Positions 1-64,000 of a stretch of DNA of 64,000 nt are shown here, piece after piece; positions within the stretch are counted from its first letter, which is position 1, and every line of letters starts with the position of its first letter. The DNA comes from Opitutus sp. GAS368 (lineage in GTDB: Bacteria > Verrucomicrobiota > Verrucomicrobiia > Opitutales > Opitutaceae), in assembly GCF_900104925.1 (NCBI RefSeq), contig NZ_LT629735.1:2574291-2638290 (forward strand), given 5' to 3'. The notes beneath the pieces are model-generated. The model ran no database searches. It was not told the DNA's origin and was given only the letters and a program-made list of their open reading frames with translations. The translations under genes and the position numbers were made by a program.

Positions 1-1143
1 GTGCAGGATGAACGACTTGGAGGTCGCGCCGCCGGTGAGGCCGTCCATGTCCTGGGCTTCCTTCGTCGGCCCGAGGGTGACGAGGGCGATGTTCTGGGTG
101 TCGCCGCGCTGGAACATGGCGGAACCATGGACGCGGGGCAGCACGCCGACCTGGGCGCTGAGCGGACGGAGCGACTTGGCGTCGCGGTGATCGGAGCGGA
201 CGCCCTTGGCGAGCACGGTGGCGCGGTAGGCCTTGTATTGCAGGTCCTCGAACACGACGTTCAGGTCGACGTCGGTGAACTTGCCTTCGCCGAGTTCCTT
301 GGTGAGGGCGGCCTTGGCCTCCTCCTTGAGGAGCTTCACGTTGGCGGAGCGGACGTTCTTCTCGAAGCCGAAGATGGCGGCGGAAACGCGCTCGGCGGGG
401 ACGACACGCTCGATGATGGCGCGGGCCTCGGGGGTGGCGCCGACGAGCTTGAAGGTCTGCTTCGGCTTGCCGGCGAGCTTCTGGAGTTCCTTGATCGCGG
501 CGATGATGGGCTGGATGGCCTGATGGCCGAACGCGAGCGCCTCGATGAACTTCTCCTCGGCGATCTGGTCGGCGGAACCCTCGATCATCAGCATGTCCTT
601 CTCGTTGCCGACATAGATGAGGTCGAGCGACGAGCTGAACATCTGCTCGATGGTCGGGTTGGCGACGAACTGGTCGTCGATCAGGGCGACGCGCACGCAG
701 CCGATCGGCCCGTTCCACGGGATGTCGGAGATGGCGAGGGCGGCGCTGGCGCCGTTGACCATGGCGATGTCGGAGTCGTGGATGAGGTCGGCCGACATGA
801 GCTGGCCGATGATCTGCACCTCATTGAGGAAGCCCTCGGGGAAGAGCGGGCGGCAGGGGCGGTCGCAGAGGCGGGAGATCAGGATCTCGCGCTCGGAGGG
901 CCGGCCCTCGCGCTTGAAGTAGCCGCCGGGGAAGCGGCCGGCCGCGGCATACTTGTCGCGGTAGTCGCAGGTGAGCGGGAAGAAGTCCTGGCCGGGGCGC
1001 ATGGTCTGGGCGACGCAGGCGGTGACGAAGACGTTGGTCTCGCCGACGTTGACGTTGACGGCGCCGCCCGCGAGCTGGGCGATGGAGCCGGTCGAGAACG
1101 TGAGGTTCAGGCCGGGAACGGTGACATTGTGTTTCTGATTCAT
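1..1143 (-). CDS. pnp: polyribonucleotide nucleotidyltransferase, N-terminal part (truncated by window edge)
   Basis: PNPase is the phosphorolytic 3'-5' exoribonuclease of the RNA degradosome; it forms a trimer in the cytoplasm. The reading frame starts at ATG 1141-1143 (MNQKHNVTVPG) and stays open to the window edge, giving 381 of the usual ~700 residues. This covers the first RNase PH domain, the helical domain and the start of the second RNase PH domain. Diagnostic stretches are CDYRDKYAAAGRFPGGYFKR, RPLFPEGFLNEVQ and, near the cut end, LPRVHGSAMFQRGDTQ. The KH and S1 RNA-binding domains lie outside the window. It lies downstream of rpsO on the same strand, the classical rpsO-pnp order, but a terminator-like hairpin separates the two, so pnp probably also has its own promoter. 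Confidence 0.97.
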   Translation of the reverse strand, partial: MNQKHNVTVPGLNLTFSTGSIAQLAGGAVNVNVGETNVFVTACVAQTMRPGQDFFPLTCDYRDKYAAAGRFPGGYFKREGRPSEREILISRLCDRPCRPLFPEGFLNEVQIIGQLMSADLIHDSDIAMVNGASAALAISDIPWNGPIGCVRVALIDDQFVANPTIEQMFSSSLDLIYVGNEKDMLMIEGSADQIAEEKFIEALAFGHQAIQPIIAAIKELQKLAGKPKQTFKLVGATPEARAIIERVVPAERVSAAIFGFEKNVRSANVKLLKEEAKAALTKELGEGKFTDVDLNVVFEDLQYKAYRATVLAKGVRSDHRDAKSLRPLSAQVGVLPRVHGSAMFQRGDTQNIALVTLGPTKEAQDMDGLTGGATSKSFILH

Positions 1144-1276
1144 TTTCGGATTCGGTTCGGATGATGCGTGGCGCCGGCCGGATTGCCGGAACGTCACGCG
1201 GGGTTCGGATGATGGCCGTTTTCTTGGACCCTTTGAATCAGCTCCCGGGAAATTTCGGATTACGGCTCCTGGGGTG

Positions 1277-1340
1277 GAGCGCGTTGACCTCAACGCGCTT
1301 TCCGGTTCTTAAAACGCGCCGGGGTCAGCGCGTTCCACCT
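1277..1340. repeat. imperfect 18-bp inverted repeat with inner hairpin, pnp leader
   Basis: Within the 293-bp rpsO-pnp gap the sequence around 1274-1291 (GGTGGAGCGCGTTGACCT) is mirrored at about 1322-1339 with three mismatches. The left arm also forms its own hairpin, GCGCGTT/AACGCGC. In the pnp transcript this would be a long structured leader. PNPase of enterobacteria autoregulates through such a leader stem, but a regulatory role here is only an inference. It could equally be another dispersed palindrome. Confidence 0.5.
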
Positions 1341-1395
1341 TGATCGGAGAAGTAAGCGGAAATGTCCCTGGGTTCTGGTTCGTGGGGGCTTGAAC

Positions 1396-1424
1396 AAAAG
1401 GCGGCCCGTCGGTGGGCCGCCTTT
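1396..1424 (-). terminator. intrinsic terminator after rpsO
   Basis: The 11-bp stem AAAGGCGGCCC/GGGCCGCCTTT has a short loop and lies 13 bp past the rpsO stop. On the minus strand it is followed by TTTTGTT. This is a standard Rho-independent signature that would limit rpsO to pnp readthrough. Confidence 0.75.
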
Positions 1425-1436
1425 CGTGAAAACGGG

Positions 1437-1700
1437 TTACTTGCGGAGACTCAGCTTCTGCAGCAGGTCGTTGTATTTGGCGAGGTCCTCGCTCTTGACG
1501 TAATCAAGGAGCTTGCGACGACGACTGGCCATTTGGAGGAGGCCGCGGCGGCTGTGGAAGTCCTTGCGATGCGTGCGCAGGTGCTCGGTCAAGTGATTGA
1601 TCCGGGCGGTGAGCAGCGCGATCTGGACGTCGCTGGAGCCGGTGTCCTTCTCGTGGATTTTATACTGGGCGATGACTTCTGACTTAACGGGTTGTGACAT
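1437..1700 (-). CDS. rpsO: 30S ribosomal protein S15
   Basis: S15 binds the central domain of 16S rRNA early in small-subunit assembly. The 87-residue product has the normal family length (88-89). It carries the family signatures [21 protein letters not shown] and [24 protein letters not shown] (residues about 22-66). ATG at 1698-1700 gives the canonical N-terminus. It is followed by its own terminator and then pnp, as in most bacteria. Confidence 0.98.
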
Positions 1701-1745
1701 GGTTTAGGTTGTTGATGACGCGGTCTTTGTTGGAGCTTTCGCTCC

Positions 1746-1840
1746 GTGCCGCCCGCTTTTGGAGGGCCGGCGGCACCGTTAGTGTCCGGTTGCCCGGACT
1801 GACCGTGGTGGGAGCCTGCGACCAGCAGGCTCTCACTAAC
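1746..1840. repeat. double-hairpin palindromic element upstream of rpsO
   Basis: The stretch holds GTGCCGCC/GGCGGCAC (1746-1776). Next comes a unit bounded by GTTAGTG (1778-1784) and CACTAAC (1834-1840) that encloses two hairpins: GTCCGG/CCGGAC, and GTGGGAGCCTGC/GCAGGCTCTCAC (1808-1836, one mismatch). Two hairpins inside a short terminal inverted repeat is a BIME-like layout. No coding sequence was seen in 1701-2018 apart from this element and the next palindrome. Confidence 0.6.
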
Positions 1841-1936
1841 GAAGGAGCCATTAACTAAACCGAGGCCCCCTCCTGCAAGCGAAATTTTGCAGAAGCTGAA
1901 GTGTGCCAGTGTGGCGCGGAATCAAGGGTTCCGAGT

Positions 1937-2006
1937 GTAGGGTCGCCGCTTGCCGGCGGACCATCGCGGCTGTAATTCCCGGTCCGCCGGCAAGCGGCGA
2001 CCCTAC
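1937..2006. repeat. GTAG-led REP-type palindrome, 26-bp perfect arms
   Basis: The 26-bp arms 1937-1962 and 1981-2006 are perfect inverted copies that begin GTAGGGTCGCCGC, separated by 18 bp. Each arm also contains an internal CGCC/GGCG hairpin. The GTAG foot is the tetranucleotide known to mark REP sequences processed by RAYT transposases, and such a transposase is encoded at 6826-7278. Confidence 0.75.
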
Positions 2007-2018
2007 AAATAATACCCT

Positions 2019-2420
2019 TCACCCCGACCGCAGGGCCAGGCCCTTGATCTCGCCGCAGCCGGGCAGTTTCCGGAGTTTTTCCACGATGGAGTCGCGGTGC
2101 ATGAACAGCTCGTTGCGGACGACGGCGTGGGAGACGAGCACGACGAGCAGTTTCTTCTCCACGGTGAGCGGATGCGAGTAGGAGGCGTTGGCCACGCCGA
2201 CGAGTTCGGACCATTTCTCGCGGATGCTGTGCTCCACCGAGTCGTGGCTGATGCGGTATTTGACCATCAGCTCGTCGATGACGGTGGTCAGCTCGGTCGG
2301 CCGGCGCTTTTTCGAGCGGCCGGTGTCCTGCGGCAGGTCGCGGATGTCGGCGATGAGGTTCTCGACCGCGCGGGAAAATTCCTGGGGGACGTCTGAAGTT
2401 TTTTTAACCACGGATTGCAC
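2019..2420 (-). CDS. DUF721 / DciA-like protein
   Basis: The 133-residue product has a C-terminal DUF721 domain (residues about 65-130: KWSELVG, ASYSHPLTVEKKLLVVLV, NELFMHRDSIVEKL). This fold is shared with DciA, the loader or recruiter of the replicative helicase in bacteria lacking DnaC/DnaI. The N-terminal half is charged and probably flexible. The only in-frame starts are GTG codons at 2418-2420 and 2409-2411. Both lie inside the dispersed CACGGAT repeat arm, so the first ~7 residues are repeat-derived and the true start is uncertain. Confidence 0.75.
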   Translation of the reverse strand: MQSVVKKTSDVPQEFSRAVENLIADIRDLPQDTGRSKKRRPTELTTVIDELMVKYRISHDSVEHSIREKWSELVGVANASYSHPLTVEKKLLVVLVSHAVVRNELFMHRDSIVEKLRKLPGCGEIKGLALRSG

Positions 2421-2830
2421 GGATTAACACGGATGGATGGGCACCACTAGCACTACTCCGTCAGGTATAGAATGCCCCGGGCGACACACCCCGCCCTGCC
2501 GGGCACCCCTCTCCAGAGGGGACCCAAACCTACGCCGGCGATAATCCCCTCTCGAGAGGGGTGGCGCGGAGCGCCGGGGTGTGTTGGAACCTGACGGAGT
2601 AGTGCTAGGGAGTGTTTTCAAACCCGGTTTGTCATCCTGAGCGGAGCGAATGATCCACGGCAACGAAGGCCATATCGCGAGCGAACGCATGGATTAGGAT
2701 GTCGCTGCGCTCGGAACTTCACTTCGTTCAGAATGACAGGAAACGGGTATTTGTTGGGTTTGAAAACACTCCCTAATCCACACTAATGGAGCACTAATGA
2801 TTAGTGGGGTTTTAGTGTTCATTAGTGGTT
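2405..2830. repeat. composite of four nested palindromic modules
   Basis: The 408-bp gap holds no gene and is almost fully explained by palindromes. There is a CACGGAT triple arm (2405-2436). A 20-bp perfect inverted repeat follows (2447-2466 / 2589-2608) and encloses CCCCTCT/AGAGGGG hairpins and an ACACACCCCG/CCGGGGTGTGT pair. Next is a 17-bp perfect pair GGAGTGTTTTCAAACCC (2609-2625) and its complement (2756-2772). This encloses a TGTCATCCTGAGCG core whose arms are 2630-2656 and 2717-2738. Last is an ACTAAT-type arm pair at 2773-2830 that runs up to the stop codon of the next gene. Confidence 0.8.
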
Positions 2831-4571
2831 AAACTCCGGTGTTCTGGCGGTCGTAAAGGGACTTGTAGAGCGCGTTGCCGGCGTAGAGCGACGCGTGGTC
2901 GCCCTGCGCGACGATCTCGCCCTGATCGAACACGAGGATCATCGACGCGTCGCGGATGGTGCTGAAGCGGTGGGCGATGATGAGCACGGTCCGGCCCGAG
3001 ACGAGCCGACGGAGCGCGTCCTGCACCGCCGCCTCGCTGTCGGAGTCGAGCGCGCTGGTGGCCTCGTCGAGGATGAGGATGGGCGCGTGGCGGAGGAAGG
3101 CGCGGGCGATGGCGATGCGCTGCTTCTGACCGCCGGAGAGCAGGGCGCCGCGCTCGCCGACCATCGTGTCGTAGCCCTGCGGCAGCTTCTCGATGAACTC
3201 GTGGGCGTGGGCCAGGCGGGCGGCGGCCAGGATCTCGTCGCGCGACGTGACGGCGGTGCCGAGGGCGAGGTTGTTGTAGATCGTGTCGTTGAAAAGAACG
3301 GGCTCCTGCGAGACGAGCGCGATGTTGCGGCGCAGATCGGCGAGCCTCATCGCGCGCACCTCGATGCCGTCGATGGTGATCGCGCCGGCGCCGGCCTCGA
3401 AAAAGCGCGGCACAAGGTTGGCGAAGGTGCTCTTGCCCGCGCCGCTCGGGCCGACCAGCGCGCAGACCGTGCCGGCGGGGATGCTGGCGTTGACCTTTTT
3501 CAGCGCGGGGCTGTCGCCATAGGCGAAGGTGACGTCCTTGAACTCCACATGGCCGCGGAGCTTGGTGACCGGCACGGGCGCGGCCGGGTCCGTGATGATC
3601 AGCGGCTCATTGAGCACTTGCTCCAACCGCTCCATCGAGGCGGTGCCGCGGTTCAGCTCCGTGTTGAGGTAGCCGATCTTCTTGATCGGCTCGTAGCAGA
3701 GGTAGAGCGCCATGATGATGGCAAAGAACGTCTCCCATTTGACGCCCGCCTTGTAGGCGAAGAGCAGGGTGGCGGCGATGCCGGCGCCACAAAGGATCTC
3801 GATGGCGGGTGTCAGCGCCTTGGAATATTTCACGGTCTTCATCTGCGCGATGACGAGCGCACCGGTGGCCCGGCCAAAGCGCTGGATCTCCCGCTGTTCC
3901 AAGCCGAAGGCCCGGACTTCCCGGGCGCCGGCGAGGTTCTCCACGAAATGCGAGGAGATGTCGCCGATCTGGTTCTGCACCTGCAGGGCGCGGGCGACGA
4001 TTTTCTTGCCCACGTAATGCACGGGCAGGACGGTGAGTGGCACGACCGCGAGGCAGACCAGCACGAGCGCGGCGCCATCGGTGGCGAAGGCCTGCCAGAT
4101 GAGGAAACCGAGGGCGAACAGCAGCTGGATCGGCTGTTTCACGCCATCGTCGGCGATCAGGGAGAGGGTGAATTGCAATTGCGCGGTATCGGAGGTGCCC
4201 CGGGAAATCAGGTCGCCACTGGATTTCCGCTGCAGGTAGGAGAGAGGCAGCCACTGGAGCTTGCTGAAATACTCGAGCCGGACGCCCTCCAGGATGCGCT
4301 GGCCGGTCAGCTGCACATAATAACTGTTGAGGTAGCCGCTGACGGCCCGCAGGAGGAAGACCAGTGGCACGGTGCCGACGATCAACAGGATCGTGTTGAT
4401 GGGCAGGGGCGTCCCACTGCGGTCAAAGATCGGTGGGAAGACGTATTTGACCAGCGTGGGAAAACCGAGCCCGGTGGAGACACCGAAGATCAGGCCGTAG
4501 AAGATGGCGGCGACCAGCGTGCCGCGGTTCGACTTGAGGTAGCGGAAATAGGGGCGGAAGCGGCGGAGCAT
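2829..4571 (-). CDS. ABC exporter, MsbA/lipid-drug type half-transporter
   Basis: This fused half-transporter has 580 residues, the usual length for MsbA/BmrA-type exporters, and is expected to work as an inner-membrane homodimer. An N-terminal six-helix membrane domain (residues about 1-310) precedes the ATPase. The ATPase has Walker A GPSGAGKST (about 375-383), signature LSGGQKQR (about 480), Walker B ILILDEATSALD (about 500) and an H-loop (IAHRFST). I chose ATG 4569-4571 (MLRRFRPYFRYLK). The frame stays open 36 codons upstream, but that part reads through a CAGAGGA tract and is repeat-derived. The stop codon lies at the tip of an ACTAAT repeat arm. The substrate cannot be told from sequence; lipid A or a drug are family possibilities. 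Confidence 0.9.
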   Translation of the reverse strand: MLRRFRPYFRYLKSNRGTLVAAIFYGLIFGVSTGLGFPTLVKYVFPPIFDRSGTPLPINTILLIVGTVPLVFLLRAVSGYLNSYYVQLTGQRILEGVRLEYFSKLQWLPLSYLQRKSSGDLISRGTSDTAQLQFTLSLIADDGVKQPIQLLFALGFLIWQAFATDGAALVLVCLAVVPLTVLPVHYVGKKIVARALQVQNQIGDISSHFVENLAGAREVRAFGLEQREIQRFGRATGALVIAQMKTVKYSKALTPAIEILCGAGIAATLLFAYKAGVKWETFFAIIMALYLCYEPIKKIGYLNTELNRGTASMERLEQVLNEPLIITDPAAPVPVTKLRGHVEFKDVTFAYGDSPALKKVNASIPAGTVCALVGPSGAGKSTFANLVPRFFEAGAGAITIDGIEVRAMRLADLRRNIALVSQEPVLFNDTIYNNLALGTAVTSRDEILAAARLAHAHEFIEKLPQGYDTMVGERGALLSGGQKQRIAIARAFLRHAPILILDEATSALDSDSEAAVQDALRRLVSGRTVLIIAHRFSTIRDASMILVFDQGEIVAQGDHASLYAGNALYKSLYDRQNTGV

Positions 4572-4596
4572 GAGGGGCGGAAGGCGGCCTACACTG

Positions 4597-4721
4597 ATGA
4601 CAGAGGTCAGAGGACAGAGGCCAGACGGAAAAGTTCGGAGTTGTAGGGCGGGATCACCGTATCCCGCCTTGGTTCGCATGCCCTAACGCGCGGATGGCGG
4701 GATACGGTGATCCCGCCCTAC
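4597..4721. repeat. CAGAGGA tract plus GTAG-led palindrome
   Basis: Positions 4597-4630 carry several spaced copies of ACAGAGG. Positions 4643-4668 and 4696-4721 are 26-bp perfect inverted arms starting GTAGGGCGGGATC. They fill the gap between the oppC stop and the exporter start. Confidence 0.75.
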
Positions 4722-4724
4722 ATT

Positions 4725-5621
4725 TCAATCCTTGGCGGCCCGGACATCCAAGGCGTCCCGCAACCCGTCGCCGAGGAAATTGAGCGAGAAAAGCGCCAGG
4801 GAGAAGATGCCGCCGGGGAAGACGAGCAGCCACCAGAACTCCTCCATCTTCTCGGCGCCGTCCTTGATGAGCGTGCCCCACGAGCTCATGGGCGGCTGGA
4901 CGCCGAGGCCGAGGAAACTCAGGAACGCCTCGAGCAGCATCACGCCCGGGATGGTCAGCGTGGTGTAGACGATGATCGGGCCGAGGGCGTTGGGCAGCAG
5001 GTGGCGGAAAATGATGCGACGGTGGCCGAAGCCGAGCGCCCGGGCCGCCTCGATGAACTCCATTTTCTTCAGCGCCATGATCTGGCTGCGGACAATGCGC
5101 GCCATCGTCAGCCACTCCACCGCGCCGATGGCGACGAAGAGCAGCACGATGTTCCGGCCGAAGAACACCATCAGCAGGATGACGAAGATGGTGAAGGGCA
5201 GGGCGTAGATGATGTCCACGAGGCGCATCATGACGGCGTCGGCCTTGCCGCCGACATAGCCGGCGACGGCGCCGTAGACGACGCCGATGGTCAGCGCGAC
5301 AAACGTGGCGCAGAGCCCGACGCCGAGCGAGATGCGGCCGCCGTAGAGCAGCCGCACGAGCAGGTCGCGGCCGAGCGTGTCGGTGCCGAGCCAATGGGCC
5401 CCCGACGGCGCCGTGGCGCCGAGATCGAGGTTTTGCTCCTGGTAGGTGGCGCGCAGGAACCACGGGCCGGCGAGGCACAGCACCGCCAGCACGAGCAACG
5501 TGACGCCACCGAGCACCGCCAGCCGGTTCTTCTGCAAGCGATGCCACGCATCCTGCCAGGGCGAGGTGCCCTGTTCGAGGTCTGCAGACAAGACTGGAGA
5601 ACTTTTAACCACGGATGACAC
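4725..5621 (-). CDS. oppC: oligopeptide ABC transporter permease, OppC/DppC type
   Basis: This inner-membrane permease of a peptide importer has 298 residues, typical of OppC/DppC. It has the OppC N-terminal segment (WHRLQKNRLAVLGGVTLLVL), about six membrane helices and the cytoplasmic EAA loop EAARALGFGHRRIIFRHLLPN that contacts the ATPase. It ends with the family tail SLNFLGDGLRDALD. It lies downstream of oppB on the same strand. The in-frame start is GTG 5619-5621, inside a CACGGAT repeat arm. A later GTG (5610-5612) or TTG is possible, so the first residues are uncertain. No OppD/OppF ATPase gene is present in the window. Confidence 0.9.
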   Translation of the reverse strand: MSSVVKSSPVLSADLEQGTSPWQDAWHRLQKNRLAVLGGVTLLVLAVLCLAGPWFLRATYQEQNLDLGATAPSGAHWLGTDTLGRDLLVRLLYGGRISLGVGLCATFVALTIGVVYGAVAGYVGGKADAVMMRLVDIIYALPFTIFVILLMVFFGRNIVLLFVAIGAVEWLTMARIVRSQIMALKKMEFIEAARALGFGHRRIIFRHLLPNALGPIIVYTTLTIPGVMLLEAFLSFLGLGVQPPMSSWGTLIKDGAEKMEEFWWLLVFPGGIFSLALFSLNFLGDGLRDALDVRAAKD

Positions 5622-5787
5622 GGATTAACACGGATGAATTTGTGATGCCTGTCATCCTGAGCGTAGCGAAGGATCCAGTATGGTAAACGAAAGCGGACAT
5701 CCTGCTGGATTCTTCGCTATGCGCAGAATGACAGAAAGAGGAAATGGATTGGTTATCCGTGATCATCCGTGAAATCCGTGGTGAAAA
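5603..5787. repeat. nested palindrome: CACGGAT triple arms around a TGTCATCCTGAG core
   Basis: Outer arms at 5603-5636 and 5751-5787 each hold three copies of CACGGAT (or ATCCGTG) spaced about 10-11 bp. Inner arms at 5650-5678 (TGTCATCCTGAGCGTAGCGA onward) and 5704-5732 are inverted copies. The whole oppB-oppC gap is this element, and the left arm enters oppC. Confidence 0.85.
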
Positions 5788-5791
5788 TTCC

Positions 5792-6709
5792 TCATTCGAA
5801 CTTCAGCTTCGGGTTGAGCCACACCTGCACGACGTCGACCACCAGGTTGCAGACCACGATCAGCGTCGCGTAGAGGATGACCGTGCCGAGCACGAGGGTG
5901 TAGTCGCGGCTGAAGGCGCTGATGACAAACTGCCGGCCGAGGCCGGGGATCTGGAAGATCGTCTCGATGACGAACGAGCCCGTGAGGATGCCGGCGATCG
6001 CGGGTCCGAGGAAGGCGACGACGGGCAGCAGGCCGCCGCGCAGGGCGTGCCGGAAGATGACGCGCAACTCCGACGCGCCCTTGGCGCGGGCAGTGCGGAT
6101 ATAATCCTGATTGAGCACCTCAAGCATGCCGCCGCGGGTCAGGCGCATTACATAGGCGGCGTAGACGAAACCCAGGGTGATGCCCGGCAGGATGCGGTCG
6201 GTGGGGCCATACCACCCCGAGACGTTAAACCATTGCAGGTAGACGCCCAGACAGAGGGCGAGCAGCGGACCGAGCACGAAAGTCGGCACGCAGATGCCGA
6301 TCATGCCAACCGCGCTGCAGACATAGTCCAGCCAGGTATTGTGCCGGGCGGCGGCAAAGATGCCCAGGGGCAGGCCCAAGCTCAGGGCGACAAGGAGCGC
6401 CCAGCCGCCGAGTTCGAGCGACACGGGCAGCGTCTGCGCGATGATCTCATTGACGGAACGGTTGGGATACTTGAACGACGGGCCCAGATCGCCGCGCACA
6501 ATGCGGCCGAGGTAGTTGGTGTATTGGCGCCAGAGCGGCTGATCGAGGCCGTAGTGGGCCTCGAGGTTTTTCAGGATCTCGGGCGGAATGGCCCGCTCGG
6601 CCGTGAACGGCCCGCCGGGAACGAAGCGCACCATGAAGAACGTCGCCGTGATGATCACGAAGAGGACCGGGATGGTCTGCAGCAGGCGGCGGACGACGAA
6701 GCGGAACAT
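5792..6709 (-). CDS. oppB: oligopeptide ABC transporter permease, OppB/DppB type
   Basis: OppB-type inner-membrane permease, 305 residues, pairing with the downstream OppC. The start ATG 6707-6709 gives the classical N-terminus MFRFVVRRLLQTIPVLFVI. Also visible are the periplasmic motif RFVPGGPF, YGLDQPLWRQY and the cytoplasmic EAA loop RTARAKGASELRVIFRHALR (about residues 200-220). The last helices match the family (SFVIETIFQIPGLG). The frame is open upstream of the ATG only because it reads through a CAGAGGA tract and a REP element. Peptide-binding lipoproteins for this permease pair are encoded at 9192-12493. Confidence 0.93.
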   Translation of the reverse strand: MFRFVVRRLLQTIPVLFVIITATFFMVRFVPGGPFTAERAIPPEILKNLEAHYGLDQPLWRQYTNYLGRIVRGDLGPSFKYPNRSVNEIIAQTLPVSLELGGWALLVALSLGLPLGIFAAARHNTWLDYVCSAVGMIGICVPTFVLGPLLALCLGVYLQWFNVSGWYGPTDRILPGITLGFVYAAYVMRLTRGGMLEVLNQDYIRTARAKGASELRVIFRHALRGGLLPVVAFLGPAIAGILTGSFVIETIFQIPGLGRQFVISAFSRDYTLVLGTVILYATLIVVCNLVVDVVQVWLNPKLKFE

Positions 6710-6723
6710 GGGTGGCGGAGCAC

Positions 6724-6829
6724 AGATGACAGAGGACCGAGGACGGAGGCCAGACGGAAAAACAAGTAGGTGGGCGTCGATTTCCACATCGACGCCAGTC
6801 GCCGGGATGGAAAACCGGCGACCACCTAT
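6724..6829. repeat. CAGAGGA tract and two-hairpin REP element (RAYT flank)
   Basis: Positions 6724-6758 carry spaced ACAGAGG-like words. Positions 6766-6829 form a REP unit with terminal GTAGGTGG (6766-6773) and CCACCTAT (6822-6829). It encloses hairpins GGCGTCGAT/ATCGACGCC (6773-6796) and GTCGCCGG/CCGGCGAC (6798-6822). The second loop reads GATGGAAAA. The unit sits directly downstream of the RAYT gene. Confidence 0.85.
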
Positions 6830-7278
6830 TCCTGTGTTGGCGAATTGATCGCCCACGGCCAGTCAGCTGCGTTCTTGCAGAGGCCTTTCACGACCGGGTT
6901 TTGCCGGATGTATTCCGCTTTGAACTGCAACTCGTGGGCGCTGCGGATGCGATGATCAAAGAAGTTAACCTGCCACTGAATGCCGAGCTGGCGGGTGTGC
7001 CACGCTTTCCATCGGCCGACGATGATCCGCATATCGGAGGCCCGCGGAAAGCTGATGAGCGCATGCAAGTGATCGGGCATCAGCAGAAACAGGTGGCTGA
7101 ACCATGAGGCTCTCAGGTGATAGAACTTCACGGATTCCAGCAATGCGGGGGCAATGGTTGGTTCCACGAGTGACTGACAACTCTTCAATGCTATCCGCAC
7201 CCGAATATGGAATACCGCCCCGGATTGCACCCAGGCGGACATCGCGTGGTAGAGCCGTCGCGTCGAATCAGTGGCCAT
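6826..7278 (-). CDS. REP-associated tyrosine transposase (RAYT, Y1/HUH family)
   Basis: RAYTs are single-strand-specific Y1 nucleases related to IS200/IS605 TnpA that cut and spread REP hairpins. The 150-residue product from ATG 7276-7278 (MATDSTRRLYH) has the HUH-type motif PDHLHAL (about residues 66-72). It also has the catalytic-tyrosine segment AEYIRQNPVVKGL (Tyr about 122) and the RAYT hallmark ADWPWA near the C-terminus. It is slightly short for the family, but both catalytic motifs are intact. GTCGCCGG hairpins with ATGGAA loops flank it on both sides (6798-6822, 7311-7334), the layout of a REP-RAYT unit. An upstream in-frame ATG at 7300-7302 is possible. Confidence 0.85.
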   Translation of the reverse strand: MATDSTRRLYHAMSAWVQSGAVFHIRVRIALKSCQSLVEPTIAPALLESVKFYHLRASWFSHLFLLMPDHLHALISFPRASDMRIIVGRWKAWHTRQLGIQWQVNFFDHRIRSAHELQFKAEYIRQNPVVKGLCKNAADWPWAINSPTQE

Positions 7279-7310
7279 CGGTAGCGGTAAACGCCGGCCC
7301 ACGCGTTTTT

Positions 7311-7334
7311 GTCGCCGGTATGGAAACCGGCGAC
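7311..7334. repeat. REP hairpin upstream of the RAYT gene
   Basis: GTCGCCGGT/ACCGGCGAC with loop ATGGAA, followed by CACCC. It matches the second hairpin of the downstream REP unit at 6798-6822 in stem, loop and following bases. Confidence 0.8.
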
Positions 7335-7365
7335 CACCCTTTAGGCAAATCGCAAATAAACCGGC

Positions 7366-9030
7366 TTATTTGCCGGCGGCCTTCATCATCGCATCGCGCC
7401 GGGCCTTGAACTCGTTGCCGGGTTTCCACTCCGGCCAGGTGTCGCCGTTGGCGATGCGCCAGCCGACCTGCAGCAGGAACAGGGTGTCCTGCGCCGCGCC
7501 CTCGAAGGTCCAGTCGGGCTGCACCTCGTCGGTGACCTTGTGGTAGCGGTTGGCGATGTAGTCCTGCACCTGCTTCTCGGCGAAGTCCGCCGGCATGCCG
7601 ATGTAGGTGCGGCCGTTCTTCGGGTAGTAGGAAGGCACGCCGACCTTCGCGAACTCGAAGTGGTCGCTGCGGTAATAGGAGCCGTTCTCGGGGTGGGCCT
7701 CGGGCTTCATCTCGCGGCCCTGGGCGGCGGCGACGGCGATGCCGATGTCGTCGATGGTCGAGGCGCCGAAGCCGACCGTGGCCATGTCGCTGGTCGGGCC
7801 GAACTGGTTGGCACCGTCCATGTTGATGTTCGCGAGCGTCCTGTTCAACGGATAGAGGGGATCCGACGCGTAGTAGCGCGAGCCGAGCAGGCCCTTCTCC
7901 TCGGCCGTGACGGAGAGGAACAGGATGCTGCGCTTCGGGCGCTGGTCGGGCGGCAACTGGCTGAAGGCGCGGGCGAGCTCGAGCAGCACGGCGCACCCCG
8001 CGGCGTTGTCGGCCGCGCCGTTGTAGATCTGGTCGCCCTTCAGCCGCGGGTCCCGGCCCAGATGGTCCCAGTGCGCGGTATAGATGAGGTATTCGTTGCG
8101 CAGCTTCGGGTCGGAGCCGGGCAGCAGCGCGACGACATTGCGCGAGGCGACGTTGCGCAGGACGTTGTCGACGGCGAACGACGCCTTGGCGCCGAGGGTC
8201 ACGGGGCGGAAATCACGGCTCACGGCGGCGGCCTTGAGCGTGTCATAGTTCTGGCCGGCGGCGGCGAAGACCTTGCGGGCCGTGTCGAGCGTCAGCCAGC
8301 CCTGCATGGCGACGTGGCTGGCGTTTTTATCCGGCGCGCTGATCTCGAAATTTTCCCGGGTGTTGCTGCCCACGAGCACGGCATACGGATAGCCGGCGGG
8401 GCCGGTTTCGTGGACGATGAGGCAGGCGGCCGCGCCCTTCGCGGCGGCAATCTCGTATTTGTAGGTCCAGCGGCCGTAGTAGGTCATGGCCTTGCCGCCG
8501 AAAACCTTCGGGTCGAGCTGGCCGGTGGCGGGGTCGATGACCGGCGGGTCGTTGATGAGCATGATGACCGTCTTGCCCTTCACGTCGACGCCCTTGTAGT
8601 CGTCCCAGCCGAACTCCGGCGCGACCACGCCGTAGCCGACGAACACGACGTCGGTGTCCTTCGCCTCCACGTGCGGCGTGATGCGGCTGGAGGGGCCGAT
8701 GAACTCATTGACGTGCTCCAGCGCGAGGGTGTGGCCGTCGATGTTGAACGACAGGGTGGGCGTCGAGGTGATGCCGACCAGCGGCACATTCTGAATGTAG
8801 GTGCCGTCGGGGTTGCCCGGCTGCAGGCCGAGCTTCTTGAACTCGCCGACCAGGTAGGCGACGGACTTCTCCTCACCCGGCGTGCCGGGGGCGCGGCCCT
8901 CGAACTCGTCCGACGAGAGGACCTTGGTGTGTGCGAGGATGTTCGCGGAGGAGATGGCGGGCGTCGGGTCTGCCGCCAGCGCGACCGCGGCGGCGCCGAA
9001 GAAGGAAACCAACAGCAGCTTGATTTTCAT
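7366..9030 (-). CDS. secreted M28-family zinc aminopeptidase
   Basis: The 554-residue protein has a clear Sec signal peptide ([19 protein letters not shown], cleavage after ALA). A PA-type insert domain and a C-terminal M28 peptidase domain follow (about residues 280-520). Zinc-ligand motifs are visible in order: [17 protein letters not shown], the catalytic pair in [17 protein letters not shown] and [10 protein letters not shown]. The start ATG 9028-9030 gives the signal peptide directly. It is expected in the periplasm, releasing N-terminal residues from peptides. This fits its place between peptide permeases and peptide-binding proteins, suggesting a peptide scavenging locus. The frame is open upstream only through repeat DNA. 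Confidence 0.92.
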
Positions 9031-9047
9031 AGGGGACCTTTGAATGT

Positions 9048-9184
9048 GCCAGCCACGGGTCAGCTGGCAAGAGGGGAAACCCACAAGCCTGTGACCGGAT
9101 CCGGGCAGATGTAGGAGCTTGCTTGCAAGCGACCAAAACCTGCGTCGGCGGACCGCGCTGAATCGCTTGCAAGCAAGCTCCTGC
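9048..9184. repeat. hairpin and GTAG-led palindrome between peptidase and binding protein
   Basis: TGCCAGC/GCTGGCA forms a hairpin at about 9048-9069. The 22-bp arms 9111-9132 (GTAGGAGCTTGCTTGCAAGC onward) and 9163-9184 are inverted copies with one mismatch, and each arm is itself a GCTTGCAAGC palindrome. Confidence 0.7.
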
Positions 9185-9191
9185 AAGAAAA

Positions 9192-10760
9192 TCACTCGAC
9201 GGACAACCCGCCATAAAACCGCGTCCAGAGCCGGTCGGCCTGCCAGCCGTGCACGCGCGGCGCCACGAGGAAGTTCTGGGCGTTGAAATACAACGGGATG
9301 ACCGGCATCTCGTTGAGGAGGATCCGCTCCGCCCCTTGGTAGGCGGAAGGATCAGTCAGGCTCCGGGCGGTCGCCACCTGATGGTCGAACTCCGCGTTGC
9401 GCCAGTGCGGGTAGTTGAGCGGGTGGCCGCTGGTCAGCTGGGTGAACAGGTCCGAGGCGCCGTCGTAGTCCGGAATGGCCGTCATGAAGGCGATCGCGAA
9501 GTCGCCGCTCGCGAGCGATACGAGATGAGTGCGCGCCTCGCGCGAGGCGAGGGCGACCTCGATGCCCAGCTCGCGCCGCCACATTTGCTGGATGGCCTCG
9601 AGCTGCGCGGGGTTCACGGGCCAGGACGACAGCTCGAGCCGGGGGAATCCCTCGCCTCCGGGAAAGCCGGCCGCGGCCAGCAGGCTCCGCGCTTTGGCGG
9701 CGTCCTCCTTGATCTGCGCTGACGGGGCGTAGCCGCCGAGGCCGGCGGGCACGAAATTGAACGCGGGCTGGCCGCTGAGCAGCACCTTCTCCACGAGCGC
9801 CGTGCGGTCGAGGGCGAGCGCCAGCGCCTGGCGCACGCGGACGTCATTGAGCGGCGGGCGCGTCGTGTTCAGCACGAGATAACGCGTCTCGAACAGCGGC
9901 ACGCTGTGCAGGACGGGCGGCTCGGCGGTGCGGTAGCCCGCGAGCTTGGTGACCGGCACCGCCATCGTCACATCGAGCTGCCCGGCGCGGAAGGCGCGTT
10001 CCTCGCTGTCGCCGTTGTCGAACGCGAGGAACTCGATGCCCGCGAGCTGCGTGAGGTGGGAAGTCAGGTGGTGCGGGTTTTTCCGCACGACGATGCGCTG
10101 GTGGGGCCGCCATTCCGCGAGGAGGAACCGGCCGTTGCCGACATAATGCTCCGGGCGGGCCCAATCCGCGCCGAACTTTTCCACCGTGGCCGGGTGCACC
10201 GGGATCCACGGTCCACTTGCGGCAATCGCCAGGAAATCGGCCGTGGGCCGGGCCAGGGTGATGACCAGCGTGCGCGGGTCGGGGGCGGTCACCCCGACCG
10301 CGGCGAAATCGGTGACGGTGCCGCGCAGGAATGCCGCGGCATTCCTGATGGGAAAAAAGAGCGAGGCCTTGGGGACCGCCGTGGCCGGGGTAAGGGCGCG
10401 CTTGATGGACCACACAAAGTCCTGCGCGGTGACCACGTCGCCGTTCGACCAGAAGGAGCCGCCGCTGAGATGGAAAGTCCACGTCAGGCCGTCGGCCGAG
10501 GCTTCCCAATGCGAGGCCACAGCCGGCAGCGGCGTGCCGCCCACGGGACTGGGCGTGACGAGCCCCTCGCTCAGGGCGCGGATGACAAAGAACTCGTCGG
10601 GCAGCGTGGCGAGCTGCGGGTCGAGCGTGGCCGGCTCGTTGCGCTGGCTGACGCGCAGCACGCCGGTCGCGGGCGCGATCGCCTGCTTGGAACAACCGGA
10701 TTCAATGGCCGCAAAAAGGCACAAAAAAGCGCAAAAAAAACAATCCCCGAGAACTGTCAT
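9192..10760 (-). CDS. oppA: oligopeptide-binding lipoprotein, OppA/SBP family 5
   Basis: This periplasmic solute-binding protein has 522 residues, the normal size for OppA. It carries the N-terminal lobe signature [16 protein letters not shown], the GLTWTFHL and [18 protein letters not shown] motifs, and [18 protein letters not shown] in the central part. I chose ATG 10758-10760, giving a short hydrophobic segment [13 protein letters not shown] and a cysteine in ESGCSK that could be lipidated. The lipobox is poor. The entire signal region is encoded by dispersed repeat DNA: the hydrophobic stretch by a GGCACAAAAAAGCGC arm, and the start codon by the TGTCAT of a core repeat. It is paired with a second OppA-like gene just upstream (10871-12493). 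It presumably delivers peptides to the OppB/OppC pair. Confidence 0.88.
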
Positions 10761-10862
10761 TCTGAGCGCAGCGAAGTCTAGCCCAGCAGGGCTGGTTTGA
10801 CATCCAGAACGTTGAGCGCCGGCGGGCATGATGCTGGATCCTTCGCTGCGCTCAGGATGACA
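10705..10862. repeat. nested repeat upstream of oppA: GCACAAAAAAG arm and TGTCATTCTGAG core
   Basis: Positions 10705-10741 carry three spaced copies of a GCAAAAA/GCACAAA word. Positions 10755-10776 (TGTCATTCTGAGCGCAGCGA onward) and 10834-10862 are inverted core arms. The left part overlaps the oppA signal-peptide codons. Confidence 0.8.
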
Positions 10863-10870
10863 AACCAGGA

Positions 10871-12493
10871 TTACTTGCCGGCCTCCAGCCAGACATAGCG
10901 GAAATCGGAGTGGTCCGTCGGGGTGGGCTGCCAGCCCTTGACGGCCGGGGAGAGGAAATAGACGTGGGTGTTGAAGTAGATCGGAATGATGGGCGCGGCG
11001 TCGAGGACGAGGGCCTCGGCCTCCGCGAGGACCGCGGCGCGGGCCACCGGGTCGGCCATGGTGTTGGCGCGGTTGGAAAGGGCGTCATACGTCGGATCGG
11101 ACCAGCCGGTGTGGTTGTTGCCGGAGTCGCTGCGCCACAGGTCCAGGAAGGTCGTGGCGTCGAGGTAGTCGGCGGTCCAGCTGCCGAGGAGGACCTGATA
11201 GTCGCCATTGCGCCGGCTGGCGAAGACGCTCTTGTATTCCTGGTTCACGAGGCGCACGTCGATCCCGAGGTCGCGGTGCCACATCTGCTGGATGGCCTCG
11301 GCGACCAGGCGGAGAATCTCGGAGTTGTTGTAGAGAATCTCAATGGGCGGCAGGCCTACGCCGTTGGCGTGACCGGCCTCCGCCAGGAGCTGGCGGGCGG
11401 CGGCCGGATCATAGCGCTGGCCGGCGGGCGGCGTGTAACCCTTGAGCAGGGGGGGCACAAAGGTCGGCGCGGGCAGACGGCCACCCGGGAGGATTTTGTT
11501 CGCGATGGTGTCGCGGTCGACGGCCAGCGCGAGCGCGCGCCGCACGCGCGCATCGCCGAGGGGCGCCTTGCGGACGTTGAGGCGGAAGAAATAGGTCTCC
11601 ATGTTAAGGTCGATCCGGAGCGCGGGATTGTGGTCGCGCTGGGCGGGCTGGATCTTGGAGAGGGGGAGCGAATAGGTGGCGTGGAGCTGGCCGGAGCGGA
11701 AGGCGCGTTCCTCGGCGTCGATGCTGTCGGTGGGGTAGAAATGGATCGCGTTGAGGCGCACGCGGTCGCGGTCGTAGTAGGTCGGGGATTTCTCGACAAC
11801 CACGCGCTGCTGCGTGGTCCATTCCTTCAGCACGAAGGCGCCGCTCGACACGAGCTTGCCGGGCCGCGTCCAGGGGGTGCCCCGCCGGTAGGGATCGCCG
11901 ACGGCGGCGATGGCGCGGACGTTGACCGGACGCCAGCAGGAGTTGAGGAGGGCCTGGAGGAAATAGGGGGCCGGGTGCGTGAGCGTGACGACGAGCGTGT
12001 GGGGATCGCGCGCGACGGCGGCGACCGTCGAGAAGTCCGTCGTCTTTCCCTGGTGGAAAGCCTCGGCGCCGCGGATGAGGTAGAGGAAGTAGGCGTAGTC
12101 GGCCGCCAGGGTCGGGGTGAGGATGCGCTTCCACGATTCCACGCAGTCCTGGGCCGTGAGGGGCGAACCGTCGCTCCACTTCGCATCCACGCGGAGGTGG
12201 AAGGTGTAGGTCATCCCGTCGGGGGAGATATCCCAGCTCGCGGCCAGCGCGGGCACCGGGGCGAGCGTGCCGGGTTCAAAGCTCACCAGCGGGTCGAACA
12301 GCGCCTGGACCAGCTTGGCCTCGCCCAGGCCGGTGACCGTATGCGGGTCGAGATCAGAGGGCTCCGAGCCGACGCTGATATGGAAGATGCCCTCGCGGTT
12401 GCCGCGCTCGACGAGCGTCTCGCGCTTCGCGCAGCCGGTGATCAGAAGACAGAGGACAGAGAACAGAAGACAGATAAAAGCGGGACGACGCAT
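10871..12493 (-). CDS. oppA: second oligopeptide-binding lipoprotein, OppA/SBP family 5
   Basis: A 540-residue solute-binding lipoprotein with a full lipoprotein signal: MRRPAFICLLFSVLCLLITG followed by the lipidated Cys of LITGC. Family motifs are visible: GSEPSDLDPHTVTG, GMTYTFHLRVDAKWSDG, TAQDCVESWKRIL and VRRALALAVDRDTIANKI. It is adjacent to and co-oriented with the other OppA gene, so the transporter probably has two binding proteins of different peptide preference. The hydrophobic core FICLLFSVLCLLI is encoded by a CAGAAGACAGAGGACAGA tract (12440-12480), a dispersed repeat word also found in several intergenic gaps. Confidence 0.9.
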   Translation of the reverse strand: MRRPAFICLLFSVLCLLITGCAKRETLVERGNREGIFHISVGSEPSDLDPHTVTGLGEAKLVQALFDPLVSFEPGTLAPVPALAASWDISPDGMTYTFHLRVDAKWSDGSPLTAQDCVESWKRILTPTLAADYAYFLYLIRGAEAFHQGKTTDFSTVAAVARDPHTLVVTLTHPAPYFLQALLNSCWRPVNVRAIAAVGDPYRRGTPWTRPGKLVSSGAFVLKEWTTQQRVVVEKSPTYYDRDRVRLNAIHFYPTDSIDAEERAFRSGQLHATYSLPLSKIQPAQRDHNPALRIDLNMETYFFRLNVRKAPLGDARVRRALALAVDRDTIANKILPGGRLPAPTFVPPLLKGYTPPAGQRYDPAAARQLLAEAGHANGVGLPPIEILYNNSEILRLVAEAIQQMWHRDLGIDVRLVNQEYKSVFASRRNGDYQVLLGSWTADYLDATTFLDLWRSDSGNNHTGWSDPTYDALSNRANTMADPVARAAVLAEAEALVLDAAPIIPIYFNTHVYFLSPAVKGWQPTPTDHSDFRYVWLEAGK

Positions 12494-12509
12494 TGGTTGG
12501 GGGCGCGAG

Positions 12510-12998
12510 TTATGCCGGCAATTTCCCGATCAAGGCCACGGCGTGGGCGGCGATGGCCAGGCCGCGGCCGATGTCGTCGGCGCCCTCGTTGGTCGTAGCT
12601 TTCAGGCCGATGGCATCGACGGGCAGGCCGGTGGATCTCGCAAGGACCGCCTTCATCTCGGCGAGGCGCGGGGCGAGCTTCGGCTGCTCGGCGATCAGCG
12701 TGGCGTCGACATTGACCGGCGCCCAGCCGCGCTCGCGCAGGGCGGCAACGACACGCTGCAGCAGGATCTGCGAGTCGGCGTTTTTCCACCGCGGGTCGGT
12801 GTTCGGGAACTGGTGGCCGATGTCCGGCAGGCCGGCGGCGCCGAGCAGGGCGTCGCAGATGGCGTGGGTGAGGGCGTCGGCGTCGGAGTGGCCGTCGAGC
12901 CCGAAGGGCGCGTCAAATTTCACGCCGCCGAGTACGAGCGGCCGGCCCGCGGCCGTGCGATGGATGTCGTAGCCGTGGCCGATGCGCAGGGCGGTCAT
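12510..12998 (-). CDS. ispF: 2-C-methyl-D-erythritol 2,4-cyclodiphosphate synthase
   Basis: IspF catalyses the cyclisation step of the MEP isoprenoid pathway, as a zinc-dependent cytoplasmic trimer. The 162-residue product has the canonical start MTALRIGHGYDIHR (zinc ligands Asp11 and His13) and DGHSDADALTHAICDALLGA. The C-terminal ATTNEGADDIGRG matches the substrate-binding loop. ATG 12996-12998 overlaps the ispD stop by 4 bp (ATGA), indicating translational coupling. Neighbouring ispD and nearby ispE cover three MEP-pathway steps. Confidence 0.96.
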   Translation of the reverse strand: MTALRIGHGYDIHRTAAGRPLVLGGVKFDAPFGLDGHSDADALTHAICDALLGAAGLPDIGHQFPNTDPRWKNADSQILLQRVVAALRERGWAPVNVDATLIAEQPKLAPRLAEMKAVLARSTGLPVDAIGLKATTNEGADDIGRGLAIAAHAVALIGKLPA

Positions 12999-13693
12999 GG
13001 CAGGAACAGGTCCGCGGGATCGGCGCCGGCCAGCAGGAATTCGAGGTAGGCGAGGTCGGCCGGCGTGGTGAGCTTCGGATTCGGATGCGGATTTTCGAGG
13101 AGGGCGACGGGATGCTTGAGCAGCTCGACCGCCGCGGCGTCGTCGGTGATGGTGAGTTTCCGCTGGGCCACGGCGGCGTAGGCGCGGCAAATCAGTTTCC
13201 GGGCGAAGACCTGCGGGGTCTCCATCGCCCAAAGATGCTTCCGGTCGAGCGTGCGCAGCCGGCCCTCGCCGCGGTGCTCCTTGATGGTGTCGGTCACGCG
13301 GTGGGCGAGCACGACGGCGTCCTCGCGGCGGACGATCTTGTGGAGCGCGATCAGTTGCTCGACGCGGACGAGCGGCCGGGCGCAGTCGTGGATGAACACA
13401 TAGCCGACGTCGTCGGGCAGCTCGGCGAGCGCGGCCGCGACGGAATCCTGGCGTTCGTCGCCACCGGGCACGAAGAGGGTCGGGGTCGGCGCATAGGCGG
13501 ACAGTTCGACCATCTGTTGCTGGTCGCGGTAGGTGACGATGAACGTGTCGACCACGCCGCTGCGGTAGAAGGTGGCGGCGGTGTGGGCGAAGACCGGCTT
13601 GCCCCCGAGCGGCGCGAGGATCTTGTCCGGCACGGCGCCGTCCATGCGGCGGCTGCTGCCGGCGGCGAGAAGGATGGCGGCGGTGCGGCTCAT
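12995..13693 (-). CDS. ispD: 2-C-methyl-D-erythritol 4-phosphate cytidylyltransferase
   Basis: IspD transfers CMP to MEP. The 232-residue product has the nucleotide-binding start AAILLAAGSSRRM with the following DKILAPLGGKPV, IHDCARPLV (about residues 110-118) and the TIKEHRGEGRLRTLDR loop. Length matches the family. It overlaps ispF by 4 bp. Upstream, the gap to pyrF is filled by a GGCTGAA tract. Confidence 0.95.
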   Translation of the reverse strand: MSRTAAILLAAGSSRRMDGAVPDKILAPLGGKPVFAHTAATFYRSGVVDTFIVTYRDQQQMVELSAYAPTPTLFVPGGDERQDSVAAALAELPDDVGYVFIHDCARPLVRVEQLIALHKIVRREDAVVLAHRVTDTIKEHRGEGRLRTLDRKHLWAMETPQVFARKLICRAYAAVAQRKLTITDDAAAVELLKHPVALLENPHPNPKLTTPADLAYLEFLLAGADPADLFLP

Positions 13694-13698
13694 AGGGA

Positions 13699-13793
13699 GA
13701 AAGGGCTGAAGGGCTGAATGACTGAAGGGCTGAAAAAGAGAGAGGGCGAAATTTTTTGCGCAGCCTTTCAGCCTTTCAGTCCTTCAGCCTTTG
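13699..13793. repeat. inverted pair of GGCTGAA tracts
   Basis: Positions 13700-13736 hold four spaced copies of GGGCTGAA or GACTGAA. Positions 13761-13792 hold the inverted series (CAGCCTTTCAGCCTTTCAG onward). The right arm contains the pyrF stop codon and encodes its last eight or so residues. Confidence 0.75.
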
Positions 13794-14487
13794 ATGATGC
13801 GAGCTCCGCGAGGATCATCCGGGCGGCGGCCGCGGGATCGGCGGCCTGCAGGATGGGCCGGCCGACGACAATGTAGGTGGAGCCGGCGCGCGCGGCGTCG
13901 GCGGGCGTCATGACGCGCTTTTGGTCGTCGCTACCCGCTTCGCTCGCGAGGCGGATGCCCGGTGTGACGAGTTGCACCTCGGCGGGCAGCTTCGCGCGAA
14001 GCAACCGGACCTCAAGCGGCGAGCAGACGAGCCCGCGCAGGCCGGAATCGGCGGCGAGTTTCCCGAGGCGGGCGACCTGGTCGGCGGACTGGGCGGTGAC
14101 ACCGATCTCATTCAGCCCGGCGGAATCCATCGAGGTGAGCACGGTGACGCCAAGCAGGAGCAGGTTGGGATTGGTCTTCTGCTGGGCGGCCTTGGCGGCG
14201 CGCATCATCTCGCCGCCGCCGGCGGTGTGCAAGGTCAGCATCTGGATTGGAAGCGGGCCCAGCGACTCGACGGCCTTGGCCACGGTGTTGGGAATGTCGT
14301 GCAGTTTCAGGTCGAGGAAGATGTTGAAACCCAGGCCGGCGACCTCGCGCACATAGTCGGGGCCGTAGGCGGTGAACATCTGCAGGCCGATCTTCACCCA
14401 GCGGAGCTGGCCGCGCAACTGGCGGAGGATCGGCGCGGCGGCTTCGCGCGTGGGGACATCGAGGGCCAGGATCAGATCACAAGGCAT
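13768..14487 (-). CDS. pyrF: orotidine 5'-phosphate decarboxylase
   Basis: Final step of UMP synthesis; cytoplasmic TIM-barrel dimer. The 239-residue protein starts at ATG 14485-14487 (MPCDLILALDVPTREAA). It has the phosphate and catalytic motifs KIGLQMF, FLDLKLHDIPNTVAKAV (the D-K-x-x-D catalytic array, about residues 60-76), LVTPGIR and YIVVGRPI. The C-terminal tail SSKAEGLKG is encoded by the GGCTGAA dispersed repeat rather than by conserved pyrF sequence. It is divergent from ispE; the 110-bp promoter gap is an ACTAAT palindrome. Confidence 0.94.
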   Translation of the reverse strand: MPCDLILALDVPTREAAAPILRQLRGQLRWVKIGLQMFTAYGPDYVREVAGLGFNIFLDLKLHDIPNTVAKAVESLGPLPIQMLTLHTAGGGEMMRAAKAAQQKTNPNLLLLGVTVLTSMDSAGLNEIGVTAQSADQVARLGKLAADSGLRGLVCSPLEVRLLRAKLPAEVQLVTPGIRLASEAGSDDQKRVMTPADAARAGSTYIVVGRPILQAADPAAAARMILAELASSKAEGLKG

Positions 14488-14496
14488 GTTGGGAGG

Positions 14497-14590
14497 AACC
14501 ACTAATGGACACTAATGGGCACTAATCAAAGAGAGAAATCGCGCGGGGTTTGGGCTAGGATTGGGGCGCATTAGTGTGCATTAGTGGTTA
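14497..14590. repeat. ACTAAT triple-arm palindrome in the pyrF-ispE divergent gap
   Basis: The left arm 14497-14526 has three ACTAAT words spaced 10-11 bp. The right arm 14570-14590 has two inverted ATTAGTG words. The tip TTAGTGGTTAAAA stops eight bases before the ispE start. Any promoters for both genes must lie in or overlap it. Confidence 0.8.
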
Positions 14591-14597
14591 AAAATTC

Positions 14598-15494
14598 ATG
14601 GATGTCTCGGTTTTTAGTCCCGCGAAGCTGAATCTTTTCCTCGCCGTCACCGGGCGGCGGGCGGACGGGTTCCATGACCTGGTGTCGGTCGTGGCGCCGC
14701 TCAGCTTTGGCGACGAGCTGGTCGCCAAAGCCAGAGAACGGAGGACAGAGGACGGAGAACAGTTCCATCTGACTTGTGACGACCCGGCGGTGCCGGTGGA
14801 CGGGAGCAATCTGGTCCTGAAGGCTGCGCAGGCGTTTGTCGCGGCGACCGGCTGGCCGGGCGGGGCGGATTTCTCGCTGACCAAGCGGATTCCCCTGGGC
14901 GCCGGCCTTGGCGGCGGCAGCAGCAACGCCGTCGCGGCGCTGCGCGCGCTGAACCAATTGTCGGGCGGCGCGCTGGCCGGCGCCAAGCTCGTGGAGATCG
15001 CCGCAGCGCTCGGTTCGGATTGTCCGCTGTTCCTATATGACGCGCCGGTCGTCATGCGCGGCCGGGGCGAGCGCATCGCGACCCTGCCGGCGGCGGCCGG
15101 GGCGCGACTGCGCGGTCGTCGCGTGCTGTTGTTCAAGCCCTCGTTTGGCATCAGCACGCCGTGGGCCTACGACCGCATGGCCGCCGAGGCACCCGCGCAC
15201 TACCGGCCCGCCGCGGAGGCCGAGGCGGCGCTGGCGGCGTGGCTGGGCGGCAACGCCCCCGGGGAGGAACTTCTGGCCAACAACATGGAGGGCGTGGCCT
15301 TCGCGAAGTTCATCGCCCTGCCGTTGCTGCTGACGAAACTCACGCGTGACTTCGGCGTGGCGGTGCGCCTGAGCGGCAGCGGCAGCGCCTGCTTCGCCCT
15401 GCTGCGTGACGATTCGGCAACGGCCCCGCTGATCGCCGCGATCCGGGCGGCCTGGGGCCCGCGGTGTTTCGTGCAGGAGGCGCGGCTCGTTTAA
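14598..15494 (+). CDS. ispE: 4-diphosphocytidyl-2-C-methyl-D-erythritol kinase
   Basis: IspE is a GHMP kinase of the MEP pathway. The 298-residue product has the start SPAKLNLFLAVTGRRADGFH, the ATP loop PLGAGLGGGSSNAVAAL (about residues 98-114), GSDCPLFL and the C-terminal VRLSGSGSACFAL. Between SFGDEL and FHLTCDDPAVP it contains an in-frame stretch KARERRTEDGEQ encoded by an AGAGAACGGAGGACAGAGG tract (14732-14760). This is the dispersed repeat word used elsewhere in gaps, apparently inserted in a surface loop without breaking the frame. Confidence 0.95.
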   Translation: MDVSVFSPAKLNLFLAVTGRRADGFHDLVSVVAPLSFGDELVAKARERRTEDGEQFHLTCDDPAVPVDGSNLVLKAAQAFVAATGWPGGADFSLTKRIPLGAGLGGGSSNAVAALRALNQLSGGALAGAKLVEIAAALGSDCPLFLYDAPVVMRGRGERIATLPAAAGARLRGRRVLLFKPSFGISTPWAYDRMAAEAPAHYRPAAEAEAALAAWLGGNAPGEELLANNMEGVAFAKFIALPLLLTKLTRDFGVAVRLSGSGSACFALLRDDSATAPLIAAIRAAWGPRCFVQEARLV

Positions 15495-15620
15495 CCGGCA
15501 GCTACGGGATGGGCCCGGCCGGCCCCCGCGTTGTCGCAACTGCTATTCGTCTGGCGCCGGCCTAGTTCCGCATTGACCGCATGGCAGGGCGGTTGGTTAA
15601 TCTGCGCAGCCCTTCCGCCC

Positions 15621-17384
15621 ATGGAGTCCACCGCCAAAAGCGAAATCACCATCCAGGGCATCGCCGCATCCCGGGGCATCGCCTACGGCCAGGTGTTCCT
15701 CTACCTGCAGAGCGAGCTGGAGATCCCGCAATACACGGTGGATTCCGACAAGCGCGTGGCGGAGGTCGCGCGCTTCGAGCAGGCGCTGCTGGTCACGCGA
15801 CAGCAGATCTCCCAGATCCAGGCCCAGGTGACCAAGAACCTCGGCGAGGAGGAGGCCCTCATCTTCGACGCCCACCAGATGGTGCTCGAGGACCAGGCGC
15901 TCATCGGCGAGACCATCCGCGATTTCCAGAAGACCGGACTGAACATCGAGACGTGCTTCAACGCCGTCGCCCAGCGCTACATCCAGGCGTTCGCCGAGAT
16001 CGACGACGAATACCTGCGCGAGCGCGCCGCCGACATCAAGGACGTGGCCAAGCGCGTGCTCCACGTGTTGCTCGGCCAGTCGGCCATGAGCCTGACGGAG
16101 CTGGTGGACAAGCGTATCATCGTGGCGCAGGACATCTCGCCCTCCGAGGCCGCCGGCATCGACCGCAGCGCCGCGCTCGGCATCGTGACCGACGCCGGCA
16201 GCCGCACCAGCCACGCGGTCATTGTGGCCCGGTCGATGAAAATCCCGGCGGTGGTCGGCACCAAAGACCTCACGACCAAGCTCAAGAACGACGACTGGGT
16301 GATGGTCGACGGCTACGATGGCTGCGTCATCATCAACCCGACCGAGCAGACCCTTTTCCGCTACGGCAAGATCCGGAAGGCCAAGCAGTCGTTCGAGACG
16401 CGCCTGATGTCCGTCAACGAGCTGGCGGCCGAGACGCTCGACGGCGTGGCGGTGTCGCTCCGCGCCAACATCGAGAAGCCCGACGAGGTCGCCCTCGTGC
16501 AGCAATACCGCGCGGCGGGCGTCGGCCTCTACCGCACCGAGTTCCTTTTCCTCAGCGCCCCGAGGATTCCGACGGAGGAACAGCAGTATGCGGCCTACCG
16601 GGAGATCGTCGGCGGCCTGGCGCCGGCGCCGGTGACCATCCGCACGCTCGACGTCGGCGGCGACAAGCCGCTGCCCGGCGACCCGCACCTCATCGGGCCG
16701 GAGGCGAACCCCTTCCTCGGTTTCCGCGCGATCCGCATGTGCCTGGAGAATCCCGCGATGTTCAAGAACCAGCTCCGCGCCATCCTGCGCGCCAGCGCGC
16801 ACGGCAAGGTCGAGATGATGTATCCCATGATCAGCGGCCCGGAGGAGCTTGACCGGGCCAACGCGCTGCTGGCCGAGGCGAAGGCCGAGCTCACGGAACG
16901 CGGCCAGGCCTTCGACGGGCAGATGAGCGTCGGCGCCATGATCGAGATCCCCAGCGCCGCCATCGCCGGCGATCTGCTGGCGGGCCGGTGCGACTTCTTC
17001 AGCATCGGCACCAACGACCTGATCCAATACCTGCTCGCGATCGACCGCGGCAACAGCCGCATCGCCCACCTCTACGACCCGACGCACCCCGCGGTGCTGC
17101 GCACGCTCAAGCAGATCGTCGACACCGGCCACGCGCACAAGTTGAAGGTCAGCGTCTGCGGGGAGATGGCGGGCGACTCGATCTACGTGCCGCTGCTGCT
17201 CGGCCTCGGCGTCGACGAGCTGAGCATGACGCCCACGCTGCTGCCGTCCGTGAAGTTCATCATCCGTGCCATGAAGATGAGCGATGCGAAGGCCCTCGCC
17301 ACCGAGGCGCTGCAGCAGACCGACGCGCGGAAGACCTATGCGCTGGTCGAAGCGTTCTTCAACGAACGTGTTAAAGCCGAGTAA
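15621..17384 (+). CDS. ptsI: phosphoenolpyruvate-protein phosphotransferase (PTS enzyme I)
   Basis: Enzyme I takes phosphate from PEP and passes it to HPr, in the cytoplasm. The 587-residue protein starts at ATG 15621-15623 (MESTAKSEITIQGIAASRG); 30 further upstream codons are open but unlike the family. The phospho-histidine segment is GSRTSHAVIVARSMKIPAVVG (His about 198). The PEP-binding barrel has LYRTEFLF, TLDVGGDKPLP, GTNDLIQYLLAIDR and the catalytic Cys in SVCGEMAGD (about 512). No HPr or sugar-specific EII gene is adjacent, so the role may be regulatory (nitrogen or carbon PTS) rather than transport. Confidence 0.95.
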   Translation: MESTAKSEITIQGIAASRGIAYGQVFLYLQSELEIPQYTVDSDKRVAEVARFEQALLVTRQQISQIQAQVTKNLGEEEALIFDAHQMVLEDQALIGETIRDFQKTGLNIETCFNAVAQRYIQAFAEIDDEYLRERAADIKDVAKRVLHVLLGQSAMSLTELVDKRIIVAQDISPSEAAGIDRSAALGIVTDAGSRTSHAVIVARSMKIPAVVGTKDLTTKLKNDDWVMVDGYDGCVIINPTEQTLFRYGKIRKAKQSFETRLMSVNELAAETLDGVAVSLRANIEKPDEVALVQQYRAAGVGLYRTEFLFLSAPRIPTEEQQYAAYREIVGGLAPAPVTIRTLDVGGDKPLPGDPHLIGPEANPFLGFRAIRMCLENPAMFKNQLRAILRASAHGKVEMMYPMISGPEELDRANALLAEAKAELTERGQAFDGQMSVGAMIEIPSAAIAGDLLAGRCDFFSIGTNDLIQYLLAIDRGNSRIAHLYDPTHPAVLRTLKQIVDTGHAHKLKVSVCGEMAGDSIYVPLLLGLGVDELSMTPTLLPSVKFIIRAMKMSDAKALATEALQQTDARKTYALVEAFFNERVKAE

Positions 17385-17641
17385 ATAGGCCTTTACGCAG
17401 GTCTGCCGCCGTTAGGCGATATCAGGGCCTTATTTCCCTAGTGGACGCAGTGGTCAGGTTGATTGAGGGGAGGCATTTCCACAGGGAGATCGCCTTGCAC
17501 GGCGGCCGTTCGCGGAAAACCCCCTAGGCCGAACCCTGAGAGGTTAATACGGGAATGCCCTGATAGCGGAAAGCGCGATGGACGAGTATCTTCGCACGCC
17601 TGACCACCGGACTGAACCGCTGGCCAGGACACTCTCTGCCA
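17385..17641. other. non-coding gap after ptsI
   Basis: I see no convincing gene, terminator stem with T-run or named repeat in this stretch. AGGCC/GGCCT words around 17387-17430 could pair weakly. It probably holds the promoter of the downstream pilin-type operon, but no clear -35/-10 pair stands out. Confidence 0.4.
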
Positions 17642-17806
17642 ATGCCCGCCATCCTTACACCTCCCGTTGCTGCACCCGACAACCCTCGGTCGGTTCTTGG
17701 TCGCTATCGCCTCACGCTCGAGGAGTTTTCGTGGCACGCCGTCGGGGAGGTTGGCACTGAATCTCTGGATTCCTCGGCGCTTTTCGGCGCGAGCGACAAG
17801 TTTTAG
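17642..17806 (+). CDS. possible 54-residue small protein upstream of the pilin operon
   Basis: ATG 17642 to TAG 17806 encodes a 54-residue product with a plausible composition, including GRYRLTLEEFSWHAVGEV. It matches no family I know, has no signal peptide and no membrane segment. Third-position GC is only moderate compared with neighbours. It ends 30 bp before the next gene and is co-oriented with it. It may be a spurious frame. Confidence 0.28.
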   Translation: MPAILTPPVAAPDNPRSVLGRYRLTLEEFSWHAVGEVGTESLDSSALFGASDKF

Positions 17807-17836
17807 GTCAGACACTGGCGAACACTCCGACCCACC

Positions 17837-18457
17837 ATGGCTTGGCCCACGATCAATTTCGACACATTGGAGAAACCGCGCCCGCGCCCCGTCTCCCCCG
17901 CGCCGGCTTTCCGGGTCCGGCCCGACAGCCAATCTGAACAGGCGCGCCGGGTCAGCGAGAAACTGGACAAGCTTGTCAGTTCCCTCACGGCGAAGGCCAC
18001 GAAGACCAAAGTCGCCCCGAAGCTCCGGGTCAGGAAGGACAAGACGATTTCCTACGAGGCCTACCTCAGGCGCAAGCAGCTGTGCTTGCGTGCCCTTGCC
18101 GGGCTCGCCTTGGCGGGCCTGTCCGCCGTGCTCATTTCCGGGCTGTCCGCTTCCTGGAGCTGGAGTGCCGAAGGCCGGGCCAGGCGTCTCGCCATGGTCC
18201 AGTATGAATCTCGCACGCTCACCGGCAAGATCACCGAAATGGACCAGCAGGTCGAGGCCCTGAACCGGCGGGCCGAGGTGCAGGCCAACTACATTGCGGA
18301 ATTGAGGTCGTCCCCGGCCTTTCATGACTTCACGGTGGATGAAGCGAAGGCGACGGCAATCAGCGCCGATCTGGAGCGCTTGACCAGGGAAGAAGCGAAG
18401 CTCCAGAGGAAGCTCCACCAGCTCGGTAAGGAAGTGGTGTCCTTGCAGGTACAGTGA
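17837..18457 (+). CDS. single-pass membrane protein with coiled coil, pilus-operon member
   Basis: A 206-residue protein of no recognised family. It has a proline-rich cytoplasmic N-terminus (residues about 1-80), one membrane helix (about 85-108, LRALAGLALAGLSAVLISGL) and a C-terminal region rich in charged heptads (about 115-206). The latter is probably a periplasmic coiled coil. Its position directly ahead of three prepilin-like genes, with the same topology as PilN/PilO-type pilus alignment proteins, suggests a structural role in the pilus or pseudopilus. That is context inference only. Confidence 0.7.
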   Translation: MAWPTINFDTLEKPRPRPVSPAPAFRVRPDSQSEQARRVSEKLDKLVSSLTAKATKTKVAPKLRVRKDKTISYEAYLRRKQLCLRALAGLALAGLSAVLISGLSASWSWSAEGRARRLAMVQYESRTLTGKITEMDQQVEALNRRAEVQANYIAELRSSPAFHDFTVDEAKATAISADLERLTREEAKLQRKLHQLGKEVVSLQVQ

Positions 18458-18474
18458 TCCATCCGACCGGGCTG

Positions 18475-18972
18475 ATGAACCAGAACGAAACAAAAATTCC
18501 GCGTGCTGTCCGCCGCCGCCAGAACGGCATGACCATTCTGGAAGTGATGATCGCCTCCGTCCTGTTGGTGCTGGTCATCGGCTCGAGCATCAGCGCCCTG
18601 TCGGCCGGCCTGGCCTATGTCCGCCACGCCCGCATGACGACACTGGCGGGGCAGATCACGCAGTCGGTCATGGAGAACCTCCGGCTCAACAATTACGCCA
18701 ACATCACGACCTATGCGGGGCGGGCCCAGCCGGTGGCCCTCAACAGTTTCATCTCGGCCGATAACTTCTCCAGCAACATGACCACGGGCTTGACGGTGAA
18801 CGGAGCCTTCACGATTCTCGTGGCCTCCGGTTCCGGCACGCTGGGCGAGTCGCAGGTTGTCATCACGATCACCTGGCCGGAGAACGGCGTCACCTACACG
18901 CGCAAGACCATGTCCATCTTCACGGAGAAGGGACTTTCCGACTACATCTATGCCGGCTGGAGCAAACTCTGA
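18475..18972 (+). CDS. type IV prepilin-like protein (minor pilin/pseudopilin, PilV-like)
   Basis: The 165-residue product carries a type III prepilin signal: a basic leader ending RRRQNG followed by MTILEVMIASVLLVLVIGSS. It has the Gly(-1), the N-methylatable Met(+1) and the conserved Glu(+5). The leader would be cut by PilD and the helix anchors it in the inner membrane and pilus core. The start ATG 18475-18477 gives an 18-residue leader. It overlaps the next gene by 23 bp, indicating an operon of minor pilins. Confidence 0.85.
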   Translation: MNQNETKIPRAVRRRQNGMTILEVMIASVLLVLVIGSSISALSAGLAYVRHARMTTLAGQITQSVMENLRLNNYANITTYAGRAQPVALNSFISADNFSSNMTTGLTVNGAFTILVASGSGTLGESQVVITITWPENGVTYTRKTMSIFTEKGLSDYIYAGWSKL

Positions 18973-19522
18973 CCGCCAGGGCCGCCCGCGGGGCGGTTTC
19001 ACCCTGGTTGAGGTGATGATCGCCGTCACCCTCTGCGCGCTGCTCACCCTGGCCGGGCTCACCTCGTTCATCTTGACGCTCCAGGGCGAACGCTCGCTGG
19101 CGAATTACAGCGAGATGAACGAGAAGGCCCGCAAGATGCTGGAGCAGGTGGGACGGGACCTGCGCTCCGCCGGGGACGTGCCCGCCGGCGGCTACTCCAG
19201 CACGTCCCTGCAGATCCTGATCCCCTCGGACACCACCGGGACCAATTGGCAGACCGTGACCTGGGCTTACAACGCCAATGCCGGGACGTTCACGCGCACG
19301 GTCGCGGGCGGCCCGGCCGTGACCTACGCGACCAACGTCACGACCTTCAATTTCAAATATTACAACAACAACGGGGTCGCGCCCTCCAGCGACGTCGACC
19401 TGAAGCAGGTGCAGTTGTCCATGAGCATGCAGCGCTACCTGACGACATCGAACGCCGCGTCCAATTCCGAGTATGTCATCTCCGCCCAATTCACGCTTCG
19501 CAGCAAATCCACGACCGTCTGA
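18950..19522 (+). CDS. prepilin-like protein, PilW-type minor pilin
   Basis: 190 residues from ATG 18950. The leader ends RPRGG followed by FTLVEVMIAVTLCALLTLAG, a canonical prepilin cleavage site with Glu(+5). The rest resembles PilW-type minor pilins (EKARKMLEQVGRDLRSAGDVP then a beta-rich tail). It overlaps both neighbours (23 bp and 50 bp), so the three pilin genes are tightly coupled. Probably part of the pilus tip or priming complex. Confidence 0.85.
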   Translation: MPAGANSDRQGRPRGGFTLVEVMIAVTLCALLTLAGLTSFILTLQGERSLANYSEMNEKARKMLEQVGRDLRSAGDVPAGGYSSTSLQILIPSDTTGTNWQTVTWAYNANAGTFTRTVAGGPAVTYATNVTTFNFKYYNNNGVAPSSDVDLKQVQLSMSMQRYLTTSNAASNSEYVISAQFTLRSKSTTV

Positions 19523-20879
19523 GCGCGGGTCGGCGATCCTTGCCGTCCTGCTCTTTGCCTCCATTCTCGCGGTGCTGGCGGCGTATTTCCTGACCCATGC
19601 CAACACGGAGGCCAGGCTCGCCACGCGCTCGTTCTACCAGAGCACCGCCATGAATCTGGCGGAAGCCGGCATCGATCTGGCCATGCTCGATATCAACAAT
19701 GCCAACGTCGGGGTTGCCACCGGTTACAGCGCCGCCCCCGACAACGCTGCCTCCTGGGTCAAGCGCGTCAACGGGACGGGCCAGGCGGCCTACCAATTCG
19801 GCCAGGGCACCGGGAATATCTACATCCGCATAGACGGATGGACCGCCAACACCCTGAGCGTGGTGACGGTCACCGTGGCCGGCCTGGTGACATTCCCCAA
19901 TCCCCAGCAGGCGCCGATTGCCAAGCAGATCTACGTGCAGGTGGTCAAACGGGCCACACAGGCTGCGGCCATCCTCTCCAAGGGGGCGATCAATTTCAAC
20001 GGCAACGTCTCCATCGACGCCTACAGTTCGCTGACGGGAGTGCCCAACGCGTCAACCAACCGCACCGACAAGGCCGTGGTGGCCTCGAATTCCACGACTG
20101 TGAGCCCAAACATCGGCAATGCCACCGTCTATGGCTATTTGGAGACGGGCGGGGCGGCACCGATCATCGGGAGCAGCGGCAGTGTCACCGGAGCCAGCAC
20201 GCCCAACGGGGTGAAGGTTGATCCGTCCCGCGTCCTCACGAATTTCAACCAGAACATCCCGGTCGCGACCGCCCCTTCCGGCACCGCTATCTCGCTCGGG
20301 GCGCTAACCAGCGCCACCCTCCCGCAGAGCGGGGATGTGCCGCAGGCCAATGGTCGCTACCTTTACACCGCCAGCAGCGTGAGCCTGAGCGGACACAATA
20401 CCGTGACCATCAACGGGCCGGTGGATCTGATCATCACCGGGGACATGTCCATGGGCGGCACAGCTGGCATCACGGTGGGCTCGAGCGCCTCGTTGAACGT
20501 GTATGGCTACGGCAACCTGCAGATCGGCGGCAACGGCGTGACGAATGCCACCAATGTGCCCAGCAACACCAGCTTCTACGGCCTGGGCGCCGCAGGGTCC
20601 ACCGTCTCCGTGGGCGGCAACGGCACTTTCACCGGGGTCGTCAACGCCCCCAATGCCGACATCACCGTGGCCGGCAATGCCACGATCGCTGGCGCGGTCG
20701 TCGGGAACTCCGTCAAGTTCAGCGGCAACGCCACGCTCCATTACGACACCCAGCTCAGCGGGACGGCCGCCAGCCCGTATTACTACGTGAAGACCTGGGT
20801 CGAGCTGACGGACGCGTCGACCGGCACGAGCCCGTTCAAACGCGACGCCCGTGCCCCGTTCACCAATCTTTTCCTCTGA
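19473..20879 (+). CDS. PilX-like N-terminus with long beta-rich surface domain
   Basis: A 468-residue protein starting with SERGSAILAVLLFASILAVLAAYFLTH, a PilX-type membrane helix that lacks the usual Phe/Met(+1) and Glu(+5). The remaining ~400 residues are rich in Gly, Asn, Thr and Ser, with repeated short motifs (GNVSIDAYSS, TVNGPVD, SVGGNGTFTGVVNAPNADIT). These look like a beta-helix or beta-solenoid adhesin-type domain, ending SPYYYVKTWVEL. It overlaps the previous gene by 50 bp. Likely the exposed tip subunit of the pilus or pseudopilus; the ligand is unknown. Confidence 0.8.
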   Translation: MSSPPNSRFAANPRPSERGSAILAVLLFASILAVLAAYFLTHANTEARLATRSFYQSTAMNLAEAGIDLAMLDINNANVGVATGYSAAPDNAASWVKRVNGTGQAAYQFGQGTGNIYIRIDGWTANTLSVVTVTVAGLVTFPNPQQAPIAKQIYVQVVKRATQAAAILSKGAINFNGNVSIDAYSSLTGVPNASTNRTDKAVVASNSTTVSPNIGNATVYGYLETGGAAPIIGSSGSVTGASTPNGVKVDPSRVLTNFNQNIPVATAPSGTAISLGALTSATLPQSGDVPQANGRYLYTASSVSLSGHNTVTINGPVDLIITGDMSMGGTAGITVGSSASLNVYGYGNLQIGGNGVTNATNVPSNTSFYGLGAAGSTVSVGGNGTFTGVVNAPNADITVAGNATIAGAVVGNSVKFSGNATLHYDTQLSGTAASPYYYVKTWVELTDASTGTSPFKRDARAPFTNLFL

Positions 20880-20892
20880 AGCGCTTATTGCA

Positions 20893-20958
20893 GGGGCGTC
20901 CCTTGTGGACGCCCACATCCGGACATGAAAAAACCGGGCGGCCCGGCCCGGTTGGCTT
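20893..20958. repeat. REP-type hairpin and CCGGGC hairpin after the pilin operon
   Basis: GGGCGTC/GACGCCC (20894-20914) follows GCAG, a variant of the GTAG-led hairpins. AACCGGGC/GCCCGGTT (about 20932-20953) follows. Either could end transcription, but a good T-run is missing. Confidence 0.5.
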
Positions 20959-21045
20959 TCACCCTGCGGCTTGATGCCGCCAGGAGTGTCTTCAAACCCA
21001 ACAACACCCGTTTGCTGTCATCCTGAACGCAGTGAAGCAGCGGTG

Positions 21046-22002
21046 TCAGCCGACAAGGGTAAAGTGTGGGTCTTTGAGCATGCGGTTGAGCACGACAATC
21101 ATTTTGCGCATGACGGCGAGCAGGCAGACGTTGGCGGGTTTGCCGGCGGCCTGGAGTCGCTGATAGAACAGCGACAGGACCGGGTTGTGCTGGGAGGCAC
21201 TGACTGCGGCCATGTACAGGACGTTGCGGACCTCCACGCGGCCACCGCGGGCATGGCGCGGCCGGGAGGTTTCGCCGCTGTCGTGGGCATGCGGGGCCAC
21301 TCCGACCAAGGCGGCGATGCGCTTGTCGTCCTCTTCGCCCAGTTCCGGCAGGTACGCCAACAGCGTCGTCGCCAGCACCGGACCGACCCCTTGCAACTGC
21401 TGCATCCGCTCTGCCTTGGCCCGCAGGGCGGGATGCGCCCGCACCTGCTGCGCCACCAACTCGTCGGCCTTGGCCAGGGCGGCGGCTTGTTGCTCGCGTT
21501 GCGCCTGCAGCAAGGCCTGCAAGGTCGGGCCTGCTGTTTCCAGCCGGTTGGCCGTTTGCGTGCCTTGATCTACCAGCTGCCGGCGATAATCCAGCAGCTC
21601 GCGCAACGCGGTTACCTCGGGCAGCGGCGGCTTCTCCACGCGGGGATGCATCGCGCAAGCGTAGCGATAGATCAGCCCCACATCAATCTTGTCGGTTTTG
21701 GCCAGCGTGCCCTCCGCCCGGGCGAAGTTACGCACCCGCCCGGGCTGCAAGCGGCAGACCGGTACGCTCGCTTGGTGCAGCTGCTCCAGCAACCGGCGTT
21801 CATACCCGCCCGTCGCTTCGCATACCACGCGCACTCCCGGCAGCGGCTGGACGAGGGTGATCAGCGTGGCAATGCCCGCTGCCGTGTTCGGGACCTGCCG
21901 GCACTTCTGGCCGGCAATGGTGTAGTCCAGGCGCGCCTTGGAGATATCCAAGCTGACGTACCGCACAGGTTCGGTCGACTCTACCTTGTAATACGAGTTC
22001 AT
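21046..22002 (-). CDS. IS110-family transposase/recombinase
   Basis: The 318-residue protein has the IS110 architecture. The N-terminal RuvC-like DEDD domain has VSLDISKARLDY (Asp about 19), VVCEATGGYE and AKTDKIDVGLIYRYA. The C-terminal Tnp_20 domain has LQGVGPVLATTLLAYLPELG, IAALVGVAPHAHDSG and RHARGGRVEVRNVLYMA. The start ATG 22000-22002 is chosen because the upstream codons are the IS non-coding end. All expected motifs are intact, so it may be active. IS110 recombinases are guided by a structured RNA from the IS non-coding end. Confidence 0.93.
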   Translation of the reverse strand: MNSYYKVESTEPVRYVSLDISKARLDYTIAGQKCRQVPNTAAGIATLITLVQPLPGVRVVCEATGGYERRLLEQLHQASVPVCRLQPGRVRNFARAEGTLAKTDKIDVGLIYRYACAMHPRVEKPPLPEVTALRELLDYRRQLVDQGTQTANRLETAGPTLQALLQAQREQQAAALAKADELVAQQVRAHPALRAKAERMQQLQGVGPVLATTLLAYLPELGEEDDKRIAALVGVAPHAHDSGETSRPRHARGGRVEVRNVLYMAAVSASQHNPVLSLFYQRLQAAGKPANVCLLAVMRKMIVVLNRMLKDPHFTLVG

Positions 22003-22100
22003 GACTCTTTCAGCGGTTCGAGGTTTGACCAGGCACAAGACCGCGACCCGGCTTCACTACGGGCTCGAGGGCCCAAGGATCCAGCGATCTGTCGGTCTTG
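21983..22100 (-). ncRNA. candidate bridge RNA of the IS110 element
   Basis: Upstream of the recombinase, on its strand, a 7-bp stem AAGACCG/CGGTCTT (22093-22099 with 22037-22043) closes an internal loop capped by GGGC/GCCC (22061-22074). The 5' loop strand TGGATCCTT (22083-22075) is identical to the left half of the target. The 3' strand GTAGTGAAG (22060-22052) pairs with the right half CTTCACTGC, with one G-U. Further 3', CCGCTG (22016-22011) matches the right IS end and TACAAG (21990-21985) pairs with the left IS end, flanking a GAGT/ACTC hairpin around the start codon. The order target loop then donor loop is that of IS621 bridge RNA. Predicted by eye; the 5' and 3' ends are guesses. Confidence 0.6.
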
Positions 22101-22372
22101 CCGTCCACCGTGCGGCCTGCACGGCGAACGCCCTGGTGGGCGGCCTCCAGTCAATCCACCCGGACTGACTTGGCAACCCAGCCCAAGCCGGCCTCCTCCG
22201 ACGAGCCATCGGGCCCATTCTCGGAGCCCGGCTCGGGCCAAACCCTTTTCAACTTTCATCGCCCAAGACATACAAGGATCCATGCTTTCGCTCGCGATAT
22301 GGCGTTCGCTGCGCTCAGGACGACAAACCGGGTTTGAAAACCCGCTCGGGAGTCCGTTTCAAAACCTCCCAT

Positions 22373-22424
22373 GTAGGGGCGGCGCTTGACGCCGCCCGCG
22401 GGCGCCCGCAAGGGACGCCCCTCT
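22373..22424. repeat. GTAG-led REP-type double hairpin
   Basis: GTAGGGGC...GCCCCT brackets GGCGGCG/CGCCGCC and GGGCG.../CGCCC hairpins. Same design as the other GTAG-led palindromes, with yet another stem sequence. Confidence 0.7.
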
Positions 22425-22598
22425 GAAAAGAGGCGATTTGGAAATTTCCCCTCGATTTCGGGTCGCAGCAACATGTCGCGACATGATTTTGATGCAGAAA
22501 AGGTCGTTACGCAGCCCGCAGATTGATTGTTTTACGCCTAGGAGGGCTTGGGTATCCCTTTCCGGGCTTTCCAGCCCGCGGGCCGACCTTCGGGAGAC

Positions 22599-22853
22599 GT
22601 GCGACCCTCAAAGGGACACACCATACCCAAAGCGGGACACGCGTCTCCCAAAGAAAGTCACACGACACTTGAAGAAGGTCACGCCATACCCAAAGCGGGA
22701 GACGCGCGACCCAAAGAGGGAGACACGATACCCGAGCCGGGTATTGCGATACCCAAGGGAGGTAACGCACGACCCGAAGAAGGAGACGCCACACCCAAAG
22801 AGGGATAGGCGATACCCGAAGAAGGTAACGCGATACCTGAAGGAGGAGAGAGG
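22599..22853. repeat. twelve tandem copies of a degenerate 21-bp unit
   Basis: From about 22599 the sequence repeats with a strict 21-bp period for twelve units, approximately RCGCGATACCCRAAGRRGGWG, with no insertion or deletion although single units differ at up to a third of their positions. The frame is open in at least three of the six registers, giving heptapeptide repeats such as GDARPKE or KVTRHLK. No flanking family, start or ribosome-binding site makes any of them a convincing protein. The period is two helical turns. It is the dominant content of the 22425-22938 gap. Confidence 0.85.
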
Positions 22854-22938
22854 CTAACCGGCAGCCTTCGCCTGCGGGTGGAGGTGCGCCAGCAAAATCA
22901 GTTGCGCCGGCCGGGTTTGTGCTGCCCTGTGAACCATC

Positions 22939-23862
22939 ATGGCGACGCCTCCCCCCGATTCGCCCCTGTTTGATGTGACCGTGCGGGTGGGGTGCAGCCT
23001 GGCCTACGAGTTGACCGGCTCGGCGATGTTGCTGCTGAACCTGCGACCGACCCCGGACCGCAACCACGCCATCGTCTTCGAGGCGTTCACCACCGGCGAC
23101 AACCTTCCCGTGGAGGAATTTGCCGACAGCCATGGCAACCGGGTCACGCGCGTGAAGCTCGCGCCCGGCCGCAACCTCTTCCGGCACGACGCCATCGTCC
23201 GCGTCTCGTCGCAGCCCGACAACCACGACCTGACCGACCGCACGCCGCATCTGCCCGCGGACCTGCCCCCCGCGGTGCTGCGCTACACGTTGCCCAGCCG
23301 GTATGCGGACTCGGACAAGCTCGGCAATTTCGCCTGGGAGAAATTCGGCCCGGTCGAGCACGGCTGGCCGCGCGTGCAGGCCATCAGTCAGTGGCTGCAC
23401 GATAACATCGAATACCGCTATATGTCCGGCCGGCCCGACCTGTCGGCGTGGGACATCCTGCAGCGCGGCCACGGCGTGTGCCGGGACTTCGCGCACCTGG
23501 CGATCGCGCTCAACCGCTGTTTCAACCTGCCAACCCGCTACGTGACCGGCCACTTGCCGGACATCGGGTTTCCCGACCCGGAGAACCACATGGATTTCCA
23601 CGCCTACGCCGAGGTGTATCTCGGCGGCGAGTGGCATACGACCGACGCGCGCTTCCATGTGCCACGCATCGGCCGGATCAAGGTGTCGTGCGGGCAGGAC
23701 GCCGTGGACGGGGCGTTCTCGACGATCTATGGTGGTGCTACGCTGACCTACTTCGAGGTCTGGGCCTATCAGGTGGCGCGCGGCACGGTCGGCGTCGGCG
23801 ATCCGGTGGACTTCAGCAAACGGCTCGACAACTCGTGGGTCGTGCGGACGGATCCGGTTTAA
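22939..23862 (+). CDS. transglutaminase-like cysteine peptidase family protein
   Basis: A 307-residue protein with an N-terminal beta domain (residues about 10-110) and a transglutaminase-like core. The catalytic triad is visible: Cys in QRGHGVCRDFAHLAIALNR (about 178), His in HMDFHAYAEVYL (about 218) and Asp in WHTTDARF (about 235). No signal peptide, so cytoplasmic. Similar proteins occur with circularly permuted ATP-grasp/alpha-E genes in peptide-modifying clusters, but those partners are not here. The reaction (amide hydrolysis or crosslinking) is inferred from the triad. Start ATG 22939 fits the family N-terminus. Confidence 0.88.
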   Translation: MATPPPDSPLFDVTVRVGCSLAYELTGSAMLLLNLRPTPDRNHAIVFEAFTTGDNLPVEEFADSHGNRVTRVKLAPGRNLFRHDAIVRVSSQPDNHDLTDRTPHLPADLPPAVLRYTLPSRYADSDKLGNFAWEKFGPVEHGWPRVQAISQWLHDNIEYRYMSGRPDLSAWDILQRGHGVCRDFAHLAIALNRCFNLPTRYVTGHLPDIGFPDPENHMDFHAYAEVYLGGEWHTTDARFHVPRIGRIKVSCGQDAVDGAFSTIYGGATLTYFEVWAYQVARGTVGVGDPVDFSKRLDNSWVVRTDPV

Positions 23863-24147
23863 GTAAAGATCCCCGGACCAAGTTTACCTGCCTGCGGCGG
23901 CGCCGAAGGCGACCGAGACCCCGAGGCATTGGCCCAATCCCACGCTGGCGAGGTTGCTCGCGCTCCAACTCTTCGCCTTCTGGAGGCACGGCGACCTCGC
24001 CGTGGTCTTAGCTTCGAGATATTGGACCCACGGCGAATAAAATAAACGGTCGAAGCGGTTCGCGGGCGAACCAGTTGGCCGCGTGCGGGGCGGGCGGGCG
24101 CGATAGGCGTCGTCTTTGGTGCCGGCGGTTTTTAAGCTCCGCCATCC
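23863..24147. other. non-coding gap before rpoZ
   Basis: No gene, palindrome family or clear terminator recognised. It presumably holds the rpoZ promoter and leader. Confidence 0.4.
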
Positions 24148-24357
24148 ATGAGAGACGAATACCTGTATGCGGCCGCCAAGGTCATCAACGATCCCTACAT
24201 TTTGGTGAATGTGGTGTCCCGCCGCGTGAAGCAGCTTCGCCGGGGCAGCCGCCCGCTGGTGGAATCGCTTGAGAAACTCGCACCCGAGGATGTCGCCCTG
24301 CGCGAGATCATCGAGGGCCGGATCAGCTACGAACTCGGGCCGATCGGCTCGAAGTAA
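24148..24357 (+). CDS. rpoZ: DNA-directed RNA polymerase omega subunit
   Basis: Omega helps fold and assemble the beta' subunit of RNA polymerase. The 69-residue product has the family core INDPYILVNVVSRRVKQL and GSRPLVESL with the following helix EDVALREIIEGRISYEL. Length is within the normal range (60-90). It stands alone between a transglutaminase-like gene and an accessory cassette, without the gmk or spoT neighbours common elsewhere. Confidence 0.9.
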   Translation: MRDEYLYAAAKVINDPYILVNVVSRRVKQLRRGSRPLVESLEKLAPEDVALREIIEGRISYELGPIGSK

Positions 24358-24451
24358 GCGGGGCCTCTATCGTCTAAAGCGTTGGTCCAGTGGGTCGATA
24401 CAGGCAGGTTGACAGGGAACACCCTCCGAGACTTACTGTTCCATTCTCCCT

Positions 24452-24649
24452 ATGAGCCACACCACCACCACAAAACGGACCAAATCCGCTGCTTCGAGCG
24501 GAGTGGGACACGGAGCGAAACCCCACACGGTTTCACCGGCGCCGTTGGGCGAGTTTCTCGCCAATTACGGCGTTACAGCTGGTCACTACTCTAGGATTGT
24601 CAGGCAATATATCGGCAAGCGGCCGGATATGCTCAAGCGAGCAAGTTAA
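24452..24649 (+). CDS. small basic protein preceding the TIR-like gene
   Basis: A 65-residue product with a Ser/Thr/Lys-rich N-terminus and a more ordered C-terminal half, PLGEFLANYGVTAGHYSRIV then KRPDMLKR. No family recognised. It ends 3 bp before the start of the next gene, so the two are probably co-transcribed and may be functionally paired, for example as a regulator or antitoxin. Codon choice is less GC-biased than in neighbouring core genes, as in the next gene. Confidence 0.5.
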   Translation: MSHTTTTKRTKSAASSGVGHGAKPHTVSPAPLGEFLANYGVTAGHYSRIVRQYIGKRPDMLKRAS

Positions 24650-24652
24650 CAC

Positions 24653-25273
24653 ATGCCAAGGAGGCGACGTCGCAAGCCGTCACCGCTCCGGGCCAGGCGT
24701 GTGTTTCTGAATGTTCCTTACAGCCCTTCCTATGAGCGGCTGTTGGTGGCGCTGACGACTGCATTGGTGTCGGTGGGAGCTGAACCCTTGCTCACCTTCG
24801 ATATTTCCGAAGTGGGCGAAGGTCGGTTGCGCCGGATCATGCAGGCTATCGAGGAATGCCAAACCTCGATACACGATTTGAGTTATGCCACGTGCCAGCC
24901 CGCACGATTCAACATGCCCTTTGAGTTGGGTTTGGCTTGTGCCGTGCGCCAGCAGAAGGGAGGGCATGAGTTCCATGTCCTAGAGGCCAAGGCGCACCGC
25001 CTGCAACACACCTTGAGCGATGTTAACGGAATTGACCCTAAGGTTCACCATCGACGGCCGAAAGCCGCGATTCGGGCTGTGCTACTCATTATCAGCAGAC
25101 CGAGGGGCAATCCATCAACCGATGAGGTCAACCGCCTCTATGAATATATCTGGCGGAAATACGTGCCGATGCTGAGGCAGCGGCATGGCGATGGTCTTTT
25201 TAGCCGGGATGTATTTACGGACCTCTGCGTAATCACACGTGTGCTCGCGGAGCAGCGGGGCTTGCTTGAATAA
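24653..25273 (+). CDS. TIR/deoxyribosyltransferase-like fold protein
   Basis: A 206-residue protein opening with a basic tail, then RVFLNVPYSPSYERLLVALT, SIHDLSYA and RFNMPFELGLACAV (about residues 85-105). This pattern (xFLNxPF, IHDLS, FNMPFELG) marks a family of unnamed bacterial proteins with a TIR- or nucleoside-deoxyribosyltransferase-like Rossmann fold. The Glu of FELG is the likely catalytic residue for glycosidic-bond cleavage. Such proteins recur in defence islands. Base composition differs from the surrounding core genes, suggesting acquisition. An effector or NADase role is inference. Confidence 0.65.
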   Translation: MPRRRRRKPSPLRARRVFLNVPYSPSYERLLVALTTALVSVGAEPLLTFDISEVGEGRLRRIMQAIEECQTSIHDLSYATCQPARFNMPFELGLACAVRQQKGGHEFHVLEAKAHRLQHTLSDVNGIDPKVHHRRPKAAIRAVLLIISRPRGNPSTDEVNRLYEYIWRKYVPMLRQRHGDGLFSRDVFTDLCVITRVLAEQRGLLE

Positions 25274-25318
25274 AAGGCCGGCGTTCGGTCCAGGGCGGTC
25301 CCGGGTTGATTTCCGCGG

Positions 25319-25819
25319 TCAGTCGACCCGGAAGACCTCGGCGCGGAATTCGCTCGTGCCGAGCCCGCCGGCCGCGATCTCCGCCGTGCCAGCAAGGGTG
25401 GCCACCCGCGCGCGCAGCGTCATCAGCTGCCCCGGCAGCAGCGGCTCGATGGGGCCGTAGAACTGCGCGAAGCTGAAGCTGATCGACTTGCTGGGCGTGG
25501 CACAGGCGTCGCCGCGGACGATCTGCGCCTCGCGTTGCGTGGCCTGGCCGTGCGGGCCGGTGATCTCCTTGGTGATGACGAAGCGGATGCGTGCTTTCTC
25601 GTCGGAGAACTCGATCATCGGGAAGGTCAGGCCGAGCTTCAGCAGGATGCACCGGCCGCTCAGGTCGTCGGGGAAGAGGGAATAATCCCAGACGAGTTCG
25701 AAGCCCGGGATGAGCCCGCCCGGCTTGTCCAGGCCGTGGGGCTCGCTCACGCGGACGACGTCGGCCGTGTTGCTGTGTGCGAAGTCGAGGAAGAGGGGCG
25801 TGGGGTTGGCGTAGGGCAT
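25319..25819 (-). CDS. conserved hypothetical protein
   Basis: A 166-residue protein without signal peptide or membrane helix. The composition is beta-rich, with segments such as DDLSGRCILLKLGLTFPMIEF and TLRARVATLAGTAEIAAGGL. I recognise no family or catalytic motif. It lies 8 bp downstream of the next gene on the same strand, so the two likely form an operon. Start ATG 25817-25819. Confidence 0.65.
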   Translation of the reverse strand: MPYANPTPLFLDFAHSNTADVVRVSEPHGLDKPGGLIPGFELVWDYSLFPDDLSGRCILLKLGLTFPMIEFSDEKARIRFVITKEITGPHGQATQREAQIVRGDACATPSKSISFSFAQFYGPIEPLLPGQLMTLRARVATLAGTAEIAAGGLGTSEFRAEVFRVD

Positions 25820-25827
25820 GGCGGGGA

Positions 25828-26592
25828 TCAGTTGGCGGTTTCCTTCAGGCGCTCGCCGGAGAGTTTGAACCAGCGCTGCTCGGCGCGCCGCCAGCCGCGG
25901 CCAGCGCGGCGGAAGCGTTTGCGGATATCCTCCCAGAGGGTGCGGGCTTCGGCGGTCTGGCCCGACTGCTGCAACGACACGGCAAGAAAGTAACGGGGCT
26001 GTTCACCCAGCAGGACGGACTCGATGCCCCGCAGGATGGGCTGGGCCTCGGCGTGGCGGCCGGCCTGGACGAGGGCCCAGCCGCGCAGGAAGGTCACCTC
26101 GTTGCCGAGCATGCGGTCCGCCTCGACCTTGACCTGGTCGAGCGCGGCGAGCGCCTCGGTGAACTTGCCCGCCTCGAGCTGGTAGCGGGCCACGTTGGCC
26201 AGCGTGTGCGGGTCGTCGCGGAACGCACCGCGCAGGCACTCCTCGGCGACGGCGCAGGCCTCGGCGGCTTCGCCGGCGGCGAGCAGCTCGGTGGCGAGTT
26301 GCAGGCGCAGCTTGACGGTGTCGGACTCCTCTAACTCGGCCCGCAGGTCGCGGATGCGCCAGGCGCGGGGCTTCCAGAGCGTGAAGTCGCCGCTGCCGAC
26401 CGACGTCGCGGGCAGGAGCTCGATGAGGATGTAGGCGAGGCCACCGATTACCGGGGCGGCGAGCAGGATCCAGAACCACCAATAGGGGCGGCCGGTCTTG
26501 AACACGTGGACAACCAGCGCGAGCTGGATCAGCCAGAGGAACTTGGCGACGATGCCGAAGAGCGACCAATCGGACAGGATGGACTGCATCAT
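25828..26592 (-). CDS. membrane-anchored TPR-type protein
   Basis: A 254-residue protein with two N-terminal membrane helices (residues about 10-30 and 38-60; PLD-nuclease-N-like arrangement with GRPYWWFWILLAAPVIGGLAY). A helical region with tetratricopeptide-like periodicity follows (about 90-230: LATELLAAGEAAEACAVAEE and further similar pairs). The repeats should lie in the cytoplasm as a protein-protein interaction platform. Function unknown. It probably forms an operon with the downstream hypothetical gene. Confidence 0.75.
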   Translation of the reverse strand: MMQSILSDWSLFGIVAKFLWLIQLALVVHVFKTGRPYWWFWILLAAPVIGGLAYILIELLPATSVGSGDFTLWKPRAWRIRDLRAELEESDTVKLRLQLATELLAAGEAAEACAVAEECLRGAFRDDPHTLANVARYQLEAGKFTEALAALDQVKVEADRMLGNEVTFLRGWALVQAGRHAEAQPILRGIESVLLGEQPRYFLAVSLQQSGQTAEARTLWEDIRKRFRRAGRGWRRAEQRWFKLSGERLKETAN

Positions 26593-26617
26593 TTGGTGGA
26601 ATCCCGCGGCAATCAGC

Positions 26618-26824
26618 TCATACCACCACGACGTGGGTCTCGGATTTTTCGGGCGGAACCGGAAGCTTGTCCTCCACCAAGGCCTCGATGAAGGCGACCA
26701 CTGCCTCGCGGGTGTTAGTCACTGCTTCGTCCTTGGTGCGACCCTGTGAGATACAGCCAGGCAGGCTGGTACACACGGCCACCCACTGGTCGTCTTCGCC
26801 CGGGTAAATCACGACCTGTCGCAT
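26618..26824 (-). CDS. HicB-like antitoxin-fold protein
   Basis: A 68-residue product with the HicB-type partial RNase H fold: VVIYPGEDDQWVAVCTSLPG, then SQGRTKDEAVTNTREAV, then a short acidic/Pro-rich tail. The usual HicA toxin gene is not adjacent and no DNA-binding extension is present, so it is a solitary HicB-type protein. Start ATG 26822-26824; the frame is open much further upstream without family resemblance. Confidence 0.8.
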   Translation of the reverse strand: MRQVVIYPGEDDQWVAVCTSLPGCISQGRTKDEAVTNTREAVVAFIEALVEDKLPVPPEKSETHVVVV

Positions 26825-26962
26825 GGCCAGGAGCCTGTCTTGGATGGAGATTCTGTCAACGCGACGCTGACGGGTGAATCCCCAGGGATCAGGTGGAGAA
26901 GCGTGGCTGCAAGGCATTGACAGCGGGTGGGGCATTCTTCTGCATTTTGCCGGGCCGCCTTC

Positions 26963-27220
26963 ATGCCAACCATCGCATCCTTCAACGGGATTGCCGTTAA
27001 AGTGAACTTCCGCGAACACCCGCCGCCCCACTGCCATGTATTCTACGCCGGTCGCAAAGCAGTGCTGGATCTCCGATCACTGCAAATCACCCACGGTTCG
27101 TTCCCTTCCGCCCGGCAGGCCGACCTGCTGCGTTGGGCGACTCGGCATCGGGTTGCGCTCCTGCAGGCATGGAATGATTGCCAAGCGCGCCGACTCCCCG
27201 CAACCATACCCTATCCATGA
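26963..27220 (+). CDS. DUF4160 protein, toxin-antitoxin-type partner
   Basis: An 85-residue DUF4160 protein with the family start MPTIASFNGIAVKVNF and the hallmark EHPPPHCHVFYAG (residues about 19-31). Its TGA overlaps the ATG of the following DUF2442 gene (ATGA). DUF4160 and DUF2442 genes are commonly found as such pairs and are suspected toxin-antitoxin or nucleic-acid-related modules; biochemical function is not established to my knowledge. Confidence 0.85.
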   Translation: MPTIASFNGIAVKVNFREHPPPHCHVFYAGRKAVLDLRSLQITHGSFPSARQADLLRWATRHRVALLQAWNDCQARRLPATIPYP

Positions 27221-27558
27221 TTGATCCGCTGATCTCCGTTACGCAGGTCAAGGCCCTCCCGGGCTTCAAGCTCCGTCTGCGGTTTTCCGACGGGGCCGAG
27301 GGAGTCTTTGACTGTGCGGATGAGCTGTGGGGCGAGGTGTTCGAGCCGCTGAAGGACCCAAAATATTTTGCCAAAGTGTTTCTCGACCACGGAGCACCGT
27401 CCTGGCCCAACGGCGCCGATCTCGATCCCGCAGCCTTGCGCAAGGATATCAAGCCGACGACTGTTCCACGCAAGGTGGTCGCGCATAAGCTTCGTCCCGG
27501 CAAGGCTGCCGCGGTTCAGGAAAAACAGTCAGATTATCTCCGCAAGAAAGCCAACTAA
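27217..27558 (+). CDS. DUF2442 protein, partner of DUF4160
   Basis: A 113-residue product with the DUF2442 core: VTQVKALPGFKLRLRFSDGA, then DELWGEVFEPLKDPKYF and a motif around APSWPNGADLDPAALRKDI. Lys-rich C-terminal tail. Start ATG 27217-27219 overlaps the DUF4160 stop, so the two are translationally coupled. Confidence 0.85.
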   Translation: MIDPLISVTQVKALPGFKLRLRFSDGAEGVFDCADELWGEVFEPLKDPKYFAKVFLDHGAPSWPNGADLDPAALRKDIKPTTVPRKVVAHKLRPGKAAAVQEKQSDYLRKKAN

Positions 27559-27611
27559 GCGAGCAGTTGGCCAAGGATTGACGGGGACTTGAGCCCGCGA
27601 GCTTCTCGTGC

Positions 27612-28550
27612 TTATTTTCCGCTCTTCACGCCGCTGGCGAGCAGGGTTTCGAAATGCGGCTCGACGGTTTCGCGGGAGACGACCTGGACCTCGGCCTTGA
27701 TGAAGCCGGCCTTTTTCAGGAAGCCGTGCAGGGCGCTCTCCTTGAAGCCGAGCCAGAGGTCGCCGAACTGTTCGTGCGCCTTCTCGTAGTTGTGCTCGTT
27801 GAGGTCGAGGATGAGCACCTGTCCGCCGGGCTTGAGGATACGGAAGGCCTCGTTGACGGCGGTCTGCGGGTGATTCGCGTGGTGGAGCGCCTGGGAGAGG
27901 ATGGCGAGGTCGACGGACTTGTCGGGCAGCGGCACCGCCTCGATGTCGCCGAGCTTGTAGGTGAGGTTGGCCAAGCCATTCTTCTTCGCCAGCTCGGTGC
28001 CGACCTCGACCATACGTTCGGAATTATCGATGCACCAGACGCGCTCGGCGCGATGGGCGATAAGTTGCGAGATGAGGCCCTCGCCGGCGCCCAGGTCGGC
28101 CACGGTGATGGCGGGCACGAGGCGGAGCGCCAGATGTCCGATGGCCTCCCACGAACGGCCGGGGCAATAGTTCTTTCCGAGCTTGCCGGCGATGAGGTTG
28201 AAATACTGCTCGGAGACGCGGCGGCGCTTCTGCAGGACGCGGTCGAGGCTGTCGCGGTCTTCGCCGGACTCGGGCAGCCCGGCGACGGAGTCGCAGGCGG
28301 CGCGGAGCAGCGTGAGCTGCTTGGGGTCGAGGGTGGCGCGGAGGGAGTAGAAGGCCTTCTTGCCCTCGCGGCGGTCGCTGACGAAGCCGGCCTGGCGCAG
28401 CAGCGCGAGCTGGGAGGAGATGCGGGACTGGGCCATGCCGAGGATTTCCTGCAGCTCGGCGACCGAGAGTTCCTCCTTGAGCAGCAAGGCCAGCAGGCGC
28501 AGCCGCGTGGAATCGGACAGGATCTTCAGGTGGTCCCAGGAGGAGTTCAC
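27612..28550 (-). CDS. ArsR-type regulator fused to SAM-dependent methyltransferase
   Basis: A 312-residue fusion. Residues about 1-80 form a winged helix of ArsR type (LSVAELQEILGMAQSRISSQLALLRQAGFV). Residues about 145-300 form a class I methyltransferase with SAM loop VADLGAGEGLISQLIA, acidic motif WCIDNSERMVEVG and RILKPGGQVLILDLNEH. No metal-binding ELCVC motif is seen, so it is not a classical arsenic sensor. Fusions of this type are known near methionine/SAM-cycle genes; none is adjacent here. Starts at GTG 28548-28550. Confidence 0.87.
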   Translation of the reverse strand: MNSSWDHLKILSDSTRLRLLALLLKEELSVAELQEILGMAQSRISSQLALLRQAGFVSDRREGKKAFYSLRATLDPKQLTLLRAACDSVAGLPESGEDRDSLDRVLQKRRRVSEQYFNLIAGKLGKNYCPGRSWEAIGHLALRLVPAITVADLGAGEGLISQLIAHRAERVWCIDNSERMVEVGTELAKKNGLANLTYKLGDIEAVPLPDKSVDLAILSQALHHANHPQTAVNEAFRILKPGGQVLILDLNEHNYEKAHEQFGDLWLGFKESALHGFLKKAGFIKAEVQVVSRETVEPHFETLLASGVKSGK

Positions 28551-28608
28551 GACGGGAAAACTACTGAAGGGAAAGGCGGTGGTTTACAAGCGCGGGGAGG
28601 GTGGCTGA

Positions 28609-28790
28609 TTTTCCGCGGATGGCGCGGATAACCGCGAATAAGGGCCAAATCATCGATCCTGTCATGCTGAGTGAAACGAAGCATCCAGAGCGACGTGAGC
28701 CCGGCCAACATCCGGCTGGATCCTTCGTTTCACTCAGGATGACAGGGTGTGGGTATTTATCTGCGGTTATCCGCGCCATCCGCGGAAAAG
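28609..28790. repeat. nested palindrome: CGCGGAT triple arms around a TGTCATGCTGAG core
   Basis: Outer arms 28609-28642 and 28759-28790 carry CGCGGAT words spaced ~10 bp (inverted on the right). Inner arms 28660-28688 and 28716-28744 are inverted core copies. The layout is the same as at 5603-5787 but with a different outer word and a different core variant. It accounts for the greA-methyltransferase gap (28551-28855) together with the terminator below. Confidence 0.85.
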
Positions 28791-28791
28791 T

Positions 28792-28818
28792 AAAAAGGCC
28801 GCGCTTGAGGCGCGGCCG
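28792..28818 (-). terminator. intrinsic terminator after the GreA-type gene
   Basis: GGCCGCGC/GCGCGGCC stem with a 5-nt loop, followed on the minus strand by TTTTTA. It lies ~40 bp past the stop at 28856. Confidence 0.8.
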
Positions 28819-28855
28819 GAGAAACCCGCCCGGAGGTCGGGTTCCACCTTTCGAA

Positions 28856-30703
28856 TTACTTGGCGTCGATGAACCGGGTGATGCCGGCGATCTGGAATTC
28901 CTGGTGGGTGCTGCCGATCTTGAGCTTCACGTGCTCGCCGACCTTCTTGCCCATGAGGGCCTGGCCGAGCGGGGTCTTGTAGGCGATGCGGTGGGCGTCC
29001 GGGTCGCTGTCCCACGCGCCGAGCACGGAGTAGCGGACGGCCTTGCCGGTGGCGACGTCGCGCAGGTCGACGATCGTGCCGACGCTGATCGAGTCGGTGC
29101 TGGCCTCGCTGAAATCGGTGATGCGGGCACGGGCGAGATCGCGCTCGAGCTGCGCCTTCTGGCCCATGAGGACGCCCTGGTCCTGCTTGGCCATCTTGAA
29201 CTCGGAGTTCTCCTTGAGGTCGCCGTGCTCGCGGGCGACGGAGATGGCCTTGGAGTTCTCGGGGATGCGCTTGGAGACGATCTCCTCGTATTCGACGCGC
29301 TTCTTCTCGTAGCTCTCGCGCGAGACGAGGAACTGCTCGTCCTTGGTCTCGGACTCGCCGGAGACGAGGGACTGGAGGGAGGGGAAGAGCTTGATGAAGC
29401 GGGCGAGCAGGGACTTCTTGGTCAGCTCCTCGAAACCCTGGTTGAGCAGGAGGCTGTTGCCGAGGTCGCGGGCCGTCTCGGTGTCGGCGGAGGCGAGGAG
29501 GTCGGAGATGAGGTCGGCGTCGTCGCTCAGGGCCTCGGCCAGCGGAATGCGGCGGGTGCCGGCGGACTGGAGGGCCTCGTAGTCGATGGCGAAGAAGATG
29601 GCGCCGAGGAGGCGGGGCGTGATGAGCTCGTTGAGGAGCTTGGAGAACTTCTTCGAATGGCGGTTCTTGATGATCCAGAGGAGGACCGGGGCGCGGAGGT
29701 TCTGCTCGGTCTTCCAGCGCTTGAGGGCGGCGGCGAGCTCGTCGGCCTGGCCGTTTTCCATCAGGAAATTGATGCACTCGGTGGTGAACTTGCCCTGCGA
29801 GGTCTTGAGGAGGGCGAAGACGATCTCGCGCCACTCGAGCGGGTGCGTCTCCTTGACGAGGTCGAGGAAGCGGGACTGGAAATGGACCGGGATCTTCTCG
29901 GCGATGGCGGTGAGGCCGCGGACCTCCTTGATGAGTTCGGACTGGGAGGGGTTGGTCGAGCCGTTGTCGTGGCCGAGGATCTTGGCGAGCTCGTCGCGGA
30001 CGAAGGCGCCGTAGAGGCGCTCCGAGGCGTCGAGCTGGTTGCTGTCACGGACGGCCTCGGTGATGCCGGAGAGGACGGTGGCGAGGGAGGACTTCGACTC
30101 CTCCTTGATGGAGGCGGCGAGGAGGTCCTCGGCGAGGGAGATGCGGCGGCGGGCGGAACGGGTGTTTGCGAACTCCTCCAGGATCTCTGTCTCGGCGGAC
30201 ACGGGCTCGTCGCGGACGATGTAGGCCTCGGTCTTCTTGGCCGGGACGCCGACGCGCGGGTCCTTGACCAGCTGCTTTTTGACGTTGGAGAACCAGCGCT
30301 TGAACTTTTCCTCGCCGACGACCTGGGTCAGGACGATTTCGAGCTCGATGGCGCTGGCGGCCTTGCCCGGGTAGGCGGAGAGGGTGTCGATGACCAGCTG
30401 AACCGGATCATCCTCGATGAGCTCCTTGACCTTGGCGCCGTCGGTCTCCTTGCGGGCCAGAATGTGCTTGGCCGGAAGGACCTCCATGCTCGTGACGCAG
30501 AACACGGGGTCCATGCGGTGGGCCTTCTTGCCCTTGAAATCGATGACCAGCTTCTGGTCGGACTCGTCGAACGACTTGATCTGGCCGAAGCCCCAGCTCC
30601 GATGGACGACGTAAGCGCCGGCTTCCATCGCCTCCAGTTTGGCTTTGGACGCCTTGAGGGCGGGGTGTTTGCTGACGATCGCGGAGATGGCTTCGGAATT
30701 CAT
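28856..30703 (-). CDS. greA: transcription elongation factor GreA family, long form
   Basis: A 615-residue protein. The C-terminal ~155 residues are a complete GreA/GreB unit: coiled coil with EYEEIVSKRIPENSKAISVA and GDLKENSEF (acidic tip), then the globular part VGTIVDLRDVATGKAVRYSV. It also has the FKBP-like end TPLGQALMGKKVGEHVKL. GreA rescues backtracked RNA polymerase by stimulating transcript cleavage. The ~450-residue N-terminal extension begins with a small beta-barrel-like part (VHRSWGFGQIKSFDESDQKL, CarD/Tudor-like in character) followed by a helical region. The normal length is ~158 residues; long forms of this kind are typical of this phylum. Start ATG 30701-30703. Confidence 0.88.
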   Translation of the reverse strand: MNSEAISAIVSKHPALKASKAKLEAMEAGAYVVHRSWGFGQIKSFDESDQKLVIDFKGKKAHRMDPVFCVTSMEVLPAKHILARKETDGAKVKELIEDDPVQLVIDTLSAYPGKAASAIELEIVLTQVVGEEKFKRWFSNVKKQLVKDPRVGVPAKKTEAYIVRDEPVSAETEILEEFANTRSARRRISLAEDLLAASIKEESKSSLATVLSGITEAVRDSNQLDASERLYGAFVRDELAKILGHDNGSTNPSQSELIKEVRGLTAIAEKIPVHFQSRFLDLVKETHPLEWREIVFALLKTSQGKFTTECINFLMENGQADELAAALKRWKTEQNLRAPVLLWIIKNRHSKKFSKLLNELITPRLLGAIFFAIDYEALQSAGTRRIPLAEALSDDADLISDLLASADTETARDLGNSLLLNQGFEELTKKSLLARFIKLFPSLQSLVSGESETKDEQFLVSRESYEKKRVEYEEIVSKRIPENSKAISVAREHGDLKENSEFKMAKQDQGVLMGQKAQLERDLARARITDFSEASTDSISVGTIVDLRDVATGKAVRYSVLGAWDSDPDAHRIAYKTPLGQALMGKKVGEHVKLKIGSTHQEFQIAGITRFIDAK

Positions 30704-30744
30704 AATTGCGTATCTAGTCGGTGAACCGATTAGTTGAGTGGATA

Positions 30745-32058
30745 ATGGCAGAAGATGTCAAACAGGGTTTGGAAAAAGCCTCCGGTGCGTCGAAACCCAC
30801 CTTCGGCGGCTGGGAAGCCGCGGTCGGCCTTACCGAGCGCTGGCTGGCCCGGTCCGAACGCGTGGACACGCTGCTGGAAGGACTTCCGTCAGCCCTCGCC
30901 GGGCAGGAACGGGCCCGGGCCCAGCAGCTTTTCTACGGGGTCGTCCGCTGGTCGAGCCGCCTCGAGGCCGCCTTGGCGGGCCTGATGGCCCGTCCGCCGC
31001 GCACCAAAGTGAAGGCTGTTCTCGTGGTCGCCGGTTTCGAGCTGCTGGAGGGCGGCCCGGGCCTCACCGCCAAGGTCATCCACCACGCGGTGGAAAAAGC
31101 GAAGACCGTTTGCAGCGCCAAGGAGGCCGGCCTGGTCAACGCCGTCGCCCGCAAGCTGGCGCTGCGCCTGGCCGAGCCGCCCGCCGACGTCGCCACCGAA
31201 TTTGCCCACCCCGAATGGCTGGTCGCACGCTGGACGCAGCAGTTCGGCGCCGCGACGACCAGAAAACTGCTCGAATGGAACCAGCAGCCCGCGCCGGTCT
31301 ATGCGCGCTGGCGCATCGACGCCCCGGTGCCCGAGTTCCTCGCGCCGACCAAGTGGCCGGGCTTTTATGAAGTGAAGCCGGGCAAGTGGGACGAGATCCG
31401 CCGGCTGGCGAACGAGGGCGCGCTTTACCTGCAGGACCCGTCCACGCGGTTGTGCATCGGGTTGCTCGCGCCGCAGCCGGGCGAGATCATCCTGGACGCC
31501 TGCGCCGCACCCGGCGGCAAGAGCCTGTTCATCGCCGACACCATGAAAACGGGCAAGGTGGTCGCCTTGGACGAACCCGGCGAGCCGGGCAAGGTGGACA
31601 TCCGCCTGGTGCGCCTGAAGGAAAATCTCTCCCGCGCGCCCGCCGGCGTGGAGGTGGCGCAGGTCGAGGCCGACCTGCGCAAGGTGAACACCGACTTCTA
31701 CCGGAATCTCAACCTGCCGCTCAGCTACGACGGCGTGTTGCTCGACGCCCCCTGCTCCAACACCGGCGTCATGCGCCACCGCATCGACGTGAAGTGGCGG
31801 CTGCAGGACGGCGACTTCGCGCGCCACGCCGAGCAGCAGCTCGAGCTGCTCCACGCCGCGGCGCGGCTGGTGCGACCGGGCGGCCGCATCGTCTACAGCA
31901 CGTGCTCGGTCGACGCGCAGGAAAACGAGCAGGTCATCAAGGGCTTCTTCGACAGCCGCGCCGGCGGACCCTTCAGGCTCGAGGCCGGCGTGCAGGCCTA
32001 CCCGTGGAAGGACGGCCACGACGGGGCGGGGGCATTCCTGCTGAAGAAGGGCGATTGA
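30745..32058 (+). CDS. rsmB: 16S rRNA (cytosine-C5)-methyltransferase, RsmB family
   Basis: A 437-residue RsmB/Sun-type enzyme. It has an N-terminal NusB-like helical domain (about residues 15-150), then a SAM methyltransferase domain with DACAAPGGKSLFIADTMKTG. The two cysteines of m5C enzymes lie in DAPCSNTGVMR (about 336) and YSTCSVD (about 386). Expected to methylate C967-equivalent of 16S rRNA. ATG 30745-30747 is preferred; an in-frame GTG at 30721 would add 8 residues. It is divergent from greA with a 41-bp gap. Confidence 0.9.
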   Translation: MAEDVKQGLEKASGASKPTFGGWEAAVGLTERWLARSERVDTLLEGLPSALAGQERARAQQLFYGVVRWSSRLEAALAGLMARPPRTKVKAVLVVAGFELLEGGPGLTAKVIHHAVEKAKTVCSAKEAGLVNAVARKLALRLAEPPADVATEFAHPEWLVARWTQQFGAATTRKLLEWNQQPAPVYARWRIDAPVPEFLAPTKWPGFYEVKPGKWDEIRRLANEGALYLQDPSTRLCIGLLAPQPGEIILDACAAPGGKSLFIADTMKTGKVVALDEPGEPGKVDIRLVRLKENLSRAPAGVEVAQVEADLRKVNTDFYRNLNLPLSYDGVLLDAPCSNTGVMRHRIDVKWRLQDGDFARHAEQQLELLHAAARLVRPGGRIVYSTCSVDAQENEQVIKGFFDSRAGGPFRLEAGVQAYPWKDGHDGAGAFLLKKGD

Positions 32059-32082
32059 ACGCAGGCGGCGCCTGAACCTCCC

Positions 32083-32400
32083 GCCTAAGTATACTATTAG
32101 GGGGTGTCTTCAAACTTCCGAAAAGGACCACTAATGAGATTTCACCAATGATGAAATCCACGGAAACCGCTCCGGCTGATCGCCTGCGCGGTGGGCTTCG
32201 GGGGCCCGCTAATCGCGGGCAGAGAGGGCGGCGATCAGCCGCCCCCTGAACCTGGCGGCGGAGGCGATCAGCCGGAGCAGTGAAAGTAGATTCCGCCCTT
32301 GGCGGAATCCTTTTAGTGGTCCCCCCTTCCGGGCTTTGAAAACACTCCCTCGTTGACATCGGGTCGCCTCGGTTAATGTCAACTAATAGTATACTTAGGC
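32083..32400. repeat. four-level nested palindrome
   Basis: Concentric inverted pairs occupy nearly all of the 387-bp gap. These are an 18-bp perfect pair, GCCTAAGTATACTATTAG (32083-32100) and 32383-32400. Then GGGTGTCTTCAAAC (32102-32115) with 32334-32349. Then GGACCACTAATGAG (32125-32138) with 32310-32322. Then the 16-bp perfect pair GCTCCGGCTGATCGCC (32169-32184) with 32263-32278. Several levels are repeat families seen alone elsewhere in the window. No gene was seen here. Confidence 0.85.
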
Positions 32401-32445
32401 TTTGGGAGCGTCGCCGGACGAGAGACCAGCGGGCTTGGGCGCCAA

Positions 32446-33684
32446 TCACGGCACCAGCTCGAAGACCGGCACCTCCACGTCGGTCTCTTTCGTGCCGGTG
32501 AGGAAGGTATAGGTGATCTTCGGGGTGGTCTTCACGAGCGCGGCGTAACGGTCGTAGCCCCATTTGTCCACCGGCTCGCCGTTGATGCGGATGCAGAGGT
32601 CGCCGGCCTGCACTGGCAGCGCCGCGGTCGGCGTGTCGGGGATGACGGTGAGCACGCGCCAGTAGACCGGGCCGCGGGTGAAAGACAGGCCGGTGGAGCG
32701 GCGCGGCTCCATCGTCACGGGGCCGTCGGCGTCGTGGATGAAGGTCACCTGGTTGCGGCGCTGGTCGAAGGTCAGGACGAAATGCCGGAGGAACTCGCCG
32801 CCGATGGAGGAAAGCTGCTCGGTGAGGTCCACGATCGGTTTATCGATGGTGTGGGCGCCGATCAGCACGCTTTGGTTGAGCCGGCCGGTGAGCTGGCGGC
32901 GGTCGCCCGACAGCGACGAGATGATGGTGCCGATCCGCGGGCCGTTGGCGAAGCGCGGGTGCAGGCCGACGGGATTGAGGCTCAGGCTGCCGTCGCTGCC
33001 GGAATCGACGAGCACGACGAACGACTCGTTGCCCATCTGGATCGGGATGAGCGGCGTGCCCTGCTGGTTGTTGAAGGCGATGGTCGAGACCCGCGGGGTC
33101 TGCTTCGGCGGCGGGGCGAACGCCGCGGGGTAGGGCGCGACGACGAGCCGCGCCCCCGGATAGTCGAGCGTGAGGAGCGTGTTCCGGAAAACGGGGAAGC
33201 CGATGATGCCGTCGATCGGCAGGCCGAGGTGGCCCGACAGCTCGGTAAAGTCGAAGATGAGCGCCGGCACGCGCTCGAAGAGCGACTCACCCAGCCAGAG
33301 CCTGCGCAGGATGGTGGCCTCGAGCTCGAGCTCGCCGCCGCTGGCGGAGCGCACGCGGACCCGCTGGGGCGTCGCATCCTTCCTGGGCTTCACGGCGATC
33401 CGCCTGGCCAGCGCCGGCGAGACATAGCTGACCGTCGAACCCGTATCCACGAGGAAGCGGTAGACCGAGCCGTCCTCCTGCTTGCTCTCGATCACGAAGA
33501 AATTCGAGATGATGCGGGCCGGCAGGACGGTGGCCTTGACCTCCACCACGGTCCGGCCGGGCGCGCGGCGGGACACGGTGGAGCAACCGGTCACGAGCAG
33601 AAGGCAGAGGACGGAGGACAGAAGACAGAGGACAGCCGGGCGGCCCCGCCAATTTAAGACCTGAAATCTGAGACCTGTGATCAT
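32446..33684 (-). CDS. lipoprotein with two retropepsin-like aspartyl protease domains and PDZ
   Basis: A 412-residue protein with a lipoprotein signal (AVLCLLSSVLCLLLVTGC; Cys about 34). It has two aspartyl-protease-like repeats with active-site motifs FLVDTGSTVSY (about residue 80) and VVLVDSGSDGSL (about 225), and a C-terminal PDZ-like domain (VQAGDLCIRINGEPVDKW). Probably anchored to the outer membrane or periplasmic face. The signal peptide is encoded by the CAGAGGACGGAGGACAGAAG repeat tract (33594-33636), and the first residues by a TCTGAGACCTG repeat. ATG 33682-33684 overlaps the stop of the upstream MFS gene by 4 bp. Confidence 0.83.
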   Translation of the reverse strand: MITGLRFQVLNWRGRPAVLCLLSSVLCLLLVTGCSTVSRRAPGRTVVEVKATVLPARIISNFFVIESKQEDGSVYRFLVDTGSTVSYVSPALARRIAVKPRKDATPQRVRVRSASGGELELEATILRRLWLGESLFERVPALIFDFTELSGHLGLPIDGIIGFPVFRNTLLTLDYPGARLVVAPYPAAFAPPPKQTPRVSTIAFNNQQGTPLIPIQMGNESFVVLVDSGSDGSLSLNPVGLHPRFANGPRIGTIISSLSGDRRQLTGRLNQSVLIGAHTIDKPIVDLTEQLSSIGGEFLRHFVLTFDQRRNQVTFIHDADGPVTMEPRRSTGLSFTRGPVYWRVLTVIPDTPTAALPVQAGDLCIRINGEPVDKWGYDRYAALVKTTPKITYTFLTGTKETDVEVPVFELVP

Positions 33685-35027
33685 TTATGCGGCTGGGGCA
33701 GGGCGAGGCCGAGGGCGAAGGCGAAGCCAGAGATGACGGCGGCGGCGGTGAACACACAGCGCGAGCCAAACAGCCAGAATCCGGCCCCGGCCAGCAGCGG
33801 CGTAATCGCGCGGGACAGCGAACCGAGGGAACGGAAGATGCCCAGCACCCGGCCCTGTTCCTCCGGGCCGCTGTAGAGGGAGATGAGCCCGCTGGTGGCG
33901 GGATTCACGAGGCCCGAACCGAGGGCGAGGCAGGCGAGGCCCGCGTAGAGCATCCAGGGCTGCACCGCGAAGCCGATGACGAACAGGCCGGCGGCGGAGG
34001 CGGCGAGGCCGGAGTTGAGCACGCGGACCTCGTCGATCTTCGCCAGCAGCTTGCGGACGATGTAGCCCTGCGTGACAATCGCGCAGAGTCCGAGGAAGCC
34101 GAGGAGGAAGCCGTTCTGCCGCGCGGTGTAGCCGAAACGCTCGGCGGCGAGGAAGGTCAGCGAGGTCTCCATCGCCACGAAGGCGACCGAATAGGTGAAC
34201 GCCACGAGGTTGGCGCGGCGCACGGCGGGGTTGGCCAGGCCGAGGATGGCCGCGAGCGGGTTGCGGATGCGCGGATCGCGCGCCTCGGCGCGGGCGGCGG
34301 GCGTGAGCGATTCCCGGAACCGCCAGTAGATCCAGCCGAGGTTGACGAGACAGAGGCTGAGCGCGATGAGCGCGGGCACGGAGAACGGGTTGACGCCGAA
34401 ACGGGCGAGCGACGGATGGCGGGCGAGCAGGTTGAGGGACGCCGTCAGGGCGCCAAGGGTCGGCCCGGTGACGAGACCGAGGCCGAAAGCGGCGCCGACG
34501 AGACCCATCGCCTTGGCGCGCTCGGCGCGTGTGGTGACGTCGGCCACGGCGGCGGTCGCGACGGAAAGGTTGCCGCTGAAGGCGCCGGTCACGATGCGCG
34601 AGAGCAAGAACAGCCAGAACGAGCCGCTGAGCACCCAGACCAGGTAGCCCAGCGCGGTGCCGGCGACCGTGAGCAAGAGCACCCCGCGGCGGCCGCGCTT
34701 GTCGGAGATGGCGCCCCAGAACGGCGCAAAGATGAACTGCAGGATGGAGAAGAAGGAGCTGAGCACGCCACCGAAGAGGACGGCGGCGAAGGCGTTGTCG
34801 CGGCCCAGGCTGTGCGCGATGGCGTTGGACTGCCCCAGCATCCACCCGAGCAGGCCGCCGTGGCCGTCCACGTTGAGGTAATAATTGATGAGATCCGGCC
34901 CGAGGGGGAAGATGATCGAGAAGCCGATCAGGTCGATGTAGAGCGTCAGGAAGATGACGCCGAGGGAAAGCGGCTTGGGCCCGGAGGAGGGCGCGGCGGA
35001 GACGGGGCTGGCGGCGGCGGAGATCAA
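33681..35027 (-). CDS. MFS transporter, TetA/drug-efflux-like
   Basis: A 448-residue major facilitator with about twelve helices. The loop 2-3 signature is FWGAISDKRGRRGVLLLTV, and there is a motif-C-like GAAFGLGLVTGPTLGAL in helix 5. Helix 1 has IFLTLYIDLIGFSIIFPLGP, as in TetA-type exporters. Located in the inner membrane; substrate unknown. The start codon is TTG 35025-35027 without a strong Shine-Dalgarno. The stop overlaps the start of the following aspartyl-protease lipoprotein. Confidence 0.87.
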   Translation of the reverse strand: MISAAASPVSAAPSSGPKPLSLGVIFLTLYIDLIGFSIIFPLGPDLINYYLNVDGHGGLLGWMLGQSNAIAHSLGRDNAFAAVLFGGVLSSFFSILQFIFAPFWGAISDKRGRRGVLLLTVAGTALGYLVWVLSGSFWLFLLSRIVTGAFSGNLSVATAAVADVTTRAERAKAMGLVGAAFGLGLVTGPTLGALTASLNLLARHPSLARFGVNPFSVPALIALSLCLVNLGWIYWRFRESLTPAARAEARDPRIRNPLAAILGLANPAVRRANLVAFTYSVAFVAMETSLTFLAAERFGYTARQNGFLLGFLGLCAIVTQGYIVRKLLAKIDEVRVLNSGLAASAAGLFVIGFAVQPWMLYAGLACLALGSGLVNPATSGLISLYSGPEEQGRVLGIFRSLGSLSRAITPLLAGAGFWLFGSRCVFTAAAVISGFAFALGLALPQPHK

Positions 35028-35100
35028 GAAGCGGCGAAGGTTGAGCGAAAGACGCCGCTGCGCAAAGCCTCTTTCCGCCCGCCGGCGGGATTAACGAAAT

Positions 35101-35466
35101 TTAGCGGGGCGGGACAGCCGGGCTAATCACGGCCTGCACCTTCCGCGGGAGCCTGGCCACGACCAGGTCGTAACTTCGGCGGATGCGGGCGAGCAGCTGT
35201 GTTTCGGGCAGGACCGTCGGGTCGGCGACGCGCACCCAATGGCGCTTGGCGCAGTAGGGCGCCTGCATGATGCCGTCGATCTCCGTCAGCTCGTCGAACT
35301 CCTCCGGCGTGCACTTGATCGTGAGCCCGTCGAGCACGCCGGGATCCTCGCCGGTGATCAGGAACATCTTGCCGGCGACCTTGAACACGAGGTGCTCGCC
35401 CCACTGCCTGACCACCGTGGTCTGCGGCAACGCCAGGGCGAAGGCCTTGAGGCGGTCGAGGCGCAT
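35101..35466 (-). CDS. YjbR/MmcQ-type DNA-binding-fold protein
   Basis: A 121-residue protein of the YjbR/CyaY-like superfamily: MRLDRLKAFALALPQTTV, WGEHLVFKVAGKMFLI, a central GLTIKCTPEEFDEL and the C-terminal HWVRVADPTVLPETQLLARI with the SYDLVVARLP helix. Domain function is unclear (proposed DNA-binding fold). It starts 4 bp after the stop of the histidine kinase, so they are likely co-transcribed. Confidence 0.85.
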   Translation of the reverse strand: MRLDRLKAFALALPQTTVVRQWGEHLVFKVAGKMFLITGEDPGVLDGLTIKCTPEEFDELTEIDGIMQAPYCAKRHWVRVADPTVLPETQLLARIRRSYDLVVARLPRKVQAVISPAVPPR

Positions 35467-35470
35467 GGGC

Positions 35471-38400
35471 TCAGGTGAGGAACGGCTTGACCTTGGCCAG
35501 CAGCGTATCGACCTCAAACGGCTTCTGCATGAAACCGGCAACCCCGAGGTTGGCGCTGCGCTGCATGGCCTCGCTCTCGCTGTAGCCGCTCATCAGGATG
35601 ACGGGCTGCCGGGCACCGAGCATCCGCATCCGCCGGAGGGTATCCTCGCCACTGAGGCCGGGCATGGTCATGTCGAGCAGGACGAGGGAGATTTTTTCCT
35701 GATTGGCGCGCAGGAGCTCGAGCGCGGCCTCGCCGCTGGCCGCCGGAAAAATGGTGGCGCCGTGGATTTCCAGCACGGTGGTGGCGATGCTGCGGACGGC
35801 CTCCTCGTCGTCGACCACCAGCGCGGTGCCGTGCAGCCGCACCCGTTCATCCGGGGTGGAAAACGGCGGCGCCGAGGAAACGGTCGGGCCCGTCGTGGCC
35901 GGCAGGAGCAGACGGAAGGTGGAGCCCCGGCCCAGCTGCGACTCGACGAACAGGGCCCCCCGGTGGCTCTGCACGATGCCGAGCACGGCGGAAAGGCCGA
36001 GGCCGCGGCCGGAAAACTTCGTGGTGAAGAAGGGCTCGAAGATCCGGGCGATGGTCTCCGGGGCCATGCCGTTGCCGTTGTCGGTCACCTCGAGGCCCGC
36101 ATAGGTCCCCGGAGGCAGGTCGGGGTTGCCCAGCGCACTGTGCAGCAGGGCGGCATCCGCCTCGCGGGTGAAGGTGGTGACGGTGATCAGCCCCGTCTGG
36201 CTCATGATGGCGTCGGACGCGTTGATCACCAGGTTCATCACGATCTGGCGGAGCTGGGTGACGTCCGCGAGCACCGGGGGCAGGCCGGGGGCCAGCCGCA
36301 GGTCGAGCCTGGTGCTCTTGCTGATGGTGACCTCGAGGAGCGCGGCGGTGCCGCGGACCAGCTCGCTGAGGCTGACGCGGTCGGTCACGATCTTGCCCTT
36401 GCCGGCGTAGGCGAGCATCTGCTGGCAGAGGTCGGCGGCGCGGCGTGCGGCGTGCTCGATTTGCTCGAGGCTGCGGTCAACGGGCCGGCCGGCGCCGGCG
36501 TCGTGCCGGGCCAGGGAGGCGTTGGCCAGCACCGAGGTGAGGATGTTGTTGAAATCGTGGGCGATGCCGCCGGCGAGCACGCCCAGGCTCTCGAGTTTCT
36601 GCGCGGCGAGCAGCTTGCGCTCAATGGCCAGCTTCTGCTGTTCGGCATGCTTCAGCGCCGTGACGTCAATGGCCAGCCCCTCAAGGAAACGCAGCCCGCC
36701 CGTCTCGTCGTAGATCGGCCGGCCGCGCACCAACACCCACTTTTCCTGGCCGTTGCGATGGGTGAGGCGGTATTCGATCTCGAAGGGCCGGCGGTCGGTG
36801 ATGGCTTGGGCGACCCCGCGGCGGATAATGGGCCGGTCGTCGGGCACCGTCAGCTGCGGGAGATGCATGCGGCCCGCCACGTAGTCCTCGGCCGGGTAGC
36901 CCGTGAGGGCCAGCAGCCCCTCGGAGGCGAAGAGCATGGTCAGCTTCTCGTCGAACCGGCAGCGGAAAGCCGCGCCGGGCAGCTGGCTGATGAGGTTGCT
37001 GAGCTGGCGGCGGTTCTCCTGCAGCTCGGCCTCGGCCTGCTTGCGGGCGGTGATGTCGGTGGAGATGCCGCAGAGGCCGTAGACGCGGCCCTCCGCGTCG
37101 CGCAGGGGAAATTTCTGCACGATGGCCGTGGTCGCCCCGGCCGCCCCCGGCAGGTGGACCGTCAACTCATATTGGATGGGGGTGTTGGTGGCCAGCATCC
37201 GCTGGTCGCCGTCCCGGAAACTGGTGGCGATCTCCGGCGCAAACAGTTTGGCGTCGTCCTGACCGATGAATTCGTCGGGCGAACGCTGCCACATGCGGGC
37301 CAGCTGTCGGTTGACGAGCACGTAGCGGCCGGCCACATCCTTCACGAAAATCGCGCTGGGGCTGTGGTCGAGGATGCCCTGCAGGCGGCCTTCGCTGGCC
37401 TTGAGGGCCTGCTCGGCCGCGATGCGCTGCTGGATGTCCTCCTCAAGCAGCTTCTGTGTCTGGCGCAGCTCGGCGGTCCTTTCCGCGACCTGCGATTCGA
37501 TCACGAGGGAACGGCGCACCCGGCCATAAACAAACAGGGCGAGCGCACCGGTGGCGAGCAGGCCCAGGCCGAGCGCCTTGACGGGCTCGGCGGAGCGACT
37601 GGCCGCCAGCCATTGCGGGGTCGGGCGGAAAAGCAGCTCCCAATTCCGGCCCCAGACCGGGAAAGGAGCCCACACGGTATGGGAGGCGACGAAGGCTTTT
37701 TCCGCCGGCGGATCGTCCACCTGAATGCGGCCATCCTGTCCGACGAGGCCGAGAACTTCGCCGCCATTGCGGACGCTGTCGTCCACGATGAGCATGTCGA
37801 GGACGCCCCGGCCGTCCCGGGTGTCGTGGGCGAAGTCGGCCAGCAGCCGGTCCAGGCGGAAGACCCCGGCCACGATGCCACGGAACCGGCCGGCGGCGCC
37901 GGCGGGCCCCGCCTTCTCCCGCACGGGCAGATAGACGATGAAACCTTGGACGTTGCTTTCCGGGGAAAACAGCCGCAGCCGGTGCGTCATGATCGTGCGG
38001 TCGGTGGCGCGCGCGACGGCGATCTCCGGGACGGTGCGGCCGGTCAGGAGGTTGAAGCCCAGGGCCGGGAGGTTCGCGGCCAGCGGTTCGCAGTGGATGA
38101 TCGGCAGGTATTGCGCGTGCTCCGCCGCGGGTTGGAACTCCGCGCGCTCGGGATCGACGAGGTCCTTGAGGACAAAGCCGGGAAATCCCTCGGCCCGCAC
38201 CGCCGCCTCCACGCCGGCGCGCTCCGCCTGGGTCACCAGTGGCGCCCATTCGAGGGCCATCAGCCCGGGGTAGCTTTCCCGGAACTGGGCGAACACGCCG
38301 ACAAGATCCGACCGCTCGGGGCGTTCCGAGAAGCGATACAGCAGCCGGGTCGATTCCAGCACGACATTGTAGCGCTGCATGACGGCATCCAGGGCGGCGA

Positions 38401-38554
38401 CGCGGTTTTGCACCCGGCGCGCGAAATCTTCCTTGAGGCGCAGCTCCTCCGCCTGGCTGGAAACGTAGAAGGCGATGCCGCTCAGTCCGGCGCCCAAGGC
38501 AAAAATGCCCAGGGCGATCAGCCAGGCGCGCAACTTCGGACGGGGATGACTCAT
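35471..38554 (-). CDS. hybrid sensor histidine kinase (CHASE, two PAS, HisKA, HATPase, receiver)
   Basis: A 1027-residue membrane kinase. Order: membrane helix (about 8-28), periplasmic CHASE domain (about 45-310), second helix (about 325-345) and coiled linker. Then come PAS 1 (about 385-500) and PAS 2 (about 515-640). HisKA has the phosphoacceptor His in GVLAGGIAHDFNNIL (about 666), and the ATPase domain has VTDNGNGM and GRGLGLSAVLGIVQSH. The C-terminal receiver has LVLLDMTMPGLSGEDTL (Asp about 960) and a conserved Lys in MQKPF. No output domain; the receiver probably relays phosphate through an unlinked partner. Start ATG 38552-38554 chosen over an upstream TTG. Signal unknown; CHASE domains sense small extracellular molecules. 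Confidence 0.92.
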   Translation of the reverse strand: MSHPRPKLRAWLIALGIFALGAGLSGIAFYVSSQAEELRLKEDFARRVQNRVAALDAVMQRYNVVLESTRLLYRFSERPERSDLVGVFAQFRESYPGLMALEWAPLVTQAERAGVEAAVRAEGFPGFVLKDLVDPERAEFQPAAEHAQYLPIIHCEPLAANLPALGFNLLTGRTVPEIAVARATDRTIMTHRLRLFSPESNVQGFIVYLPVREKAGPAGAAGRFRGIVAGVFRLDRLLADFAHDTRDGRGVLDMLIVDDSVRNGGEVLGLVGQDGRIQVDDPPAEKAFVASHTVWAPFPVWGRNWELLFRPTPQWLAASRSAEPVKALGLGLLATGALALFVYGRVRRSLVIESQVAERTAELRQTQKLLEEDIQQRIAAEQALKASEGRLQGILDHSPSAIFVKDVAGRYVLVNRQLARMWQRSPDEFIGQDDAKLFAPEIATSFRDGDQRMLATNTPIQYELTVHLPGAAGATTAIVQKFPLRDAEGRVYGLCGISTDITARKQAEAELQENRRQLSNLISQLPGAAFRCRFDEKLTMLFASEGLLALTGYPAEDYVAGRMHLPQLTVPDDRPIIRRGVAQAITDRRPFEIEYRLTHRNGQEKWVLVRGRPIYDETGGLRFLEGLAIDVTALKHAEQQKLAIERKLLAAQKLESLGVLAGGIAHDFNNILTSVLANASLARHDAGAGRPVDRSLEQIEHAARRAADLCQQMLAYAGKGKIVTDRVSLSELVRGTAALLEVTISKSTRLDLRLAPGLPPVLADVTQLRQIVMNLVINASDAIMSQTGLITVTTFTREADAALLHSALGNPDLPPGTYAGLEVTDNGNGMAPETIARIFEPFFTTKFSGRGLGLSAVLGIVQSHRGALFVESQLGRGSTFRLLLPATTGPTVSSAPPFSTPDERVRLHGTALVVDDEEAVRSIATTVLEIHGATIFPAASGEAALELLRANQEKISLVLLDMTMPGLSGEDTLRRMRMLGARQPVILMSGYSESEAMQRSANLGVAGFMQKPFEVDTLLAKVKPFLT

Positions 38555-38713
38555 GGATGGATTTTCCGCCGGCAAAACCGGCCGGCCGCAGGACGCCTGT
38601 GCCCGGCAGCCAAGGCCCGTCGGGCCGCCAGCACACGGCTGAAACAGACGGGGTTCATGCCTTTGACGCTGTTTTGCGGGCCGCCGCTTGGCAACGCCTA
38701 TCCCGCCCGGGGC
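38555..38713. other. short gap between glyA and the histidine kinase
   Basis: No gene, terminator or repeat family recognised. Confidence 0.4.
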
Positions 38714-39982
38714 CTAGAGTTGATAAGGCAGCGGGAAGCGGGACGTGAGCGCGACGACCTTCTGCTTGGTCGCGGCCAGCACGGCGGCCTCCTCGGGTTT
38801 GCCGATGGCCCCGAGCACGCCGTCGATCAAGCCGGCGATCTCGTCCATCTCGGCTTCCTTCAGGCCGCGGGTCGTCATGGCCGGCGAGCCCAGGCGGATG
38901 CCGGAGGCCTGGAAGGGCGAGCGGGTCTCGAAGGGCACGGTGTTCTTGTTGCAGGTGATGTTGGCCTTATCGAGTGTTTCCTGCGCGACCTTGCCCGTGA
39001 GCTCGGGAAACTTGGCGCGGAGATCGACGAGCATGAGGTGGTTGTCCGTGCCGCCGGAGTTGATCTTGTAGCCGCGCTGGGCCATGGCGGCGGCGAGGGC
39101 GCGGGCGTTGCGCACGACCTGCTCGCTGTAGGCCTTGAACCCGGGCTTGAGGCACTCGCCGAAGCACACGGCCTTGGCGGCGATGACGTGCATGAGCGGG
39201 CCGCCCTGGCCGCCGGGGAAGACGGCGGAGTCGATGGCCTTCGCGTGGGCCGCCTTGCACATGGTGAGGCCGCCGCGCGGGCCGCGCAGGGTCTTGTGCG
39301 TCGTGGTCGTGACGAAGTCGGCGTGCGGGAACGGCGACGGGTGGTGGCCGGTGACGACCAGACCGGCGATGTGCGCGATGTCAGCGAAGAGGAACGCGCC
39401 GACCGAGCGGGCGATCTCGCCCATGCGGGCGAAGTCGATAATGCGCGAGTAGGCGCTGGCGCCGACCGTGATCATCTTGGGCTGCTCGCGCCCCGCGATG
39501 GCGGCGAGCAGGTCGTAGTCGATCAGGCCGGTGTCCTCGCGGACGCCGTATTGGACGAACTGGTAGAGCTTGCCGGAGAAGTTGGCCGGGTTGCCGTGCG
39601 TCAGGTGGCCGCCGTGGCTGAGGTTCATGCCGAGGATCTTGTCACCCGGCTGGAGCACGGCGGTGTAGACCGCGAAGTTGGCCTGCGAACCGGAGTGCGG
39701 CTGGACGTTGGCGTGCTCGGCGCCGAAGAGCTGCCTGGCGCGCTCGATGGCGAGCACCTCGACCTTGTCGACCTGCTCGCAGCCGCCATACCAGCGCTTG
39801 CCCGGGTAGCCCTCGGCATACTTGTTGGTGAGCACCGAGCCCATGGCCTCGATGACGGCCGGGTTGGTGAAATTCTCGGAAGCGATGAGCTCGATGTGGC
39901 TCTGCTGGCGGGCGAGCTCGCCGGCGATGACGGCGTAGACCTCGGGATCGAGTTGCTTGAGGGGGGTGGCGTTGAGGGACAT
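38714..39982 (-). CDS. glyA: serine hydroxymethyltransferase
   Basis: Converts serine and tetrahydrofolate to glycine and methylene-THF; cytoplasmic PLP enzyme. The 422-residue protein has [37 protein letters not shown], the pre-PLP segment and the Schiff-base lysine in [14 protein letters not shown] (about 228). The C-terminal domain is complete. The gap to the phosphatase gene carries GGAGCCGGGAGC words (39988-40003), a repeat word that recurs inside purD. Confidence 0.97.
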
Positions 39983-40020
39983 GGGGAAAAAGGAGCCGGG
40001 AGCCGGCGGTGAGGGGAAGA

Positions 40021-40506
40021 CTATTTTGCGGGCAGGAGTGTCTTAAGGTAGGCCACCACGCTGGGGATGGCCTCGACCATCTCGTCGCGGGCGGCCTCGT
40101 AGACCTTCAGCGGGCCGCCATAAGGGTCGCCGATCTCATGGTCGGCGGGGGCCGGCAGGAAATCGCGGAACAGGTGCAGGTGGGCCGGCGCGGGCCGGGC
40201 GCGCATCCGGATGATGGCGCGGTGCGATTCGGTCATGCCGAACACGGCCACGGCGTTGTCCAGCAGGTCCTGCGTGAGCGGCTGGCTGACCTGGCCCGAG
40301 ATATCGATGCCGACCTTCTTGAGCGCGACGACGGAGTTTTCGGAGATGGGCTCGCCCGGGCGGGCGGCGACGCCGGCGGAGAGGACCGGGAGCGACTTCA
40401 GCGGCTCGGGCTGGCCGGCGAGCGCGTGCTTGAGCAGGCCCTCGGCCATCGGACTGCGGCAGATGTTGCCGGTGCAGACGACGAGGATGTGGCCGGGTGA
40501 TGGCAT
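40021..40506 (-). CDS. low-molecular-weight protein-tyrosine phosphatase family
   Basis: A 161-residue cytoplasmic enzyme. The catalytic P-loop [18 protein letters not shown] starts near residue 10 (nucleophile Cys11, Arg17). The general-acid aspartate lies in EIGDPYGG (about 126). Targets could be tyrosine-kinase-controlled polysaccharide synthesis or arginine phosphate. It ends 38 bp ahead of glyA, same strand. Confidence 0.93.
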
Positions 40507-40571
40507 GCGATTATGGGGCCAGAAAAGGACACGAATTCATCTCAAAGGCAAAGGCTGAGTTCCCATTCCCC

Positions 40572-40619
40572 GTAGCGGCGGTCTGTGACCGCCGGACGGC
40601 GCTCATAGAGCCCCGCTAC
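40572..40619. repeat. GTAG-led REP-type palindrome
   Basis: GTAGCGG/CCGCTAC ends (40572-40578, 40613-40619) enclose the hairpin GGCGGTC/GACCGCC and GACGGCGCTC. Same family as the palindrome at the queG stop (48631-48671). Confidence 0.75.
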
Positions 40620-40626
40620 AGCGCAG

Positions 40627-41286
40627 TCAGCGGGGCTTCAGCGCCAGCAGCGTCCGGTGCAGGTGGATGGCGCGTTGCAGCACGCGATCGATCAGCGGGG
40701 CGGGTGTTTCCGGCGCGCCGGCGGGTTTCGGCGCGGTGGGGTCGGGCGGGGGCGGGGGCTCGGCGTCGGGATTGCCGTTCTTGAACTCGTGCACGAGGGT
40801 CGCCTCGTCGAAGCGTTCCTTTTCGATCTTGCCGGTGATGAGTTTGTCCAGCGCCGTGCCGGCCTCCAGGGCGTCATAGGCACGGCGGTCGGTGGCGGCA
40901 TCGGTCTGGACGACGACCTTCGGCGCGGGCGTGGATCCCGGGGCGCCGAGGGTAAGCGCCGGCGAGGTGCGGATGACCGCGGCCAGGGCGGCCGGGGTGG
41001 CCGGGCTGACCAGGATGAAGAGCGGGGCGCCGGCCGCATGGCCGGCGAGGGCGGACTGCAGGGCGGCCGCCGAATCGTCGCGCGCCGTCGCGTAGCGCAG
41101 GTCGAGCACCAGCGCGCCGGCGCCGGGCACGGCCTGGTGAAGGGCGGCGTCGGATTCGGCGAGCGAATGGATGCGCAGGTAGGCGAGGCCCGAGCCGAGG
41201 TCGGTCAGCTCTGTGGCTTTGGCGCAGAGGGGAGCAAAGAGCAGGACGCAAAGAGCCAGAAGCACTGGAACGAATATCCGGGCCAA
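40627..41286 (-). CDS. exported protein of unknown function, Pro-rich
   Basis: A 219-residue product if started at TTG 41284-41286, which gives a clean signal peptide (ARIFVPVLLALCVLLFAPLCAKA). The following domain has VLDLRYATARDDSAAALQSAL and LFILVSPATPAALAAVI, reminiscent of the substrate-binding half of S41 (Tsp) peptidases but without a catalytic Ser/Lys motif. A Pro-rich stretch (DAEPPPPPDPTAPK) precedes the C-terminal helix. The frame is also open to ATG 41400, which overlaps the purD stop (ATGA). That 38-residue extension is pure translation of a TGTCATCCTGAAC palindrome, so I disfavour it, but coupling to purD is possible. Confidence 0.65.
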   Translation of the reverse strand: MARIFVPVLLALCVLLFAPLCAKATELTDLGSGLAYLRIHSLAESDAALHQAVPGAGALVLDLRYATARDDSAAALQSALAGHAAGAPLFILVSPATPAALAAVIRTSPALTLGAPGSTPAPKVVVQTDAATDRRAYDALEAGTALDKLITGKIEKERFDEATLVHEFKNGNPDAEPPPPPDPTAPKPAGAPETPAPLIDRVLQRAIHLHRTLLALKPR

Positions 41287-41297
41287 TGCCCGATGCC

Positions 41298-41383
41298 TGT
41301 CATTCTGAGGCGAAGCCGAAGAATCCAGCAGGATGACCGCCGGCGAGAGTGATGCTGGATCCTTCACTTTGTTCAGGATGACA
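41298..41383. repeat. TGTCATTCTGAG core palindrome
   Basis: Inverted arms 41298-41328 and 41355-41383. The right arm (TGGATCCTTCACTTTG) is the copy closest to the IS110 target. It fills the purD-hypothetical gap and is open in the downstream gene's frame. Confidence 0.85.
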
Positions 41384-41396
41384 GGTCGTGTGTTTT

Positions 41397-42686
41397 TCAT
41401 TTTCGATTGAGCTGTTTGGCGCCGATGTCGCGGCGGAAATATTTGTGGGCCCACTGGATCTGATCGCAGGCGGCGTAGGCGCGCTGGGCCGCTTCCTTCA
41501 GGGTCGGGGCCAGCGCGGTCACGCCGAGCACGCGGCCGCCGTTGGCCGTGAGTTGGCCGGCGGCATTCTGCGCGGTGCCGGCGTGGTAGATGGTGACAGC
41601 GGGGAGCAAGGAGCCGGGAGCAGGGAGGGTAATGACGTCGCCCTTGGCGTAGCTGTCGGGATAGCCCTTGGCGGCCACGACGACGCACAGCGCGTAGTCG
41701 GATTTCACCTCGAGTTTCATCCCGCGCAACCCGCCGTGGGCCGCCGCCCAGAGCAGCGCGAGCAGGTCGGTCTTGAGCCGCGGCAGCACGACCTGGGTCT
41801 CCGGGTCGCCGAAGCGGGTGTTGTATTCCAGCACGCTCGGGCCGGACGCCGTGAGCATGATGCCGATGAACAGCGTGCCGCGAAACTCGATACCCTCGCT
41901 CGCGATGGCGGCGACCGACGGTTGGACGATCTCGCGCTCGATGCGCGCGAGCAGCGCGGGCGTGACGACCTCGGCGGGCGAGTAGGTGCCCATGCCGCCG
42001 GTGTTCGGGCCGGTGTCACCGTCACCGATGCGCTTGTGGTCCTGCGAGGTCGGCAGAATCACGTAGTCGCGCCCCGAGACGACCACGAGCAGCGAGGTCT
42101 CCTCGCCGAGCAGACAGTCTTCGATGAGGATCTGGCTGCCGGCGGAACCGAATTTGTTTCCCGCCAGCATGTCGCGGATGGCTTCCTCGGCCTCGCGCAA
42201 GGACTGCGCGACCACGACGCCCTTGCCGGCGGCGAGCCCGTCGGCCTTGATGACAATCGGCGCGCCGCGGCGGCGCACATAGGCGATGGCGGGATCGACC
42301 TCATGGAAGATGCCCGCGGCCGCCGTCGGGATCTTGTGCTTCAGCAGGATTTGCTTCGTGAAGACCTTCGAGGCCTCGAGCCGGGCACCGTCGGCCTTGG
42401 GGCCGTAGGCGGGGATGCCGGCCTTGGTCAGCGTGTCGACGAGGCCGAGCGACAGCGGCACCTCGGGGCCGACGACGACGAACTCCACCTTCTCCCGTTG
42501 CGCCAGCGCGGCGAGCCCGGCGATGTCCTCGACCGGAACCGGGCAGCACGTCGCGTCCGCGGCGATGCCGGCGTTGCCCGGGGCGCAGAGCAGGCGCGGT
42601 TTCGCCGGCGAGAGGGCGAGCGCACGGACGAGCGCGTGTTCGCGCCCGCCGGAGCCGACGACAAGGACGGAGGAAGGCAAAGGCAT
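41397..42686 (-). CDS. purD: phosphoribosylamine-glycine ligase
   Basis: Second step of purine synthesis, an ATP-grasp enzyme; 429 residues as usual. Motifs: [36 protein letters not shown]-type loop ([14 protein letters not shown]), [28 protein letters not shown]. Near the C-terminus, between KGDVI and VTIYHAGTA, an in-frame segment [11 protein letters not shown] is encoded by a GGGAGCAAGGAGCCGGGAGC tract (41600-41628), a dispersed repeat word. Upstream gap: a 22-bp GTTAGG-type inverted pair. Confidence 0.96.
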
Positions 42687-42687
42687 T

Positions 42688-42754
42688 GTGTTACGTGTTA
42701 GGTTTTAGGAGTGAGGCAACAAGCACTTAATACCTAAAACCTAAGACATAACAC
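42688..42754. repeat. inverted pair of GTTAGGTTTTAGG tracts
   Basis: Arms 42688-42709 and 42733-42754 match 20 of 22 positions when inverted. They occupy the whole purD to LOG-family gap. Confidence 0.75.
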
Positions 42755-42757
42755 GGC

Positions 42758-44668
42758 TCACAGCACCTGCAGGGTCTTGCGATAGAAGCGCACGACCTCG
42801 TCGGCGTCGTCGGTGAAGAGCACGTAGTCCTTCATCCAGGCCGGGGCGCGCTTCTGGTCGATCATCGCGTAGAACTGCTTCTGCAGGTCCTTCCAGAAAC
42901 CGGCGCCGTAGAAGACGTAGGGCGTGCGCGGCCGGATGCCGAGCTTGAGGTTGCACATCTCGATACCGATCTCCTCGAGCGTGCCGACGCCGCCGACGTT
43001 GAAGATGCAGAAATCCGCCGCCTCGAACCATTTTTGGCGGAAGTGGCGCGACGATTCCTGGAAGGTGTTGAAGAAGTCCACGCCAAGCTCGGGCGGCTGG
43101 GCCTCGAGTTCGAGGAAGCAGGCGCCGGTCAGGGCGCCCTTGCTGCGCGCGGTCTCGGTGGCGAGGCGCATGACGCCGCCGCCGCCGCCGGTGAGCACGC
43201 CGAGGTTGGAGCCGATGAAGGCCGTGAGCTTGTCCACGAGGCCGCTGATGCGAGCGGTGTCGGCCTGCTCGAGCGAGTAGGCCGAGCCGTAGAAGGCGAG
43301 CACGGTGGCCTCCTTGAATTTCTGGGCGTTCTCCTCGCGCACGAAGAACCCGTGGTCCTTCTTGTAGGTGTGCATGTAGACGTCTTTCGTCGTCTCGTCA
43401 TACCAGTAGACGCCGACGCCGATGGCATCAAAGGTGTCGAGGCGGGCGTGGGCGTTGCTCGAGAGGAAGTAGCCGTGGGTGCGCGAGGCCTTGCGGAAGA
43501 CGATGCGCTTGAGCTTCACGTCGCCGATGCGGGTGATGAGTTCCATGTGCTCGAGCAGGTCGGGGAAGAAGTCCACCACGAGCGTGTCGGCGTCGGGGGC
43601 CGCGGCGTCGAGCGCCTGGATCATGGTGCGGTAACCGAGCGGGCAGGCCTTGGCGGCGAGCAGTTTCCTCAGGTCCTCGTCGCCGGCGCGGATGAAGATG
43701 GCGCGGTTCTCCATCGTGGCGCTCTGGCCGCGGACGGTGATCTTGGACTTCGGGTGCGCCTCGCCGGTGGCGACGGCCGGGCTGTCGTCGAGACAGCGGA
43801 ACATGTCGGTGGCGGTGGCGAGGAGGCGCTGGCGTTTCTTGGCGAGCGCCTTCATCTCGGGATCGGTGCCCTCGGGCGCGCGGAAGATGTCGACCGAGAC
43901 CATCGGGTTGACCACCGGCTGGTCGCCGGTGTTGTAGATCTCGAGCATGATATTCGTGCCGAAGGTCTTGATCGGGTCGAGCAGCACGGCCGAGGTGTGG
44001 ATGCCGAGGTTGCCCGGGCCCTGGTTGAGCACGACGAAGTGCTCCTTCAAATACATGGAGCAGCTGGTGAGCACGCCGGAGCGCGGCGGGATGATGAGCG
44101 GCGAGGCGTCGTGGCGCTGCTGCACCTTGTCGAGGAAGGCGCGGCCGGCGTTGCCGGAGACGATGCGCTCGAAGGTCAGCCGCGGCAGGCGCGGGTTGAT
44201 GGTGTAGGTGACCTGGTGGGGCGTGAGGAAGACGCGGCCGACGTGGTCGATGGAGATGGTGTTGGGCAGCTTGAGGCGGTTCTCCTTCAGGGCCTGCCAG
44301 ATCTCGTCCGAGGTGAGCTTGGCGGCGGCGGGCGCGCGGAACAGGCGCCCGACGGGCGTGCCGGGGCGGAGGAGCTTCTTGAAATATTCGAAGTTCGGGA
44401 AGCTCTCGTCATACATGAAGGCCTCGGCCTCCAGCGTCAGGCGGTTGCCGTCGACGGCGGGCGCGCCCTTCGTGATCATCTCGATGCCGATGCGCGCGAG
44501 CGAACTGCGCTCGGTGAACTTGAGCTCGGCGAGGTGCGCCTTGAGGAAATCCATCTCGGCGGGCGAGCGCGGCCAGAAGACGAGGGTGAGGGCCACGGGG
44601 CCGTCCTTTTTCGGCCGGACGGTGAGAATCTGGCCGTCGGTGCTGTGCCAGAATTGGTTTTCGTTCAT
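42758..44668 (-). CDS. LOG-family (lysine-decarboxylase-like) Rossmann protein with large N-terminal domain
   Basis: A 636-residue protein. The C-terminal ~230 residues are a LOG/TIGR00730-like domain with GSNLGVLTGGGGGVMRLATE (about 455-475) and FNVGGVGTLEEIGIEMC. The latter is the GGxGTxxE phosphoribohydrolase loop, with Val in place of the usual Pro. LOG enzymes release bases from nucleoside monophosphates. The ~400-residue N-terminal part has no family I recognise (NTISIDHVGRVFLTPHQVTY, PPRSGVLTSCSMYLKEHFVVLNQ) and looks beta-rich. Normal LOG proteins are 180-230 residues. Start ATG 44666-44668. Confidence 0.8.
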   Translation of the reverse strand: MNENQFWHSTDGQILTVRPKKDGPVALTLVFWPRSPAEMDFLKAHLAELKFTERSSLARIGIEMITKGAPAVDGNRLTLEAEAFMYDESFPNFEYFKKLLRPGTPVGRLFRAPAAAKLTSDEIWQALKENRLKLPNTISIDHVGRVFLTPHQVTYTINPRLPRLTFERIVSGNAGRAFLDKVQQRHDASPLIIPPRSGVLTSCSMYLKEHFVVLNQGPGNLGIHTSAVLLDPIKTFGTNIMLEIYNTGDQPVVNPMVSVDIFRAPEGTDPEMKALAKKRQRLLATATDMFRCLDDSPAVATGEAHPKSKITVRGQSATMENRAIFIRAGDEDLRKLLAAKACPLGYRTMIQALDAAAPDADTLVVDFFPDLLEHMELITRIGDVKLKRIVFRKASRTHGYFLSSNAHARLDTFDAIGVGVYWYDETTKDVYMHTYKKDHGFFVREENAQKFKEATVLAFYGSAYSLEQADTARISGLVDKLTAFIGSNLGVLTGGGGGVMRLATETARSKGALTGACFLELEAQPPELGVDFFNTFQESSRHFRQKWFEAADFCIFNVGGVGTLEEIGIEMCNLKLGIRPRTPYVFYGAGFWKDLQKQFYAMIDQKRAPAWMKDYVLFTDDADEVVRFYRKTLQVL

Positions 44669-44842
44669 GGGATTGGCAAGCTTTGGGGACGTTGACGGGC
44701 CTGACAAGCCCGCGGTTGGGCGCGGGAATCCCGGGGAATTGCCGCCAAAGGGATTGATTTTTGCCGGGGGCGTGAGCAATTTCGCGCCTTTTACGGCACA
44801 AAACCGCCCGGGCCGTTTCCCAACCGGGCTACCTCAATCGCA

Positions 44843-45706
44843 ATGAAATTCATCTCCCAAGTCAGTGCAGCCCTGATCAGCCTGGGCCTGCTCACCGCCG
44901 CGTCCGCTGAGGATGCGGTCAAGTTCAACGTCCCGGGTGTCTCGACTCCGGCCAGCACGCCGGCGGCTCCGGCCGCGCCCGCGACGACCCCGGCGGCCGC
45001 GCCGGTGGCGGCGCCCGCCACGGTCAAATTCACCGAGGCCCAGCTGCTCGAGGCTTTCGGCTATATTTATGTGCTGCAGACCCGCATGGGCGCCCAGGTC
45101 GATGCCCTGGAGTTCACGCCCGCCGACAAGGAGGCCATGGTGCGCGGCATCAGCCTCGCCTTGAACGGCAAGGAACTGCCCTATGACCCCAAGCAGATCC
45201 AGGGCCAGCTCCAGGAGTTCATGGCGCACAAGCAGGAGGCCTTCATGACCAAGCTGCGGATGAAGAACCTGTCGGACAACCTGGCCTTCTTCACCAAGCT
45301 GAAGGAAAACAAGAACATCGTAGAACTGCCCAGCGGCCTGCGCTATGAGATCCTCAAGCCCGCCACCGGTGCCGTGCCGAAGCCCGGCCAGCTCGCCACC
45401 ATCCACTACACCGGCACGCTCATCAACGGGCAGGTGTTTGACAGCTCGGTCGAGCGCGGCCAGCCCATCGATCTACCCGTCGTCATGGCCACCCCCACCT
45501 CCCCCAGCGGCGTCATCCCCGGCATGTTCGAGGGCCTGCAGAAGATCGGAATCGGCGGCAAGGCCAAGCTCTACATCCCGCCCTCGCTCGCTTACGGCGA
45601 CGAAGGCAACCAAGGCATCCCGCCGGGCGCCGCGCTGGTCTTCGAGATCGAAGTGCTCGGCGTGAAGGACGCCCCCAAGGACGCGCCGGCTCCGGCCGCC
45701 AAGTAA
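44843..45706 (+). CDS. exported FKBP-type peptidyl-prolyl isomerase
   Basis: A 287-residue protein: Sec signal peptide (MKFISQVSAALISLGLLTAASA), then an Ala/Pro-rich linker (about 30-60). Next is an FkpA/Mip-like N-terminal helical dimerisation region (about 62-150) and a C-terminal FKBP domain (about 165-275). The FKBP domain has GQLATIHYTGTLINGQVFDSS, GVIPGMFEGLQKIGIGGKAK and IPPSLAYGDEG. Periplasmic folding catalyst. A strong terminator follows the stop. Confidence 0.93.
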   Translation: MKFISQVSAALISLGLLTAASAEDAVKFNVPGVSTPASTPAAPAAPATTPAAAPVAAPATVKFTEAQLLEAFGYIYVLQTRMGAQVDALEFTPADKEAMVRGISLALNGKELPYDPKQIQGQLQEFMAHKQEAFMTKLRMKNLSDNLAFFTKLKENKNIVELPSGLRYEILKPATGAVPKPGQLATIHYTGTLINGQVFDSSVERGQPIDLPVVMATPTSPSGVIPGMFEGLQKIGIGGKAKLYIPPSLAYGDEGNQGIPPGAALVFEIEVLGVKDAPKDAPAPAAK

Positions 45707-45730
45707 GCCCCGCGTTTCGCGCCACTTTCA

Positions 45731-45759
45731 ACGCCTCCCGCCCGGGAGGCGTTTTTTTT
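45731..45759 (+). terminator. intrinsic terminator after the FKBP gene
   Basis: ACGCCTCCCG/CGGGAGGCGT stem directly followed by eight T. It lies ~25 bp past the stop and also separates the convergent aldolase gene. Confidence 0.92.
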
Positions 45760-45769
45760 GCGTTCGTGC

Positions 45770-46816
45770 TCAGCGCGGGGCGGCCCGCAGGTCGGCGACG
45801 AAACGGTCGATCGTCGCCGGCGCCGTGGCCCACGAGCACATCAGCCGGTAGCCGTGTTCGCCGATGAATTTGTAGAAATGCCAGCCGCGCGCCTCGAGGG
45901 CCGCCACGGTGGCGGGCGGCAGCTCGACAAACACGCTGTTCACCTCCGGCTCGCCAATGAGCTTCGCCCCGGCGGCGCGCAGCGCGGCGGCGAGCTTTTG
46001 CGCCATGGCGTTGGCGTGCGCGGCATGACGCAGCCACGCGCCGCTCTCGAGCATCCCGCACCACTGCGCGGCGGCAAAGCGCATCTTCGAGGCGAGCTGG
46101 CCGGCCTGCTTGACGCGATACTCGAACTCGCGCGCGTGCTCCCGGTTGAAAAAGACGACGGCCTCCGTCGTGTTCATGCCGCCCTTCGTGCCGCCCAGGC
46201 AGACCACGTCCACGCCGGCGCGCCAGGTGAAGTCCGCCGGCGTCACGCCGCGGGCTGCCAGCGCCGCGGCGGCGTTGGCCAGGCGCGCGCCGTCCAGGTG
46301 CACGGCCATCCCGTGCGCCTTCGCCACGGCGGCCAGCGCGCGCACCTCATCGGGGGTGTAGATCGTGCCGAGTTCGGTGGCCTGCGTGACCGAAAGCGCG
46401 CCGGGCTTGGGGTAATGGATGCCATGGCCGCGGCCGAAGACCGGCGCGAGGTCCGCCGCGCGCAGCTTGCCGCCCGGCCCGCCGAGGGTGATGATCTTGC
46501 TGCCGCCGGTGAAGAATTCCGGCGCGCCGCACTCGTCCGTGTCGAGGTGCGAGACCGCGTGGCAGAGGATGCTGTGGTGGCTGCGGCAGAACTGCGCGAG
46601 CGCGAGCGCGTTGGCGGCGGTGCCGTTGAAAACGAAGAACACCTCACACTCCGTGGCGAAGAATTCCGCGATCAGTCGCTTGGCGCGGGCCGTCCACGGG
46701 TCGTCCCCGTAGGAGGGCGCCTGGCCGGCGTTGGCGGCGGTGAGCGCGGCCAGCGCCTCGGGCGCCAGCCCGGCGGTGTTGTCGCTGGCGAAGGTGTAAT
46801 CGGGGGTGACGGACAT
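45770..46816 (-). CDS. low-specificity threonine aldolase
   Basis: A PLP enzyme cleaving threonine or related beta-hydroxy amino acids to glycine. The 348-residue protein has FASDNTAGLAPEALAAL, the SYGDDPWT motif, FFVFNGTAANALAL, HLDTDECGAPEFFTGG, LDGARLANAAAAL and the lysine segment LGGTKGGMNTTEAV (about 208). Start ATG 46814-46816. It is divergent from aroK with a 104-bp gap. Confidence 0.93.
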   Translation of the reverse strand: MSVTPDYTFASDNTAGLAPEALAALTAANAGQAPSYGDDPWTARAKRLIAEFFATECEVFFVFNGTAANALALAQFCRSHHSILCHAVSHLDTDECGAPEFFTGGSKIITLGGPGGKLRAADLAPVFGRGHGIHYPKPGALSVTQATELGTIYTPDEVRALAAVAKAHGMAVHLDGARLANAAAALAARGVTPADFTWRAGVDVVCLGGTKGGMNTTEAVVFFNREHAREFEYRVKQAGQLASKMRFAAAQWCGMLESGAWLRHAAHANAMAQKLAAALRAAGAKLIGEPEVNSVFVELPPATVAALEARGWHFYKFIGEHGYRLMCSWATAPATIDRFVADLRAAPR

Positions 46817-46920
46817 GACGCGGCCAGCGTGCGGGTTTTCAAGGGGTTTGAACAGGGCGAAGTAGGACGGAACGCGCACTTGCACCCGGCCGGCGCGCGG
46901 TGTTCGTTGAATCCCGACCA

Positions 46921-47457
46921 ATGACTCCGCCGGACACCAACCTCTACCTCGTGGGCTTCATGGGCACGGGCAAAAGCACCGTGGGCCGGCAGGTCGCCCG
47001 GCAGCTGGGCTTCCAGTTCCTCGACAGCGACCACGAGATCGAGCGCGCCCAGGGCAAGCCGGTGGCGAAAATCTTCGCCGAGGAGGGGGAGCCGCGCTTC
47101 CGCGCGCTGGAGCGCGAGTTCATCGAGCACGGCCATCCGGCGCAGCGCTGCATCGTCGCCTGCGGCGGCGGGCTGGTCGTGCCGCCCGGCATGCTGGAAC
47201 TGCTGCATGCCCGGGGCGTGGTGATCTGCATGCATGCACCGATCGAGACCATCCTGAAGCGCACCATGCACACCAACCACCGGCCGCTGTTGCAGGTGGA
47301 GAACCCCGAGCAGCGCCTGCGCGAGCTCTACGCCCAGCGGGAGGAGATCTACCGCCGCACCGGCACGATGGTGCTGACCGACAGCCGGCCGCTGCGGGAA
47401 ATCACCGGCCACGTGTTGCGCGTCTACCGGCTCGAGGCGGCGCACTTCAAAAAATGA
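46921..47457 (+). CDS. aroK: shikimate kinase
   Basis: Phosphorylates shikimate in aromatic amino acid synthesis. The 178-residue protein has P-loop GFMGTGKST (residues 12-20), the DSDHEIE shikimate-binding motif, FRALEREFIE and IVACGGGLVVPP. Its TGA overlaps the queG start by 4 bp (ATGA), so the two are co-translated, although the pathways are unrelated. Confidence 0.95.
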   Translation: MTPPDTNLYLVGFMGTGKSTVGRQVARQLGFQFLDSDHEIERAQGKPVAKIFAEEGEPRFRALEREFIEHGHPAQRCIVACGGGLVVPPGMLELLHARGVVICMHAPIETILKRTMHTNHRPLLQVENPEQRLRELYAQREEIYRRTGTMVLTDSRPLREITGHVLRVYRLEAAHFKK

Positions 47458-48650
47458 CCGCCGGGGCCGGGTTGCAGGTTGGAGGGGCGGAGCGCGAGGC
47501 GCTGCGCGAAAAATTGCGCGCGCTCGGTTTTGACGAGGTCCGCTTCGCCGCGGCCGGGGCGGAGGCCGGCGCCGGGCTGCGCGACTGGCTGGCGGCCGGC
47601 ATGCACGGCGACATGGCGTGGATGGAGCGCACGGCGGAAAAACGCGCGGCGGCGAACCTCGTGCTGCCGGGCGTGCGCTCGGTGATTTTGCTCGGCGTCA
47701 ATTACTGGAGTGACCCGCCTTCGCCTTCGCCTGGGGCTGCGGCGCGGCAAGCGGAGGACCGACCGGTATGGGCGCGCTATGCGCAGCATGAGGATTACCA
47801 CGACACGATGAAGTCCGGGCTCGAGGCGGCCGGGCGCGTGCTGGAGGAAATGGGCGGAATCACCGCCGCCGACTACCGCTATTATGTGGACACCGGGCCG
47901 GTGCTGGAGCGCGGGTGGGCGGCGCGCAGCGGCCTCGGTTTTCGCGGCAAGAACGCGATGCTCATTTCAAAAAAGCACGGCAACTGGCTGTTCCTCGCCT
48001 CGATCCTCACGCGGCTGGAGATCGCGCCCGACGAGCCGCTGAGAAAAAAGCCGGCGGCGGACGGGGCCGAGCCCGCCGGCCTGCTGTGCGGCAAGTGCAC
48101 GCGCTGTCTCGACGCCTGCCCGACGGACGCCTTCCCGGCGCCCGGCGTGGTGGACGCGCGGCGCTGCATTTCCTACCAGACGATCGAGAACAAGGGCATC
48201 ATCCCGCCGGAACTGCGCGCCGGCATCGGCACGCATGTCTATGGCTGCGACATCTGCCTCGAGGTGTGCCCGTGGAACCGGTTCGCCCAGGCCGGCCGGC
48301 ACCTGTTGCTGGCGGCCCGGCACGACCTCGCGGAGCTGACGCTGCCGGAGTTGCTCGAGCTGACGCCGGCGCGGTTCGCGGAGGTTTTCCGGCGCACGGC
48401 CATCAAGCGCCTCAAGCTGACCGGCCTGCTGCGCAACGCCTGCGTCGTCGCGGGCAACGCGGGCGGGGCGAACCTGTTGCCGGCGCTGGTGAAACTCGCG
48501 GCCCACGAGTCGGCCGTGGTCCGGGCGCACGCCGTGTGGGCGGTGCGGAAAATTGCGGGGGCGCGGGCCGAGGAATTGCTGCGGTCTGTGCGCCAGGCGG
48601 AGACAGACGCGACGGTGCTGAGTGAGTATTCCTGTAGCGGCGGTCTGTGA
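47454..48650 (+). CDS. queG: epoxyqueuosine reductase
   Basis: Last step of queuosine synthesis in tRNA; cobalamin and two [4Fe-4S] clusters. The 398-residue protein has GVNYW, VDTGPVLERGWAARSGLGF, ISKKHGNWLFLA and the cluster motifs CGKCTRCLDACPTDA (about 203-217) and YGCDICLEVCPWNRF (about 263-277). A HEAT-like tail (about 345-385) is usual for the family. The last residues SEYSCSGGL and the stop codon are encoded by a GTAG-led palindrome (48631-48671). Confidence 0.94.
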   Translation: MTAGAGLQVGGAEREALREKLRALGFDEVRFAAAGAEAGAGLRDWLAAGMHGDMAWMERTAEKRAAANLVLPGVRSVILLGVNYWSDPPSPSPGAAARQAEDRPVWARYAQHEDYHDTMKSGLEAAGRVLEEMGGITAADYRYYVDTGPVLERGWAARSGLGFRGKNAMLISKKHGNWLFLASILTRLEIAPDEPLRKKPAADGAEPAGLLCGKCTRCLDACPTDAFPAPGVVDARRCISYQTIENKGIIPPELRAGIGTHVYGCDICLEVCPWNRFAQAGRHLLLAARHDLAELTLPELLELTPARFAEVFRRTAIKRLKLTGLLRNACVVAGNAGGANLLPALVKLAAHESAVVRAHAVWAVRKIAGARAEELLRSVRQAETDATVLSEYSCSGGL

Positions 48651-48671
48651 CCGCCGTCCGGCCGCTACAGG
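48631..48671. repeat. GTAG-led REP-type palindrome overlapping the queG stop
   Basis: Outer arms CCTGTAGCGGC/GCCGCTACAGG are perfect and enclose the hairpin GGCGGTC/GACCGCC. It sits between the convergent queG and thioesterase genes and may serve as a bidirectional transcript end. Confidence 0.82.
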
Positions 48672-48678
48672 CCAGGCA

Positions 48679-49089
48679 TCACGCCTTGGAGCTGAACGCC
48701 GCGCGCATCTTCGTCGCGAAATCGGCAGGCGGGCGGACCGGCTCGCCCTTTTTGTTGATGAAGGCGTGGGTCGTGAAGCCGGTGACGAGCAGCTCGTCGC
48801 CGCGCCGCACCTCGTATTCGAGGTGGATGCGCAGCACCGGGCGCTCCTTGAGCCGGGTGATGACGGTCACGACGTCGTCGTAGAGCGCGGGCTTGAAGAA
48901 CTTCGTGCCGAGCTCGATCACGGGCAGGTGGTAACCCTGCGCCTCGAGCTCGCGGTAGGGCAGCCCGCATTCCTTGAGCAGGGTGGTGCGGCCGACCTCG
49001 AACCACGGCAGGTAGTTGCCATGGTAGACGATGCCCATCATATCGGTCTCGGCGTAGCGGACGGTGATGGCGGTGCGCGATTCGAGCAT
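48679..49089 (-). CDS. YbgC/4-hydroxybenzoyl-CoA thioesterase family protein
   Basis: A 136-residue hotdog-fold acyl-CoA thioesterase. N-terminal catalytic motif VRYAETDMMGIVYHGNYLPW with the conserved Asp (about residue 15), then FEVGRTTLLKECGLPY. Cytoplasmic; acts on short or aromatic acyl-CoA. Start ATG 49087-49089. It directly follows the glycosyltransferase gene (4-bp gap). Confidence 0.92.
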   Translation of the reverse strand: MLESRTAITVRYAETDMMGIVYHGNYLPWFEVGRTTLLKECGLPYRELEAQGYHLPVIELGTKFFKPALYDDVVTVITRLKERPVLRIHLEYEVRRGDELLVTGFTTHAFINKKGEPVRPPADFATKMRAAFSSKA

Positions 49090-49093
49090 GGGG

Positions 49094-50266
49094 TCAGCTT
49101 GCGGCCTCGGCGGGCGGTTGTCCAAACAAGGATGAGGCGGAGTCGCGCCAGGTGTGCGCGCGGGCGCGGGCGCGGCCGGCGTCGCCGAAGCGGCGGCGCA
49201 GCGCGGGGTCGCCGAGCAGGCGGGCGAAGGCGGCGGTGAGCGCCGTGTTGTCGCCCGGCGTGATGAGCAGGCCGGTCTCGCCGTCGACGACCGCCTCGGG
49301 CACGCCGCCGATGGCGTGGGCGACGACGGGCAGACCGTGAGCGCCGGCCTCGAGGTAGACGAGCCCGAAGCCCTCGACGCTATGCCGGTGCGGCATGCTG
49401 GTCATGGCGAAGATGTCCGCCTGGGCGTAGATCGCGCCGAGCTGCTCATCGGGAATGTCACCAAGGAACTTGACGGGGAAGTCGGTGCGGGCGGCCGCGG
49501 CCGCCAGCGCGGCGCCGTAGTTCTCCTTGTGGTGCGCGCCGACCAGCCAGTATTCGATGCGGTCGCGCAAGGAGTCGGGGAGGGCCTGCAGTGCGGTGAT
49601 GATCTCCAGCTGGCCCTTGCGCGGGTTGATCCGGGCGACGGTGAGGATGACGATCTTCCGGCGGGGCCTGGGATCCGCCGGTTCCACCGCCAGGTCGGTG
49701 CGCAGCGCGCCAGGCGTGATGACGACCTTGCCGGCGGCCGCAGGGAAACTCCGCTGCAGCAGATCCCGGGCGAAGGCGCTGACGACGCTGATGCGGGTGG
49801 CCTTGGCCAGCAGGTGCGAGGTGCTCCAGCGCAGCAGCCGGCGCGAGGCGAGGCGCTGGATCTCGGAGCCGTGGAAGGTCAGCATCAGCTGCGCCGGCCG
49901 GAGGGTGTCGAAATACTGCAGCAGCAGCATTGCCAGCAGCGGCCCCGGCTCGGGGATGTAGAGGGTCGCGGCGCGCAGGCGGTCGCGATGGGCCATGAGT
50001 TCGCGCGCCATGCGCCACTGGCTCAGGAGGCTGTGGTCGCCGGCGAGCGGCAGGCGGCGCACGGTGAAGGGCCGGGCGGGATCAGTGATTCCGGCCGGGA
50101 GGGCGGGGGCCCAGACTTCGACGTTGTAGCCCAGCTCCTGGGCGGCCCGGGCCATTTCGGCCGCATAGACTGCAATGCCTCCCCGGTGGGGATGAAACTC
50201 ATGGGTCACCAGAACCAAGTGCCGGCCGGGTCGGTCCGTGGGACTGCTTGAGGCGGGAGGCTGCAT
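49094..50266 (-). CDS. glycosyltransferase family 4
   Basis: A 390-residue GT-B enzyme. The N-terminal domain has VLVTHEFHPHRGGIAVYAAEMA. The C-terminal nucleotide-sugar domain (about 195-380) has ILTVARINPRKGQLEII and the GT4 EX7E motif in SVEGFGLVYLEAGAHGLPVV. It ends HTWRDSASSLF. Likely a cytoplasmic enzyme of surface glycan or glycolipid synthesis. It is divergent from the lipid operon, with the two translation starts about 190 bp apart. Confidence 0.88.
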   Translation of the reverse strand: MQPPASSSPTDRPGRHLVLVTHEFHPHRGGIAVYAAEMARAAQELGYNVEVWAPALPAGITDPARPFTVRRLPLAGDHSLLSQWRMARELMAHRDRLRAATLYIPEPGPLLAMLLLQYFDTLRPAQLMLTFHGSEIQRLASRRLLRWSTSHLLAKATRISVVSAFARDLLQRSFPAAAGKVVITPGALRTDLAVEPADPRPRRKIVILTVARINPRKGQLEIITALQALPDSLRDRIEYWLVGAHHKENYGAALAAAAARTDFPVKFLGDIPDEQLGAIYAQADIFAMTSMPHRHSVEGFGLVYLEAGAHGLPVVAHAIGGVPEAVVDGETGLLITPGDNTALTAAFARLLGDPALRRRFGDAGRARARAHTWRDSASSLFGQPPAEAAS

Positions 50267-50454
50267 CTGCCGGGGTTAAAATGGAGGAAACCCTTCGCTC
50301 GATTGTCAGTCAGATTGAAGGAAGCGGGCATGTGGCCGCGCAAGCAACAGCAAGTCAACAGGCTAAATTATCCCATGGAGGAGGCACAGTTCCGGCTTTT
50401 CCCGGGTTTTTTTGGGTTTACATATTCGCGAGCTTTAACTTACCTGATTTCCCA

Positions 50455-51390
50455 ATGGCACAGGCAGCAACCAATCCTTCGGGCATCCCACTCAAACCGT
50501 TTACACCCGAGGACGATGCAAACCTACGCGAGGCTATTAAGCGCTGCTCGGCAGCGACTTATGAGGCGGCAGCGCAGTTCAGAAAAACCGGTAATACCGA
50601 GCATCTACCCGCCATTGTGCTGGGTATCATTGAGCGCTATGTGGAGCCGGATCTGCGCGCGAAACTGAAGGATGCGGATGATGATCTGCGGATTATCGAG
50701 GATCTTGGCATCGATTCCCTAACCATGATGGAAATCGTCATCCTCGTGGAGGATGTGCTGCAGATGACCATCAACAACGAGGAGTTGCGTTACCTCCGCA
50801 CCGTGGGCGACGTGAAGACCTTCATCGAGTGCAAGGTCCGCGGCCTGCCCCTCCCGAAGCCCACCAAGTTCATCCCGATCGAGCAGATCATCTCGATCAT
50901 GCCGATCCAGCCGCCGTTCCTGTTCCTCGGCGAGGCCTCGATCAATGCGCACGGCGCCAACGCCAAATACAAGATCAGCGGCCAGGAGTTTTTCCTGCAA
51001 GGTCACTTCAAGGACAATCCTGTGCTGCCTGCGTCCATCATGCTCGAGGCGCTCGGCCAGCTCGCCGTCCTCTTCCTGCTCGAGGGTCAGGTGGGCGAGG
51101 CCGGCCGGGTCGTCGATCATCGCACCATTTTCTTCACCTCCTGCGAAGGCGTCCGCTGCCACCGCGTGTGCAAGCCGGGCGACGTGCTCAGCCTCTCCAT
51201 CAAGCCCAAGCGCCTCAAGTCGCCGCTGGCGACGTTCGAGGGCCAGATCCGCGTGGGGCAGGAGAAGGCGGCCATCGCCGAGGAAATCACGCTGACCTTT
51301 GCGTTTGCCGAGGAAGTCGTCCAGCCCGCGCCGCAGGCGCAGCCGGTGGACGCCGTCGCTCCCGCCGCCAAGGCCGCGGTCAACGCCTGA
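50455..51390 (+). CDS. acyl carrier protein fused to FabA/FabZ-like hotdog dehydratase
   Basis: A 311-residue fusion. Residues about 50-130 form an ACP domain with the phosphopantetheine serine in EDLGIDSLTMMEIVILVEDV (Ser about 88). Residues about 140-290 form a hotdog dehydratase with MPIQPPFLFLGEA, GHFKDNPVLPASIMLEALGQ (catalytic His in GHF) and FTSCEGVRCHRVCKPGD. It would dehydrate 3-hydroxyacyl chains on its own carrier. First gene of a four-gene operon with a ketosynthase, SDR and glycosyltransferase. Start ATG 50455-50457; the open frame upstream has no resemblance. Confidence 0.87.
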   Translation: MAQAATNPSGIPLKPFTPEDDANLREAIKRCSAATYEAAAQFRKTGNTEHLPAIVLGIIERYVEPDLRAKLKDADDDLRIIEDLGIDSLTMMEIVILVEDVLQMTINNEELRYLRTVGDVKTFIECKVRGLPLPKPTKFIPIEQIISIMPIQPPFLFLGEASINAHGANAKYKISGQEFFLQGHFKDNPVLPASIMLEALGQLAVLFLLEGQVGEAGRVVDHRTIFFTSCEGVRCHRVCKPGDVLSLSIKPKRLKSPLATFEGQIRVGQEKAAIAEEITLTFAFAEEVVQPAPQAQPVDAVAPAAKAAVNA

Positions 51391-51473
51391 GTGCGCCTTG
51401 GCCGTCCGGCCCGTTGCCCCGCGGCTCCGGCAGTTGACCGGGTGGGCAAAAGCGCTTTGATGGCCCGCACCCT

Positions 51474-51500
51474 GCGAGCCGGGCCCGAAGCCCGGCTCGC
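51474..51500. other. 11-bp perfect hairpin before the ketosynthase gene
   Basis: GCGAGCCGGGC/GCCCGGCTCGC with a 5-nt loop, 14 bp before the start codon and without a T-run. It may protect or attenuate the polycistronic mRNA, or be a REP-like hairpin. Confidence 0.6.
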
Positions 51501-51514
51501 GTTCTAACACCCAT

Positions 51515-52774
51515 ATGCGGAAAGTTTACATCACCGGCGTCGGCTTCATCACCAGCATTGGCAACGATGCCCTGGTGGTGACGGAAAGCCTGCGCGAGCT
51601 GCGCCACGGCATGGTGCAATACCCGCCGTTCCAGAAGCCGGACGTGCCGGTGAAGGTCGCCGCCCCGATCCGCGATTTCCAAACCGACACGACCGACCAG
51701 GAGGACTGGATCTTCCCAGCCCGCTACAGCATCCGCCGGGAGACCCTGCGCGGCATGGCGCCCCACGGCATCTACGCCTACTGCGCCATGCAGCAGGCGG
51801 TCGAGGACGCCAAGCTGACCGAGGCGGACTGGTCCAACCCGCATACCGGTCTCTACGCCGCCTCCGCCGGCTCGCCCTTCCTGCTCGGCCACCACCTGGA
51901 GCGGATGCGCAAGCAGGGCGTCATGCGCTGCCCGCCGCTCGGCGTCGTCGCCTCCATCTCGGGCACGGTGAATTTCAACCTGGTCTCGCAGTTCAAGATC
52001 AAGGGCGCCTCGACCGGCTTCTCCTCCGCCTGCGCTTCGTCGGCCCACGCGCTGGGCTTCGCCTACGACGAGATCGCCCTCGGCCGGCAGAAGCGCATGT
52101 TCGTCATCGGCGCAGAGGACGGCAACGTCGAGAGCATCCTGCCCTTCGCCGGCATGCGCGCCCTCTCGCTGCAGACCGACCCGTCCATCGCGTCGCGGCC
52201 GTTTGATGTCGCCCGCGACGGCTTCGTCGGCACCGGCGGCGCGACGGTGCTCGTGCTCGAGAGCGAGGAGGAGATCGCCCGCCGCAAGCCCAAGGTCTAT
52301 TGCGAGGTCGCCGGCTGGGGTCAGGCTTCCGACGGCCACAACGTCGCCATCTCGCATCCCGAGGGCACCGGCCTGCGCATGGCGATCGAGAACGCCTTGA
52401 AATATTCCGACACCACCGCCGAGCAGGTCGACTACGTCAACGCCCACGCCACCTCCACGCCCATCGGCGACATCTCCGAGGTCCGGGCGCTCAAGGCCAT
52501 CTTCAAGAATTCCCCGACGCGGCCCGCCATCAGCAGCACCAAGGCGCTCACCGGTCACGGCCTGTCGCTCGCCGGCGCGATGGAGGCGGGGTTCTGCGCG
52601 CTGGCCATGAAGGCGGGCTTCATGCCGGGCTCGGCGCACATCACCAAGCTCGACCCGGCCTGCGAGGGCTTGAACATCATCCGCGCCACGCTGCCGCACC
52701 AGCCGCAGGTCGTGCTCAGCAACAGCAGCGGCTTCGGCGGGGCCAACGTCGCCCTGATCTTCAAGGCGATCTGA
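51515..52774 (+). CDS. beta-ketoacyl-ACP synthase, KAS I/II family
   Basis: A 419-residue condensing enzyme. The catalytic Cys lies in FSSACASSAHALGFA (about 172), histidines in NAHATSTPIGD (about 309) and STKALTGHGLSLAGAMEA (about 347). The C-terminal NSSGFGGANVALIF is typical. Its place behind an ACP-dehydratase fusion and before a ketoreductase-like SDR suggests a dedicated chain-building system separate from the housekeeping fatty acid synthase. Confidence 0.93.
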   Translation: MRKVYITGVGFITSIGNDALVVTESLRELRHGMVQYPPFQKPDVPVKVAAPIRDFQTDTTDQEDWIFPARYSIRRETLRGMAPHGIYAYCAMQQAVEDAKLTEADWSNPHTGLYAASAGSPFLLGHHLERMRKQGVMRCPPLGVVASISGTVNFNLVSQFKIKGASTGFSSACASSAHALGFAYDEIALGRQKRMFVIGAEDGNVESILPFAGMRALSLQTDPSIASRPFDVARDGFVGTGGATVLVLESEEEIARRKPKVYCEVAGWGQASDGHNVAISHPEGTGLRMAIENALKYSDTTAEQVDYVNAHATSTPIGDISEVRALKAIFKNSPTRPAISSTKALTGHGLSLAGAMEAGFCALAMKAGFMPGSAHITKLDPACEGLNIIRATLPHQPQVVLSNSSGFGGANVALIFKAI

Positions 52775-52785
52775 TCTCCGGCCGC

Positions 52786-53604
52786 ATGAGCTCCCCGCTT
52801 TCCGCCCGTTACCGCACCGCCTTTGTCACGGGCGCCAGCACGGGTCTCGGCGGCGCTTTTGCGCAGATGCTGCTGGCCGCGGGCGTCGAGGTCTGGGGCA
52901 CGGCCCGCGATCCGGCGCGGCTGAAGCTCGCCCACGCGATGTTCCACCCGGTCGCCCTCGAGCTGGGCGACGGCCCGGCGGCGGAGCGTGCGTTCCTCGA
53001 GGCGGGGAAGGTCGCGGGCGGCTTCGATATTGTCATCAACAATGCCGGGTTCGGCGCGTTCGGCGCCTTTGCCCACACCGACTTCGCCGTGTGGGAGGAG
53101 CAGTTTCGCGTGATGCTCGTCAATACCGCCCGCCTGAGCCATGCCGCGCTGCGCGGCATGCTGGCGCGGAAGCAGGGCGCGCTGGTCAATATCTCGTCCA
53201 TCGCCGGCGAGTTCGGCATGCCCTATCAGGCCGCCTACAACACGACCAAAGCCGGCCTCTCCGCTCTCAATGAGAGCCTGATGTATGAGGTGAAGGGCAC
53301 CGGCGTCATCGTCATCGATTTCCGTCCGGGCGACTACCGCACCGACTTCGAGGGTTCCGTCCGCCGCCCGCCGGGCGCCGCCGGGCCGGGGCAGGATAAG
53401 GCCTGGGCCGCGTTTACCGCCATGATGCAGTCGGGTCCCGCGCCCGTGGGCGCCGCCGCCGACTTGGAGCGCGCCTTGCTCCGCGGTCGCAGCGGCACGG
53501 TGCGCAGCGGCCGGTTCTTCCAGGCGGTGCTGGCGCCGTTCATCGCGCGATTCGGTTCGCTCAATTTGAAACGGAAGATCCAGGAGAAGTATTTCGGTCT
53601 CTAA
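52786..53604 (+). CDS. short-chain dehydrogenase/reductase
   Basis: A 272-residue classical SDR. NAD(P) loop TGASTGLGGAF (residues about 16-26), NNAGFGAFG (about 86), serine in VNISSIAGEFG and YxxxK in YNTTKAG. The C-terminal part (RFFQAVLAPFIARFGSLNLK) may touch the membrane. As the only reductase in the operon it could reduce 3-ketoacyl-ACP or a ketone on the finished lipid. Start ATG 52786-52788, 11 bp after the ketosynthase stop. Confidence 0.9.
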   Translation: MSSPLSARYRTAFVTGASTGLGGAFAQMLLAAGVEVWGTARDPARLKLAHAMFHPVALELGDGPAAERAFLEAGKVAGGFDIVINNAGFGAFGAFAHTDFAVWEEQFRVMLVNTARLSHAALRGMLARKQGALVNISSIAGEFGMPYQAAYNTTKAGLSALNESLMYEVKGTGVIVIDFRPGDYRTDFEGSVRRPPGAAGPGQDKAWAAFTAMMQSGPAPVGAAADLERALLRGRSGTVRSGRFFQAVLAPFIARFGSLNLKRKIQEKYFGL

Positions 53605-53605
53605 A

Positions 53606-54844
53606 ATGCCGCGCGTCCGCATCCTCGTCCTGACCTCCAGCACCGGCGCCGGCCACGACGCGCGCGCGCAGGCTTTCGCCGAGTGGTGCTTCGAGCTCTA
53701 CCGCCACGAGGTTGACGTGCGCATCGAACAGATGCTTGAGAAGTCCTCCGGCTTCTTCAGTGCCGGGGTGAATTTCTACAACTGGATTCAGAAAAAGTCC
53801 CCGTGGCTCCACAAGGCCTTCTATCTCTTTGTCGAGCTGCTGAGCTTCCTCAACAAGAGCTCGGTGAGCTTCGGCCGCGCCTACTACGAGCGCGTGCTGC
53901 TCGAATACAAGCCGCACCTCGTCTTCAGCGTCCACGACTGCCTCAACCGCGGCTATTTCCAGCTGGCGCGGAAGGTCCTCGGCGCGGAGAACGTCCGGTG
54001 CGCCACCTACTGCGGCGAGTTCTCCGGCGGCTTCGGCTACAGCGTCAACTGGGTCGAGCCCAGTGCCGACCTCTATATCTCCCGCACGGGCACCGCCCGC
54101 GATTACGCCGTGAAGATCGGCATGGCCCGCGACCGCACCCGGGTGCGCGGCCACCTGATGCAGCCGCGCCAGCACACCGAGATTCTCAAGGCCGAGGCGC
54201 GCACGGCCTTCATCGAGGAGCGGCTCGAGCTGCGCTCCGACCTGTTCACCGTGTTCCTCGCCACCGGCGGCAACGGCGCCAACAACCACCTCGACCTGCT
54301 GCCGAAGCTGCTGCCCCATGCCGGCCGGGTGCAGGCCATCGTGATCTGCGGCAGGAACCGCGAGGCCTACAACCAGCTCGTGCACTGGCGCGCCGAGCAC
54401 CCGGAGTTCAACTGCTTCGTGGACGGCTTCTCCGAGGAAGTGCACCTGCTCATGCAGGTCAGCGACGCCATCGTCACGCGCGGTGGCACGACGACCTGCG
54501 CCAAGGCGCTGCATTTCCGCTGCCCGATCATCTTCAACGCCATCGGCGGCATCATGCCGCAGGAGGAGCTGACGGTGAAATTCTTCCGCAACGGCGCCGG
54601 CGCCGAGCTCATCGCCAACGCGGCGGACTTCGAGCGCGTGATCGGCGCCTGGATGGAGAACCGGCGCACCTACGACCGCCTGCGCGCCAACTTCCTCAAG
54701 CTCCGCTACGAGGAGGACCCGACGCTCGTCGTGCGCGAGCTGGTCGACCTCGCCCAGGAAGCTTCCGGTACGGATCTCCAGCCCGGTCCCTTCCCGCCGA
54801 AGCCGCGGAAGGTTGACGGGACGGCTACGCCTTTCGGAAAATAA
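53606..54844 (+). CDS. MGDG-synthase/UgtP-like glycosyltransferase
   Basis: A 412-residue GT-B protein with the MGDG synthase N-terminal motif VLTSSTGAGHDARAQAFAEW, which binds the lipid acceptor. The C-terminal GT28-type domain has VFLATGGNGANNHLDLL, VDGFSEEVHLLMQVSDAIVTRGGTTT and FNAIGGIMPQEELT. Such enzymes glycosylate diacylglycerol or similar lipids at the membrane. It starts 1 bp after the SDR stop, so the operon likely builds and glycosylates a specialised lipid. Confidence 0.87.
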   Translation: MPRVRILVLTSSTGAGHDARAQAFAEWCFELYRHEVDVRIEQMLEKSSGFFSAGVNFYNWIQKKSPWLHKAFYLFVELLSFLNKSSVSFGRAYYERVLLEYKPHLVFSVHDCLNRGYFQLARKVLGAENVRCATYCGEFSGGFGYSVNWVEPSADLYISRTGTARDYAVKIGMARDRTRVRGHLMQPRQHTEILKAEARTAFIEERLELRSDLFTVFLATGGNGANNHLDLLPKLLPHAGRVQAIVICGRNREAYNQLVHWRAEHPEFNCFVDGFSEEVHLLMQVSDAIVTRGGTTTCAKALHFRCPIIFNAIGGIMPQEELTVKFFRNGAGAELIANAADFERVIGAWMENRRTYDRLRANFLKLRYEEDPTLVVRELVDLAQEASGTDLQPGPFPPKPRKVDGTATPFGK

Positions 54845-54867
54845 AAAGCGCGGTTGGCGCCGCGCTT
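54842..54867 (-). terminator. intrinsic terminator after leuD
   Basis: AAGCGCGG/CCGCGCTT stem, 6-nt loop, followed on the minus strand by TTTTATTTT. It lies between the convergent glycosyltransferase and leuD genes; on the plus strand it lacks a T-run. Confidence 0.78.
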
Positions 54868-54891
54868 GGGAAGGCGGAATGAGCCTGCGGA

Positions 54892-55494
54892 TCAGGCTGC
54901 GAGATAAGGGAGCTTCTTTGCGGTTTCCTTCACGGCCGGGACGCCGTCGAGGAGCTCGCCGATGGCGTCCCAGCGGCCGTTGACGAGGGCGTCGCGGGCG
55001 GACTCGCGCTGAGCGATCTTCACGCTCTGGCCGGCGAAGCGAGCCTCGAGCTTCACCAGGTCGATGACGACCTCGGCCGCCGGGTTCTTCTCGATGGCGG
55101 CGGCGATCTTGGCGATGTCCTCGCGGGCGGCGGTGACGCAGGGCATGCCGAGCGTCGTGCTGTTGCCGAAGAAGATCTCGGCGTAGCTCTCGGCGATGAC
55201 GGCCTTGAAACCGTATTTCTGAATGGCCTGCGGGGCGTGCTCGCGGGAGGAGCCGCAGCCAAAGTTGGCGCCGGAGAGGAGGACTGTCGCGCCCTTGAGG
55301 CGGGCGTCATTCAGCGGGTGCGGCTTGTCGGTGCCGTCGGCGTTCTTGCGGACGTCGTAGAAGAGGAATTCACCGAGGCCGTCGAAGGTCACGCACTTCA
55401 TGAAGCGCGCGGGGATGATGCGGTCGGTGTCGATGTCGTTGCCCGGGACGTTGACGGCGCGGCCGGTGACAGAGGTGATTTTAGCGAGAGCCAT
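54892..55494 (-). CDS. leuD: 3-isopropylmalate dehydratase small subunit
   Basis: Small (swivel) subunit of isopropylmalate isomerase in leucine synthesis. The 200-residue protein has GNDIDTDRIIPARFMK and LLSGANFGCGSSREHAPQAI, with AVIAESYAEIFFGNS. Start ATG 55492-55494. It follows leuC on the same strand; the 104-bp gap is an ACTAAT palindrome. Confidence 0.96.
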   Translation of the reverse strand: MALAKITSVTGRAVNVPGNDIDTDRIIPARFMKCVTFDGLGEFLFYDVRKNADGTDKPHPLNDARLKGATVLLSGANFGCGSSREHAPQAIQKYGFKAVIAESYAEIFFGNSTTLGMPCVTAAREDIAKIAAAIEKNPAAEVVIDLVKLEARFAGQSVKIAQRESARDALVNGRWDAIGELLDGVPAVKETAKKLPYLAA

Positions 55495-55511
55495 GGGAAG
55501 AGGATTTTTGT

Positions 55512-55588
55512 CACCACTAATGCACACTAATGGGACACTAATGTTTCAGTGGTTCGGATTAGTGAGAAATTAGTGGAGATTAGTGGTG
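55512..55588. repeat. ACTAAT triple-arm palindrome in the leuC-leuD gap
   Basis: The left arm 55512-55542 has three ACTAAT words at 10-11-bp spacing. The right arm 55558-55588 has three inverted ATTAGTG words. The element ends ten bases before the leuC stop. Confidence 0.85.
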
Positions 55589-55598
55589 ACCAGATTTG

Positions 55599-57017
55599 TC
55601 AGTTGACCGCGAAGACCTCGCGGGCGTCGGCGACGGCGCCGGTGACGGCGGCGGCGGCGACCATCACCGGACTCATGAGCACGGTGCGGCCGGTGGTCGA
55701 GCCCTGGCGGCCCTTGAAGTTGCGGTTGGAGGAGCTGGCGCAGAGCTGGTCGCCGATGAGCTTGTCGGGATTCATCGCCAGGCACATCGAGCAGCCGGCG
55801 GCGCGCCACTCAAAGCCGGCCGCGGCGAGCACCTTGTCGATGCCTTCCTTCTCGCACTGGAGCGCGACAATCTGCGATCCCGGGACGGCGATGGCCTTGA
55901 CGCCCGCGGCGACCTTGCGGCCCTTGAGGTATTTGGCGACCTCGCGGAAATCCGAGAGGCGGCCGTTGGTGCAGGAGCCGAGGAAGGCGACGTCGATCTT
56001 GGTGCCCTTGATCGGCTTGCCGGCGGGCAGCTTCATGTAGGCGAGGGCCTCGATGATGCCGGCCTTGTCGTCGGCCGAGGTGGCGGTGTCCGGGCTCGGG
56101 ACATTTTCGTTGATGGTTATGCCCTGGCCGGGATTGATGCCCCAGGTGACGGACGGAGCGACGTCGTCGGCGTTGATCTTAACGACGTCGTCGTAACGGC
56201 AGCCCGGATCGGAGGCGAAGGACTTCCAGCGGGCGACAGCGGCATCCCAGGCGGCGCCGGTGGGCGAGTAGGGGCGGCCCTTGAGGTAGGCGAAGGTGGT
56301 CTCGTCGGGATTGACGTAGCCGACGCGCGCGCCGCCTTCGATGGACATGTTGCACACGGTCATGCGCTCTTCCATCGTGAAGCCGTCGAAGGTGGATCCG
56401 GCGTATTCGTAGGCGTAACCGGTGCCACCGTTGACGCCGAGCTGGCGGATAATGTGGAGGATGACGTCCTTGGCGTAGACACCGGGCGGGAGTTTGCCGT
56501 TCACCTCGATGCGGCGGACCTTGAGCTGGCCGAGGGCCATGGTCTGGGTGGCGAGCACATCGCGCACCTGGCTGGTGCCGATGCCGAACGCGATGGCGCC
56601 GAACGCGCCGTGGGTGGAAGTGTGGGAATCGCCGCACGCGATCGTGGTGCCGGGCTGGGTGATGCCCTGCTCGGGGCCGACGATGTGCACGATGCCCTGC
56701 TTGCCGGTGGCGCGGTCAAAGAAGGTGATGCCGAACTCCGCGCAGTTTTTCCGCACTTCGTCCATCATGGCCTGGGCGAGGCTGTCCTTGTAGGGCTCAA
56801 CGAGTTCGTTGGTCGGAATGATGTGGTCCACCGTCGCGAAGGTGCGGTGCGGCATGAGGACCTTGAGCCCGAGGTCGCGCAGCATGCCGAAGGCCTGCGG
56901 CGAGGTGACCTCATGGATCAGGTGCGTGCCGATGAGGAGCTGGGTCTGGCCGTTGGCCAGTTTCTTGACCGCGTGGGCGGCCCAGACTTTTTCGAAGAGG
57001 GATTGAGGGGAAGACAT
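55599..57017 (-). CDS. leuC: 3-isopropylmalate dehydratase large subunit
   Basis: Aconitase-family [4Fe-4S] subunit, 472 residues as usual. Motifs: [47 protein letters not shown], and the cluster cysteines in FLGSCTNGR (about 353) and GCSMCLAMN (about 415). Pairs with LeuD in the cytoplasm. The divergent LysR-type gene is probably its regulator. Confidence 0.97.
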
Positions 57018-57029
57018 GGGAAAGTCGTT

Positions 57030-57107
57030 TCCCGCGGATTTCGCGGATGGGCGCGGATCAAGACCAAAACCGATTGGTAATCCGCGTTCATCCGCGTGAT
57101 CCGCGGA
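57030..57107. repeat. CGCGGAT triple-arm palindrome upstream of leuC
   Basis: The left arm 57030-57059 has three CGCGGAT words at ~10-bp spacing. The right arm 57079-57107 has the inverted series. It lies between the leuC start and the putative LysR operator. Confidence 0.82.
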
Positions 57108-57130
57108 GAGTTGATGGGCCAGAGATTACC

Positions 57131-57160
57131 AGAATCTTGCCATAACAAGAAATACTTGTT
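57131..57160. promoter_or_regulatory. putative LysR-type operator in the leuC regulator gap
   Basis: AACAAG-N5-CTTGTT (57144-57160) is a perfect dyad. CTTG-N6-CAAG (57136-57149) overlaps it, a T-N11-A-type site. It lies 13 bp before the regulator start, as expected for an autoregulated divergent LysR pair. Confidence 0.6.
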
Positions 57161-57172
57161 TCATGCTCTGTG

Positions 57173-58084
57173 ATGCCCAGAGAGTATCAATATCCGTTCG
57201 AGCTCCGGCACCTCGTCTACTTCCGCGAGGTGGCGCGGCAGCTGCATTTCAGGAAAGCGGCCGAGACACTCGCCGTGGCCCAGCCGGCGCTGTCGCGGAG
57301 CATCGCCCAGCTGGAGACCGCGCTCGGGGTGGACCTGCTCAACCGCACGCGCCGCAAGGTCGAGCTGACGGCGCCCGGCCGGGTGTTCTTGGAGCGGATC
57401 GAACCGCTGTTGCGCGGGCTGGCGGCGGTGCCGGGTGACATCCAGGCCCTGGCCGGCGGGCAGGCCGGGCAGGTGCGGGTGGCGTTCACGGGCCTCGCGA
57501 TGGCGACCGTGCTGCCGGGCATCCTGCGCGATTTCAACCGGCGCTACCCGGGCATCCGGGTCGAGTTGAACGAGTCGCCCACGTCGGCCCAGCTCGAGTC
57601 GCTCAAGACCGGCGAGATCGCGTGCGGGTTTTTCCACCCGGAGGCCGCCACGATGCCGGGGTTGGCGACCAAGCTGCTGCTCCAGGAAAAAAACGGCGTG
57701 CTCCTGCCGGCCGACCACGCGCAGGCCAAGGCAAAGAAACTCCGCCTGCGCGACCTGGGCGCCACGCCGTTCGTGATGTTTCCCCGCGCACACAATCCCG
57801 GGTTCTACGACCGCGTGCTCGCGGCGTTCACGCAGGCCGGGGTCACGCCGCGCATCGCCGACGAGGTCTGGCCGCGGGCCAACGCCATCGGCCTGGTGCG
57901 CGCCGGGCTCGGCGCGACCTTCATGGCCCCCTCTGAGGCGAAGCAGCTGCCGGGGGAAGTCGTGTTCCGCCCGCTCGACGGCCCGGCGCCCGAGAGCCGG
58001 CTCGTGCTCGGCTGGCGCAAGGACGTGGCCCCGGATCCCGCGCTCGGGGCGTTTCTCGTCGTGGCGGGAGCGGCAACCGCATGA
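57173..58084 (+). CDS. LysR-family transcriptional regulator
   Basis: A 303-residue LysR protein. Winged helix (about residues 8-66) with LRHLVYFREVARQLHFRKAA and VAQPALSRSIAQLETALGVDLL. The effector domain (about 92-290) contains VAFTGLAMATVLPGILRDF. The divergent position next to leuC suggests leucine-pathway control with a pathway intermediate as coinducer; this is inferred. ATG 57173 preferred over the adjacent GTG 57170. Confidence 0.9.
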   Translation: MPREYQYPFELRHLVYFREVARQLHFRKAAETLAVAQPALSRSIAQLETALGVDLLNRTRRKVELTAPGRVFLERIEPLLRGLAAVPGDIQALAGGQAGQVRVAFTGLAMATVLPGILRDFNRRYPGIRVELNESPTSAQLESLKTGEIACGFFHPEAATMPGLATKLLLQEKNGVLLPADHAQAKAKKLRLRDLGATPFVMFPRAHNPGFYDRVLAAFTQAGVTPRIADEVWPRANAIGLVRAGLGATFMAPSEAKQLPGEVVFRPLDGPAPESRLVLGWRKDVAPDPALGAFLVVAGAATA

Positions 58085-58136
58085 GAAAAGTGTCGTCCCG
58101 AAATACAATAGAACCTTCCATGCGTCTGCTTTTTCA

Positions 58137-58212
58137 TGTCATTCTGCGCGAAGCGAAGAATCCAGCAGGACATCCGTATCGGACTGGATCCTTCGCTACG
58201 CTCAGGATGACA
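58137..58212. repeat. TGTCATTCTGCG core palindrome
   Basis: Inverted arms 58137-58165 and 58184-58212 (TGGATCCTTCGCTACGCTCA in the right arm). They fill most of the gap before the next glycosyltransferase gene. Confidence 0.85.
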
Positions 58213-58223
58213 CGCTACGGAAA

Positions 58224-59435
58224 TTGAAAACCTCGCTCCACATCGCCCTCCTGTTCACGACCTTTCCCAAGACGTCGGAGACCTTCCTCCAGCGCGATGT
58301 CGCGGCGTTGCAGGCGAAGGGCCTGAACCTGAAGCTCTATTCGCTGTGGGGCGGAGGCGGCACCTTCAACGGCCTGACGGTGCAGGCGTTCAACAAGTGG
58401 CGGCTCATAGAGGTGTTCTTGGTGATCATCCCGTGGCAGATCATCCGCCGGCCGCGGCTGATGCGCGACCTGTTCGAGGGCGTGTGCACGCGGCGGCCGC
58501 CGTCATGGCTGAATTTCTGGGAGAACATGCTCGGCGCCGGCTTTGCCGGCAGCTTTGCCCGCGAAATGCGCCGCGATCCGCCGGCGCTGGTGCACGGGGC
58601 CTGGGGTGGGGCGCCGGCGACCGCCGGTTGGATCCTCTGGCGCATGCACGGTTGGCGCTACAGCGCCGGGGCGCACGCCTACGACATTTACGAACATGGC
58701 GGCGACTGGTGGTTGTTGGAAAAACTGCAGCCTGCGCGCTTCATCCACACTTCGACTGACATGGGTAGGCACGAGCTCGTCGCGCGCGGCGTGCCCGCCG
58801 ACAAGATCCGGGTAATCCGCCGCGGGCTCGAGACGTTCCCGGCGTTCAAGCCGCTGCGGGCGAACCGCCGGCCGTTGCGGCTGCTCTGCATTGCGCGGCT
58901 CGTGCCGAAGAAAGGCCTCAATTACCAACTGCTCATCTACGCCGCACTGAAGGAGGCGGGGATCGCCTTCGAGGCGCGGATCGTGGGTGACGGCCCGTTG
59001 CGCGAGATGCTCGAAAGCCGTACGGCGCAATTGAGCCTCACCGGCAACGTGAAATTCACCGGCCAGCTGGCACAGCCCGAGGTCTGGGAACAGCTCGCCT
59101 GGGCCGACGTGCTGCTGCATACGGGCATCGTGGCGCCGAGCGGCGACCGCGACGGCCTGCCGAATGTCATCCCCGAGGCCATGGCCGCGGGCGTGCTGGT
59201 CGTGACGTCGCCCGTGTCCGCCACGACAGAGGCGATCAGTCAGGAACGCACGGGCCTCGTGGCCGATGTGGACCTGCCGCTGGCGTGGGTGGTGGCCCTG
59301 CGCCGGCTGAGCGAGGACGACGCCCTCGCTGAGGCCTTGCGGGCCGGCGCCCGGCGCTGGGTGGAGGAGAATTACGACGCACACAAGAACACCGCGCAGC
59401 TGGTCGAGTGCTTTGAAAAAGCAATGAAGGATTGA
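58224..59435 (+). CDS. glycosyltransferase family 4
   Basis: A 403-residue GT-B enzyme beginning at TTG 58224-58226 (KTSLHIALLFTTFPKTSETF). The N-terminal acceptor domain has a PKTSETFLQRDV motif of colanic-acid-type transferases. The C-terminal domain has LLCIARLVPKKGLNYQLL, RIVGDGPLREML and the EX7E-type GLPNVIPEAMAAGVLVV. Probably adds a sugar to an exported polysaccharide. A nested palindrome separates it from the next transferase gene. Confidence 0.87.
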   Translation: MKTSLHIALLFTTFPKTSETFLQRDVAALQAKGLNLKLYSLWGGGGTFNGLTVQAFNKWRLIEVFLVIIPWQIIRRPRLMRDLFEGVCTRRPPSWLNFWENMLGAGFAGSFAREMRRDPPALVHGAWGGAPATAGWILWRMHGWRYSAGAHAYDIYEHGGDWWLLEKLQPARFIHTSTDMGRHELVARGVPADKIRVIRRGLETFPAFKPLRANRRPLRLLCIARLVPKKGLNYQLLIYAALKEAGIAFEARIVGDGPLREMLESRTAQLSLTGNVKFTGQLAQPEVWEQLAWADVLLHTGIVAPSGDRDGLPNVIPEAMAAGVLVVTSPVSATTEAISQERTGLVADVDLPLAWVVALRRLSEDDALAEALRAGARRWVEENYDAHKNTAQLVECFEKAMKD

Positions 59436-59605
59436 TGGCCACAAAAAGGCACAAGAATGCACCAAAACAGAAAACCAGTCAGCGGTTGTCATCCTGAGCG
59501 GGGCGAAGGATCCATCGGCGCGCAGACATTCAATTGGGTTCTTCGCTGCGCGCAGAATGACAGACATGGTATGTTTTCGTGCCGTTTCGTGCCGTTTCGT
59601 GGCCA
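59436..59605. repeat. nested palindrome: GGCACAA/CGTGCC arms around a TGTCATCCTGAG core
   Basis: Outer arms 59436-59468 (TGGCCACAAAAAGGCACAAG onward) and 59573-59605 (three CGTTTCGTGCC-like words) are inverted. Inner arms are 59487-59514 and 59535-59562. Same two-layer design as at 5603 and 28609, with a third outer word. Confidence 0.85.
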
Positions 59606-59614
59606 ACCCCCTGC

Positions 59615-60673
59615 ATGATTTATTACGACACCACGAAGATGGGCGCGGCCAGGCAGCGCTCGGGCCTGACCCGGGTGAGCGCGCGGCTGCGCGAGGAATT
59701 CGGCGGCACCGTCACCGAAGTGGCGTGGGACGCGGCGCGGCGCGCCTTTGTGACCGACAGGGGAAAGGCGCCGGTGGTTTTCGCGGCGACAGACTGGCTG
59801 TTCACCGTGGAGCTGTTCAGCGAGGCGGAGCGCCCGGGATTTTGGGACTTCGTCAATCATGCGCCGTGCCAGCTGGCGGCAATGTTTCATGATGCCATTC
59901 CGCTGCGCTGGCCGCAGATCACCTGGCCGCAGAGCGTGCAGCGGCATCCGGAATACATGAAAATGCTCGCGGGCTTCGACCGGGTGTTCGCGATCTCCGC
60001 GGCGAGCCGGCAGGATCTCACCGGATTCTGGCGCTGGCAGGGCGTGACGCCGCGAGCGCAGATGGATCTGGTCGAGCTCGGGGCGGATTTCGACGGCGAG
60101 CACCGCGTGCAGCGCGATCCTATGATCGCCAAGGGCACACCGACGCTGCTGTGCGTCGGTATCATCGAACCGCGCAAGAACCAGGAATTCCTGCTCAATG
60201 TGGCCGAGGTGCTCTGGCGGGACCGGATCAACTTCGAGCTGCATGTCGTCGGCCGCGTGAACCCGCATTTCGGCGGCCCGCTCGCGGACCGGATGAAGCA
60301 GCTGCAGCGGCGCGAGCCGCGCTTCCGGTTTCATGCGGCGGCGGGGGACGCTGCGCTCGGCCGGCTTTACGCGACGGCGCGCGCGGTGGCATTCCCGACG
60401 ATCGCCGAAGGCTGCGGCCTGCCGTTGCTGGAGGCGCTCTGGCGCGGAGTGCCCTGTGTGTGCAGCGACCTGCCGGTGCTGCGGGAGAACGCGGCCGGCG
60501 GCGGCTGTCTCATGGCGCGGGTCAATGACGCGGCGGACTGGGCGGAGAGGCTGCGGACGGTGCTGACCGACGCGGCGGAGAGCCGGCGGCTGCAAGCGGC
60601 CGCGATGGCGCGCAGCCTGCCGCGCTGGGCGGAGACGGCGGCGACGCTGCGCCGCGGGCTCACCTCGGCCTGA
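59615..60673 (+). CDS. glycosyltransferase, group 1 (mannosyltransferase-like)
   Basis: A 352-residue enzyme. N-terminal part MIYYDTTKMGAARQRSGLTR and CQLAAMFHDAIPLRWP. GT4 domain with LLCVGIIEPRKNQEFLL and the EX7E motif in FPTIAEGCGLPLLEALWRG. It is clearly paralogous to the minus-strand transferase at 62155-63324 (same LLCVGT..E.RKN and FHDAI motifs). Start ATG 59615-59617. Role in surface polysaccharide assembly inferred. Confidence 0.87.
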   Translation: MIYYDTTKMGAARQRSGLTRVSARLREEFGGTVTEVAWDAARRAFVTDRGKAPVVFAATDWLFTVELFSEAERPGFWDFVNHAPCQLAAMFHDAIPLRWPQITWPQSVQRHPEYMKMLAGFDRVFAISAASRQDLTGFWRWQGVTPRAQMDLVELGADFDGEHRVQRDPMIAKGTPTLLCVGIIEPRKNQEFLLNVAEVLWRDRINFELHVVGRVNPHFGGPLADRMKQLQRREPRFRFHAAAGDAALGRLYATARAVAFPTIAEGCGLPLLEALWRGVPCVCSDLPVLRENAAGGGCLMARVNDAADWAERLRTVLTDAAESRRLQAAAMARSLPRWAETAATLRRGLTSA

Positions 60674-60727
60674 GGACGCCCCGCCTCCGCGTGGTCCGGC
60701 GTCGAAAGAGCTCCGCGCACCTTTGAC

Positions 60728-60865
60728 TGATGTCAACTAATGGTTGACAGCAGCCGGATCGCGAATCCGGATTTAGCCGATCGGGCAACAACGCTGGCCG
60801 CCGAGATGGAGATTGGCGGCCATCCAGACCGGTCCGGCGACTAGCGCCGACCTTACATTCCAACC
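60728..60865. repeat. gap with small palindromes
   Basis: TGTCAAC/GTTGACA (about 60731-60750), CCGGATCGCGAATCCGG (about 60755-60772) and TGGCCGCC/GGCGGCCA with a loop containing GATGGAGA (60795-60822) lie between convergent genes. The last resembles the RAYT-flanking hairpins in its loop. Confidence 0.55.
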
Positions 60866-62062
60866 CTACATCTGCTTGACGGCGTGGGCCATCGCGGCGG
60901 CGATCTTCTCGAGATCCTCGTCGCTGTGCAGGGCGGAGACGGCGGTGCGGATCAGGTCCTTGCCCGGCGGCACGGCCGGGGCGATGGACATGACGGTGAA
61001 CACGCCCTTGTCGAGCAGGGCGTTCCAGAAACGGTAGACGAGTTCCTTCGAGCCGAGCACGATCGGCACGGCGGGCGTCTCGCTGCCCCAGGTGTCGAGG
61101 CCGAGGCCCTTGAGCATTTCGCGGTAACGCTTGGTATTGCGCCAGAGTCGCTCGAGATGCTGCGGCTCGGTCTGGAGGATGTCGAGCGAAGCCGAGGCGG
61201 CGGCGGCCATGCTCGGGCTGATGGCGGCACTGAAGATGGTCTGCTTCGAGTTGGTGCGGAGGTATTCGATCAGCTCGCGCGAGCCGGCGACGAACCCGCC
61301 GGTGCTGGCAAGGGACTTCGACATGCTGCCGCAGAGGAGGTCGACCTTGTCGTTGAGCTTGAAATGGTCGACGGTGCCGCGACCCTGACGGCCGAGCACC
61401 CCGAAGCCGTGGGCGTCGTCGAGCACGGTGAAGCAGCCGGCTTCCTCACCAATGCTGGCCAGCTCCGGCAGGCGGCAGATGTGGCCTTCCATCGAGTAGA
61501 CGCCCTCGATGACCAGCATCTTTGGCTGGGAATGGGGCACGCCCTTCAGCGCCTGGCGCAGGTCCTCGGGGTTGTTGTGACTGAAGCGCTCGGCGGTGGC
61601 CATCGACAGCCGGATGCCGTCCCACAGGCAGGAATGGATGTTCTTGTCGGCGAGGATGAGGTCGCCCTTCTGGGCGAAGGTGGCGACGGCGGAGCAGCAG
61701 GAGATGTAACCGGCCACGCTGATGTGGCACGCCTCGCGGCCGAGGAAGGCGGCGAGCTTTTCCTCCAACTCGACATGGTAGGCGCGCGAGCCGTTGGAGA
61801 TGCGCGCCCCGGTGGTGCTGGTGCCCCAGATCTTCGGGCCCTGGCCGCAGGCCTCGATGACCTTGGGGTGGAACGACAGGCCGAGGTAGTCGTTGCTCGA
61901 GAGCATGACCATGTCGCGCCCCTGCAGCTTGATGCGCGTGCCCGACTGTGCCTCCATGGCGTGGTAGTAGGGCTTGTATTTCAGCCGCATCTTCGTCGCA
62001 TAGTCATCCTGCGCGCGCTCGATGATGGCTTTCTTGGTCTTGGTGAAGAGGGACAGGGCCAT
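60866..62062 (-). CDS. alpha-oxoamine synthase (serine palmitoyltransferase / KBL / BioF-like)
   Basis: A 398-residue PLP enzyme of the alpha-oxoamine synthase family: NDYLGLSFHPKVIEA, STTGARISNGSRAYHVELEE, VIEGVYSMEGHI, VLDDAHGFGVLGRQGRG and the lysine motif CGSMSKSLASTGGFVAG (Lys about 247). Members condense an amino acid with an acyl-CoA or acyl-ACP. BioF partners (bioABD) and Tdh are absent. The ASTGGF context and membrane-glycan neighbourhood make a sphingolipid-type serine palmitoyltransferase a reasonable alternative. Start ATG 62060-62062. Confidence 0.85.
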   Translation of the reverse strand: MALSLFTKTKKAIIERAQDDYATKMRLKYKPYYHAMEAQSGTRIKLQGRDMVMLSSNDYLGLSFHPKVIEACGQGPKIWGTSTTGARISNGSRAYHVELEEKLAAFLGREACHISVAGYISCCSAVATFAQKGDLILADKNIHSCLWDGIRLSMATAERFSHNNPEDLRQALKGVPHSQPKMLVIEGVYSMEGHICRLPELASIGEEAGCFTVLDDAHGFGVLGRQGRGTVDHFKLNDKVDLLCGSMSKSLASTGGFVAGSRELIEYLRTNSKQTIFSAAISPSMAAAASASLDILQTEPQHLERLWRNTKRYREMLKGLGLDTWGSETPAVPIVLGSKELVYRFWNALLDKGVFTVMSIAPAVPPGKDLIRTAVSALHSDEDLEKIAAAMAHAVKQM

Positions 62063-62154
62063 GAAAAAAGGTGGGGCGACTAGAGGTCAGAACCCGAACC
62101 TTAGCAACCGCAAAGCCGTCCTCGCTCTGCGAGCTACGACGCGCCGAGGGCCGC

Positions 62155-63324
62155 TCACCCGCGCCGCGGCAGGGTGGTCATCCACTCCGCGAGCTCGCGG
62201 GCATAATCGACCCAGGATTTGACTGGTCGCGCGCGGCCCTGGGCCGCCAGCGCCGCCAACTCCGGCGGATTTCGCAGCAACCGGCGGATCGCCGCCGCGA
62301 GGCTGGCGGCATTGACGGACGGCAGCGCCACGCAGCCACCGCCGCGGGCCGATTCGCCCAGCGCCCCGGCGGCGGAACAAACGCAGGGTTTGCCGTGCTG
62401 CAGGCTTTCCAGCACCGGCAGCCCGAAGCCCTCGATCAGCGAAGGATAAACAGTGAACGCGCACTGCCGGTAGGCAGCGTGCAATTCGTCATCGGCGACC
62501 GCGCCCATGGACAACAGCGGCCGGCCGGCCTGCTGCAGCGCCGCGATTTTCGCGAGCGCCGGGCCGGCCGTATCGGCGCGCGGCAGGCCGAGCAGCTGGA
62601 GCTCGAATGTCAGGCCCTCCGTCCAGAGCGCCGCGCAGGCTTCCAGCAAGGCCAGATGGTTTTTCCGGCCCTCAATGGTGCCGACGCAAAGAATGCGCGG
62701 TTGAGCGTTGAGCGTTGAGGGTTGAGGGTCGGGAGCAACCGGGTCCAAACCCAAAGGCATGACGTGCACCACCGGGGTATCACCGACGCCGAGCCACTTC
62801 CAGTAGTCGCGCAGGCAGGCGGCGGAGTCCTCGGAATTGGCCGCGATGCCGTCGAAGAGCAGCAGCTCGCGCAGGTAAACGGGCAGGCGCCGCACGGTGC
62901 CCGGCGGCGTGAGTTCGGGCAGCTTCAGCCCGATCGCGTCGTGAAACACGGCCACGCGCGGCCCGCGCACGGCGGCGAGCAGCTCCGGCAGGTGGGCCCC
63001 GACGGCGGGCGAAAACAACTCGGGGCAAACCAAGGCGCTGCCGGCCGGCACGGCGGGGCGCGCGCCGGCGAGCCGGCGGGCGTGCCCGGCGATTTGCTGG
63101 TGCAGCGGCCACCGGGCGCCGCGTGGCCCGGCGGCGATGCGCCCGGGCGCGAGGTGGCGTTTCTCCCGGTCGTTCAGCGAACGCCACGCGCGGAGATAGG
63201 GATCGTGGCAGATAGCCTCCACCGGCTGCTGAGCCCGCAGCGCGGCATACAGCGACCGGCACACGCGCTGGATGCCCGTCTGCGCGCGGGTGTGGCTGGT
63301 GTGCGTGGCGTCGAGCAGCAACAT
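62155..63324 (-). CDS. glycosyltransferase, group 1
   Basis: A 389-residue GT4-type protein: MLLLDATHTSHTRAQTGIQR, VAVFHDAIGLKLPEL, ILCVGTIEGRKNHLALLEAC and the EX7E motif in YPSLIEGFGLPVLESLQHG. In the linker before ILCVGT it carries PDPQPSTLNAQPR, encoded by a GTTGAGCGTTGAGCGTTGAG tract (62700-62731). The paralogue at 59615 lacks this segment, which indicates an in-frame repeat insertion. It lies downstream of the membrane protein at the window end. Confidence 0.88.
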   Translation of the reverse strand: MLLLDATHTSHTRAQTGIQRVCRSLYAALRAQQPVEAICHDPYLRAWRSLNDREKRHLAPGRIAAGPRGARWPLHQQIAGHARRLAGARPAVPAGSALVCPELFSPAVGAHLPELLAAVRGPRVAVFHDAIGLKLPELTPPGTVRRLPVYLRELLLFDGIAANSEDSAACLRDYWKWLGVGDTPVVHVMPLGLDPVAPDPQPSTLNAQPRILCVGTIEGRKNHLALLEACAALWTEGLTFELQLLGLPRADTAGPALAKIAALQQAGRPLLSMGAVADDELHAAYRQCAFTVYPSLIEGFGLPVLESLQHGKPCVCSAAGALGESARGGGCVALPSVNAASLAAAIRRLLRNPPELAALAAQGRARPVKSWVDYARELAEWMTTLPRRG

Positions 63325-63326
63325 GC

Positions 63327-64000
63327 TCAGGGTGCGGCAATCGGCAGATCGACCTGCCAGACGGTGGCATTGCGAATCTTGATGATCTTTGTCCAGCGGC
63401 CCCCGGTCCGTTGCCGGGCGTCGGCCTCCTCGAAATCATAAAGCACCGCGTAGGTCGGCCGGTGCTGGGCGTGCAGGACCTGGGCCAGCCGGAGAAGGTC
63501 GCCGGCCGCGACCTGTTCCCAGCGGATCACGAGAAAGTCCGTGTAATAGTGAAGCGCGCCGCTGACTTGCATGCAGATGATGGCGGCATTGGCCGGCAGG
63601 TGGTCGCGGGCCCACGAAGAGGCATCGGCGTAGGTGGCTTCCCCGGATTTGTTGAGCAGCAACTGGAGCCGGTCGACCTGCGCGATCTCCCACGCCAGGC
63701 CGGCCGCCAGCAGGAGGGGGCCGATGATTTTCCGTCGGGGCGCCGCGGCCAGGAACGAATGCAACGCGACCAGCGCGGCGAGAATGAGCGCGGGAAACAC
63801 GGGGAGGATGAAGCGCAAATACCACCAAGTTTCCCCGGAATGGTAATAGAAGGCATAGAAGCCGATCAGCACCGCGGCCCAGGCCCCGAGCACCCCGAGT
63901 TCCCTTTGCCGGCCGGGCGGCCGGAAAGGGGCGGTCAGCGCCGCCACCACCAGGGGTGTCAGCAGCCCCGGGATCCAGAGCGCAAAAAACGGTAGGTTGT
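63327..64000 (-). CDS. polytopic membrane protein, probable GT-C glycosyltransferase, C-terminal part
   Basis: An open frame enters from beyond the window and ends at TGA 63327-63329, giving 224 residues. Three or four membrane helices are visible (FALWIPGLLTPLVVAALTA; GVLGAWAAVLIGFYAFYYH; FILPVFPALILAALVAL; LLLAAGLAWEIA). A soluble tail of ~120 residues follows (ANAAIICMQVSGALHYYTDF). The pattern of late helices plus a periplasmic tail, with WWYLRFILPVFP, resembles GT39/PMT-like or Wzy-like glycosyltransferases. It ends 2 bp before the start of the downstream glycosyltransferase, so they are co-transcribed. Confidence 0.7.
   Translation of the reverse strand, partial: NLPFFALWIPGLLTPLVVAALTAPFRPPGRQRELGVLGAWAAVLIGFYAFYYHSGETWWYLRFILPVFPALILAALVALHSFLAAAPRRKIIGPLLLAAGLAWEIAQVDRLQLLLNKSGEATYADASSWARDHLPANAAIICMQVSGALHYYTDFLVIRWEQVAAGDLLRLAQVLHAQHRPTYAVLYDFEEADARQRTGGRWTKIIKIRNATVWQVDLPIAAP

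Follow-up and report, generated by a model that had tools for sequence, protein, structure and literature searches.

Short intergenic repeats in the start and signal-peptide regions of lipoprotein genes of Opitutus sp. GAS368 and its relatives

The gene A leader and its repeats

The window (the whole stretch of DNA analysed here, 64,000 nt) is part of the single-contig 4.15 Mb genome of Opitutus sp. GAS368. It carries two tandem genes for SBP_bac_5 proteins, both on the minus strand and referred to here as gene A and gene B, whose PF00496 matches of 258.7 and 315.6 bits exceed the gathering score of 32.4. Close homologues were found in named records, with Opitutus, Lacunisphaera and Opitutaceae among the names. 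Genes were called with our own codon-usage caller, which missed gene A in one stretch (L294) of the comparison genome G004. The conserved mature part of gene A begins at the Cys codon 10692-10694, and the ORF is open up to the ATG at 10827-10829; alignments of the orthologues start at the lipobox Gly-Cys, and the leaders 5' of the lipobox diverge. Repeats of two families, F1 and F2, were located in this leader, and a nested copy of both lies elsewhere in the window:

9192..10829, minus strand: gene A, SBP_bac_5 (OppA-type) lipoprotein (Pfam PF00496, E 1.2e-76)
10704..10742, minus strand: h-region of gene A, 13 residues, encoded by the T-rich F2 arm (F2 match 20/21)
10707..10741, plus strand: F2 repeat arm, A-rich strand (GGCCGCAAAAAGGCACAAAAAAGCGCAAAAAAAAC), of a 45-copy family
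10755..10776, plus strand: F1 arm (TGTCATTCTGAGCGCAGCGAAG), with the minus-strand reading ..FAALRMT.., holding the ATG 10758-10760
10827..10829, minus strand: better-supported start ATG, in the loop that the two F1 arms enclose (Shine-Dalgarno-like site CGAAGGAU, -6.0 kcal/mol, 8 nt upstream)
10836..10862, minus strand: second F1 arm (minus-strand sequence TGTCATCCTGAGCGCAGCGAAGGATCC), holding the Shine-Dalgarno-like site at 10838-10845
59437..59604, strand not assigned: nested F2 - F1 - F1' - F2' copy between genes, the right F2 arm degenerate (4-5 mismatches)

In the initial annotation the hydrophobic segment of gene A was regarded as the antisense translation of a repeat arm, and this is what was found: its coding sequence occupies 10704-10742 of the minus strand, inside the long ORF 9192-10829, and corresponds to GGCCGCAAAAAGGCACAAAAAAGCGCAAAAA (from 10707) read in reverse complement, a sequence with one mismatch to the F2 word GGCCACAAAAAGGCACAAAAA. 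The arm had been said to recur near 59436, where a copy indeed begins at 59437, and the CAT at 10758-10760, which had been placed in a repeat core, falls within the F1 core TGTCATTCTGAG at 10755-10766. When the leader was recoded synonymously 1000 times, no recoding was as good as its 20/21 match (best 18), and the repeat sequence described for gene A is right and well beyond chance. In the genome, the F2 word occurs at 45 places with at most three mismatches (reversed control, 1) and the F1 core in 57 exact copies (control, 0), while a third family, F3, gave 96 matches at up to three mismatches against 22 control matches. F2 arms form inverted pairs, or palindromes, of which 21 were counted in GAS368 loci and 27 in G004 loci at five mismatches or fewer per arm; such pairs may correspond to the terminal inverted repeats of a MITE.

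The same CAT had also been proposed as the start codon of gene A, and here the outcome was different, since the ATG at 10760 has no Shine-Dalgarno-like pairing whereas the ATG at 10829 has one. The site in the F1 arm lies 8 nt before the gene A start in GAS368, 6 nt in the orthologue L121 and 8 nt in the orthologue L126. Of the F1 arms with an exact AAGGATC in GAS368 loci, 5/15 have an ATG 2-10 nt downstream, compared with 8% of shuffles. Pairing at gene A, gene B and lptE was computed with an anti-Shine-Dalgarno sequence taken from general knowledge. Read from the ATG at 10829, the n-region holds two Arg and two Asp and its net charge is 0; read from that at 10760, it holds no basic residue and one Asp; the n-regions of L121 and L126 are net positive when read from the long start. 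On these sequence features the ATG at 10829 is preferred over that at 10760 as the probable start of gene A, and both lie inside repeat DNA. The earlier view of a signal assembled from repeats thus holds for the leader, in which two repeat modules stand beside the conserved lipobox Cys, and is not supported for the start codon at 10760.

In gene A the hydrophobic segment is followed by SGC, with the invariant Cys of bacterial lipoproteins. The lipobox consensus is [LVI][ASTVI][GAS]C, from which the ESGC of GAS368 departs with Glu at -3. Asn in L121 and Ser in L126 at the same position also depart from it, so cleavage of the gene A product is uncertain.

Two further features of the window were recorded. 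A degenerate 21-nt periodic repeat (CGATACCCAAAG..) with seven register copies lies at 22600-22851, and an F3 copy at 6728 adjoins a minus-strand gene at 6829-7302 for a RAYT-like protein (NF047646, 71.8 bits, below the threshold of 80; Pfam gave no match at 0.001), which is a tenth and weaker one besides nine Y1-transposase matches in the genome.

Leaders of orthologues and their exchange between relatives

Twenty-eight gene A orthologues were taken from the matches listed, and an ATG overlapping the last codons of gene B was sought with a loose pattern of our own. It was found in 22 of the 28, the pattern being unmatched in six. In 18 of the 22 this ATG shares the frame of the lipobox, with no stop codon between the two; one of these is L047, whose ATG, 327 nt upstream, is improbable as a start. 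In the other four the frame is blocked: these are L127 and three that combine an F1 pair with an F2 arm, namely GAS368, L121 and L126. In these three the frame terminates at the TGA of an F1 arm, which in GAS368 is the arm at 10836..10862. With the overlapping start cut off in this way, the gene A leader must start inside repeat DNA if a signal peptide has been kept.

Among the 25 leaders compared, GAS368 included, no repeat-free orthologue has the identical signal peptide, in keeping with the initial annotation. These 25 comprise only orthologues for which the alignment starts at query residue 1 or 2, and the lipobox Cys codon occurs in all 25 of a set picked because its alignments begin there. 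By eye, leaders like that of GAS368 were seen in L121 (closely) and L126 (loosely) only, both of which carry F1 and an F2 arm; others are free of F1-F3 (e.g. L043, L044, L130, L133) or contain F3 (e.g. L047, L124, L125). A leader of the GGGCCCTAT type (L120, L123, L131, L134) was considered as a fourth repeat, F4, and rejected: with the one pattern tried, 2/21 genomes match, G017 once (the leader in question) and G003 with three matches at a single place. The sequence TCCGCCGTAGCCTTGTGCGTAGGCGGA, found in the leaders of L124, L125 and L128 and tried as F5, was set aside as evidence with two copies or fewer per genome across 21 genomes. As a separate observation, this low-copy hairpin (at most two mismatches) occurs in the gene A leaders of G010, G018 and G019 and in the lptE leader of G012 (L313), thus in the leaders of two unrelated lipoproteins.

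The blocked overlapping start could mean that gene A of GAS368 has lost its signal peptide, the old start having been destroyed by the repeats and the open frame being accidental, with a protein that is poorly made or cytoplasmic. The Glu at lipobox -3 and the F1 TGA that ends the overlapping frame would agree with this, as would an F1+F2 composite that is open also before L004, a gene that does not look secreted. We consider such a loss unlikely. The 501-codon mature frame is intact, with a dN/dS of 0.34 relative to L121 (purifying selection), two relatives whose proteins are about 71% and 64% identical keep the arrangement with its Shine-Dalgarno-like site, and a 12-residue stretch of the GAS368 leader is only one residue off the FFCALLCLFAAI of L121. 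It is likely instead that gene A encodes a functional oligopeptide-binding lipoprotein and that intergenic repeat DNA makes up both its translation start and its signal peptide. The Shine-Dalgarno site would come from an F1 arm, the ATG and the n-region from the loop that separates the two F1 arms, and the hydrophobic core, immediately in front of the old lipobox Cys, from the T-rich F2 arm; translation would then begin at 10829, and the product would presumably be exported by Sec and lipidated.

Gene B is the clearest leader swap:

10871..12493, minus strand: gene B, upstream SBP_bac_5 lipoprotein (PF00496, E 5.9e-94), with the signal peptide MRRPAFICLLFSVLCLLITGC from F3
12443..12473, minus strand: F3 tandem heptamer (CTGTCYT)n, h-region of gene B

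The gene B leader of GAS368 has an F3 score of 27/28, equalled by 0/1000 recodings, and its lipobox ITGC fits the consensus. In L039 (contig JANYAM010000208.1) the mature gene B protein is 94.8% identical to that of GAS368, while the signal peptide MHEKQTNGLPVFGVFFCAILCLFVAINPGC is an F2 palindrome where GAS368 has F3; the DNA on both sides of the leader is about 88% identical, and the leader in between is not. A third arrangement is found in L040, where an F1 pair is nested inside an F2 palindrome, and both L039 and L040 also carry the second, A-rich F2 arm. The left F2 arm of L039 provides AGAGGC (spacing 6) and an ATG, and that of L258, in another genus of the family, likewise gives a Shine-Dalgarno-like site and an ATG to a gene A homologue. 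No Shine-Dalgarno-like pairing was found before gene B of GAS368 or of L040. The swap at gene B, the identity of the repeats, the differing leaders of orthologues and the cut-off overlapping start are all visible in the DNA itself.

In a tree of the mature part of gene A (29 rows), GAS368 is sister to L122 (100/98), and L121 and L126 form a pair (93/92). GAS368 carries F1+F2, and its sister L122 is without F1. Because GAS368 groups with L122 and not with L121 and L126, recombination, two gains or losses are needed. Between GAS368 and L039, which belongs to the same genome as L121, the DNA is 88% identical over a stretch that runs from gene B to ~230 nt inside mature gene A, and recombination of the 5' part would be the simplest account of the history of gene A, two gains being also possible. 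A rival account, in which leaders move by gene conversion or recombination among lipoprotein paralogues and strains and no fresh repeat is captured each time, seems to us possible but rather doubtful. The 88% stretch speaks for it, together with the similar leaders of genes A and B in G004 (FFCALLCLFAAINSGC and FFCAILCLFVAINPGC) and a leader in common between the serine hydrolase L279 and the esterase L299. However, orthologue leaders at the same position come from different families, F1+F2 or F3 in gene A and likewise F2 (with or without F1) or F3 in gene B, and gene conversion accounts for the spread of such leaders, not for their origin from repeats. That origin would involve capture by insertion or recombination, of repeats that are possibly mobile.

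Repeat matches, codon choice and other genes

Since signal peptides are naturally T/C-rich, their genes may come to resemble such repeats by convergence. For the recoding test each chosen leader was recoded synonymously 1000 times with the codon usage of GAS368, which was also applied to the relatives; the 19 F3 and 11 F2 leaders were picked by eye and are not a complete set. P was 0.002 or less in 18/19 F3 leaders, the exception being the 1821705 leader (0.019), and in 8/11 F2 leaders. L122, L127 and L128, taken by eye for F2 leaders, were rejected at P 0.032, 0.17 and 0.106. The F3 leaders score 23-28 of 28 and the passing F2 leaders 17-20 of 21, with background bests of 20 of 28 and 15 of 21, a conservative comparison because the background stretches, at 90 nt, are longer than those of the leaders. 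The background consisted of 66 N-terminal hydrophobic segments from a random 300-kb sample (11 window rows of 77 left out), and repeat-like signals were found in 0/66. As the leaders beat their recodings and the background segments score below them, the effect is taken as real in these genes and rare overall.

Some further results would suit convergence. The F3 pattern has an appreciable control count (22 against 96), L122, L127 and L128 fail the recoding test, 15/21 lptE leaders miss P 0.002 for F3, and a family-wide F3-lipobox pattern, with 6 sites in 5/200 genomes (4/6 in lipoprotein frames) against 4 control sites, is little above control and was discarded as evidence. Against it stand the recoding results (two or fewer of 1000 recodings matching in the 18 F3 and eight F2 leaders), the lower scores of the 66 random segments, the controls for F1 and F2 (0 and 1), and the A-rich F2 arm that L039 and L040 carry as well. 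Convergence is therefore very unlikely, and we keep to a repeat origin of these leaders. The F2-lipobox pattern gave 16 sites in 10/200 genomes (control 0), only 3/16 of them lipoprotein frames, all SBP_bac_5-like (L250, L257, L258).

F3 leaders were recognised in several other genes of GAS368, one of them in the window:

32449..33684, minus strand: aspartyl-protease-like lipoprotein with F3 signal peptide (MITGLRFQVLNWRGRPAVLCLLSSVLCLLLVTGC), F3 score 28/28

This gene matches PF13650 (E 1.4e-14, on 32449-33621), and its stop codon follows at 32446. Further F3 leaders belong to lptE (L158, PF04390), an ABC_trans_aux lipoprotein (L162) and a DUF4140/DUF4139 protein (L167), and those of L164, L169, L170 and L191 have lower or less certain scores; nine F3 leaders, gene B included, were tested among 55 clusters. 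An F2 h-region was recognised in 1/44 GAS368 clusters (gene A), and in four among 51 rows of G004, namely genes A and B, a PF00144 serine hydrolase and a SASA esterase. The latter two (L279 and L299, contig C177) are unrelated secreted enzymes whose leaders, ~1.3 kb apart, are near-identical, F2-derived and contain a CAYRRLR loop.

The gene lptE is present in 21/21 genomes of the genus. Its F3 score over 75 nt is at least 23 in 10/21 leaders and 17 or less in the others, and the recoding test for F3 (60 nt) gave P 0.002 or less in 6/21, 0.003-0.022 in four and at least 0.84 in 11. The F1 right arm occurs in 6/21 lptE leaders (control inside lptE, 0/21), its ATG being in frame with the lipobox in 6/6, and the left arm in 8/21. 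Since the genomes with these six F1-bearing leaders are related, the six do not count as separate events. Shine-Dalgarno pairing ahead of their F1 ATGs is none or weak (-1.5), and such support is not general, being absent or weak at lptE and at gene B of GAS368 and L040.

The placement of the repeats may also reflect control of transcripts or translation, as hairpins or 5'-leader elements, with coding use as a side effect. CT-sense F3 arrays lie within 60 nt of the start of the coding core in 27 genes and GA-sense arrays in 3 (55 GAS368 F3 clusters), and in 14 cases an A-rich F2 arm, but in 0 a T-rich one, is found 30 nt or less from the 3' end of a gene (44 GAS368 F2 clusters), as if the palindrome began right after stop codons. 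Because the genes behind CT-sense F3 include some that look cytosolic by eye, F3 may have a role outside coding too. F2 arms, for their part, often read open before cytosolic-looking genes (by eye, e.g. L004/L026), so that an open F2 frame alone proves nothing. Control elements would nevertheless leave unexplained the leaders in frame with a lipobox Cys, and the F3 bias comes partly from the signal peptides themselves and from chance matches; we regard coding use as a mere side effect as rather unlikely.

Separately, a secreted-peptidase-like protein (by eye) with the hydrophobic segment PKWIGL... was noted at L032 1519 in GAS368 and L271 1353 in G004; there is no in-frame ATG between F2 and this segment, and the nearest start candidate is a TTG inside F2.

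Repeats as export signals and comparison with known systems

The composition of the repeats offers a concrete reason why noncoding DNA of this kind could make good signal peptides, through pyrimidine-rich strands and A-rich/T-rich palindromes. A 7-nt unit does not divide into whole codons, and (CTGTCTT)n therefore gives LSSVFCL in all frames, with KTEDRRQ on the opposite strand. The three frames of the F2 T arm read FLCLFVA, FCAFLW and FVPFCG, and those of the A arm GHKKAQK, ATKRHK and PQKGTK. Mean hydropathy of the T-arm frames is 1.30 in GAS368 and 1.15 in G004 (random 24-mers, about -0.9), and stops occur in 13/126 and 19/162 of these frames, no fewer than in random 24-mers. It would follow that T-rich and CT-rich strands code for hydrophobic residues in all three frames and that the A-rich arm of an F2 palindrome, being complementary, reads as basic residues. 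With a hydrophobic T arm and a basic A arm, a palindrome can read basic-then-hydrophobic from either side, so repeats beside secreted genes could easily be captured as replacement signal peptides. A frame with start, basic and hydrophobic parts in at least one orientation is present in 10/21 F2 palindromes of GAS368 and 10/27 of G004, the rates in shuffled sequences and in random pieces of the genome being 4% and 7-9%.

From these facts a more general proposal may be made, to which we give somewhat less than an even chance. The F2 palindrome, with F1, would be a ready-made, orientation-independent export cassette and, together with the frame-independent F3, would drive continual replacement of signal peptides in Opitutaceae, that of lptE included. 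The hydrophobic core could lie in one arm, while a Shine-Dalgarno-like site, a start codon and basic residues could come from the other, and the replacement would affect lipoproteins as well as secreted enzymes. Two results make it slightly less probable: F2 arms are no poorer in stops than random 24-mers, and Shine-Dalgarno pairing is absent or weak at lptE and at gene B of GAS368.

Short repeats that are normally intergenic thus appear to have become the export tag of several secreted lipoproteins in GAS368 and some of its relatives, and the finding of different repeats at the same spot in related species suggests a simple way of export-signal replacement. Signal peptides diverge fast and their origins are seldom traceable; here the donor repeat, the replaced leader and the unchanged neighbours are all still visible at the DNA level. 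For annotators, it means that true start sites of such genes may fall inside 'intergenic' repeats.

Among the open-access literature matches listed, no precedent closer than the Yersinia RU-2/YPAL element was found. This element is described as part of one predicted signal peptide, that of YPO1552, and the signal sequences of similar proteins from other genera are not related to RU-2/YPAL (Delihas 2007, PMC2759123; review, PMC2229807). That case concerns one element and one putative exported protein, whereas here three repeat families and several conserved lipoprotein genes including lptE are concerned, and the replacement is visible between congeners. Rickettsia palindromic elements (RPE), as outlined in part of the same literature, are in-frame insertions in conserved protein genes, and the insert in gmk is neutral or slightly harmful (PMC2229807); unlike the RPE described there, the repeats of the present study would supply the start site and the export signal.

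REP/BIME elements with RAYT transposases resemble F1 and F2 in being short intergenic inverted repeats, and the genome contains nine Y1-transposase matches. However, F2 or F3 was found at 0/9 of these loci (~1.5 kb scanned on each side) and F1 as one single F1-like core with two mismatches, so the flanking arrangement of REP/RAYT systems is absent there, and mobilisation of the repeats by RAYT finds no support from the nine Y1_Tnp loci. Heptameric simple repeats of contingency loci share with F3 the tandem heptamer; in F3, one unit gained or lost would shift the frame.
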